From NCBI GenBank assembly GCA_005893275.1, contig VBOW01000039.1:1-40366 (forward strand): 40,366 nt of DNA, written 5' to 3'. This document shows, piece by piece, positions 1 to 40,366 of this stretch (the first letter of the stretch is position 1; every line of letters starts with the position of its first letter). This DNA comes from Candidatus Eisenbacteria bacterium (GTDB lineage: Bacteria; Eisenbacteria; RBG-16-71-46; SZUA-252). The notes under the pieces are model-generated. The model was given only the letters and a program-made list of their open reading frames with translations, was not told the origin of the DNA and did no database searches. The position numbers and the translations under genes are program-made.

Positions 1-570
1 CGGAAAGGAACCGAGCGAGTCGGAGAAAATCTCCACCACGACCTGATCCTCTTCGATGCTCGAGCGGTGCCAGGACGTGGGGCGGACGAGCACGTCATTC
101 CCGGGCCGGACGACGTTGCCCAAACTGTCGTACTGCGCGCGGCAATCCACCAGAAGGTTCCCCAGATCGTCGAGAATATCCACCGAATCGTTGACCACGG
201 GACGTTCGAGCACGCTGGCGGAAATATCGGGCCACTGGAGGAGGAGGTAGAAGGCCGCAGGGGCGCCGAAACGATCGGAAGTCCAAAGGCTCCGGACGGC
301 GAGATAGAAATCGCCCGCGCCGCCTTCCCCGTGCATGAGCACGAAGGTCGGCGCGCCGCATATGTTCCATTCGATCGGAGTCGGGCGGCCGTCCACGAGA
401 AGCTCGCGCGCCTCCTGTTGGGCCGACGTGAGGTACTGCTCGGGGGCGGGTACCGCGGTAATCGACTGGGGGAGCCCCGGCTGGGTGGCCGTCTTCGTGC
501 CGCAAGAGATGGCGAACCAAGGCAGGATGGCAAAAAGAATCCCAGCACGAATCGCGCTGCGTCGGGGCAT
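1..570 (-). CDS. Putative lipoprotein, C-terminus cut off by window edge
   Basis: The frame is open from an ATG at 570 to the window edge, giving 190 codons without a stop. The start MPRRSAIRAGILFAILPWF is a typical lipoprotein signal peptide, with a lipobox ending at Cys23 (A-I-S-C), so the product is probably exported and lipid-anchored. An AGGAA ribosome binding site lies about 6 nt before the ATG, and a sigma70-like promoter lies about 45 nt upstream. The rest is a soluble domain I do not recognise; it contains a WNICGAPTF stretch and many acidic residues. It lies downstream of the GH57 branching enzyme gene but probably has its own promoter. Function unknown. Confidence 0.75.
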   Translation of the reverse strand, partial: MPRRSAIRAGILFAILPWFAISCGTKTATQPGLPQSITAVPAPEQYLTSAQQEARELLVDGRPTPIEWNICGAPTFVLMHGEGGAGDFYLAVRSLWTSDRFGAPAAFYLLLQWPDISASVLERPVVNDSVDILDDLGNLLVDCRAQYDSLGNVVRPGNDVLVRPTSWHRSSIEEDQVVVEIFSDSLGSFP

Positions 571-614
571 ATGTATTCCTCGGATCAAGCGGACCTTAGG
601 GGGGAACGATCCGT

Positions 615-644
615 AGCCTACGTTTCGATAACGAGCACTGTCAA
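615..644 (-). promoter_or_regulatory. Sigma70-like promoter for the lipoprotein gene
   Basis: Read on the minus strand, a perfect TTGACA (644-639) is followed by an 18-nt spacer and TAGGCT (620-615). Transcription would start near 608, leaving a leader of roughly 38 nt with an AGGAA site before the ATG at 570. The -35 box includes the TGA stop codon of the upstream GH57 gene (643-641). Prediction by motif only. Confidence 0.5.
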
Positions 645-2224
645 GCGAAAAGCCCTGGATCGAGCCCCGGGAAGATTGGATCAAGCTCTTCCAGCTCCGC
701 CAGTTCGGCCGGGTCGATCCGATTCGCCTTGAGGCCGCCCGCGAGGCGCTCGAACCGCGACAGGTGAAGCTCGGTCCGTCGAACGGCGTAGGGAACCAAC
801 GTGCCGGTCCGCATGATGAAGGCCCAGTCGCTCGCCTGCGCGAGCAAGAGCTCCCGGCCCGCTTGGACCAGCGCCCGCCTCACCAGAGAATCCCCCCGAT
901 CCCCCGCCCGCGCCAACGACTGCATCGTTTCGGCGGCATGGTTCAGGTGGCGGTAGATCCAGTCGTTCGAAGGGTCGAGCCATACCGCCGAGTACCCTCC
1001 TTCTCCCCAGCTCGAGGGGTGGAGCCGGCCCTCGGTCGCGCGCGGAAGGGCTCCCACCGCCTCCATCGGATCCACCGCTTGGATCTTGGAAGCCGCTCCG
1101 GCCGCTTCGTCCAGCACGTGCCCCAGCCACTCGGGCCCCTCGTACCACCAATGCCCCATCAGCTCCGCGTCGTACGGCGCGAGGAGGAGCGCGGGCTGTC
1201 CGATCCCGTCCGCGACCGCCTGGGCCTGGACGGAGCGCTCGCGCACGAAGTGAGCCGCGTGCTCGCGGGCGCGCGCCCTGGCGCGCCCCGGCTCGTAAGG
1301 CTCGCGATGGTCGCTCCGTCGATCGGTGATGCGGTAATACTTGAGACCAAGGTGCGTCCGCGTTCCGCCCGAGGGCAGGAACTCGCGGACCTCCTCCATC
1401 GGAAGGTCGAACCCCTGGTCGCGATAGTACTCGCGGTAGGACGCATCCCCTGGATAACCCTCGGTCGCGCTCCACACCTGCCTGGAGGAATCGGCGTCCC
1501 GCCCAAGCGCCAGTACACGGGCCTCGGTGCGAAACGGAGCGTAGGTGCCGGGAAGCGGGCGCGGGCAGGCGTGAAGGATCCCGTGCGTGTCCACGACGAA
1601 GAAGCGGATCCCGAACTCCGCGAGCACCGATTCCACGCCGGGCGAGTACCCGCACTCGGGAAGCCAGATTCCTTCGGGCCGGCGCCCGAGATGGCGCTCG
1701 AATTCCCGCACCGCCGCGCCGATCTGGGCGCGCCACGACGGCGCGCCGAGGCTCATGAGCGGCAGGAATCCGTGGGTCGCGCCGCACGTGATGAGCCGGA
1801 CGGCCCCTGCATCGAAGAGCGCGCGGAACGCCGAGATGACGTCCCGCCGGTATCGCTCCTCGAACTGGCTCAGCCCGGCGCGGAAGCGATCCCGGTAGTG
1901 GATCGCGAGCGCATGAAACCGAGGATCGTGGCGGGTCCGGGCGACTTCCCGCTCCGCGAGCTCGAGAAGGCGGCCGAGGCGAAAGGCGTAGCGCTTGCGA
2001 AGGAGCGGGTCCTCGAACATCGCGAGGAGCGTCGGGGAGAGCGAAATCGTGATTCGGCCGCGCGCCCCGCGTTGCGCGCGCTCCTCGAGCATGGCGAGAA
2101 GCGGAAGATAGGTTTCGGTGAGCGCCTCGAAGAGCCACCGCTCTTCCAGGGAGTCCTCGAATTCCGGATGGCGCACGTAGGGGAGATGCGCGTGAAGAAG
2201 AATGCACAGGTAACCCCGTGTCAT
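641..2224 (-). CDS. GH57 1,4-alpha-glucan branching enzyme
   Basis: 527 residues, the usual size of GH57 branching enzymes of the Thermococcus TK1436 type. These enzymes cut an alpha-1,4-glucan and rejoin the piece by an alpha-1,6 bond during glycogen synthesis, in the cytoplasm. The family motifs are visible: HAHLPYVRHPE near the N-terminus, the catalytic glutamate in WLPECGY (Glu190), VVDTHG, and the catalytic aspartate in APYDAELMGHWW (Asp352). The C-terminal helical domain contains the SNDWIYRHLNHA segment typical of this subgroup. There is no signal peptide. It lies 13 nt after the DUF4912 gene, a common partner of GH57 enzymes. The ribosome binding site is weak, so translation probably depends on coupling. 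GH57 assignment is firm; branching rather than amylase activity is likely. Confidence 0.88.
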   Translation of the reverse strand: MTRGYLCILLHAHLPYVRHPEFEDSLEERWLFEALTETYLPLLAMLEERAQRGARGRITISLSPTLLAMFEDPLLRKRYAFRLGRLLELAEREVARTRHDPRFHALAIHYRDRFRAGLSQFEERYRRDVISAFRALFDAGAVRLITCGATHGFLPLMSLGAPSWRAQIGAAVREFERHLGRRPEGIWLPECGYSPGVESVLAEFGIRFFVVDTHGILHACPRPLPGTYAPFRTEARVLALGRDADSSRQVWSATEGYPGDASYREYYRDQGFDLPMEEVREFLPSGGTRTHLGLKYYRITDRRSDHREPYEPGRARARAREHAAHFVRERSVQAQAVADGIGQPALLLAPYDAELMGHWWYEGPEWLGHVLDEAAGAASKIQAVDPMEAVGALPRATEGRLHPSSWGEGGYSAVWLDPSNDWIYRHLNHAAETMQSLARAGDRGDSLVRRALVQAGRELLLAQASDWAFIMRTGTLVPYAVRRTELHLSRFERLAGGLKANRIDPAELAELEELDPIFPGLDPGLFA

Positions 2225-2237
2225 CGAGCGACCCCGA

Positions 2238-2801
2238 TCAGGGACGAGGCTTTCCGGGAGGCGGAGGCGCGAGATAGCGGGCGGCGGAGCTCGGACCGCC
2301 GCCGGGACCGCCCTCCGCGCGCGAGCGCTCGAGGAGCCAGGCCCGCGCCTCGGGCGTCAAGCTCCACTCCCCCTCTTCGGCGCACGGGCCGTCCGGGGGG
2401 ACCGGAACCCACGAGGAGCGAAGCAGCACCTCGAAGGCATCGTGGAGGGCGAGACCCAAGAGAGCGCGGCATTGCCCGCCGGCCCGCGGCAGCTTCACAT
2501 ACCAGCGCTCTCCGCCCAGCGCATCGGGAAGCTCCACGCTCGTCAAGACCGCGCCAGGCGCTCGCTCCTGCTCACGGCGTTCGATCCGAATTTGATACCG
2601 CAGCGGGCTCTTGTGGTCCCGCGCGATTCCCTGCGCCCGGGCGTGGAGCCCGGCGGTCAGCTCCCAGACCGCGAGGACAGAGCGGGGATCACGGACGAGG
2701 AGGTAGAGGCGGTCCTCCCCGTAACGGCGGCCGCGGAGCGTCGAGAGAGGCGGCCCCCCGACCGCGGGCTGTGCGGGAGCGAGACGGTCGAAGGAGCTCA
2801 T
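2238..2801 (-). CDS. DUF4912 domain protein
   Basis: 187 residues. It matches the DUF4912 pattern: an LYLLVRDPRSVLAVWEL segment at about residues 31-47, then a Tyr-Gln-Ile-Arg strand, a WYVKLP segment and a short proline-rich end. Proteins of this family are small, cytosolic and of unknown function, and they often lie beside GH57 glycosidases and glycogen genes, as here. The fold resembles a carbohydrate-binding or immunoglobulin-like module, which is inference. The gene lies 18 nt after the metzincin-like gene and 13 nt before the branching enzyme, so it probably shares their transcript. Confidence 0.75.
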   Translation of the reverse strand: MSSFDRLAPAQPAVGGPPLSTLRGRRYGEDRLYLLVRDPRSVLAVWELTAGLHARAQGIARDHKSPLRYQIRIERREQERAPGAVLTSVELPDALGGERWYVKLPRAGGQCRALLGLALHDAFEVLLRSSWVPVPPDGPCAEEGEWSLTPEARAWLLERSRAEGGPGGGPSSAARYLAPPPPGKPRP

Positions 2802-2819
2802 GAAAGGCGCAAACCCCGG

Positions 2820-4790
2820 TTAGCGTGAAATCACGAGGCGGCGGTTCAGCGTGGCGCCGCCCACTTCGATCGAAACAAAATATAGGCCGCTGGGCAGCGC
2901 CGCGCCACCGGCAACTCGGCCCTCCCAGCGCCAGTCGGCCGTGCCCGACGAGGGTATCTCGATGCGCCACCGCGCCAGCTCACGCCCGCGAACGTCGTGG
3001 ATACGGCCCCACCCTCTGCTCCCCGGGGGCGCCGCGAGCGTGAAGCGCACCGGCCCGGGGCTCGGCGTTGGGCCGAGACGAAGCGAGAGCCCGCGCGACG
3101 CCGACGCTCCCCCGCCCGCCCCCGCCGGGGTCGACGGCGCCCGAAGCGAAACGAAGGTGACGGGGTTTTCCGCGCTTCTCAAGCCGTTCGAATTCCAGGC
3201 TTCCCACTCCACGGAATAGTCGCCCGGTGGGAGCGCGGGAAGAGTCACGGTGACCGATTCGCGGCCCGAATCGAAAGCGCCGTCCAGGGGCGCAGCCCGG
3301 CCGGGAGGGCCGCCGTCCACGCGGTAGATCACAGAATCGATGCTCGCGATCGAGATCGTGTCGCCCGCGAAGTAATGGTACGGGTTCTGATTGGGGAGCG
3401 CGAGCTCGAGCGCCCGGCCGCGCAGCGTGATCGGCGAGCCGGCCACCGCGCGGTATTGGTCGGAATCGGGAAAAACGGCGGGGCGGGTTTCGATGAGATC
3501 GGGGACCCCGTTCCCGTCCCGGTCCGCCCAGCCGATCTGCCGCTGCGTGAAATCGCAGAGGCTGTCCGGCTGATTCGCGTACATGAGGCAGCCCCGCCGG
3601 TAGCCGCAGTAGCCGGGCGCCGGCACCACGGAATTGGAGTTGGGCTGGTTCAAATATCCGGTCGTGAGCTGGCACGACCACCACCCGTTCGAAGGAAAGT
3701 GCTCGTCCAGGGCCCAGAAGATGTGGGCCATCTCGTGTTCGATGTAGTAGTCGAGGGGCGCGCTCCTCGTGTTCAGATTGTTGACGGGAGTGACGAAGAA
3801 CGGCCCGCCGAGGCGCGCGTGGGAAATGAACCCGTCCGCGAAGGCTCCGTCCGGATCGGTGTCGTTCTGCACGGCGAAGATCAGCGCGCCCCACTGGGCG
3901 CCGAGCCGCGACCGCGCCGCGTTCGCAACGTCGTACTCGAGGGTCACGGCGTCGCTCCGGTAACCGGTGAATCCGGTCAGCACGTCCTGGATCCAGTTGT
4001 CCTCTTCGGCGACCGTGCGGTCGATCGGCTCGTAGCGGGTGGCGAGTCCGGTGTGCACCTCGATCGCGAAGCTGAGCGCGATCTGTCGCTGCGCGGCGAA
4101 GACGCTCCACTTCGCGAGCCCCCGCACGGCGGAGCGAACGACCGAGTCTCGGAGCGCGGGGGTCCAGTCATACCGGTTGGGATCGGTCGTGCCGTCGCTC
4201 TCCGGGAAAAGAATCGAGACCGCGACCCTGCCGATCATGAACTCGCTCGTGTCGGTCCAACGCGCCCCGAAAGGGAGACCCTGGAGCCCCGCCGCCCGAG
4301 GAGCTCTGGCGCGAAGCGCGGCCGATACCCGCGAGGCCGGAGAAACCGGAGGGAGCGCATCCTCCCTCCCCTGGAAAGGATCGGGATCCATGCCGCCCGG
4401 AGCCTGGATGAGCTGCTCCGGAGCGCCCGAGGGCCCGGTCATCGCCCGCAGCGACGCCGCGCGTTCCCCATCCTGGAACGAGAACCCCGCGGGCAGGAAC
4501 GCCCGGCCGGGCCCCTCGCGGCGCACGTAGTACGCGTGAGGGGGCAGGGCGACCGCGACGTCGAACCCCGCCCGTTCGAGCCGATCGAGGGCCGCGGCGG
4601 GATCGCTCGTGCTTTCGTTCCAAACCAGGCGGAGTCCTGGCGGCTCGGGCGAGGAAGCGAGCGAGGAGGCCGCATCCCATCCCTGGGCTTCGGCCGCGCG
4701 CGCCGGCCCCGTCAGGGATCCGCCGGCGAGCGCCCCCAGAAGCACGGCGGCGATGGCGTGCCTAACGCAGCCGCACGAGACGCACCGCAT
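2820..4790 (-). CDS. Secreted metzincin-like zinc metallopeptidase with C-terminal sorting-type domain
   Basis: 656 residues from the ATG at 4790. I chose this start because a strong GGGAGGGGAG site precedes it and a signal peptide follows (MRCVSCGCVRHAIAAVLLGAL, ending near PARAAEA); the frame stays open to 4907 but that extension has no such signal. A zinc-site motif HEMAH lies at about residues 352-356, followed by more histidines (DEHF) and a Met-turn-like CLMYANQ about 45 residues later, which suggests a metzincin-type fold. The spacing to a third ligand is not canonical (His after HExxH plus seven residues). The last 90 residues form a beta-sandwich domain of the FlgD-like/type IX-sorting style (LRLGPTPSPGPVRF, LPSGLYFVSI). 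The gene overlaps the repeat-protein gene by 29 nt. Substrate unknown. Confidence 0.72.
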   Translation of the reverse strand: MRCVSCGCVRHAIAAVLLGALAGGSLTGPARAAEAQGWDAASSLASSPEPPGLRLVWNESTSDPAAALDRLERAGFDVAVALPPHAYYVRREGPGRAFLPAGFSFQDGERAASLRAMTGPSGAPEQLIQAPGGMDPDPFQGREDALPPVSPASRVSAALRARAPRAAGLQGLPFGARWTDTSEFMIGRVAVSILFPESDGTTDPNRYDWTPALRDSVVRSAVRGLAKWSVFAAQRQIALSFAIEVHTGLATRYEPIDRTVAEEDNWIQDVLTGFTGYRSDAVTLEYDVANAARSRLGAQWGALIFAVQNDTDPDGAFADGFISHARLGGPFFVTPVNNLNTRSAPLDYYIEHEMAHIFWALDEHFPSNGWWSCQLTTGYLNQPNSNSVVPAPGYCGYRRGCLMYANQPDSLCDFTQRQIGWADRDGNGVPDLIETRPAVFPDSDQYRAVAGSPITLRGRALELALPNQNPYHYFAGDTISIASIDSVIYRVDGGPPGRAAPLDGAFDSGRESVTVTLPALPPGDYSVEWEAWNSNGLRSAENPVTFVSLRAPSTPAGAGGGASASRGLSLRLGPTPSPGPVRFTLAAPPGSRGWGRIHDVRGRELARWRIEIPSSGTADWRWEGRVAGGAALPSGLYFVSIEVGGATLNRRLVISR

Positions 4791-7548
4791 GGCGCTCCCC
4801 TCCCGATTCCGCGATGAACCAATAGACGCCGCTCGCGACCCCGCGCCCCCGTGAATCCAAACCGCTCCAGCGCAGGAGGATTCTCCCGCCGGGAGCGTCT
4901 CCATCATACAGCCGGGTGACGAGGGCGCCGCGCGCGTCGAATACCAGAACCCGGACCCGCGCCCCCCCCGGCGAGACGGGCACCTCCACCGGGATGCTGA
5001 GCCCTCCCGAAAATGGATTCGGCCTCGCCGGCCCGACCCGCATCCTGCTCGGAGGCGCCGGAGGCGGCTCGGGCGTAGGCCCGGGGAGACTGTCGACCGA
5101 GGTCGGCGCCAATCCGATCACCCGCGCGAGGATGTCCGAGCCGCTCGAAGCCGAGCGCGTATCCGCCCAGACGAAGATCGCGTGCCCCGCGGCATCCATT
5201 CCGGCCGCCGGATCGAGCTGATCCCCTTGGCCGGGATCCTCGTCGACACGAACCGAACCGGTGATCGGATTCACGCCGCCCTGGAGCACGCGCATCCAAA
5301 TGCTCCAGTTTCCGTCCCGCTTCTCCTGCCACGTCACCACGGATCGTGAATCGAGGGCGACGATGGCGGGCTGAGTCCGCGCGCCCGAATAGGCGGGGTC
5401 CCCGATCTCCAGCACCGGACCGAGGGGTACAAGACCCGACGTCAACGCCAGTTGGTATACGGCTCCCAGCCCGGATGCGCCCAGCCCTTGCCAGACGATT
5501 TCCAGGTGCCCGTCGGTGGACACCGCGAGCCTCGGATCCTGCTTGGGGCCCGGCAACCCCGACCCCACCTCGACCGGGACCCGGTCCGAATCGAGGAAGG
5601 AATCGAGATGCGCGATCCAAAGCCTCTGGTCCGCCGACGCGCCTTCCGCGTAGAGGAGCCAATAGCCCCCCCCGAGCTCATCGGAAGCGAGGTCGAGATC
5701 GAAAGGCGGATCGGCGGGTTCCACGGGGAGCAGCGCATGGTTCTCCCCGAGACGCGCCCCCGTCGGGGAAATCCGCTGACCGTAGATTTTCGGGGCCGCC
5801 TCCCGCGAGTCGATCCAGGCAACCGCGAACTCGCCGGCGCGGGTCGCGATCACGGGGTTGGCCTGCGAGCTTTGAAGAGAGTCGCTGATCCAAAAGGTCG
5901 CGGTGGGGCCGTTCCCCGGCGCCGAGAAGAGGAAGCCCCGAATCTCCCCCGCGTCCGAGTCCCGCGTCACCTGGGCCGCGGCGAGGGCCGAGCCGCCCGA
6001 AGACACCGCGGCGTTGCTCGCGACCGGGCGAGTGACTCCCGTGTCGTTATAGAGGAGGACATTCGTGCCCTGGCGTCCGCCGTCTGCGTCCACCCATTGT
6101 CCGAAGAGGTCGTTCGATCCGTTTCGCCGGTCGATCCACGTGAGAAAGTATCGTCCGAAGCCACGACCCAAGCGGGGACGCCACTGGTCGTTCGAGGCGG
6201 CGTCGTCGTTCAGCTGCGTGTCGAAGCCGCGCCTTAAGCCGCTCGGGAGGTAGGAAATGGCGTAGATATCGGGGGCGCCGTTCCGGGAGTCCTCCCATGC
6301 CGCGAGGAACGCATCCCGGCCGTCCCAGACGGCGCTCGGGGTCCCTTGTCTTCCGGGCGTGCTCGCATTGACGCGGAAATTGACGCCCGGCGCCGAGCTG
6401 TCGTACGGGACGCGGGCCGACTCGACGTTGGAATCGAGACCGAACGCATCGCGCAGATCCTCCCAGAACAGGTACGCTCCGTCCGGGCCAGCCGCCCCCC
6501 GGACGTTCTTCTGATCCCGCCCGAGCGGGTCGTCGTTGACGCGCACGTTCGTTCCAATGAGCGATCGATCGGAACCGAATCGCTGAGCGTACACATCGCC
6601 CGGGTCGGTCGATGTACCGAGCCTTCGATCGATCCACGCGACGACGAACCCCTGGGTCGGATCCGCGACCACGGCCGGAGACGCGTCCTGTTGGTTGGTG
6701 CTCGTGGAATTGATCTTGAAATTCCCTCCGATCAGGCTTCCCGCGGAATCGATCCATTGCCCGTAGATATCGAAGGTCGCTCCGAAAACGGTCCCGCCCT
6801 CCCTTCCGTCCAGCCAGACCACCAGGGTCAGGCCGCTCCTGTTGGTGGCGATTGCCGGCTCGCCCTGAAAGCTCCCACCCCCCGGCACCGGATCGGGCGA
6901 GATGATGAAGTTGGGCCCGAGGGGCGCGCCGTTCACGTTTCGGTAGGAACCGTAGATGTCCGACTGTCCCGTTCGTTGATCTCCCCAGACGATGAGATAT
7001 CGATCCGAGCCCACCGCGGCGATTCGAGGGTTTCTCTGCTCGTTGAAGCCGGCGTCGTCGTTGATCCGGAGATTGGGCGTGGTTCTGAATCCCAGCGAGT
7101 CCATCGCGGTCCCGAAGACGTCCTGGTTCCCCGCGCGGCTGTCCTCCCAGACGCAGAAAATCGTTCCCGACGGGCTCGAGGCGATGTCGGGCAAACCCTG
7201 CAACGCGCCGGCAACGTCGTCATTGATCCGACGATTCACGGTGGAGCCCAACGCCTGCGGATCGCGGATGGTCATGGCGTAGATGTCATAGTCGGCGAAG
7301 GCGGTGCCGTTTCGCCCGTCGGACCATACAATCACGAGCGCTCCCGTCGCGCCGAGCGCGAGCCGAGGCCCAAATTGGGCCCGGGGCAGCCGATCATCGT
7401 TGATCAGCAGCTCGTCTTGAGCCCGGGCCGGAAGCGGGGCGAGGGTGGAGGAAACGAGGAGGAGTACGGCGACGGCGCCTATGCGCCTCATGCGTCGGAA
7501 CAAGTAGGGTCTCGAGAGTGACGCGCCGCGGCCGGGCTGGGACGCCAA
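4762..7548 (-). CDS. Large secreted repeat protein (INDD / W-x-D-x-R repeats) with C-terminal sorting-type domain
   Basis: 928 residues if translation starts at TTG 7548, which has a good GGAAGGAAAG site 7 nt upstream; an ATG at 7491 (MRRIGAVAVLLL) is the alternative but has no clear site. Either way a signal peptide ends near LPARAQDEL. The body consists of about a dozen imperfect repeats of roughly 60 residues. Each has a VVW.D.R.G core, a D-I-Y-G-Q strand, a G..LG turn and an [IV]NDD...Q..P.IA segment. This pattern suggests one or two beta-propellers on the cell surface or outside the cell. A proline-rich linker (PTPEPPPAPP) leads to a C-terminal domain beginning VGPARPNPFSGG and ending SGVYWFIAESGG, the style used for FlgD-like or type IX-sorted proteins. 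Binding target unknown. Confidence 0.72.
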   Translation of the reverse strand: MASQPGRGASLSRPYLFRRMRRIGAVAVLLLVSSTLAPLPARAQDELLINDDRLPRAQFGPRLALGATGALVIVWSDGRNGTAFADYDIYAMTIRDPQALGSTVNRRINDDVAGALQGLPDIASSPSGTIFCVWEDSRAGNQDVFGTAMDSLGFRTTPNLRINDDAGFNEQRNPRIAAVGSDRYLIVWGDQRTGQSDIYGSYRNVNGAPLGPNFIISPDPVPGGGSFQGEPAIATNRSGLTLVVWLDGREGGTVFGATFDIYGQWIDSAGSLIGGNFKINSTSTNQQDASPAVVADPTQGFVVAWIDRRLGTSTDPGDVYAQRFGSDRSLIGTNVRVNDDPLGRDQKNVRGAAGPDGAYLFWEDLRDAFGLDSNVESARVPYDSSAPGVNFRVNASTPGRQGTPSAVWDGRDAFLAAWEDSRNGAPDIYAISYLPSGLRRGFDTQLNDDAASNDQWRPRLGRGFGRYFLTWIDRRNGSNDLFGQWVDADGGRQGTNVLLYNDTGVTRPVASNAAVSSGGSALAAAQVTRDSDAGEIRGFLFSAPGNGPTATFWISDSLQSSQANPVIATRAGEFAVAWIDSREAAPKIYGQRISPTGARLGENHALLPVEPADPPFDLDLASDELGGGYWLLYAEGASADQRLWIAHLDSFLDSDRVPVEVGSGLPGPKQDPRLAVSTDGHLEIVWQGLGASGLGAVYQLALTSGLVPLGPVLEIGDPAYSGARTQPAIVALDSRSVVTWQEKRDGNWSIWMRVLQGGVNPITGSVRVDEDPGQGDQLDPAAGMDAAGHAIFVWADTRSASSGSDILARVIGLAPTSVDSLPGPTPEPPPAPPSRMRVGPARPNPFSGGLSIPVEVPVSPGGARVRVLVFDARGALVTRLYDGDAPGGRILLRWSGLDSRGRGVASGVYWFIAESGGERHAVRLVRLR

Positions 7549-7587
7549 GGATTCGCTTTCCTTCCGGCGCGATGCGAGGCGCGGCGC

Positions 7588-8973
7588 TCAGACTTGAAGC
7601 GCGGGGACCGTCACCTCGGGAAACGCGGCGAGCACGTCATACACTTCGCGCGCGATCGCCTGAAGCCGCTCCTTGCTTTTTGCCTCGAAGCGCGCCACGA
7701 GGACGGGCTGCGTGTTCGATGCCCGGATCAGGCCCCAACCGTCACCGAACTGGACCCTTACCCCATCCACGTCGATGACGTCGTACCGGGCCGCGAAGTG
7801 CTCGCGGACCGCATCTACAATACCAAATTTGCGCTCGTCCGTACAGTCCAGGCGCAGCTCCGGCGTCGATACGTAGCGCGACTGCGGCAGCTCGTCCACT
7901 CGCGCGGAGAGCCGCGCCCGCCCCGACGCCACGATGCGGAGCAGCCTCCCCGCCGCGTAGAGCGCGTCGTCGTACCCATAGAACTCGTCGGCGAAAAACA
8001 TGTGCCCCGACATCTCTCCCCCCAGAGGCGCTTTGGTCTCGCGCATCTTCGCTTTGATGAGCGAGTGCCCCGCCTTCCACATCACCGGCTCTCCCCCCTT
8101 CAGGCGCACCCACTCCACGAGACCCTGGGAGCATTTCACCTCGAAGATGATCGGGGCCCCGGGCCGTGAGGCGAGGACGTCCGCGGCGTACAGGCCGAGC
8201 AGCTGATCCCCGTAGAGAAGCCGCCCCTTCTCGTCCACCGCGCCGATGCGATCCGCGTCTCCGTCGAACCCGATCCCCAGATCGGCGCCGGTCTCCTGGA
8301 CCCGATCTTGTAACGAGCGCATCAACGACGGCACCGTGGGGTCGGGCAGATGATTTGGGAATCGGCCGTCCGGCTCCGCGAAGATCGCGTCGACCTCGCA
8401 TCCGACCGCGCGGAGAAACTCCGGCCCCAGGACGCTCGCGGCGCCGTTTCCCGGATCCACGACGACCCGGAGCGGCCGCTGAAGCGAAATGCGGGACGTG
8501 AGGCTGCGAAGGTATTCCTCATCCACGGAGACCTCTTCGACCGTTCCGCGCTTGGGAAGCACGCCGGCGGAATGGGCTCGGTCGCGCAGATCCTGAATCT
8601 CCAGGCCGTGCAGCGAGGAAATCCCGTCGGAGAGCTTGAGCCCGTTGTATTCGATCGGATTGTGGCTGCCGGTCACCATCACGCCGCCGTCCGCCTCGAG
8701 GTGGAGGATCGCAAAGTAGAGCGCCGGCGTGGGCACCTGTCCCACATCGATCACCCGCGCGCCCTGATCGCACAGCCCCTCGACCAGCGCGGCGCGGATT
8801 CGCGGCGAGGAGAGCCTCACATCGCGACCCACTGCGATCACCTTCTTGCCCGCGTCGCTCATCCTCTGCGCGAACGCGGCGCCGATGGACCGGACGACTT
8901 CGTCCGTCAGGTCGCGCTCGGCAACCCCGCGGATATCGTACTCGCGGAAAATCTGCGGATTGGCTGGGCTCAC
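7588..8973 (-). CDS. Phosphomannomutase/phosphoglucomutase
   Basis: 461 residues from a GTG at 8973. The start follows an AAGGAG site and forms a GTGA overlap with the prfB stop; the frame is open much further upstream, but that part lies inside prfB and is not conserved sequence. All alpha-D-phosphohexomutase motifs are present: phosphoserine loop VTGSHNP (Ser103), metal-binding FDGDADR, sugar-binding GGEMSGH and phosphate-binding RASNTQP. It interconverts the 1- and 6-phosphates of glucose or mannose in the cytoplasm. It would supply sugar-1-phosphate to nucleotidyltransferases such as the one at 22585-23565, and glucose-1-phosphate for the glycogen enzymes. Whether mannose or glucose is preferred cannot be read from sequence. 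Confidence 0.93.
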   Translation of the reverse strand: MSPANPQIFREYDIRGVAERDLTDEVVRSIGAAFAQRMSDAGKKVIAVGRDVRLSSPRIRAALVEGLCDQGARVIDVGQVPTPALYFAILHLEADGGVMVTGSHNPIEYNGLKLSDGISSLHGLEIQDLRDRAHSAGVLPKRGTVEEVSVDEEYLRSLTSRISLQRPLRVVVDPGNGAASVLGPEFLRAVGCEVDAIFAEPDGRFPNHLPDPTVPSLMRSLQDRVQETGADLGIGFDGDADRIGAVDEKGRLLYGDQLLGLYAADVLASRPGAPIIFEVKCSQGLVEWVRLKGGEPVMWKAGHSLIKAKMRETKAPLGGEMSGHMFFADEFYGYDDALYAAGRLLRIVASGRARLSARVDELPQSRYVSTPELRLDCTDERKFGIVDAVREHFAARYDVIDVDGVRVQFGDGWGLIRASNTQPVLVARFEAKSKERLQAIAREVYDVLAAFPEVTVPALQV

Positions 8974-10074
8974 TTGGGCTCCTTCAGTCTCAGGTAGGCG
9001 TCGATGAAGGGATCCAAGTCCCCGTCCATGACGCGCTGGACGTCGCGAACCTCGAGGTCGGTGCGGTGATCTTTGACCAGCGTATAGGGATGAAAGACGT
9101 AGGAGCGGATCTGGCTCCCCCAGGCGATGTCCTTCTTGCCTCCCGTGAGCACTTCCCTCTTCTTCCGATCCTCCTCGATCTTGAGGGAGTAGAGGCGCGC
9201 CTTGAGGATCTTCATCGCCGCGTCGCGGTTCCTGTGCTGCGAGCGCTCGTTCTGGCACTGCACGGCGATTCCGGTCGGAACGTGCGTGATTCGCACAGCC
9301 GACTCCGTCTTGTTGACGTGCTGACCTCCGGCGCCGCTGGCGCGGAACGTGTCGATGCGAAGTTCGCCCTCGGGAACTTCCAGGTCGCCATTCCCCTCGG
9401 CCAGCGGATAGACGAACACCGAGGCAAAGGAAGTATGCCGGCGGTGATTCGCGTCGTAGGGGGAGATCCGGACCAGCCGATGGACGCCGCGCTCCGCTTT
9501 GAGGTAGCCGTAGCCGAAAGGCGCGTCCACCTCGACGGTGGCGTCCTTGATGCCCGCCTCTTCACCGGCTTGGAGATCGAGCACCTGGGACGGAAATCCC
9601 TTCCGCTCCAGGTAGCGGGTGTACATACGGAAGAGCATTTGGGCCCAATCCTGCGACTCGGTCCCCCCCGCGCCCGGGTGAATGGTCACGATCGCGCCGT
9701 GCGCGTCGCTCTCCTCGGAGAGGAGGCTCTGCAGCTCGAGCGCTTGGATCTTGGGGAGAAGCATCTTCGACTGGCGCTCGAGCTCGTCGGCGAGCGACTC
9801 GTCCGGTTCCTGCTCGACGAGCGCGATCAGACCTTCGGCATCCTTGACCTCACGCTCCAGCTCCCGGTAGGGCTCGTAGATGCGCCGCAGTGCCTTGAGC
9901 TCGGACACGATTTTCTGGGCAGCCTCGGGGTCGCTCCAGAACTCAGGCGCGGCCATCTTGGCCTCGAGCTCCCCGGCACGCCGTTCGCGCTGTTCGACGT
10001 CAAAGATAGCTCCGGAGCTCCGCCAGGATTTGGCGTCCGTCTTCGAGCCTCTTTCGCGTGGTCAACAAGTCCAT
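8970..10074 (-). CDS. prfB: Peptide chain release factor 2 (programmed +1 frameshift)
   Basis: RF2 terminates translation at UGA and UAA. The gene is in two frames. ATG 10074 opens 24 codons ending TAT CTT, then TGA at 10002-10000; slipping +1 to GAC at 10001 continues for 343 codons to 8970. The joined product has 367 residues, the normal RF2 length. The slippage site CTT TGA C is the classical one. The catalytic GGQ (AGGQHVNK) is intact. The stop-codon recognition tripeptide, usually SPF, reads SPY here (RISPYDANHRRHTSF). A GGGGAGGG ribosome binding site lies about 9 nt before the ATG. Calling only the zero-frame ORF would start the gene wrongly at ATG 9956 and lose 39 residues. The stop overlaps the phosphohexomutase start. 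Confidence 0.95.
9999..10014 (-). promoter_or_regulatory. prfB programmed frameshift site
   Basis: On the minus strand the sequence reads CGG AGC TAT CTT TGA C. The in-frame UGA (10002-10000) stalls when RF2 is scarce, and the CUU-decoding tRNA slips +1 to restore the RF2 frame, so RF2 controls its own synthesis. The purine-rich CGGAGC just upstream corresponds to the internal Shine-Dalgarno-like element that stimulates the shift in Escherichia coli (AGGGGG there), though it is weaker here. Confidence 0.92.
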
Positions 10075-10099
10075 CGGGTCACACCCTCCCCTAGTGATT

Positions 10100-10708
10100 C
10101 TATCCGCTCCCGGGCTCCGTTCGAAGCCGCTCGATTTCGCCCCAGATCTCGTCCGCGCGCTTCAAGAGGTCCGCCCGGGTGCCCGTATTCTCGATATGCC
10201 ACAGTCTTCTCGCGCCGCGCACGGGAGGAAGCTTCTGTCCCTCGATCCGCTCCCGGGCCTCCTCCTTCGTAAAGCCCTTCGAGCCGGAGAGCCGAGCCAC
10301 GCGGATCTCCACGGGGGCGGAGACAAAGACGACGCCGTCCAGCTCCGGCTCGAGCCCCCATACCCCGAGAAGCGCCGCGTCCAGCACGAGGACGCCTTCT
10401 CCCTTCGCGGTTTCCAGCGCCTCGCGGACTCGGCGCTCCAGCACGGGCTGCACCGCGCCGTTGAGGCCGCTCAGCGCGGCTTCGTCGCGAAAAACGAGCC
10501 GCCCCAGCGAGCGCCGGTCCACGCTTCCATCGGGCGCGAGAACCGACGGGCCGAATCGAGCTCGGATGCGGTCGCGCACCGCGGGCTCTCGGAGAACCTC
10601 CCAGCCCAGCGCGTCTCCCTCGACCAGGCGCGCGCCCATCTCCCGAAACCGCCTCGCGACGTCGGTCTTACCCGAGGCCATGAGACCGGTCACCCCGATG
10701 CGGAGCAT
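10100..10708 (-). CDS. coaE: Dephospho-CoA kinase
   Basis: 202 residues, the usual CoaE size. It phosphorylates dephospho-CoA with ATP in the last step of coenzyme A synthesis, in the cytoplasm. The N-terminal P-loop is clear (GVTGLMASGKTD, Lys14), followed by the EGDALGWEVL segment in the position of the family's DAD motif and a lid region near LSGSKGFTKEEARERI. The start is fixed: the P-loop begins almost at once and an in-frame TAG lies three codons before the ATG. GAGGAG is directly adjacent to the ATG, too close to work as a normal ribosome binding site, and a TAGCTT box lies 6 nt before the ATG, so the mRNA may be leaderless. prfB follows after 25 nt. Confidence 0.92.
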   Translation of the reverse strand: MLRIGVTGLMASGKTDVARRFREMGARLVEGDALGWEVLREPAVRDRIRARFGPSVLAPDGSVDRRSLGRLVFRDEAALSGLNGAVQPVLERRVREALETAKGEGVLVLDAALLGVWGLEPELDGVVFVSAPVEIRVARLSGSKGFTKEEARERIEGQKLPPVRGARRLWHIENTGTRADLLKRADEIWGEIERLRTEPGSG

Positions 10709-10714
10709 CTCCTC

Positions 10715-10744
10715 AAGCTATCGACGTGGAGGAACCGGGGTCAA
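10715..10744 (-). promoter_or_regulatory. Candidate leaderless promoter for coaE
   Basis: In the 74-nt polA-coaE gap the minus strand reads TTGACC (10744-10739), an 18-nt spacer, then TAGCTT (10720-10715). Only GAGGAG separates this box from the ATG at 10708, so the predicted transcription start is at or next to the first base of the codon. The arrangement matches the TANNNT leaderless promoters known from Deinococcus and Actinobacteria. Motif-based, unproven. Confidence 0.4.
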
Positions 10745-10782
10745 GCGATTTAGACGCACAAAGGAACCGGCCGCTCGAGCCC

Positions 10783-13605
10783 TCACGCGTGCGCGTCGGC
10801 CCAAGTCTTTCCGCGACCGACATGAACCTGGAGCGGAACGCGGAGTGGGATCGCGTGCTCCATGACGTCCGTGACGAGAGTCTTCAACCGCTCGAATTCC
10901 TCTTCGTTCGTCTCGAAGAGAAGCTCGTCGTGCACTTGGAGGATGAGCCGGGACTTCATCTCGGGTCGCTCGCGCAGCAGCGCGTCGATTCGGACCATGG
11001 CGACCTTGATGAGATCCGCCGCGGAACCCTGGATCGGGGCGTTGACGGCCGCGCGCTCGGCCTCCGCCCGTCGGGCGCCGTCCTCGGCGAGCGCCGAGAG
11101 CGGACGGCGCCTCTTCAAGATGGTCTCGACGTAGCCCCTCTTCCGGGCGAGCTCGAGCATCTCGTCCAGATAGTGGGCCACACCCGACAGAGTGCGCCGA
11201 TACTCCTCGATGAACGCCGACGCCAGGGCGCGCGAGAGGTCGAGCTCGCGTGCGAGCCGCGCCGGGCCCATACCGTAGAGCACGCCGAAGTTCACGATCT
11301 TCGCCTGGGCGCGCTGGGCCGATGTGACCTCCTCCGGCGCCACTCCGAAGAGCCGGGCCGCGGTCGTGCGATGCACGTCGCCGCCCGAGCGGAACGCCTC
11401 CGCGAGAACCGGGTCTCCCGAAAGATGCGCCATGAGCCGAAGCTCGATCTGGGAATAGTCGAAGGACGCGAGCATCCCGCGATCCCCTTCGGCGATGAAC
11501 GCACGTCGGATCGCGCGCCCCTCCTCGGAGCGGATGGGAATGTTCTGGAGGCTGGGATCGCTCGCGCTCAGCCGTCCGGTCGATGCGACCGTCTGATGGA
11601 ACGTCGCGTGAACGCGTCCGGTTTCGGGGTTCACGAGCCTGGGGAGCGCGTCGAGGTAGGTGCTCTTGAGTTTTTGGAGTTGCCGGTGCTGAAGCAGGAG
11701 GCCCGGCAGGGGATGGAGAGCGGCCAGGGTCTCCAGCACCTCGACATCGGTGGAGTAGCCGTCCTTCGTGCGCCGCCCCCTCGGAAGCTGGAGACGCTCG
11801 AACAGAATTTCCGCGACTTGGCGCGGTGAGTTCACGTTGAACGGAACCCCCGCCGCCTCCTGAATCTCGGCTTCGAGCTTCACGCACCGCTCGCCCAGGT
11901 CCCGGGACATCGCGTTCAAGATCGGGACGTCGATCTTCACGCCCGCGCGTTCCATCCGCACCAGCACCCCCACGAGCGGCATCTCCACGTCGCGGCAGAG
12001 CGACAGGGTGCCCGAACGATCCAGCTCTTGCAGGAGAAGCGGGGTCAGCCTCAGGCAAACGTCCGAATCCTCGCAGCAGTATTCCGCGATGCGATCGATC
12101 TCCACCGCGGCCATCGTGATCTGGTCTCGCCCCACTCCAATCAAGGATTGGGTCGGGATCTTCTCCACTCCGAGACGAGTCCGCGCGAGGTAATCGATGT
12201 TCTTCGGCTGGTCGGGGTCGATGAGATAGGCGGCGAGCATCGTGTCGAGCGCGACATCATGCACCGGGATGCCGAAACGGTGGAGCACGTGCCAGTCGAA
12301 CTTCGCGTTCTGCGCGACCCGCTTCTTCGATGGATCCGCGAAAAACGGCCGGAGCGCCTCCCGGACCCGGGCAGGGTCGAGATTTCCGCCTCCCTCGTGG
12401 CCGACCGGGAGGTAAAACGCGCGGCCGGGCTCGAGCGCGACGGAGATTCCCACGAGTTCGGCTTCGAGCGGATTCAGTCTCGTGGTCTCGGTGTCGAACG
12501 CGACGTAGTCCCGGGCGTCGGCGAGCGCGCAAGCGAGCGAGGAGAGCGCCTCGGGCGTGCGTACCACGCGGTAGTCCCCGAGCGGCGGACGGTCGGGCGC
12601 CTTGACCGAAACGGCCGGCGGCGTCGGCTCCGGAGAAGACACGTACTCCGGGAACAGCTCGGCCGGCTCCGCCGGCTCCGTCGAGTCGGCCGGCTCGGTT
12701 GCGTTCAGCTCCGCGGCGAATCGTTTCTGGAGCGCGCGAAACCCCAGCTCCTCGAGCACGCGCACCAGCTCCGGGAGCTCGGACGGCGCACGCTCGAGCT
12801 CGTCCCAGTGGAGATCCAGCGGAAGGTCCGTCCGGATCGTGACGAGCTTCCGGGAAAGCCGCGCCTTCCCTTCGTTGGCGCGGATCTTTTCGCGCAGTCC
12901 GGCGCGGGGGACGCGGTCGATCGAACGGTATAGCTCATCCAGGGAGCCGTGGGTCTCGATGAGCTGCGCCGCGGTCTTCTCACCGACCCCGGGCACGCCC
13001 GGGACGTTGTCCGACGTGTCCCCCATGAGGGCCAGCAGGTCGATCATCTGCTCCGGATCCACTCCGAAGCGGGCGCGCACACCCGCCCGGTCGATCGTCT
13101 CGACCGATTCGCCGCGGCCGCGCGGGCTGAGGAGCCGGATGCGGTCCGACACGATCTGATAGAAATCCTTGTCCCCGGTGAGAATCCATACTTGGGCGCC
13201 GGCCCTCGCCGCCTCGACCGCAAGCGTTCCAACCAGGTCGTCGGCCTCCACCCCCTCCTGCTCCACGATCGGCACGCCCAAGAGTCGCACGAGCTCTCGG
13301 ATCTTCGGGATCTGCCCCGCAAGGTCTTCAGGCATCGGGGGCCGGTGGGCCTTGTACGCGGCGTACTCACGATGGCGGAACGTGGGGGCCGCGGTGTCGA
13401 ACACCACGGCGACATGGTCCGGACGGCGCTCGTCCAGAAGCGGAATCAGGGTGTTGAGAAACGCGAAGGCCGCGCTCGTGATCTCGCCCTTCGAGTTCCG
13501 GAGCGGGTTCCTGGCGAAGGCGAAGTGTGACCGGTACAGGAGCGCCGACCCGTCGACAAGGAGGAGCTGCTTACCGCCGTCGATTCCCGGTGCCGTAGAG
13601 GCCAT
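10783..13605 (-). CDS. polA: DNA polymerase I
   Basis: 940 residues with all three domains, needed for Okazaki-fragment processing and repair. The 5' nuclease domain (about 1-290) shows VDGSALLYRS, ADDLVGT, TGDKDFYQ and MGDTSDNVPG. The 3'-5' exonuclease domain is likely active: Exo I FDTETT, Exo II NAKFD and Exo III YCCED are intact. The polymerase domain has motif A (SFDYSQIELR), motif B (KIVNFGVLYGMG) and motif C (VHDELLFE). A Pro/Glu/Ser-rich linker lies between the first two domains. The ATG at 13605 lies inside the end of nadD (35-nt overlap), without an obvious ribosome binding site, so translation is probably coupled to nadD. Confidence 0.97.
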   Translation of the reverse strand: MASTAPGIDGGKQLLLVDGSALLYRSHFAFARNPLRNSKGEITSAAFAFLNTLIPLLDERRPDHVAVVFDTAAPTFRHREYAAYKAHRPPMPEDLAGQIPKIRELVRLLGVPIVEQEGVEADDLVGTLAVEAARAGAQVWILTGDKDFYQIVSDRIRLLSPRGRGESVETIDRAGVRARFGVDPEQMIDLLALMGDTSDNVPGVPGVGEKTAAQLIETHGSLDELYRSIDRVPRAGLREKIRANEGKARLSRKLVTIRTDLPLDLHWDELERAPSELPELVRVLEELGFRALQKRFAAELNATEPADSTEPAEPAELFPEYVSSPEPTPPAVSVKAPDRPPLGDYRVVRTPEALSSLACALADARDYVAFDTETTRLNPLEAELVGISVALEPGRAFYLPVGHEGGGNLDPARVREALRPFFADPSKKRVAQNAKFDWHVLHRFGIPVHDVALDTMLAAYLIDPDQPKNIDYLARTRLGVEKIPTQSLIGVGRDQITMAAVEIDRIAEYCCEDSDVCLRLTPLLLQELDRSGTLSLCRDVEMPLVGVLVRMERAGVKIDVPILNAMSRDLGERCVKLEAEIQEAAGVPFNVNSPRQVAEILFERLQLPRGRRTKDGYSTDVEVLETLAALHPLPGLLLQHRQLQKLKSTYLDALPRLVNPETGRVHATFHQTVASTGRLSASDPSLQNIPIRSEEGRAIRRAFIAEGDRGMLASFDYSQIELRLMAHLSGDPVLAEAFRSGGDVHRTTAARLFGVAPEEVTSAQRAQAKIVNFGVLYGMGPARLARELDLSRALASAFIEEYRRTLSGVAHYLDEMLELARKRGYVETILKRRRPLSALAEDGARRAEAERAAVNAPIQGSAADLIKVAMVRIDALLRERPEMKSRLILQVHDELLFETNEEEFERLKTLVTDVMEHAIPLRVPLQVHVGRGKTWADAHA

Positions 13606-14167
13606 GGCGGGCCATGTAGTGAAGAACGAGGTCGGGCGTCCAGTAGCGAACCGGAAGGCCGCGTTTCAACCGGCGCCGGATCTCCGTGGAACAGATACCA
13701 ATTCGAGGAGGCTTCACATAGACGACCCGCCTCCGAATCGAAGGCGGAAGCGAGGGCATGTCGCGATCCCCCCGAGGGACGACCACGAGGCGCGCCAGCT
13801 CGAGGATTCGCTCGGGCTCCCGCCACCGGGAGAACTCCTCGAGGCTGTCCTGCCCCATCACGAAGAAAAGATCGCCCCGCGTGGAGCGTGTGAGCCTCTC
13901 CAGCGTGCTCACCGTGTAGGAGAACCCGCCGCGATCCGCCTCGATCCGGGAAACCTCGAAGCGGCGGTTTCCGCGGACGGCGAGGCGGAGCATCGCGATC
14001 CGATGCTCGACGTCCGCGAGACCCGGTGCGCGTTTGTGCGACGGCCGGTTCGCCGCCACGAAAAGGAGCCGGTCGAGCTTCAAGCGCACCACCGCCTCCT
14101 GCGCCATGATGAGGTGCCCGTTGTGGACCGGGTCGAAGGTGCCGCCGAAGACGCCGACGCGACTCAT
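13571..14167 (-). CDS. nadD: Nicotinate-nucleotide adenylyltransferase
   Basis: 198 residues from the ATG at 14167, which forms an ATGA overlap with the bamD stop; the longer open frame lies inside bamD. NadD transfers AMP from ATP to nicotinate mononucleotide in NAD synthesis. The nucleotidyltransferase signature GGTFDPVHNGHL is right at the start, the middle has FVMGQDSLEEFSRW, and the end has the CSTEIRRRL motif (usually ISSTxIR) and a typical VLHYMARHGLYG tail. The 3' end overlaps polA by 35 nt. Cytoplasmic, essential in most bacteria. Confidence 0.94.
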   Translation of the reverse strand: MSRVGVFGGTFDPVHNGHLIMAQEAVVRLKLDRLLFVAANRPSHKRAPGLADVEHRIAMLRLAVRGNRRFEVSRIEADRGGFSYTVSTLERLTRSTRGDLFFVMGQDSLEEFSRWREPERILELARLVVVPRGDRDMPSLPPSIRRRVVYVKPPRIGICSTEIRRRLKRGLPVRYWTPDLVLHYMARHGLYGTGNRRR

Positions 14168-14919
14168 CGGGGCGCCTCGGACGCCTGGAGGGAGCGCAGA
14201 GCCTCGTCCGCTTTCCGGCGCAATTCCCCGTCCGGGCCCGAGGCGATGAGCTTCTTCAACGTCTGGACCGCCTCGACCTTCTTCCCCTGCCTGGCAAGCA
14301 CCTTGGCGAGCAGCAGCGAAGCCTCCGCGGTCCACTTCGAGTCGGGATAGTCCGAGAGCAGGCGCCGGAGATAGATCGCCGCGGCCGCGTCCTGTCGCAG
14401 CTTGAAATAGAGCCGGGCGGTCCGGAGGCGTTTTTCCGCGAGCCGATCGCGGAGCGCTTGGATCCGCGCGCGAGCCTCCGTGATTCGGGCGTGGCTGGGA
14501 TACTGGTCGGCGAACTGGTTGTACCGGGTCAACGCACGTTCGGTCTCGGTCTGATCGAGCGGGGCGGGACGGCTCTGCAGATCATCGCATCGGGCCAGCT
14601 CGAAGAGCGCGTCGGCTTGGAAGGGAGAGGTCGGGAAATCGCGAAGAAGCCGATCGAACTGCGCGGACGCGAGCGCGTAATCCTTTTCGTGGATGTAGCT
14701 CTCCCCCAGGTAGTAGAGCGCGTCGTCGGTTCGATCGGTCCCCGGGAATTGCTCGATGAAGGCCTTGAAATCCGGGATCGCGTCCAGGTAGTTGCCGCGG
14801 TCGAACGACGCCTTGGCCGCGTCGAAATTGGCGACCCCTTCGCGCCGCTGCTCCTTGAGGGAGCCGCCGCAGCCCCACGCCGCGCAGACGACGAGGATGA
14901 GCGCAATCCGCCCCTTCAT
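14164..14919 (-). CDS. bamD: Outer membrane assembly lipoprotein BamD
   Basis: 251 residues. A lipoprotein signal peptide ends at Cys17 (AAWGC). TPR helices follow, starting ANFDAAKASFDRGNYLDAI and the family-typical FIEQFPGTDRTDDALYYLGES at about residues 53-73, with two or three more repeats to the C-terminus. BamD is the essential lipoprotein partner of BamA that helps insert outer-membrane barrels. The length is typical. It follows another TPR gene with an ATGA overlap and is coupled in the same way to nadD. A generic TPR lipoprotein (YbgF-like) is the alternative, but the lipobox and repeat spacing favour BamD. Confidence 0.82.
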   Translation of the reverse strand: MKGRIALILVVCAAWGCGGSLKEQRREGVANFDAAKASFDRGNYLDAIPDFKAFIEQFPGTDRTDDALYYLGESYIHEKDYALASAQFDRLLRDFPTSPFQADALFELARCDDLQSRPAPLDQTETERALTRYNQFADQYPSHARITEARARIQALRDRLAEKRLRTARLYFKLRQDAAAAIYLRRLLSDYPDSKWTAEASLLLAKVLARQGKKVEAVQTLKKLIASGPDGELRRKADEALRSLQASEAPR

Positions 14920-15641
14920 CGGGCGCGCGATCCCTCGGAGGAGGCTTCACGCTCGAGCATTTCCAGGTAGGCCCGCGCCCGAATATCGTCCGGATCGAGC
15001 ACGAGACACTTCTCCCACTCCTCACGAGCACGCATTTTTCGCCCGGATCGCAAGAGCACGACCCCCAGCGTCACGCGAGCGGAGATGTAGCGAGGGTTCT
15101 GCGCGAGGGCATCCTCCAGCTCCGCTTCGGCGTCCTGAAGGAGTCCCATCTCACAATAGGTGGCGCCGAGCTTGTTCTTGATGTCCAGATACTGGGGCGA
15201 GAGCTTGAGCGCCTTGCGGTATTCCTGAGAGGCGTCCACGAGCACGCCGACGTTGCGGTAGGTGTCGCCGAGCATCATGTGCGACTCGGCCAAATACGAG
15301 CGCACCTCGGGCGAGAGATTTTCCTGCTCGTGGTCGCGGACGCGTTCCACGTTGAACTCGCGCAGCGCGTCGTCGTATTGGCCCATCTCGTTGAACACAA
15401 TGGCCAGGTTGAGCCGCGCCTCCACGTAATTGGGGTTGAGCTCGAGCGCCCTGCGAAACTCCTCGGCGGCTTCCCTCCGGTCCCCGTTCATGCTGAGCGC
15501 GAGGCCGAGTTGATTGTGGAGATCGGGAAAACTCGGATTGAGCTTCACCGCCTCGAGAAGCTCGCGGATCGCGTCCTGATAGAATCCGCGTTCGAAATAG
15601 TCCCTGCCGAGCAGCATGTGCCGTTTGGCCGCGATGCTCAT
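14916..15641 (-). CDS. TPR repeat protein
   Basis: 241 residues made almost wholly of tetratricopeptide repeats, about six, with good consensus (for example YQDAIRELLEAVKLNPSFPD and DASQEYRKALKLSPQYLD). There is no signal peptide or membrane segment, so it is probably a cytosolic or peripheral scaffold. A strong GGGGGGAG site lies just before the ATG at 15641, fitting a re-initiation point after the 58-nt gap upstream. It is coupled to bamD by an ATGA overlap, which suggests a role in envelope assembly, but TPR proteins are too general to name the partner. Confidence 0.8.
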   Translation of the reverse strand: MSIAAKRHMLLGRDYFERGFYQDAIRELLEAVKLNPSFPDLHNQLGLALSMNGDRREAAEEFRRALELNPNYVEARLNLAIVFNEMGQYDDALREFNVERVRDHEQENLSPEVRSYLAESHMMLGDTYRNVGVLVDASQEYRKALKLSPQYLDIKNKLGATYCEMGLLQDAEAELEDALAQNPRYISARVTLGVVLLRSGRKMRAREEWEKCLVLDPDDIRARAYLEMLEREASSEGSRAR

Positions 15642-15699
15642 CCCGCTCCCCCCTGAACTGAGCCCAATGCCCGTCCCTGAATCCGCTCCCGCCGCCCTC

Positions 15700-16389
15700 T
15701 CAATTTCGGTTCGAGTAGAAGAGAACCACGAGTCCGGTCACGACCCCCACGACGATCAGAGGCTCGAGGAGGCGAGTTCCCCCTCCGGCGCGCGGCGGTG
15801 CCGGACTGAGCCCCCCCGAACCGCTTTGCGCGTAGGAAAGGTCGCTCTTCCGCACCTCGTCGATCGCCTGGGCGGAGGCCGATTTCGCCCACAGCACCTC
15901 CCGCGTCGAAAGATCCACGAGGCTGGCACCCACCCGCATGGAGGCGAGTCTTTCGTAACCGCGAACGCCGAAGGGAAACTTCCGAATGGCGCGCACATAG
16001 GAAACGCCCGCGCTCCCGACTTGAAGGTTCAGTTGGAGATCGGTCGAGTCGGCGTGGGCCCGGATCGGCGGGTCCTCGAGCCCCAGCTCCAGATCCGCGG
16101 CGGCGCGTGATGACACGAGCCGCACTTCCGTGCCCCCCTCCCGGAGCCGCTCCAGGAGGCGCTGGGCGAGAAATCCCAGCGTGTCCCCGGGAAGCGGCGT
16201 GACGATGCGGACGGCGCGTGCCGGCGGAATCTCCGCGCCGCGGAGCAGGTCGGCGGCCACCATCCGAGCCACCGAATCGAGCATCGCTCCGTGGGTCTTG
16301 GGCATGACGCCCTCGGCATCCGCGCGGGCGGCGCCCCACGCGGAGAAAAGAAGCGCCAATCCGACCGGAATCCATGGCCGACCTCTCAC
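15700..16389 (-). CDS. Exported protein of unknown function with C-terminal membrane segment
   Basis: 229 residues, starting GTG at 16389 within a GTGA overlap with rimO; a GGGGAG site lies about 10 nt before. It has a signal peptide (WIPVGLALLFSAWGAARADA), a mixed alpha/beta domain at about 30-165 (ADLLRGAEIPPARAVRIVTP, then LAQRLLERLREGGTEVRLV), a Gly/Pro-rich linker and one C-terminal hydrophobic helix (LLEPLIVVGVVTGLVVLFY) ending SNRN. The domain weakly recalls the FlgO/LpoB/CsgG group of envelope proteins that build a filament-assembly or activator fold; this is inference and I do not recognise the family. Its position between rimO and the TPR-bamD pair suggests an envelope role. Confidence 0.65.
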   Translation of the reverse strand: MRGRPWIPVGLALLFSAWGAARADAEGVMPKTHGAMLDSVARMVAADLLRGAEIPPARAVRIVTPLPGDTLGFLAQRLLERLREGGTEVRLVSSRAAADLELGLEDPPIRAHADSTDLQLNLQVGSAGVSYVRAIRKFPFGVRGYERLASMRVGASLVDLSTREVLWAKSASAQAIDEVRKSDLSYAQSGSGGLSPAPPRAGGGTRLLEPLIVVGVVTGLVVLFYSNRN

Positions 16390-17786
16390 GCGACCATCTC
16401 CCCGTCCAAATCGTAGTGCCGAGCCCGCCCGATTCGGACTCTCACGAGGTCACCCGCCCGCGGCCCCCGCGCGCCCGACGGGGCGCGCACGTAGGTGACA
16501 CCATCCACCTCGTAGCCCTGCTGCTCCACGCGTCCGAGCCAGACGCCCGCGCGCCCCGGCACCGCACCGTCGACACGGACCGGGACCGTGCGCCCGACCC
16601 ATCCACCCCACACCGATTCCGCGACCTTCCGCTGCGCCGCCATGAGCGTCCGGCGGCGCGAAAGCTTCAGGCGCTCCGGAACCTGTTCCTTCATCCGTCC
16701 GGCGGGCGTGCCGTCCTCGCGGGAGTAGGCGAAGCATCCCACGTGGTCGAGCTCGGCCCGGCGGACGTAATCGAGCAGCTCGGCGAAATCCTCCTCCGTC
16801 TCGCCCGGAAAACCCACGATGAAATGCGTCCGGATCGCGACGCCCGGGAGACGGCTCCGCAGAGTTTCGATCAGCCGCTCCATGTCGGCCCGGCGCACCT
16901 CCCGACGCATCCTGCGCAGCATCGGATCCGTAACGTGTTGCAGGGGAATGTCCACGTACCTGCACACCTTCGCCTCTTCTTCAAACACCCGGATCAGGGC
17001 TTCGCTCCAGGTCTTAGGGTGAGTGTAGTGCACCCGGATCCATTCGACGCCGTCGATCGAGGCGAGCGCCCGGAGGAGCTGCGGGAGCCGAGCCTCGCCG
17101 TAGAGGTCCGCGCCGTACGAGGTGGAATCCTGTGCGATCAGGAGCAGCTCCTTGGCCCCCGCTTCCGCCAGCCGGCGGGCTTCCTCGACCACCGATTCCA
17201 GGGGACGGCTCCTCAAATCCCCCCGGAGCTTCGGGATGATGCAAAAGGTGCAGCGGAAATCGCACCCGTCAGCGACGCGAAGGTAGGCGAGATGCCGCGG
17301 CGTCGAGACCGCGCGGTGCGCCGCGAGATCGACCGCGGTTCCCGGCGGTCCGACCTCGAGGATCCGCTGCTCCCGGGAACGCAACACGCGGTTCATGACG
17401 CGGACGATCGCGTCCACCTGCCCCGTGCCGACGACCGCGTCCACCTCGGGGATCTCGCGCAACAGCTCCGCTTGAAAGCGCTGCGCGAGACAGCCCGCGA
17501 CCACAATCCCCTTGAGCTTTCCTTCCCGTTTCAGGGCCGCCATTTCCAGGATTCGGTCGATCGATTCCCGTTGCGAAGGCCCGATGAAAGCGCAGGTGTT
17601 GACGACGGCAAGATCGGCGTCCCCGACCTCCGGGACCGTCGCGAATCCCGCGCGCGACATGAGGCCCGCCATGATCTCCGAGTCGACGAGGTTCTTGGCG
17701 CAGCCCAAGGTGACGAGCGCGACGCGCGCGCCCGCCCCGGGCGCGGCCGGGGCGCCCGGGTCCCGGATCGAGACCGGCGCGATCAT
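16386..17786 (-). CDS. rimO: Ribosomal protein S12 methylthiotransferase
   Basis: 466 residues. RimO adds a methylthio group to an aspartate of ribosomal protein S12, using two iron-sulfur clusters and S-adenosylmethionine. The N-terminal UPF0004 domain has its three cysteines (LGCAKNLVDSE, NTCAF, AGCLAQR). The radical SAM motif CDFRCTFC lies at about residues 173-180 and is followed by IIPKLRGDLRSRP, the form typical of RimO rather than MiaB. A C-terminal TRAM domain is present. The gene starts in an ATGA overlap with ftsK. metK and ahcY, which make and recycle its cofactor pathway, lie just upstream. Confidence 0.95.
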   Translation of the reverse strand: MIAPVSIRDPGAPAAPGAGARVALVTLGCAKNLVDSEIMAGLMSRAGFATVPEVGDADLAVVNTCAFIGPSQRESIDRILEMAALKREGKLKGIVVAGCLAQRFQAELLREIPEVDAVVGTGQVDAIVRVMNRVLRSREQRILEVGPPGTAVDLAAHRAVSTPRHLAYLRVADGCDFRCTFCIIPKLRGDLRSRPLESVVEEARRLAEAGAKELLLIAQDSTSYGADLYGEARLPQLLRALASIDGVEWIRVHYTHPKTWSEALIRVFEEEAKVCRYVDIPLQHVTDPMLRRMRREVRRADMERLIETLRSRLPGVAIRTHFIVGFPGETEEDFAELLDYVRRAELDHVGCFAYSREDGTPAGRMKEQVPERLKLSRRRTLMAAQRKVAESVWGGWVGRTVPVRVDGAVPGRAGVWLGRVEQQGYEVDGVTYVRAPSGARGPRAGDLVRVRIGRARHYDLDGEMVA

Positions 17787-20107
17787 GCGTTCGTCCCGAC
17801 GCCCGGAGGAGGCTCGTGCGCGCGGTCGGCGAGCTCCCGTTCCGTGACGAGCACCTCGCGCCCCTTCGCACCCTCGGAGGGCCCCACGACGCCGCGCTCT
17901 TCGAGCAGGTCGAGGAGACGCGCCGCGCGCGAGTAGCCGACCTTGAGCCGGCGCTGCAGCATGGAGGTCGAAGCCTGCTGGTGGAGCACTACCAGGCGCA
18001 TCGCCTCGTCGTAGAGCTCATCGTCCGCGTCCGATTCCGAAACGCGCACCTGCTCGAGGGCCGAGTCGTCCGCCTCGACGGGCCGCCCCTGACTCTTCAG
18101 GAATTCCACAACGCGCTCGATCTCCTCGCCGGATACGAAGGCACCGTGGATCCGATAGGGCTCCGGTTTCCCGGCGGGGAGGTACAGGCAGTCGCCGTGC
18201 CCCAGGAGGCTCTCGGCGCCGTTCATATCGAGGATCACGCGCGAATCGGTGCGGCTTGCGACCTGAAACGCGATCCGAGACGGAAAGTTGGCCTTGATCA
18301 TTCCCGTGATCACGTCCACCGAGGGGCGCTGGGTCGCCAGAATCAAGTGGATGCCGACCGCTCGCGCCATCTGCGCGAGGCGTCCGATCGGCTCCTCGAT
18401 CTCGGTCGGAAGGAGGGCCATCAGGTCGGCCAGCTCGTCCACCACCAGGACGATGTACGGGAGCCTAGGCTCCTCGACCTGCGACGGGTCGAGACCGAGC
18501 CGGTTATAGGCCTCGATGTTGCGTGCCCCGTGCCGCGCGAGCATCTGGTAGCGGCGCTCCATTTCCTTCACGCAGAAGCGGAGCGCTTGCGCGGCTTTCT
18601 TGGGATCCGTCACGACCGGCATCCTGAGATGCGGAATCCCGTTGAAAGGCGTCAGCTCGAGCATCTTCGGGTCGATGAGGATGAATCGGAGCTCCGCGGG
18701 GGTCCGCGTGTAGAGAAGGCTCATGATGAGCGTGTTGATGCAGACGCTCTTCCCCGACCCGGTCGCGCCCGCGATCAAGAGATGCGGCATCCGTTCGAGC
18801 GAGGTGGTGAAGGGAGCGCCGGCCACATCCTTGCCCAGCGCGAGCGGAAGGGCATCCGCCGTGTCTTGAAACGGCGCGGAGGAAATGATCTCGCGGAGGG
18901 ACACCGTGGCCTTGACGCGATTCGGGATTTCAACCCCCACCGCGGCTTTCCCGGGAATCGGCGCCACGATCCGGATCCTCTGCGCCTTGAGCGCGAGCGC
19001 GAGATCGTCCTGGCGGTTCATGATCTGATTGACCTTGACCCCGGGTGCGGGCTCGTACTCGAAGAGAGTAATGACCGGCCCGGGGTGCACCTCGGATACC
19101 TTCCCCTCGACGTCGAAATCGGCGAGGGTCCGCTCGAGGACGCGCGACAGCTCCAGCAGCTCTTCCTTATGCACCGCCTGTCGAGTCGTCTCGTGCCGGT
19201 CGAGAAGCTCGATGGAAGGAAGCTTCGCCTCGGGGACGGCGACGGGGCCGAGCTTGAGCCCTGCCTCCCCGCCCGCCCCGGCGGCTTGGCCGCGGGCGCC
19301 GGCGGTCCTCGGCGCCTGGGGCGGAAACGGAATGCTCAGGGGCTCCGCGCGCCCCTCCGCTTCACGGCGGGAGACGATCCGAGGACCCGACGGCGGGCGC
19401 TGCTTTTCCCGCCCCGATCTCCAGGCGGACGCAAGCTCCTCCTCCTCCAGCGCGGCGGACTTCCGCCCCCGCGCCGGGGAAAGAGGCGGAGCGGATTCCG
19501 AGGACTCCGGGTCCATCGACTCGCCCCGCAGCGTTCCTTGGAGCCTCGTTCGCCGGAACGGCGCGACCAGAGCCCCGAGCGCTCCTTGGATCGCCTGGCG
19601 CACTCGCTGCGAGGAGCCGATCTCGAACCCGATCACGCCGATCACCACGAGCCCCGTCCCCAGCGCCAGCTCCCCCCCGATCTTTCCCAGGAGCCGCGCG
19701 GCCGCGAGCCCGACGAATTCCCCCACGGCCCCGGAGAGAGCGCGGTCGCCCGACGTGAGGAGATGGAGGAATCCGAGAAGGAAGAGGAGCCCGATCGCGC
19801 CCAGGATGGTTCGGATGCCCGGCTCGAGGGCCGGCTTCAACCGGAGCCGGTTCCATCCCCATGCGACCAGGGCGAGCGGAACCGCCCAGGCGCCCACGAT
19901 CCCGAGCTTCGACACGAAGCTCCCCGAGAGGAGGGCCCCAAGCACCCCCCCCTGGTTACGGACCGCGCCGGTCCCGAGAAGCTCCGTGGTTTGATCGCGC
20001 GCATCGCGCGTGACGAGCGCGAGCGCGAAGAACGCCCCGATCGAAAGGAGGCAGAGTCCGAGGATCTGGAACTTCCGCCGGACCGAGAGCCGGCCCAGGA
20101 GCCACAT
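17783..20107 (-). CDS. ftsK: DNA translocase FtsK
   Basis: 774 residues from ATG 20107, 8 nt after the ahcY stop; the open frame reaching back to 20722 lies inside ahcY and has no FtsK features. Four membrane helices occupy about the first 185 residues, then a charged linker, then the motor. Walker A (GATGSGKSV) is at about residue 450 and Walker B (VLVVDELADLMA) about 100 residues later. The C-terminal gamma winged-helix domain, which reads orientation sequences on DNA, is present (VLHQQASTSMLQRRLKVGYSRAARLLD split over about residues 700-730). The protein pumps DNA through the closing septum and helps resolve chromosome dimers. Compact size is like SpoIIIE. No strong ribosome binding site. 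Confidence 0.95.
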   Translation of the reverse strand: MWLLGRLSVRRKFQILGLCLLSIGAFFALALVTRDARDQTTELLGTGAVRNQGGVLGALLSGSFVSKLGIVGAWAVPLALVAWGWNRLRLKPALEPGIRTILGAIGLLFLLGFLHLLTSGDRALSGAVGEFVGLAAARLLGKIGGELALGTGLVVIGVIGFEIGSSQRVRQAIQGALGALVAPFRRTRLQGTLRGESMDPESSESAPPLSPARGRKSAALEEEELASAWRSGREKQRPPSGPRIVSRREAEGRAEPLSIPFPPQAPRTAGARGQAAGAGGEAGLKLGPVAVPEAKLPSIELLDRHETTRQAVHKEELLELSRVLERTLADFDVEGKVSEVHPGPVITLFEYEPAPGVKVNQIMNRQDDLALALKAQRIRIVAPIPGKAAVGVEIPNRVKATVSLREIISSAPFQDTADALPLALGKDVAGAPFTTSLERMPHLLIAGATGSGKSVCINTLIMSLLYTRTPAELRFILIDPKMLELTPFNGIPHLRMPVVTDPKKAAQALRFCVKEMERRYQMLARHGARNIEAYNRLGLDPSQVEEPRLPYIVLVVDELADLMALLPTEIEEPIGRLAQMARAVGIHLILATQRPSVDVITGMIKANFPSRIAFQVASRTDSRVILDMNGAESLLGHGDCLYLPAGKPEPYRIHGAFVSGEEIERVVEFLKSQGRPVEADDSALEQVRVSESDADDELYDEAMRLVVLHQQASTSMLQRRLKVGYSRAARLLDLLEERGVVGPSEGAKGREVLVTERELADRAHEPPPGVGTNA

Positions 20108-20115
20108 GGCGCTGC

Positions 20116-22584
<2,469 letters not shown>

Positions 22585-22588
<4 letters not shown>

Positions 22589-23565
22589 GAAGATTCCACC
22601 TCGGATGAACCCACGTTTAGGCGCTGGTACGCGCCGCGCACCACCGCGTTCTCCCCCACCACCGAAGCATCCAGCACAATGTCTTCGACGATCGCCCCTT
22701 CGTTCACGATCGAGTTTCGTACCACCGCCTGGCGCACATGGGCCCGAGGGCCGATCGAAACGTGCGGACCGATGACGGCCGCCGTGACGTCCGCGGTGGG
22801 ATCCAAGGCCACGGGGGGGATCACCACCACCCCCTCACGGCTCACGGGCGTCGCGAGCTGCTCCAGCAGAGCCCGGTTGGTCTCGAGAAGGGTCTCCACT
22901 TTGCCGCAATCATACCAGCCCGACACCGGAAAGGGGCGGAGTTCCTCTCCGCGCTGCAGGAGCAGCTGGAGCGCGTCGGTGAGCTGCAGCTCGCCCCGCG
23001 TCAGCCGCCGCTCACGGACGAGGGTCTCCAGAGATTCAAAAAGGAGCGGCCCGTTGGAAATGTAATACAGGCCCACGAGCGCCAGGCTCGAAACGGGGCG
23101 CTCCGGCTTCTCCACGAGCTCTACGATCTTTCCCCCTCGGACGGTCGCCACTCCGAACCGGCTCGGATCGCTCACCTCGTGCACGCCGACCTGGGAGCCG
23201 TTCCGGACCAGGTCTCCGATCACCGCCTGCACGATCGTGTCGCCAAGGATAATGAGAAGCGGGGCCCGGCCGGCCGCCAGCTTCGCTTGCACGACCGCGT
23301 GCCCCAGCCCGAGCGGCTCCTCCTGCAGAACGCACTCGATCCGGAAATCTTGCCGAGAGGCCGCGTAGCGGCGGATGCGCTCACCCTGGGGACCCGGGGC
23401 GATCACCAAGATCACGCGCTCCAGCCCCGCCGGCTTCAACTGATCCAGGATGTGGGCCAGAATAGGCTTCCCCGCCACCATCAGAAGCGATTTCGGCGTG
23501 GTGTGGGTGAGCGGCCTGAGCCGCGAGCCGCTGCCCGCGACCGGGACGATGGCGACCGGTTTCAC
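22585..23565 (-). CDS. Sugar-1-phosphate nucleotidyltransferase
   Basis: 326 residues from GTG 23565, in a GTGA overlap with the isomerase gene. The N-terminal Rossmann-like domain starts with the nucleotidyltransferase signature ([19 protein letters not shown], then KPIL) and includes the GDT metal-site motif (IILGDTIV). The last 90 residues form a left-handed beta-helix of hexapeptide type ([20 protein letters not shown]). This layout fits glucose-1-phosphate thymidylyl-/uridylyltransferases of the long type or mannose-1-phosphate guanylyltransferases; no acetyltransferase active site is evident. It makes an NDP-sugar for envelope glycans. With the adjacent phosphoglucose/phosphomannose isomerase, glucose or mannose is the likely sugar. 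Confidence 0.85.
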
Positions 23566-24656
23566 TTCGCGAGGGCTCGTTTGAGGGCGTTGACGCCGGG
23601 AAGCGTGCTTGGATCGACGCCGTTCAGCAGCGCGAGGTAGAAGCTCACGAAATCCCCGCGTGACACGCCCCAGAGAAGCCGAAGCATCGGATCGTCTCCC
23701 TCCAGTACCACGGTTTCGACTTGGACCTTGCGCTGACGCAGATAGGTGGCGAGCCATTCGAAGCGCCGCACGATCCTCGGGTGGTCGCTCGGATCGCGAA
23801 GCAGGACCGCGGCGATCCGGCCGACGATCGCACCCGGGTTCACGAAGCCATCCACCTCGTTGTGATTCATCTCGGGAAGTACGGACACCCAGGCGAGGTG
23901 CTTCGAGTTCTCGTTGAATTGCCCCTTCCAGCGCAGCGCGACAGGCTCGGCCGTACGTTTGTCGGCCACCAGCACGATCGGGCGGCCCCTCAACCGTATC
24001 GCGAGTTGCTTGGCCGGGTTACGCGATTGTATCACATCGGGCGAGCAGGCGGTAGCGGCCTTATCCAAAGCCCTGGCCGCCCGCTCGAGGCGCGCCCCCG
24101 CGTCCGGGAGCGCCCCCAGGTGGTGGGCCACGTGGGCGAGCGCCGAGAAGGAATAACCGAGCGCCGCGCGCGGCGGGAACCCGGCGGGCAGGAGAGCGAC
24201 GGGAACGCCCTCCCCCTGCGCCCGCTGCACGAGGGTGCCGCCCGACGCAAGCACCAGGGCGCGCGTGCGGAGCTGGGTGAGCGCGCGAAAGGCGGTCAGC
24301 GTTTCCTCCGTCTCGCCGGAATAGGACGAAAACACGAGGAAATCCTCCGGCGTGATCCAGGACGGGGGCTCGTAGTGCCGCACGACGTGGACGGGTACCG
24401 CCCCCTCGCGATCGGCGAGGACGCGGAGGAGATCGCCTGCGATCGCAGATCCTCCCATTCCCAGCACGACGAGGCTGCGCGGCCGGCGCGGCTCGATGCG
24501 GCGCACCGCCTCCGCCGAGATGATCCCTCCCGCGCGAAGCTGGGCCGGGAACCCTTCGATCTTGCCGGCCATTCCGCCTGGGTCGAATCGTTCCACCCGG
24601 GCTTTCGAATCGAGAGGGCGCGGAGGAAGCGGCCGGCTCTCGCGAGCGCGGGTCAT
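23562..24656 (-). CDS. Bifunctional phosphoglucose/phosphomannose isomerase
   Basis: 364 residues from ATG 24656, which overlaps the ptsI stop as ATGA; the open extension upstream is inside ptsI. This is the archaeal-type SIS-fold PGI/PMI, which interconverts glucose-6-phosphate, fructose-6-phosphate and mannose-6-phosphate. Visible are the first SIS glycine loop ([13 protein letters not shown]), the phosphate-binding [11 protein letters not shown], and the diagnostic second-half segment with [10 protein letters not shown] and [10 protein letters not shown], whose Glu and His are catalytic. No canonical pgi gene is in the window. Placed directly after the PTS genes, it would take sugar phosphates entering through them toward glycolysis or sugar-nucleotide synthesis. 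Confidence 0.9.
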
Positions 24657-26401
24657 GCGGGCAGGAAGATTCCCGGGTACTGCCGGCTCATGAACTCCGT
24701 CACCACCGTGCGCACGTCGCTCGGCGTGCACAGGCTCATACACCGCTCCGCGAGCCCGCGCGCCTCGTCGTACGTGGAACCGCGGATGATCGTCTTGATC
24801 TCCGGAACGAGGTAGGGGCTCACACTGAACTCCTCGAGACCGAGGCCCACAAGAACCACCGCGTACAGCGGCTCCCCCGCCATCTCCCCGCAGATCCCCA
24901 CAGGGATTCCCGCGCGGTGACCCGCCTCCACGACGCTTTTGATCGCGCGGAGCACCGCGGGATGGAGCGGCTCATAAATCTCGGAAATCGCCTCATTGCC
25001 GCGATCCACGGCGAGGGTGTACTGAATCAGATCGTTCGTCCCGATGCTCACGAAATCCGCCTCTTGGGAAAGCCGGTCGATACAGAACACGGACGCCGGT
25101 GTCTCCACCATGATCCCGAGGGGCACGTTCTGCGCCATCGCGACGCCCTCCTTGCGAAGCTGGAGCTTCACGCGTTCCACGATTTCCCGCGCCCGCCTCA
25201 GATCCTCGAGACCGATCACCATCGGAAACATGATCCGCAAGTTCCCGTAAGCGCTGGCGCGGTAGATCGCGCGGAGCTGGGTACGGAAGATCTCTTCGCG
25301 GCGGAGGGAAAACCGCAGCCCGCGCATCCCGAGGAAGGGATTTTTCTCGATCGGCGTTCCAAGGTAGGAGGCGAACTTGTCTCCCCCCACGTCGAGCGTG
25401 CGGATGATGACCGGCTTCGGGTCCATCGCCTCGACGATCGAGCGGTAGGCGTTGAACTGAGCGTCCTCGGTCGGCAACTGCTTTCGCGCGAGATAGAAGA
25501 ACTCCGTCCGATAAAGCCCGATGCCGTCGGCTCCGTTCTCGAGGATCCCAGGGAGCTCCTCGGGGACCTCGAGATTCGCGCCGAGCCCGATGGCGCGGCC
25601 GTCTGCCGTCACGCAGCGTTGGTCCTTGAGCTGGGTCAGCTTCGTGGCGAGCTCGCGATAGTGCTCGCGCTTGCGCTCGTGATCGGCGAGCGTCTCGGGA
25701 TCCGGATTGAAGATCGCGATCCCGCGCGTGCCGTCCACGATGGCGATCGCGCCCCTGCGCGCCGACTCGGTCGCGCTCTTGAGCCCGACTACCGCGGGAA
25801 TCCCGCGCGCGCGAGCCATGATCGCGGTATGGGAGGTGCGTCCGCCGAGGTCGGTGGCGAACCCGAGCGCCATGTTCCGCTGAAGGAGCGCCATCTCGCT
25901 GGGCGGGAGATCGTTCGCGACGATGAGCGACGGCTCGGTGAGATCGCTCAGCGAACGGGCTCGGACGCCGCCCAAATGGGCGAGGACGCGCCGACGGACG
26001 TCGCGAACGTCGATCGCACGGCCGCGGTAGTACTCCCCGTCCGCCTCGTCCAGGCGCGCGGCCACGGCGGTCAGAATTCTCCGGTACGCAAAGGAGGCCG
26101 GCTTTCGCTCCCGCTCGATCACGGCAAGGGTCTGAGCGGTTGCGTCAGGATCTTCCAGAATCTCGATCTGGGCGTCCAGGATCCGAGCGTGCTCTTCGCC
26201 GGTTTCGAGCGCGATTTTCTCCCGCAGCTCCCGAACCTCCACCAGACTCTCGCGGATCGCCTTGCGAAAGCGCTCCTGCTCGGCGGCTGGATCCTGGACG
26301 CGAAGATCGCCGTCCTGGACCTCGGCCTCCTCGGGATCGACGATGTGGACCGGGCCGATCCCGATCCCCGGCGACGCGGCGATTCCTTGAAGGGTCGTCA
26401 T
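24653..26401 (-). CDS. ptsI: PTS enzyme I (phosphoenolpyruvate-protein phosphotransferase)
   Basis: 582 residues, normal EI length. It autophosphorylates from phosphoenolpyruvate and passes the phosphate to HPr. The N-terminal HPr-binding domain is followed by the active-site [13 protein letters not shown] (His191). The PEP-binding domain has [19 protein letters not shown], FGxMVETP-type [25 protein letters not shown] and ICGEMAG with the conserved cysteine. The ATG overlaps the HPr stop (ATGA). All catalytic residues I can check are present, so this EI should be functional. It is the end of the PTS block; the sugar-phosphate isomerase gene follows with another ATGA overlap. Confidence 0.97.
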
Positions 26402-26664
26402 TCCTCACCGAATTTGTTGTTCACCACGCGCACCAGGGATTCCAGCGCCTCCCGCTCGTCTTTCCCGTCGGCGCGGAGGGTGAGCTGCGCGCCCATCTCG
26501 GCGGCGAGCATCATGACCCCCAGAATGCTCTTGCCGTTCACCTCGAGCCCGTCGCGGATGACAAAGATGTGTGAGGCGAATTTCGCGGCTTCCTTCACGA
26601 ACACGGAGCACGCCCGCGCGTGAAGCCCGAGGCGGTTTTGAATCGTGACCGTCTGCTCCACCAT
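26398..26664 (-). CDS. ptsH: Phosphocarrier protein HPr
   Basis: 88 residues, usual HPr size. It carries phosphate from EI (His15) to EIIA. The HPr-kinase target serine is present ([10 protein letters not shown], Ser46), matching the hprK gene in the same cluster. The active-site loop reads GLHARACS instead of the usual GLHARPA: Pro18 is Ala and Ala19 is Cys, while His15 and Arg17 are kept. This makes phosphotransfer likely but possibly altered in rate or redox-sensitive, which is inference. It lies 16 nt after the EIID gene and is coupled to ptsI. Confidence 0.95.
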
Positions 26665-26680
26665 CTCGTGTCTCGGTCCT

Positions 26681-27517
26681 CTAGACGCGGGTCGAAAGAG
26701 CCAGGGCCAAAAGAGCCGCCGCGAGCGCGATCTCGACGCTCCGTCCCGGCCATCGCTTGAGTCCGAGAGCCGTCCCCAGAAACCCCAGGACGAAGGGCGC
26801 CAGAACGAGTGTGATGTGCGCGAGCCCTTGGCCGGCTGGATCCGCGCTCTTCGTGAGGACCGAGAGCGTGAGAACCACCAGCAATCCGAATCCGAACGCG
26901 CTGGCCCGCTCGAAAATATGCGTGAGCATCGCGAGCTTGAGCGAGTGGAGGAGCTTCCCCGGTTCGTCCGCCAGCGCGTACCCTCGTGGCACGCCGGCGA
27001 AGCGAAATCTCAGCGCGACGGCATTGTACGTCAAAAGCGCGAGAAGGGGGCAGACCAGGACGCGGAGGTCCGGCCCCAGCGGGTCCGCGAGCGGAAGGAG
27101 CCCCATACCCAGGATGCCGACCAGCCCCGCAAACGGCCTCAGGGTCACCCAGAACAGGGGGTCCCCGAGCGCAGCCAGGGGGCTTGCGAGCGCGCGCTTC
27201 ACGTCCTCGATCTGCGTCTCCTCGATGGGCGCTCCCCGCGCCCGGCGCTCTTCGAGGCGCGCGACGACCCCGAGCACGTAGCCCGCCAGGACCGGGTGCG
27301 TGCCGAAGAAACCCAAATGCCGGGCGAGGGCCTTACCCTGCTCCCCGGCTCCCGAGTGGAGACGTCGAAGAACCGGAAGGAGCGCGAACCCGAAGCCGAG
27401 ACCCTGTTGACGCTCGGGCGAGAAGAGAGCCTGGAGGTAGAACGATCGCGACGTGACCTTCGCCAGGTCCAAGCCGCGAAGCGGGGAGGCGGTCCCCGCG
27501 GGAGGGGTCTCGATCAT
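26681..27517 (-). CDS. PTS mannose-family transporter subunit IID
   Basis: 278 residues from ATG 27517, in an ATGA overlap with EIIC; the long open frame upstream to 28255 is antisense/out-of-frame over EIIC. It matches the EIID family: SFYLQALFSPERQQGLGFGFALLPVLRRL, read here in two parts at about residues 25-53, then HLGFFGTHPVLAGYVLG, ALASPLAALGDPLFWVTLRP, and several hydrophobic helices at the C-terminus. EIID and EIIC together form the membrane channel of mannose-type PTS complexes. The sugar cannot be told from sequence. Confidence 0.93.
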   Translation of the reverse strand: MIETPPAGTASPLRGLDLAKVTSRSFYLQALFSPERQQGLGFGFALLPVLRRLHSGAGEQGKALARHLGFFGTHPVLAGYVLGVVARLEERRARGAPIEETQIEDVKRALASPLAALGDPLFWVTLRPFAGLVGILGMGLLPLADPLGPDLRVLVCPLLALLTYNAVALRFRFAGVPRGYALADEPGKLLHSLKLAMLTHIFERASAFGFGLLVVLTLSVLTKSADPAGQGLAHITLVLAPFVLGFLGTALGLKRWPGRSVEIALAAALLALALSTRV

Positions 27518-28269
27518 GGCGCTGCGCCCCGGACCCGGAGGAGCAGGAGGAGCACCGCGAGCGCGCCGGCCGCCGCCCAGCGCAGTCCGTGCCGCGCCGC
27601 GCGCACATGGGTATGGAAGCCGGACGCGAACGCGGCGCCGAGGAGCACGGCAAAGACGAGCCCCGCCCTCGGGCCGGTGACGGTGTCGGCGAGCCGGGGC
27701 AGGATGAGCGATGCCGCGGCGATACCCGCCACCGTTCCCGCCGCGGACCAGCTCGCGCCCCGCAAGAAGACCCGGAGCACGCCCCCCCAGTAGAGCGCCT
27801 CGAACGCGCGAAGCCTTCCTTCCCGAGCCAGCTCGTCGGCGCGCGCGGCGCGCGCCCGGTTCCTCGCGCGGAGAGGCGCCTCCATCCATCCCCCAACCAC
27901 GGAGGCGACAAGACCCGCGATCGTACCGACCAGAACCCAGAGGATTCCGCCGGTCGACACCGAGACCGAGGGGGTGAGCCGCTCCATGCAGAAAAGCGCG
28001 ACCGAGACGCCGATCACCCCCGCCGTCGCGGCATCGCGCGGGCGCTGCGCCGCGGGCAGCGAGGGGTCCGTGAGGAGAAGCTGAAGCAGGACGCCGACGC
28101 CGAGCGGGATTCGAAGCGCCCAGAGCTCCCATTGTGTTCCGGGGTTCCACAGGGCTCCGGCGAGACAGGCGCCGACGAGCGGCTGGCCGATCATGAGATT
28201 CCAGCCCGCCGAGCGGTCGGTGGCGAGGATGCCCCCAAGAAGGGCGACACGCCATAGCTCAGGGAGCAG
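27514..28269 (-). CDS. PTS mannose-family transporter subunit IIC (probable CTG start)
   Basis: 251 residues from a CTG at 28269. The first ATG in frame is at 28194, but starting there deletes the conserved first helix: the 25 codons before it encode LPELWRVALLGGILATDRS, which matches the N-terminus of EIIC proteins. Upstream the frame is closed by TAG (28275-28273), and the only start-like codon after it is this CTG. A textbook GGAGGAGG site lies 6 nt before it. The protein has several hydrophobic helices and forms the channel with EIID. The start overlaps the GH57 stop by 11 nt. A sequencing error at the start codon is the main alternative. Confidence 0.85.
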   Translation of the reverse strand: MLPELWRVALLGGILATDRSAGWNLMIGQPLVGACLAGALWNPGTQWELWALRIPLGVGVLLQLLLTDPSLPAAQRPRDAATAGVIGVSVALFCMERLTPSVSVSTGGILWVLVGTIAGLVASVVGGWMEAPLRARNRARAARADELAREGRLRAFEALYWGGVLRVFLRGASWSAAGTVAGIAAASLILPRLADTVTGPRAGLVFAVLLGAAFASGFHTHVRAARHGLRWAAAGALAVLLLLLRVRGAAP

Positions 28270-30385
28270 CGCCTACCTCCTCCACCCGGGCCCTGATTCG
28301 AATCGGCCCGGTCTTGGCTCCGGAACGGAATCCGACCAGGAACGCCGTCCCCTGGTAGACGCGCTCGGCGCCCGATTCAGAGAGCGAGACGGTTTCGACG
28401 GGGGACCACTCCACACGCGCGGCCGGCTCGAACTGGAGCGTCAACGCCACACGGAGGTACTCGGAGTCCTCGAGCCTCATCGAGGTGACCGAGTCCGCTT
28501 CTCCGGTCGAGCCCGGGGAGCACGCCACGGGCGCCTTCCCCTCGAGAGAAAGGCGGCGTCCCGGCGCGGCCCCGGTCAGGATGCTCAGGTTCCATTCGCT
28601 CACGAGCCAGGCGTCGCCCGGGACGCCGGCGAATCGGACCTCGAACTCGGCCTCGTCGCGACCCGGGGCGATCTGTTTCTCGATCGTGCCGCGCGGATCG
28701 CCCATGGACGCGAGAGCGATGAGCGGGTCCGCGTGGGCCATGGGTTCGCCCGCGCCCGCCGGCGCGAACGTGAGCCCCACGGGGCCGAGACCAATCAAAG
28801 CGCGGAGGCTCCCCGACGCGGCGACCTCGGGCGCGGGGAGCAGCCACTCCTGCGAGGCGTACCTCGGGCGCTCGTCGTACTGCAAGAGCCGCTCGAGCCC
28901 GGGCTCCTTGAGCTGGATCGATCCGTGGATCGTCTCGGGTTTGTGAGCAGTCGCGCTCCCCTCTCCTTGCGCGCCCGCGCGCCGCGCGGCTTCTTCGACG
29001 CGGGCGTGATAGGCTTCACGCCTGCGGGCGATCACACACGCGAAGTCGTGCGGGCGCCGGCGCTCGGCAAGCTCCACGATCGCCCCCGAGGCGTTCACCG
29101 CCACCCCCACCGCGACCCGGGGTGACTTGAGCCGGTGCTCCTCCTCGCCGCGCTCGACGATCCATCCGCTCGACGGTCCCTGAAGCTCATCGGCGAGCGC
29201 GTCGGCGCGGAGCATGTGGCCCCGCACCGCTGCCCGCAGGTGCGGCAGGTAGAATCCGCCGAAGACCCCGTGCCAGTAGGAGCAGTTGCACTGCGCGCGA
29301 TGCACCTCGCGCCTCGCCTCTTCGTACTGGGTCCGGCCGAGGCAAGAGCGGCTCGCGTGCTCGATTTTCGCGCTCAGCTCCGTCACGCGCCGGTGCAGGC
29401 GCCGCGATTCCGGATACCGCGCGAAGAACTCGCGCCAGTTCCCGGTCGCGATCCGTCTCGCGAGATCGGCCTTGCCCTGCGCCTCGAGCCAACGCTGCTC
29501 CGATTCGATCCGGACCTGCTCGCCGGCCGGGAGCGCCCAGAGCATCATTTCGGGGTAGCTCGCGGCCGGAAGCGCGATGCTCCGCGCCGGGAGCCCCGCG
29601 TCCCAGACGTCGCCGAGCGGCATCGCCTCGACCGCGCGGCGCTCTTCCAGGGCCCCGAGCCAGGACTCGAGCCAGCCGTCGCGGTAGACCCAGTCGTGCG
29701 TGCGGGGCCAGATGCCGAACTTCTCCCCATCGTCCCCGAAGACGCGGACTCCGGCGGCCGCGCGCGACGTGCCACGCAGAAAATCGAGAAGCTCGGGGAC
29801 GGGCTGAAACGGGATCCGGTAGCGGAGCTCGCGCTCGATCGGGAACACACCGACGCGGCCCATCGTGGACTCGACCCAATACGGCTCGCGGAGGGTGCCC
29901 GAATCCGCCCCGGCGAGAAGAAAGTGATGATCGTCGACCAGCGTGTATTCGATCCCCGCGCGCGAGAGCGCGTCGGGCAGGTCGGGCTCCCAGACCCGCT
30001 CCGCGATCCAGGCTCCGCGCGCGGTCACGCCGAATCGCGCCTTCAAGTAGCCGTTCATCCTCTCGATCTGCCCCTGCTGGTCCCACGGGGGAATCACGGC
30101 GAGGATCGGCTCGTAGTATCCCCCCGAAAGAAGCTCCACCTGGCCGCGGCTGCAGAGCGTCCCGAGCGCGTCAAGAATCGAAGGCTCGTGCTTCTCGAGC
30201 CACTCGAAGAGCGGCCCCGACCAATGCATGGAGAGGCGCACGCCGGGATGGCGCGCGAGCGCGTCGAGAAAGGGCCGGTACGCGCGCTCGACCGCCTCGG
30301 CGAAGACCGAATCGAAATTTCCGACCGGTTGGTGGTTGTGGAGCGCGAAGGCCAGCCGCACCGGCGCCCCGTCGAGCGGCATCAC
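28259..30385 (-). CDS. GH57 4-alpha-glucanotransferase / alpha-amylase-like enzyme
   Basis: 708 residues, close to the Thermococcus 4-alpha-glucanotransferases that disproportionate maltodextrins. The GH57 barrel has FALHNHQPVGNFD at the start, the nucleophile region AWIAERVWEPDL (Glu129), and FGDDGEKFGIWP with the acid/base aspartate (Asp218 or Asp219). A helical region and a C-terminal beta-sandwich domain (the DUF1925/DUF1926 layout) follow, including a QCNCSYWHGVFGG segment. No signal peptide, so cytoplasmic. It starts at GTG 30385 (GTGA overlap with EIIB) or at the next codon, ATG 30382. Its place between EIIB and EIIC of a PTS operon is unusual and suggests that the PTS is tied to alpha-glucan metabolism. 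Confidence 0.9.
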   Translation of the reverse strand: MMPLDGAPVRLAFALHNHQPVGNFDSVFAEAVERAYRPFLDALARHPGVRLSMHWSGPLFEWLEKHEPSILDALGTLCSRGQVELLSGGYYEPILAVIPPWDQQGQIERMNGYLKARFGVTARGAWIAERVWEPDLPDALSRAGIEYTLVDDHHFLLAGADSGTLREPYWVESTMGRVGVFPIERELRYRIPFQPVPELLDFLRGTSRAAAGVRVFGDDGEKFGIWPRTHDWVYRDGWLESWLGALEERRAVEAMPLGDVWDAGLPARSIALPAASYPEMMLWALPAGEQVRIESEQRWLEAQGKADLARRIATGNWREFFARYPESRRLHRRVTELSAKIEHASRSCLGRTQYEEARREVHRAQCNCSYWHGVFGGFYLPHLRAAVRGHMLRADALADELQGPSSGWIVERGEEEHRLKSPRVAVGVAVNASGAIVELAERRRPHDFACVIARRREAYHARVEEAARRAGAQGEGSATAHKPETIHGSIQLKEPGLERLLQYDERPRYASQEWLLPAPEVAASGSLRALIGLGPVGLTFAPAGAGEPMAHADPLIALASMGDPRGTIEKQIAPGRDEAEFEVRFAGVPGDAWLVSEWNLSILTGAAPGRRLSLEGKAPVACSPGSTGEADSVTSMRLEDSEYLRVALTLQFEPAARVEWSPVETVSLSESGAERVYQGTAFLVGFRSGAKTGPIRIRARVEEVGAAP

Positions 30386-30867
30386 GCCCCCCCGCCGAGC
30401 AAAGGCGCGAGCCTTCGCGCGGGGTTGGTCGGAAGATCCTGCGCCGTAAGCCGGACCCCCAGCCGCTCCAGGGCAAGGAGCATTTCGCGCTCCGTGGGAC
30501 TCAGATACACGTAGGGGAGCACTTGGACCTTCCCCTCCGCGTGATGGAGCCCACCCACGTTCACCTCATGGAGCGGGAACCCGCCCTCTTTGAGCCGAAG
30601 CGGCTCCTCGGGTCCGGGAAACAGCAAGAACGCCCGCTCCGCCTCGGTGGTCGCGAGCGTCGAAGGAAGGAGCGCCTCGGAAATCGAGAGTGCCACGGCG
30701 CGCGCGCCCTCCGGCGCGGCGAAAAGGTAGAGGCCCGCGCGACCGGGATCCGCGCGGAGCGAATCAGAGACGATGCCGATCCACGTCGGCCGAAGTGGTC
30801 CGCCCCAGCCGTGGACGACCTGCCCGTGGATGAGCCGGTCGTCAATCCGCGCGAGCAGAAGCGGCAC
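30382..30867 (-). CDS. PTS mannose-family subunit IIB
   Basis: 161 residues, the usual EIIB(Man) size. It takes phosphate from EIIA on His14 in the signature LARIDDRLIHGQVVHGW and passes it to the sugar at the EIIC/EIID channel. Cytoplasmic. The start is GTG 30867, one base after the EIIA stop, with no ribosome binding site visible, so re-initiation after EIIA is likely. The 3' end overlaps the GH57 start. Active-site residues are intact. Confidence 0.93.
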   Translation of the reverse strand: MPLLLARIDDRLIHGQVVHGWGGPLRPTWIGIVSDSLRADPGRAGLYLFAAPEGARAVALSISEALLPSTLATTEAERAFLLFPGPEEPLRLKEGGFPLHEVNVGGLHHAEGKVQVLPYVYLSPTEREMLLALERLGVRLTAQDLPTNPARRLAPLLGGGA

Positions 30868-30868
30868 G

Positions 30869-31273
30869 CTAGAGTACGGTGATGCCGGCTTTCCCCTTGG
30901 CTTCCAGGCGCGGCAGAAGCTCGTCCAAGGGAAGCGTGTCGCGGTAGTGGAAGAACTCGAGAAGCATGGGGAGGTTGACCCCGGTAACCTTTCTCACGAG
31001 CCTTTCACCGTGCTGGGCGCGGCGCGAGGCGATACCGCAGCTACCCGCGGCCAGGTCGGTGAAAAGCACGACCGGGCGGTCTCCCGGAACGTCCCGCACT
31101 CGCTCTTCGATCGCGCGGCTCAGGGCGTCGCTCGAGTAGCCGTCATTGCTCAGGACCTGGACGTCGGACTGGGCGCCGAGAATCCCTTCGACCGTGCGGA
31201 GGAGCTCCGAGCCGAGCGCGGCGTGCGTCACGAGGAGCGCGAAGGGCCGACGCGGCACCTGGGCCGGGTTCAT
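30869..31273 (-). CDS. PTS mannose-family subunit IIA
   Basis: 134 residues. It is the EIIA(Man) fold: the phosphorylated histidine is His17 in LLVTHAALGSELL, followed by a strand with VLFTDLAAGSCG and a C-terminal GVNLPMLLEFF segment, all typical. It takes phosphate from HPr and gives it to EIIB. It starts with ATG 31273, 6 nt after hprK. In Deltaproteobacteria an EIIA of this class often follows hprK and rapZ; here rapZ is not present. Confidence 0.92.
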   Translation of the reverse strand: MNPAQVPRRPFALLVTHAALGSELLRTVEGILGAQSDVQVLSNDGYSSDALSRAIEERVRDVPGDRPVVLFTDLAAGSCGIASRRAQHGERLVRKVTGVNLPMLLEFFHYRDTLPLDELLPRLEAKGKAGITVL

Positions 31274-31279
31274 GTTCGA

Positions 31280-32263
31280 TCACTCGGTGTCATCTCGGAC
31301 CAACGGATTGGAGAGAAGCTTGGCGCGCATGCTCTCGATCAGGCGTTCGTTCAGCGCGCGGGCCGGGTGGTATCCGTACACTTTGACGAGATGGTTGAGC
31401 GAGATCACCTCGGCGATGACCGTGATGTTCTTGCCGGGAAGAATCGGGACGGTCACGAGGGGAATCTCGGTGTCGAGGTACTTGGCATGCATGTCGTCGA
31501 GGCCGAGGCGCTCGTAGTCCGCCTTGCTGTCCCACTCCGTCAGGTGCACTTCGACTTCGACGCGTTTCTGCCCGCGTATCGCGCGGATGCCGAAGATCGC
31601 CTGAACATCGATCACCCCAAGACCGCGGATCTCCATCGTGTGCTTCAGGACCTCGTTGCAGGCTCCGATCAGGATATCGCCGTGCCGGCGCGTGATCCGG
31701 ACCACGTCGTCGGCGACGAGCCGGTGTCCGCGCTCCACCAGATCGAGCGCGGTCTCGCTCTTGCCGATCCCGCTTCTCCCGGTGAACAGGAGCCCGACCC
31801 CGTAGACGTCCACCAGCGAAGCGTGCACGCTAACCGAAGGCGCGAAGACCCAGTCGAGGTAGGCGGTGAGCTGGTGGATGAAGGGCGTGGTGTCCTGCGG
31901 CGTTCGAAGGAGGGGCACCTTGTGCCGGTTCGCGCGCTCGAGCAGACCCTCCGGAAGCTGGAGCCCCTTCGTCACGATGATGCCCGGCATCGCAAACTGA
32001 AAGAGGCGGTCCAGCGCCTCCGCGCGCCCTTTCGGGCTCAGGGTTCCGAGGTAGGCGATCTCGGTCCGGCCCATGATCTGGATCCGTTCGAAGAGGAAAT
32101 TCTCCGAGTAGCCCATGAGGGCCATGCCCGGACGATTGATGTCGCTGATCGTGATCGGAACGCGGGACTCGAGCCCCTGGGTGAGGACCTCGAGCGAGAG
32201 GGTCTCGCGCTGCTGCTCGTAGAGCTGTTCGATCGTGATTTGGGCGGTGCTAATCGAGCTCAA
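31280..32263 (-). CDS. hprK: HPr kinase/phosphorylase
   Basis: 327 residues. It phosphorylates HPr on Ser46 with ATP or pyrophosphate and also removes that phosphate, controlling PTS flux. The N-terminal DRTGG-like domain is followed by the P-loop LLFTGRSGIGKSETAL at about residues 157-172 and the family signature EIRGLGVIDVQAIFG. The start is TTG 32263 with a TAGGA site 5 nt upstream, overlapping hpf by 14 nt. Its target serine is present in the HPr encoded 4.6 kb downstream in the same cluster. Confidence 0.95.
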   Translation of the reverse strand: MSSISTAQITIEQLYEQQRETLSLEVLTQGLESRVPITISDINRPGMALMGYSENFLFERIQIMGRTEIAYLGTLSPKGRAEALDRLFQFAMPGIIVTKGLQLPEGLLERANRHKVPLLRTPQDTTPFIHQLTAYLDWVFAPSVSVHASLVDVYGVGLLFTGRSGIGKSETALDLVERGHRLVADDVVRITRRHGDILIGACNEVLKHTMEIRGLGVIDVQAIFGIRAIRGQKRVEVEVHLTEWDSKADYERLGLDDMHAKYLDTEIPLVTVPILPGKNITVIAEVISLNHLVKVYGYHPARALNERLIESMRAKLLSNPLVRDDTE

Positions 32264-32786
32264 GCAGTCCTACTTGCCCGTCCTCCAGGCGATAGACGAT
32301 CCGAATGCCGCCCCCGTCCGGCTCGGAAAAGGCCAACACGGCCAGGCGGCTCTTGAGAAGCATCCGCACGGCCTGGTCCACGGTCAGGGTCCGCTGCTTG
32401 GGTCGAGACCGGACGATCTCGACCCCGCCCTGCTCCCGGCGTGTCGCTTCCGGAGCGAGCACGGGGATTCCCTGGCGGCGGAGGCTCTCCCCGCGTTTCT
32501 TCCTGTCCTTCAACCGTTCCTTGCGACGCTTCAACGCTCGCTCCTGCTTCTCTAGCACCGCGTCGAGCGCCACGCGAGGATCCGGATCCTGGGCGCGCCC
32601 GGCCAAGTCCACACCGTTTCCGAATATGCGAAGCTCCGCCATGTGGCGGTAGCCCTCCTCGGTCACGGTCAGCTGCGCGCTGATCAGGTGCGAGAAGTAT
32701 CGCTGCAACTTCTCGATTCTCCGCTCCGCGTACTCGCGGTAGTCGGGAGTCACCGTCCAGTGCCGCCCCTTGATCGTGATCTGCAT
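32250..32786 (-). CDS. hpf: Ribosome hibernation promoting factor, long form
   Basis: 178 residues. The N-terminal S30AE domain (MQITIKGRHWTVTPDYREYA, through about residue 95) binds the decoding centre of idle ribosomes. A charged linker (KRRKERLKDRKKRGESLRR) leads to the C-terminal domain with LTVDQAVRMLLKSRLAVLAF, which dimerises 70S ribosomes into 100S particles in long-form HPF. It is the usual neighbour of rpoN, 18 nt downstream of it. Confidence 0.93.
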   Translation of the reverse strand: MQITIKGRHWTVTPDYREYAERRIEKLQRYFSHLISAQLTVTEEGYRHMAELRIFGNGVDLAGRAQDPDPRVALDAVLEKQERALKRRKERLKDRKKRGESLRRQGIPVLAPEATRREQGGVEIVRSRPKQRTLTVDQAVRMLLKSRLAVLAFSEPDGGGIRIVYRLEDGQVGLLELD

Positions 32787-32804
32787 TGGTACCCCCTGGA
32801 TGGG

Positions 32805-34256
32805 TCATGTTCGATTCTCGATCCGCGACGCGTAACGTCGGCGGGCCCGTGCCGGCAATATGCGCAAGGCCTCCCGGTACTTGGCCACCGTCCTCCGCGC
32901 GATCTTGAGACCTTGTTCGTGCAAGAGCTCCGCGATGCGCTGATCGCTGAGCGGCTCGCGCTTGTCCTCTCCTTGGATCAGCTGTGAGATCTTCCCCTTC
33001 GCTACCTTGGCTGAAACATCGTCTCCGTCTTCAGTCTGGAGCCCGCTCGAGAAGAAATATTTCAGCTCGAAAACACCTCGCGGAGTCTGAACGTACTTGT
33101 TCGTCGTGACGCGGCTCACGGTCGATTCGTGCATGCCGATCTGGTTCGCGATCTGCTGCAGCGTGAGCGGCCTCAAGCCTTCCACGCCCCTCTCGAAGAA
33201 CTCCCGCTGCTCCTCCACGATCCGGCGCATCACCTTGATCATCGTCTTTCGCCGCTGCTCGATCGTCTGGATGAGCCACTTGGCCGAGTTGAGCTTTTCG
33301 GTGATGTACCTGCGGGTCGTGTCCTCGACGGAATTCCTGTTCCGCAGCATTTGCTGGTAGGCGTGGCTGATCCTGAGCCGGGGCACGTTCCGATCGTTGA
33401 GCGCGACAACGAAATCCTCGCCGACCCGTTCCACGATCAGGTCCGGAACCACGTAGCGCGTTTCCTCGGCCGCGATCTCCTGGGCCGGCCGGGGATCCAG
33501 AGTGCCGATCGTGTCGCTCGCCGCCTGGACATCCTCGACCGTGCACTTGAGATTCCGCGCGATCTCCGAGAATCGCTTGGCGAGGAGGTTATCGAATTGC
33601 TCCTGAACGATCCGGCCGGCAAGGGTCGTCTCCATTTTCTTCTGGACGATTTGGATCCAGAGGCACTCCTGGAGGTTCCGGGCGCCGATCCCCGCCGGCT
33701 CGAACGTCTGGATCACGGCGAGCACTTCCTCGACGCGCTCGGGACTCACCTGGAAGGTCTCGCCGACCTCCTCGACCGTGGTCTGCAGGTACCCGTTCTC
33801 ATCGATGGAACCGATCAGGAATTCTCCGATCTCCATGGCCGGCGGATCCAGATTGCTCAGGCGCAGCTGCTCCAGGAGATGATCCCCGAGGGTTTTCACG
33901 GTGACCGGGACGCGCTCGTAGAACTCGGCGTCGCCGTCGTTCGTGCGCGGGGCCGACACCGTCTCGAACTGGTCGGGCCACAGCTCCCCCCAGTCGATTT
34001 CCTGTTCCGCCTTCGCCTCGGTCTCCGGCGGCTGCTCGGCCTCCTCCTGCCCGACCTCCTTCTTGACCTCTTCGATCTCCTCGACCTCTTCCACCTCGTC
34101 CACCTCTTCGAGGAGGGGATTGCGCTCCAATTCCATCTTGAGCGCCTGCTGGAGCTCGAGGGTGGGCATCTGGAGCAGCTTGAGCGCGTGCTGCAAACGC
34201 TGCGTCATGATCAGCGTCGGCTTCTGCTGCATGCTCAGGCTGTGTTTCATTTCCAT
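32805..34256 (-). CDS. rpoN: RNA polymerase sigma-54 factor
   Basis: 483 residues. Region I at the N-terminus is glutamine- and leucine-rich (MTQRLQHALKLLQMPTLELQ), as needed for enhancer-dependent activation. A highly acidic region II follows (runs of EVEEVEEIEE). The C-terminal part carries the helix-turn-helix QIANQIGMHESTVSRVT and the RpoN box ARRTVAKYRE at about residues 452-461, which binds the -24 element. Sigma-54 promoters need AAA+ activators; none are encoded in the window. An ATG two codons downstream (34250) is an alternative start. The gene order lptB-rpoN-hpf is widely conserved. Confidence 0.97.
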   Translation of the reverse strand: MEMKHSLSMQQKPTLIMTQRLQHALKLLQMPTLELQQALKMELERNPLLEEVDEVEEVEEIEEVKKEVGQEEAEQPPETEAKAEQEIDWGELWPDQFETVSAPRTNDGDAEFYERVPVTVKTLGDHLLEQLRLSNLDPPAMEIGEFLIGSIDENGYLQTTVEEVGETFQVSPERVEEVLAVIQTFEPAGIGARNLQECLWIQIVQKKMETTLAGRIVQEQFDNLLAKRFSEIARNLKCTVEDVQAASDTIGTLDPRPAQEIAAEETRYVVPDLIVERVGEDFVVALNDRNVPRLRISHAYQQMLRNRNSVEDTTRRYITEKLNSAKWLIQTIEQRRKTMIKVMRRIVEEQREFFERGVEGLRPLTLQQIANQIGMHESTVSRVTTNKYVQTPRGVFELKYFFSSGLQTEDGDDVSAKVAKGKISQLIQGEDKREPLSDQRIAELLHEQGLKIARRTVAKYREALRILPARARRRYASRIENRT

Positions 34257-34268
34257 GGCTTTATGCCC

Positions 34269-34994
34269 TCAATCCAGCCGGAACCGCTCGCCCAGATAGA
34301 TCTGGCGGGCGATCGGATCCTCCGCCAGCTCCTGGCTCGTTCCTTCCAGGAGGATCTTCCCCTCGAACATGATGTACGCCCGGTCGGTCGTGCTCAAAGT
34401 TTCGCGGACGTTGTGGTCGGTGATCAGAATCCCCAGACCCCGCTGCTTCAGCCTCCCGACGATGTCCTGGATTTCGGCGACCGCGATCGGGTCGATTCCG
34501 ACAAAGGGCTCGTCCAGCAACAGGAACTTGGGATGCGTCACGAGCGCCCGCGTGATTTCGACGCGCCGCCGTTCTCCACCCGAAAGGTTGTACCCCCTTC
34601 GATCCGCCAAGTGCGCGATGTTCAGTTCCTCCAAGAGATGCCCGAGCCGCTCCGTCCTCTCCCTCCTACTCATCGGCAGCGTTTCCAAAATGCCCAGGAT
34701 GTTCTCGCGGACGGTCAGTTTTCGAAAGATCGAAGGCTCCTGGGCCAGATAACCGATCCCGGCGCGGGCCCGCTCGTGCATCGGCATCCGCGTGATGTCC
34801 TTGCCGTCGACCAGAATCTGCCCCCCGTCGACCCGCAAGAGCCCCACGATGAGATAGAAGGTCGTTGTCTTCCCCGCGCCGTTCGGGCCCAGGAGACCGA
34901 CCACCTCGCCGCGTTGCACTCCGATCGAAACCCGGTCGACGACTTTCCAGTGGCCGTAGAACCGCTCCAGATTCCGCCCCTCCAGGCCGGTCAT
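34269..34994 (-). CDS. lptB: LPS export ABC transporter ATPase LptB
   Basis: 241 residues. It powers extraction of lipopolysaccharide from the inner membrane with LptF/LptG. All ABC motifs are intact: Walker [11 protein letters not shown]-loop [14 protein letters not shown], signature LSGGERRR, Walker [14 protein letters not shown] and the H-loop ITDHNV. The segment [20 protein letters not shown] is typical of LptB. The start overlaps lptC (ATGA). LptF/LptG and LptA are not in the window. Confidence 0.96.
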
Positions 34995-35587
34995 CGCGAG
35001 ATCGGCTCTCCGCCATCCCCCTCGTCGCGAACTTCCGCCCGGACCTCTCGCTTGAGGTGGAAGTGGTCCAGGTTCGGATCGCTCTCAAAGCCGTATCCCG
35101 TGACGACGTCCTGCTTGCGCGTCACGCGGACGAAGGAGTCCGAGACGATCTTCTGGGTGCTGTTGATCCACCGCAGCGAGTCGGTGTCCATCCTAACGCC
35201 GGTTTCGGTGACGATTCGCACCTTCCCCACGGCTTCCAGGTTGTTCGTGCGCTGATCCACGAGGCCTTGGTCGGCGACGAGGGTCGAGTATCGGGTCCCA
35301 TTCGTGTCGAAGAACTCGATCCGAATGGTGCGGGCATCCACGAGATTTCGATCGTTGTACATGGCCGCGTACGATGCCCAGAGGGTCCAGTTCTTCTTGC
35401 CTTCCGAAGTTTCCGTGAGCGTGAAATCGCGCGCCTCCTGATCCGGAAACCGGAGGGCCGCGCCGCTCGGAGTCGGGGCGGTCCGCGACTGACAGCCCGC
35501 GATCGCGGCCACGGCAACCACGGCCAGAGCTTGCGAGGTGCTCCATCGTATCACGCCCCCTCGAAACCCGGCAAACGGGGACCGCAT
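34991..35587 (-). CDS. lptC: LPS export protein LptC (lipoprotein-like N-terminus)
   Basis: 198 residues. LptC receives LPS from the LptB2FG complex and hands it to LptA in the periplasm. The middle and C-terminal part show the LptC beta-jellyroll pattern ([18 protein letters not shown], then [20 protein letters not shown] and the [13 protein letters not shown] end). Instead of a simple membrane anchor, the N-terminus looks like a lipoprotein signal ending at Cys32 (AAIAGC). The gene lies 3 nt after kdsD and overlaps lptB. No separate lptA lies between lptC and lptB and the length shows no LptA fusion. Confidence 0.85.
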
Positions 35588-35590
35588 TCT

Positions 35591-36619
35591 TCACCGGACC
35601 CGGGCGCCCGCCCCGAGGCAGTCGTGCAGGTGAAGGACGCCCTGGGGCTCTCCCCGTCCGTCCACGATCACGAGCGAGGTGATCGCGCCCCCTTCGTTCT
35701 CCTCCATGCGGCGCACCGCCTGCGCGATGAGCGCGTCCTCCCCGATCGTGTGCGGCATCGTCGACATGACTCGGGAGACCGGCTGCTCCAAGCTCGCGGA
35801 TCCCTGGAGCAAGATTCGCTTGAGATCCCCGTCGGTGAGAACGCCCCTCAGAAGACCCTCGTCGTCCACGACCGTCGTCATGCCGAGGCGCTTTTTCAGG
35901 ATTTCCAGCAGGGCCTCGTGGAGCGTCGCTCCGCTCCCCACCCTCGGCAATGCGTCCCCTCGGTGCATCAGGTCCGAGACGCGAAGCAGGGCGGTCTGAC
36001 CGAGCACGCCCCCCGGATGGAGGAAGACGAAATCCTCCCGGGAAAAACCCTTCATGCGCAGGAGCACGATCGCGAGCGCGTCCCCCATGGCGAGCGCGGC
36101 CGTGGTCGTCGTGGTGGGCACAAGGTCCTCGGGGCACGCCTCCCGCAACCTGCCCAAGTCCAAAACGCAGTCCGACCCGCGCGCGAGCGCGGAGTTGGGA
36201 TTGCATGTGATCGTGACGATCGGCACCCCGCGGCGGCGGAACGCGGGCAAGAGTCCGAGAAGCTCCGGGGTCTCTCCGCTCTTCGAGAGGAGGATGGCCG
36301 CGTCCCGGGTCGAGACGATTCCCAAATCCCCGTGGATGGCGTCCACCGGATGGACGAAATTCGCCGGGGTGCCGGTGCTGGTGAGGGTTGCCGCGATTTT
36401 TTTCGCGACGAGGCCGGACTTGCCGACACCCGAGGTGAGGACGTAACCCTGTACCTCGAGCAAGAGCTGAACGGCTCGCTCGAAGTCCTTGCCGACACGA
36501 TCCTTGAGGCCGAGGATCGCTTCCCCTTCGGCTTCGAGAATCTCGCGAGCCCACGCGGAGATGCATGTCGCATTCGCCTGCATGAGCGGCAATAGATCGC
36601 CCGTGCTCTTCGGATTCAC
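35591..36619 (-). CDS. kdsD: Arabinose-5-phosphate isomerase
   Basis: 342 residues. It converts ribulose-5-phosphate to arabinose-5-phosphate, the first step to KDO. The SIS domain (about 30-210) has TSGVGKSGLVAKKIAATL, LLSKSGETPELL and the HPGGVLG motif; two CBS domains follow (about 225-340), usual for KdsD. GTG 36619 overlaps the kdsA stop as GTGA, with a weak ribosome binding site. In many relatives kdsC follows; here lptC follows directly. Confidence 0.95.
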   Translation of the reverse strand: MNPKSTGDLLPLMQANATCISAWAREILEAEGEAILGLKDRVGKDFERAVQLLLEVQGYVLTSGVGKSGLVAKKIAATLTSTGTPANFVHPVDAIHGDLGIVSTRDAAILLSKSGETPELLGLLPAFRRRGVPIVTITCNPNSALARGSDCVLDLGRLREACPEDLVPTTTTTAALAMGDALAIVLLRMKGFSREDFVFLHPGGVLGQTALLRVSDLMHRGDALPRVGSGATLHEALLEILKKRLGMTTVVDDEGLLRGVLTDGDLKRILLQGSASLEQPVSRVMSTMPHTIGEDALIAQAVRRMEENEGGAITSLVIVDGRGEPQGVLHLHDCLGAGARVR

Positions 36620-37464
36620 GCCGGTCTGGCCCCCACAAGTCTCTCATCGGCAAGTGATTGGCGAATCTTGATCCAGGATCGAAGCAAACCGGGAAGCTCG
36701 GCGAGCGGCCACTGGCTTTCCCGGTCGGACTTGGCTCGGGGCGGGTCGGGATGGGTCTCGATGAAGATGCCGTCCACTCCCGCCGCCACGGCCGCCCGCC
36801 CCAGCACCGGGATGAACTCGCGCTGCCCCCCGGTCTCGACGCCTCCCGGCCTCTGGACAGAATGGGTTGCGTCGAAGAAGACCGGACAGGCGCACCGCCT
36901 CATGATTTCGATCCCGCGGAAGTCCACGACCAGATCGCCGTACCCGAACATGGTTCCCCGTTCGGTCAGGATCACCCCTTCCGCTCCCGCCGCGCGGGCC
37001 TTGTCCACCGCCCGGGCCATCGATCCGGGGTCGAGGAACTGCCCCTTCTTGAGATGCACCGGCTTGCCGCTCCGAGCCACGGCTTCAATGAGCGCGGTCT
37101 GACGACACAGGAACGCCGGGACCTGGATCAAGTCTAGGACCTGGGCCGCGGCGGCGACTTCCGAAATGTCGTGGACGTCGCTCGTTACGGGAACCCCGGC
37201 CGCGTCGCGTATCCGCGCCAGCTCTCGAAGGCCCTCCTGAGCGCCCGGACCGCGGTAGCTCTCTCGGGTGGAACGGTTCGCCTTCGCATAGGAAGCCTTG
37301 AACACGAAGGGAAGCCTGAGCGCCGAGGAGATTCGCTTGACCTCACGAGCCACTTCCTCCGCCATGCCGGGGTCTTCCAGGGCGCAGGGCCCCGCGATGA
37401 GCGCGAAGCGGCCCGGCTCGAATCGAACGCTTCCGACGTCGAACGCTTTCCACGCTTCCGGCAC
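36616..37464 (-). CDS. kdsA: KDO-8-phosphate synthase
   Basis: 282 residues. It condenses arabinose-5-phosphate with phosphoenolpyruvate to KDO-8-phosphate. Seen: FALIAGPCALED with Cys27, FKASYAKANRSTRESYRGPG, PVTSDVHD, LKKGQFLDP, ILTERGTMFGYGDLVVD and DATHSVQRPGG. The cysteine at position 27 (Asn in the Escherichia coli enzyme) marks the metal-dependent class known from Aquifex. GTG 37464 has a TAGGAGAG site about 9 nt before it. It lies 12 nt after pyrG. Confidence 0.96.
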   Translation of the reverse strand: MPEAWKAFDVGSVRFEPGRFALIAGPCALEDPGMAEEVAREVKRISSALRLPFVFKASYAKANRSTRESYRGPGAQEGLRELARIRDAAGVPVTSDVHDISEVAAAAQVLDLIQVPAFLCRQTALIEAVARSGKPVHLKKGQFLDPGSMARAVDKARAAGAEGVILTERGTMFGYGDLVVDFRGIEIMRRCACPVFFDATHSVQRPGGVETGGQREFIPVLGRAAVAAGVDGIFIETHPDPPRAKSDRESQWPLAELPGLLRSWIKIRQSLADERLVGARPA

Positions 37465-37476
37465 GATGAGGCTCTC

Positions 37477-39908
<2,432 letters not shown>

Positions 39909-39913
39909 GAGTC

Positions 39914-39942
39914 ATGCTAGCAACCACCGCGCCGGCGGTCAA
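39914..39942 (-). promoter_or_regulatory. Probable main promoter of the cluster, upstream of kdsB
   Basis: Minus strand: TTGACC (39942-39937), a 17-nt spacer, TAGCAT (39919-39914). Only GACTC separates the -10 box from GTG 39908, so transcription would start at or within the first codon, giving a leaderless mRNA. This is the last gap with a promoter-like sequence before polA-coaE, so it may drive over 25 kb of coupled genes. Motif-based. Confidence 0.5.
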
Positions 39943-39999
39943 GGGGGCGTATAACTCGTGTCAGTCACGGAACATGGAGATCCAGGCTCGCGGGACCGA

Positions 40000-40366
40000 T
40001 CATGGAGACCGCCCCACGGCCCCGCTCCACGCGAATCCGATTTCAAGGGAATTGCCCGCGAGGGCGTTTTGGCCCTCCAGGACGTGCGAGATGCCGGTCT
40101 CCATCAGGAGCCCTGGGAAAATCGGGATCCCCAGCACGCCGTCCACGGTTGCGTATCGAGAGCTGGCGCGCTCCGGGTCGAAGCGCGCCCCACGATTCTG
40201 GTCGCTTTCCCTCTCTGTCGACCGCACTCCTCGAAGCACGCTCCGCCACGAGAGCCTACCGGGCAGCGTCCCGCCCACCTCCGCCGAATAGATGTATTCA
40301 TTCGGATAATTCCCCCCTCGGTGGGTCCATCCCGCGTCGCCCGTCGTGTAGAGCCAACCCCAGGAG
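40000..40366 (-). CDS. C-terminal part of a probable outer-membrane beta-barrel protein
   Basis: 122 codons are open from the window edge to a TGA at 40002-40000; the N-terminus lies outside. The sequence alternates polar and hydrophobic residues in strand-like blocks (YIYSAEVGGTLPGRLSWRSV, SSRYATVDGVLGIPI, LLMETGISHVL) and ends with NSLEIGFAWSGAVGRSP, resembling the last strands of an outer-membrane barrel, although it lacks the terminal aromatic residue. I cannot name the family. Between it and kdsB lie 91 nt holding the kdsB promoter and no clear terminator. Confidence 0.55.
   Translation of the reverse strand, partial: SWGWLYTTGDAGWTHRGGNYPNEYIYSAEVGGTLPGRLSWRSVLRGVRSTERESDQNRGARFDPERASSRYATVDGVLGIPIFPGLLMETGISHVLEGQNALAGNSLEIGFAWSGAVGRSP

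Follow-up and report, generated by a model that had tools for sequence, protein, structure and literature searches.

A gene for a predicted GH57 4-alpha-glucanotransferase lies between the EIIB and EIIC genes of a mannose-family PTS operon in Candidatus Eisenbacteria, and GH57 genes of this kind occupy the same or an equivalent place beside the HPr kinase/HPr relay in more than 140 genomes of four surveyed, little-studied phyla. Because it recurs so widely, the arrangement is far beyond chance. The linkage suggests that the glycogen store is under the control of this relay or is regulated together with it.

Gene order in the PTS cluster

The window, the whole 40,366-nucleotide stretch of DNA that was analysed, belongs to a 2.88 Mb draft genome. 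On its minus strand the genes run LptC-LptB-RpoN-HPF-HPr kinase-EIIA-EIIB-GH57-EIIC-EIID-HPr-EI-PGI/PMI-NTP-transferase-MAT-AHCY, with LptB, RpoN and MAT assigned only by reading of the sequence and by conserved place. The order from EIIA to EI given in a preliminary description of this DNA was confirmed, with every gene on the minus strand. The main features were as follows.

32805..34256, minus strand: RpoN sigma-54 (ORF; assigned by reading of the sequence and because relatives keep it ahead of hpf-hprK)
32250..32786, minus strand: ribosome hibernation factor HPF (PF02482)
31280..32263, minus strand: HPr kinase/phosphorylase (TIGR00679, 348 bits over cut-off)
30869..31273, minus strand: PTS mannose-family EIIA (PF03610, E 1.3e-12; phosphoryl site His17)
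30382..30867, minus strand: PTS mannose-family EIIB (PF03830, E 5.7e-32; phosphoryl site His14)
28259..30382, minus strand: predicted GH57 4-alpha-glucanotransferase, 707 aa from ATG 30382 (alternative GTG start 30385)
27514..28269, minus strand: PTS mannose-family EIIC (homologues match EII-Sor; weak Foldseek match; probable CTG start 28269)
26681..27517, minus strand: PTS mannose-family EIID (PF03613, E 2.5e-35; ATGA overlap with EIIC)
26398..26664, minus strand: HPr phosphocarrier with His15 and Ser46 (PF00381, TIGR01003)
24653..26401, minus strand: Enzyme I of the PTS, His191 (TIGR01417, 609 bits over cut-off)
23562..24743, minus strand: bifunctional phosphoglucose/phosphomannose isomerase-like protein (PF10432; best NCBIfam PRK08674, under its cut-off)
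2238..2801, minus strand: DUF4912 protein adjoining the branching enzyme (PF16258, E 7e-12)
641..2224, minus strand: GH57 alpha-glucan branching enzyme, separate locus (PF03065 and PF09210 BE_C)

The rpoN, hprK, IIA-Man, ptsH and ptsI genes were all present in one cluster. The mannose family was represented by EIIA, EIIB, EIIC and EIID with phosphorylatable histidines in EIIA and EIIB, EIIC being placed there through its homologues and a weak fold match. The divergent EIIC itself had no Pfam match; EII-Sor was matched by 15 of 23 aligned EIIC homologues. Six man-PTS chains, the top two included, were among the Foldseek matches of its AlphaFold model (pLDDT 88), none of which fell under E 0.001 (best E 0.023, prob 1.0). 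An Rfam scan of the window gave no match. Genes for S-adenosylmethionine synthetase and S-adenosylhomocysteine hydrolase (20116-22588, minus strand) follow the PTS, PGI and NTP-transferase genes, an order kept across most of the phylum.

The EIIB/GH57 junction reads gTGATG, which gives a 1 nt overlap from ATG 30382 and the previously described 4 nt overlap if GTG 30385 is used. The overlap of about 11 nt described for GH57 and EIIC is obtained, at 11 nt, only with an EIIC start at CTG 28269. From the upstream TAG to codon 26 the EIIC frame contains no ATG, GTG or TTG; the CTG lies inside the last GH57 codons, behind GGAGGAGGT, a strong Shine-Dalgarno sequence. Relatives have CTG with a Shine-Dalgarno sequence (L004, L005) or GTG (L006) at this position. 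EIIC probably starts at CTG 28269, and the 11 nt overlap is supported by GGAGGAGGT and by the start codons kept in these three loci. A gene caller limited to ATG, GTG and TTG would place the EIIC start at ATG 28194 and so cut some 25 residues from the first transmembrane helix.

The GH57 enzyme and the phosphorelay residues

All three domains of GH57 4-alpha-glucanotransferases (PF03065, PF09094 and PF09095) scored over cut-off, and the protein matched TLGT of Thermococcus litoralis (PDB 1k1w) with E 1.2e-109. The nucleophile E128 and acid/base D217, aligned to 1k1w, were invariant in 131 of 131 relatives, and inspection of the N-terminus revealed no signal peptide. These features predict a cytoplasmic-looking 4-alpha-glucanotransferase of the TLGT type with intact catalytic residues, in agreement with the enzyme type first proposed. 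In the phosphorelay, the histidine was conserved in 49 of 49 EIIB sequences covering the site and in 50 of 50 EIIA sequences, and His15 and Ser46 of HPr were invariant (51/51). Because the catalytic and phosphorylation residues are invariant, both the relay and GH57 should be active. No residue separated PTS-linked from unlinked GH57 proteins, so the sequences gave no hint of a phosphorylation site or an HPr-binding patch.

The closest GH57 outside the host genome (L004) had 83 % identity, and the G+C content of the gene (0.70) was similar to that of EIIB (0.69) and EIIC (0.73). A few PTS-linked loci (L006/L124, L114, L234 and L259) had an interrupted or truncated GH57 frame, through either decay or assembly error. 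A third GH57 protein (742 aa, PF03065 only) is encoded elsewhere in the window's genome (G000:C19; L001:616-2844, minus strand).

Conservation of the linkage within and beyond the phylum

Searches with PF09094 (the middle domain of GH57), PF03830 (EIIB) and PF07475 (HPr kinase) covered 47 genomes of the Eisenbacteria phylum, and the fetched neighbourhoods were annotated with iterated profiles; the survey genomes were mostly drafts. This GH57 was found in 21 genomes and in two more where it runs off a contig end, and all 23 copies lay in the PTS cluster, so that the EIIB-GH57-EIIC order, which the preliminary description had proposed to look for in the same phylum, proved to be conserved. GH57 directly followed EIIB in all but one genome, the exception having a contig break at GH57 and then EIIC-EIID-HPr-EI. 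The insertion was present in 4 of 4 genomes of the window's genus. Three sister genera in its family had neither the insertion nor any PF09094 protein, and EIIB and EIIC abutted in all 18 fetched genomes of the phylum that carry no GH57. According to the preliminary description, two findings would have told against its reading: an arrangement unique to this assembly, or close relatives with EIIB and EIIC adjacent and GH57 elsewhere. The arrangement was not unique; the sister genera do have adjacent EIIB and EIIC genes, but such a GH57 was found nowhere in their genomes. Within the phylum GH57 was gained or lost at least six to seven times while the PTS was retained throughout, and the relay therefore works without GH57.

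The linkage was also detected in other phyla. Among the best 80 GH57 genes of a scan with one genome per species, 23 were PTS-linked, belonging to Eisenbacteria, Elusimicrobiota, Hydrogenedentota, Sumerlaeota, Zixibacteria and other phyla. In three further surveyed phyla (Hydrogenedentota, Elusimicrobiota and the phylum of genome G061), 120 of 123 examined GH57 copies lay in an hprK/HPr cluster and the remaining three were at contig ends. The 43 Hydrogenedentota copies comprised 38 flanked by HPr kinase and/or HPr, two at contig edges with HPr kinase within 3 kb, and the three at contig ends. Linkage was found in 20 of 20 copies in the phylum of G061 (one loosely) and in 60 of 60 examined loci in Elusimicrobiota, the phylum of the Endomicrobium genome, where 89 genomes had a match.

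The general gene order was hprK-(rapZ)-EIIA-EIIB-GH57-EIIC-EIID-HPr-EI. RapZ was confirmed between hprK and EIIA or GH57 in three loci (L015:8063-8977, L019:4467-5366 and L029:7006-7905), a position at which the window's cluster has no rapZ. In Hydrogenedentota the order was hprK-GH57-HPr-EI and the EII genes were missing from the cluster; a mannose-type EIIA was absent altogether from the nine genomes of this phylum that were checked and from four other genomes with the linkage, making 13 of 19 linked genomes checked. As GH57 stays beside HPr where the mannose-type EII genes are missing, its tie is argued to be with the HPr relay rather than with sugar uptake. The earlier statement that known clusters have EIIB and EIIC side by side is true of the classical mannose PTS and of the sister genera that lack GH57; it fails in these phyla, where the GH57 slot is a standing feature. 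Two Hydrogenedentota loci carried a PAD_porph gene (peptidyl-arginine/agmatine deiminase-type) directly upstream of GH57 (L245:2604-3668 and L252:2323-3396).

GH57 distances tracked those of EIIB (rho 0.83), EI (0.79) and HPr kinase (0.75) to the same extent as the distances of PTS genes tracked one another, which fits inheritance as a unit, with a contribution from shared genome ancestry. A rule that GH57 is linked wherever HPr kinase is present was ruled out by 24 of 50 sampled genomes with unlinked GH57, outside the surveyed phyla, that have HPr kinase elsewhere, and linkage is therefore not obligatory. A single origin of the linkage gained no support from the GH57 tree, reconstructed by a quick method: nine changes between linked and unlinked, as gains or as losses, are needed, at least four of them forced by well-supported branches.

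Association with glycogen genes

A branching enzyme gene (PF03065 and PF09210) was located between EIIB and the glucanotransferase in four loci of the Elusimicrobiota phylum (L228, L233, L260 and L261), and before the glucanotransferase and HPr-EI in L082 and L229, L082 having DUF4912 ahead of the branching enzyme. The window also has this gene pair, DUF4912 with branching enzyme, 26 kb from the PTS cluster. Among unlinked GH57 orthologues, that of L060 adjoined glycogen synthase and that of L035 adjoined phosphorylase and pyruvate kinase. Because genes for glycogen synthase and branching enzyme are present, the latter in-operon in some relatives, the likely substrate of GH57 is the cell's own glycogen. 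The tight coupling and the glucan-centred link with HPr kinase in the preliminary description gain support from the four-phylum linkage, the intact catalytic residues and the in-operon branching enzyme; the equal stoichiometry put forward there is putative.

The window's genome has a GT5 glycogen synthase. GT35 glycogen phosphorylase was absent from all four genomes of its genus (G000 and G041-G043) and present in 5 of 5 genomes of the three sister genera, which are without this GH57. This contrast within the family was not significant on independent pairs, and most GH57-bearing Eisenbacteria outside the window's genus have GT35. A comparison of GH57 presence with GT5 was uninformative, GT5 being near-universal in the phylum.

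The PEP/pyruvate ratio, which drives Enzyme I, is set by pyruvate kinase. The gene for this kinase was found beside GH57 in a Sumerlaeota locus, after hprK-GH57 (L039:12263-13768), and in a Marinimicrobia locus, before GH57 and phosphorylase (L035:8502-9932).

Possible roles of the linkage

The explanation we favour, tentatively and at a little under an even chance, is that the phosphorelay is wired firmly into the turnover of alpha-glucan (glycogen), GH57 probably being tuned according to how HPr or EIIB is phosphorylated. An EI-HPr relay fed by PEP, an HPr kinase and, here, mannose-type EIIABCD would have the alpha-glucan-remodelling GH57 as a core member. The cytoplasmic enzyme would work on alpha-1,4-glucan (glycogen or maltodextrin), shifting or freeing short chains. 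HPr would be phosphorylated at His15 from PEP via EI and at Ser46 via HPr kinase, and its state, or that of EIIB, may tune GH57 by contact; we infer such direct tuning because of the precedent of HPr and glycogen phosphorylase in E. coli. Glucan turnover would thereby follow the PEP/pyruvate ratio and the energy state. The direction is a guess: turnover may be favoured with His-phosphorylated HPr, in starvation, and restrained during sugar inflow. A broader and more doubtful proposal is that in several phyla EI, HPr and HPr kinase serve primarily in glycogen control, HPr or EIIB in particular phosphorylation states binding GH57 and, in some lineages, the neighbouring branching enzyme. An alpha-glucan enzyme would then be a direct output of the PTS, even without mannose-type EII genes.

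A close and strong rival, with a substantial though lesser chance of being right, is co-expression only, whereby a glycogen-turnover enzyme and the relay are made together from one promoter and by coupled translation but make no contact. The overlapping start and stop codons would couple translation, general-metabolism genes (PGI, NTP-transferase, MAT and AHCY) travel in the same cluster, and GH57 carries no interaction signature. However, sharing a promoter would need neither so precise a position, which is conserved across phyla (EIIB-GH57-EIIC, or hprK-GH57-HPr), nor the persistence of GH57 beside HPr where mannose-type EII genes are missing. That GH57 entered this lineage's operon by chance or by a recent transfer, without functional meaning, could be read from the sister genera, whose EIIB-EIIC junction is intact and which have no such GH57, but it is extremely improbable, being refuted by the surveys (more than 140 genomes in four phyla); moreover, the G+C content of GH57 matches that of EIIB and EIIC and its distances co-vary with those of the PTS genes.

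Glucose or maltose released by GH57 might instead be phosphorylated or taken up again by the mannose-type PTS, the two being coupled by feeding and not by regulation. Without GT35, as in the window's genus (0/4), breakdown would yield free sugar and not glucose-1-phosphate, and PGI/PMI is next in the operon. Such coupling is nevertheless unlikely: PTS permeases normally act on sugar as it enters and not on sugar already in the cell, mannose-type EIIA is missing from 13 of 19 linked genomes, and the GT35 pattern neither extends to most GH57-bearing Eisenbacteria of other genera nor shows an association on independent pairs. The nine Hydrogenedentota that keep hprK-GH57-HPr-EI without a mannose-type EIIA weaken the earlier proposal, in which the sugar to be transported comes from GH57.

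The phylum-spanning, position-exact linkage of GH57 would name a concrete output of the HPr kinase/HPr relay beyond Firmicutes and Proteobacteria, namely carbon storage, that is testable using four or five purified proteins. It would also offer a natural explanation for PTS sets without a sugar permease of their own, and a genome-context handle on glycogen metabolism in the mostly uncultured phyla Eisenbacteria, Hydrogenedentota and Elusimicrobiota.

Comparison with known systems

No report of a linkage between GH57 and the PTS or HPr kinase was found in the open-licence literature searched. The predicted enzyme resembles Thermococcus litoralis TLGT (1k1w) in its barrel, middle and C-terminal domains and in the motifs ERVW and DDGEKFG, but it is bacterial and encoded inside a PTS operon, and its activity is a prediction. 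The cluster rpoN-ptsK-IIA-Man-ptsH-ptsI has been described in Gram-negative bacteria (Comas et al. 2008, PMC2405797), D. vulgaris having a putative transporter of the mannose class. The window likewise has rpoN, hprK, mannose-family IIA, HPr and EI together; however, that account mentions no glucanotransferase or glycogen gene, whereas GH57 lies between EIIB and EIIC here. In Brucella, an 'incomplete' PTS with a working phosphorelay, HPr kinase and EIIA-Man but no permease is thought to be regulatory (PMC2937029). No glucan enzyme appears in the portions of that source drawn on here, while the Hydrogenedentota genomes checked lack EIIA-Man as well, its place being taken by GH57.

The nearest functional parallel is E. 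coli, in which HPr binds and regulates glycogen phosphorylase (Seok et al. 1997, as cited in PMC5320558; PMC11046441). The target described in these citing accounts is a GT35 phosphorylase, an enzyme absent from the window's genus (0/4). In the window the enzyme is instead a GH57, its gene is inside the PTS operon and contact with HPr is putative. The likeness, as far as these accounts describe the E. coli system, is that a PTS phosphocarrier acts on a glycogen-degrading enzyme, so that glycogen turnover is tied to the state of the PTS.
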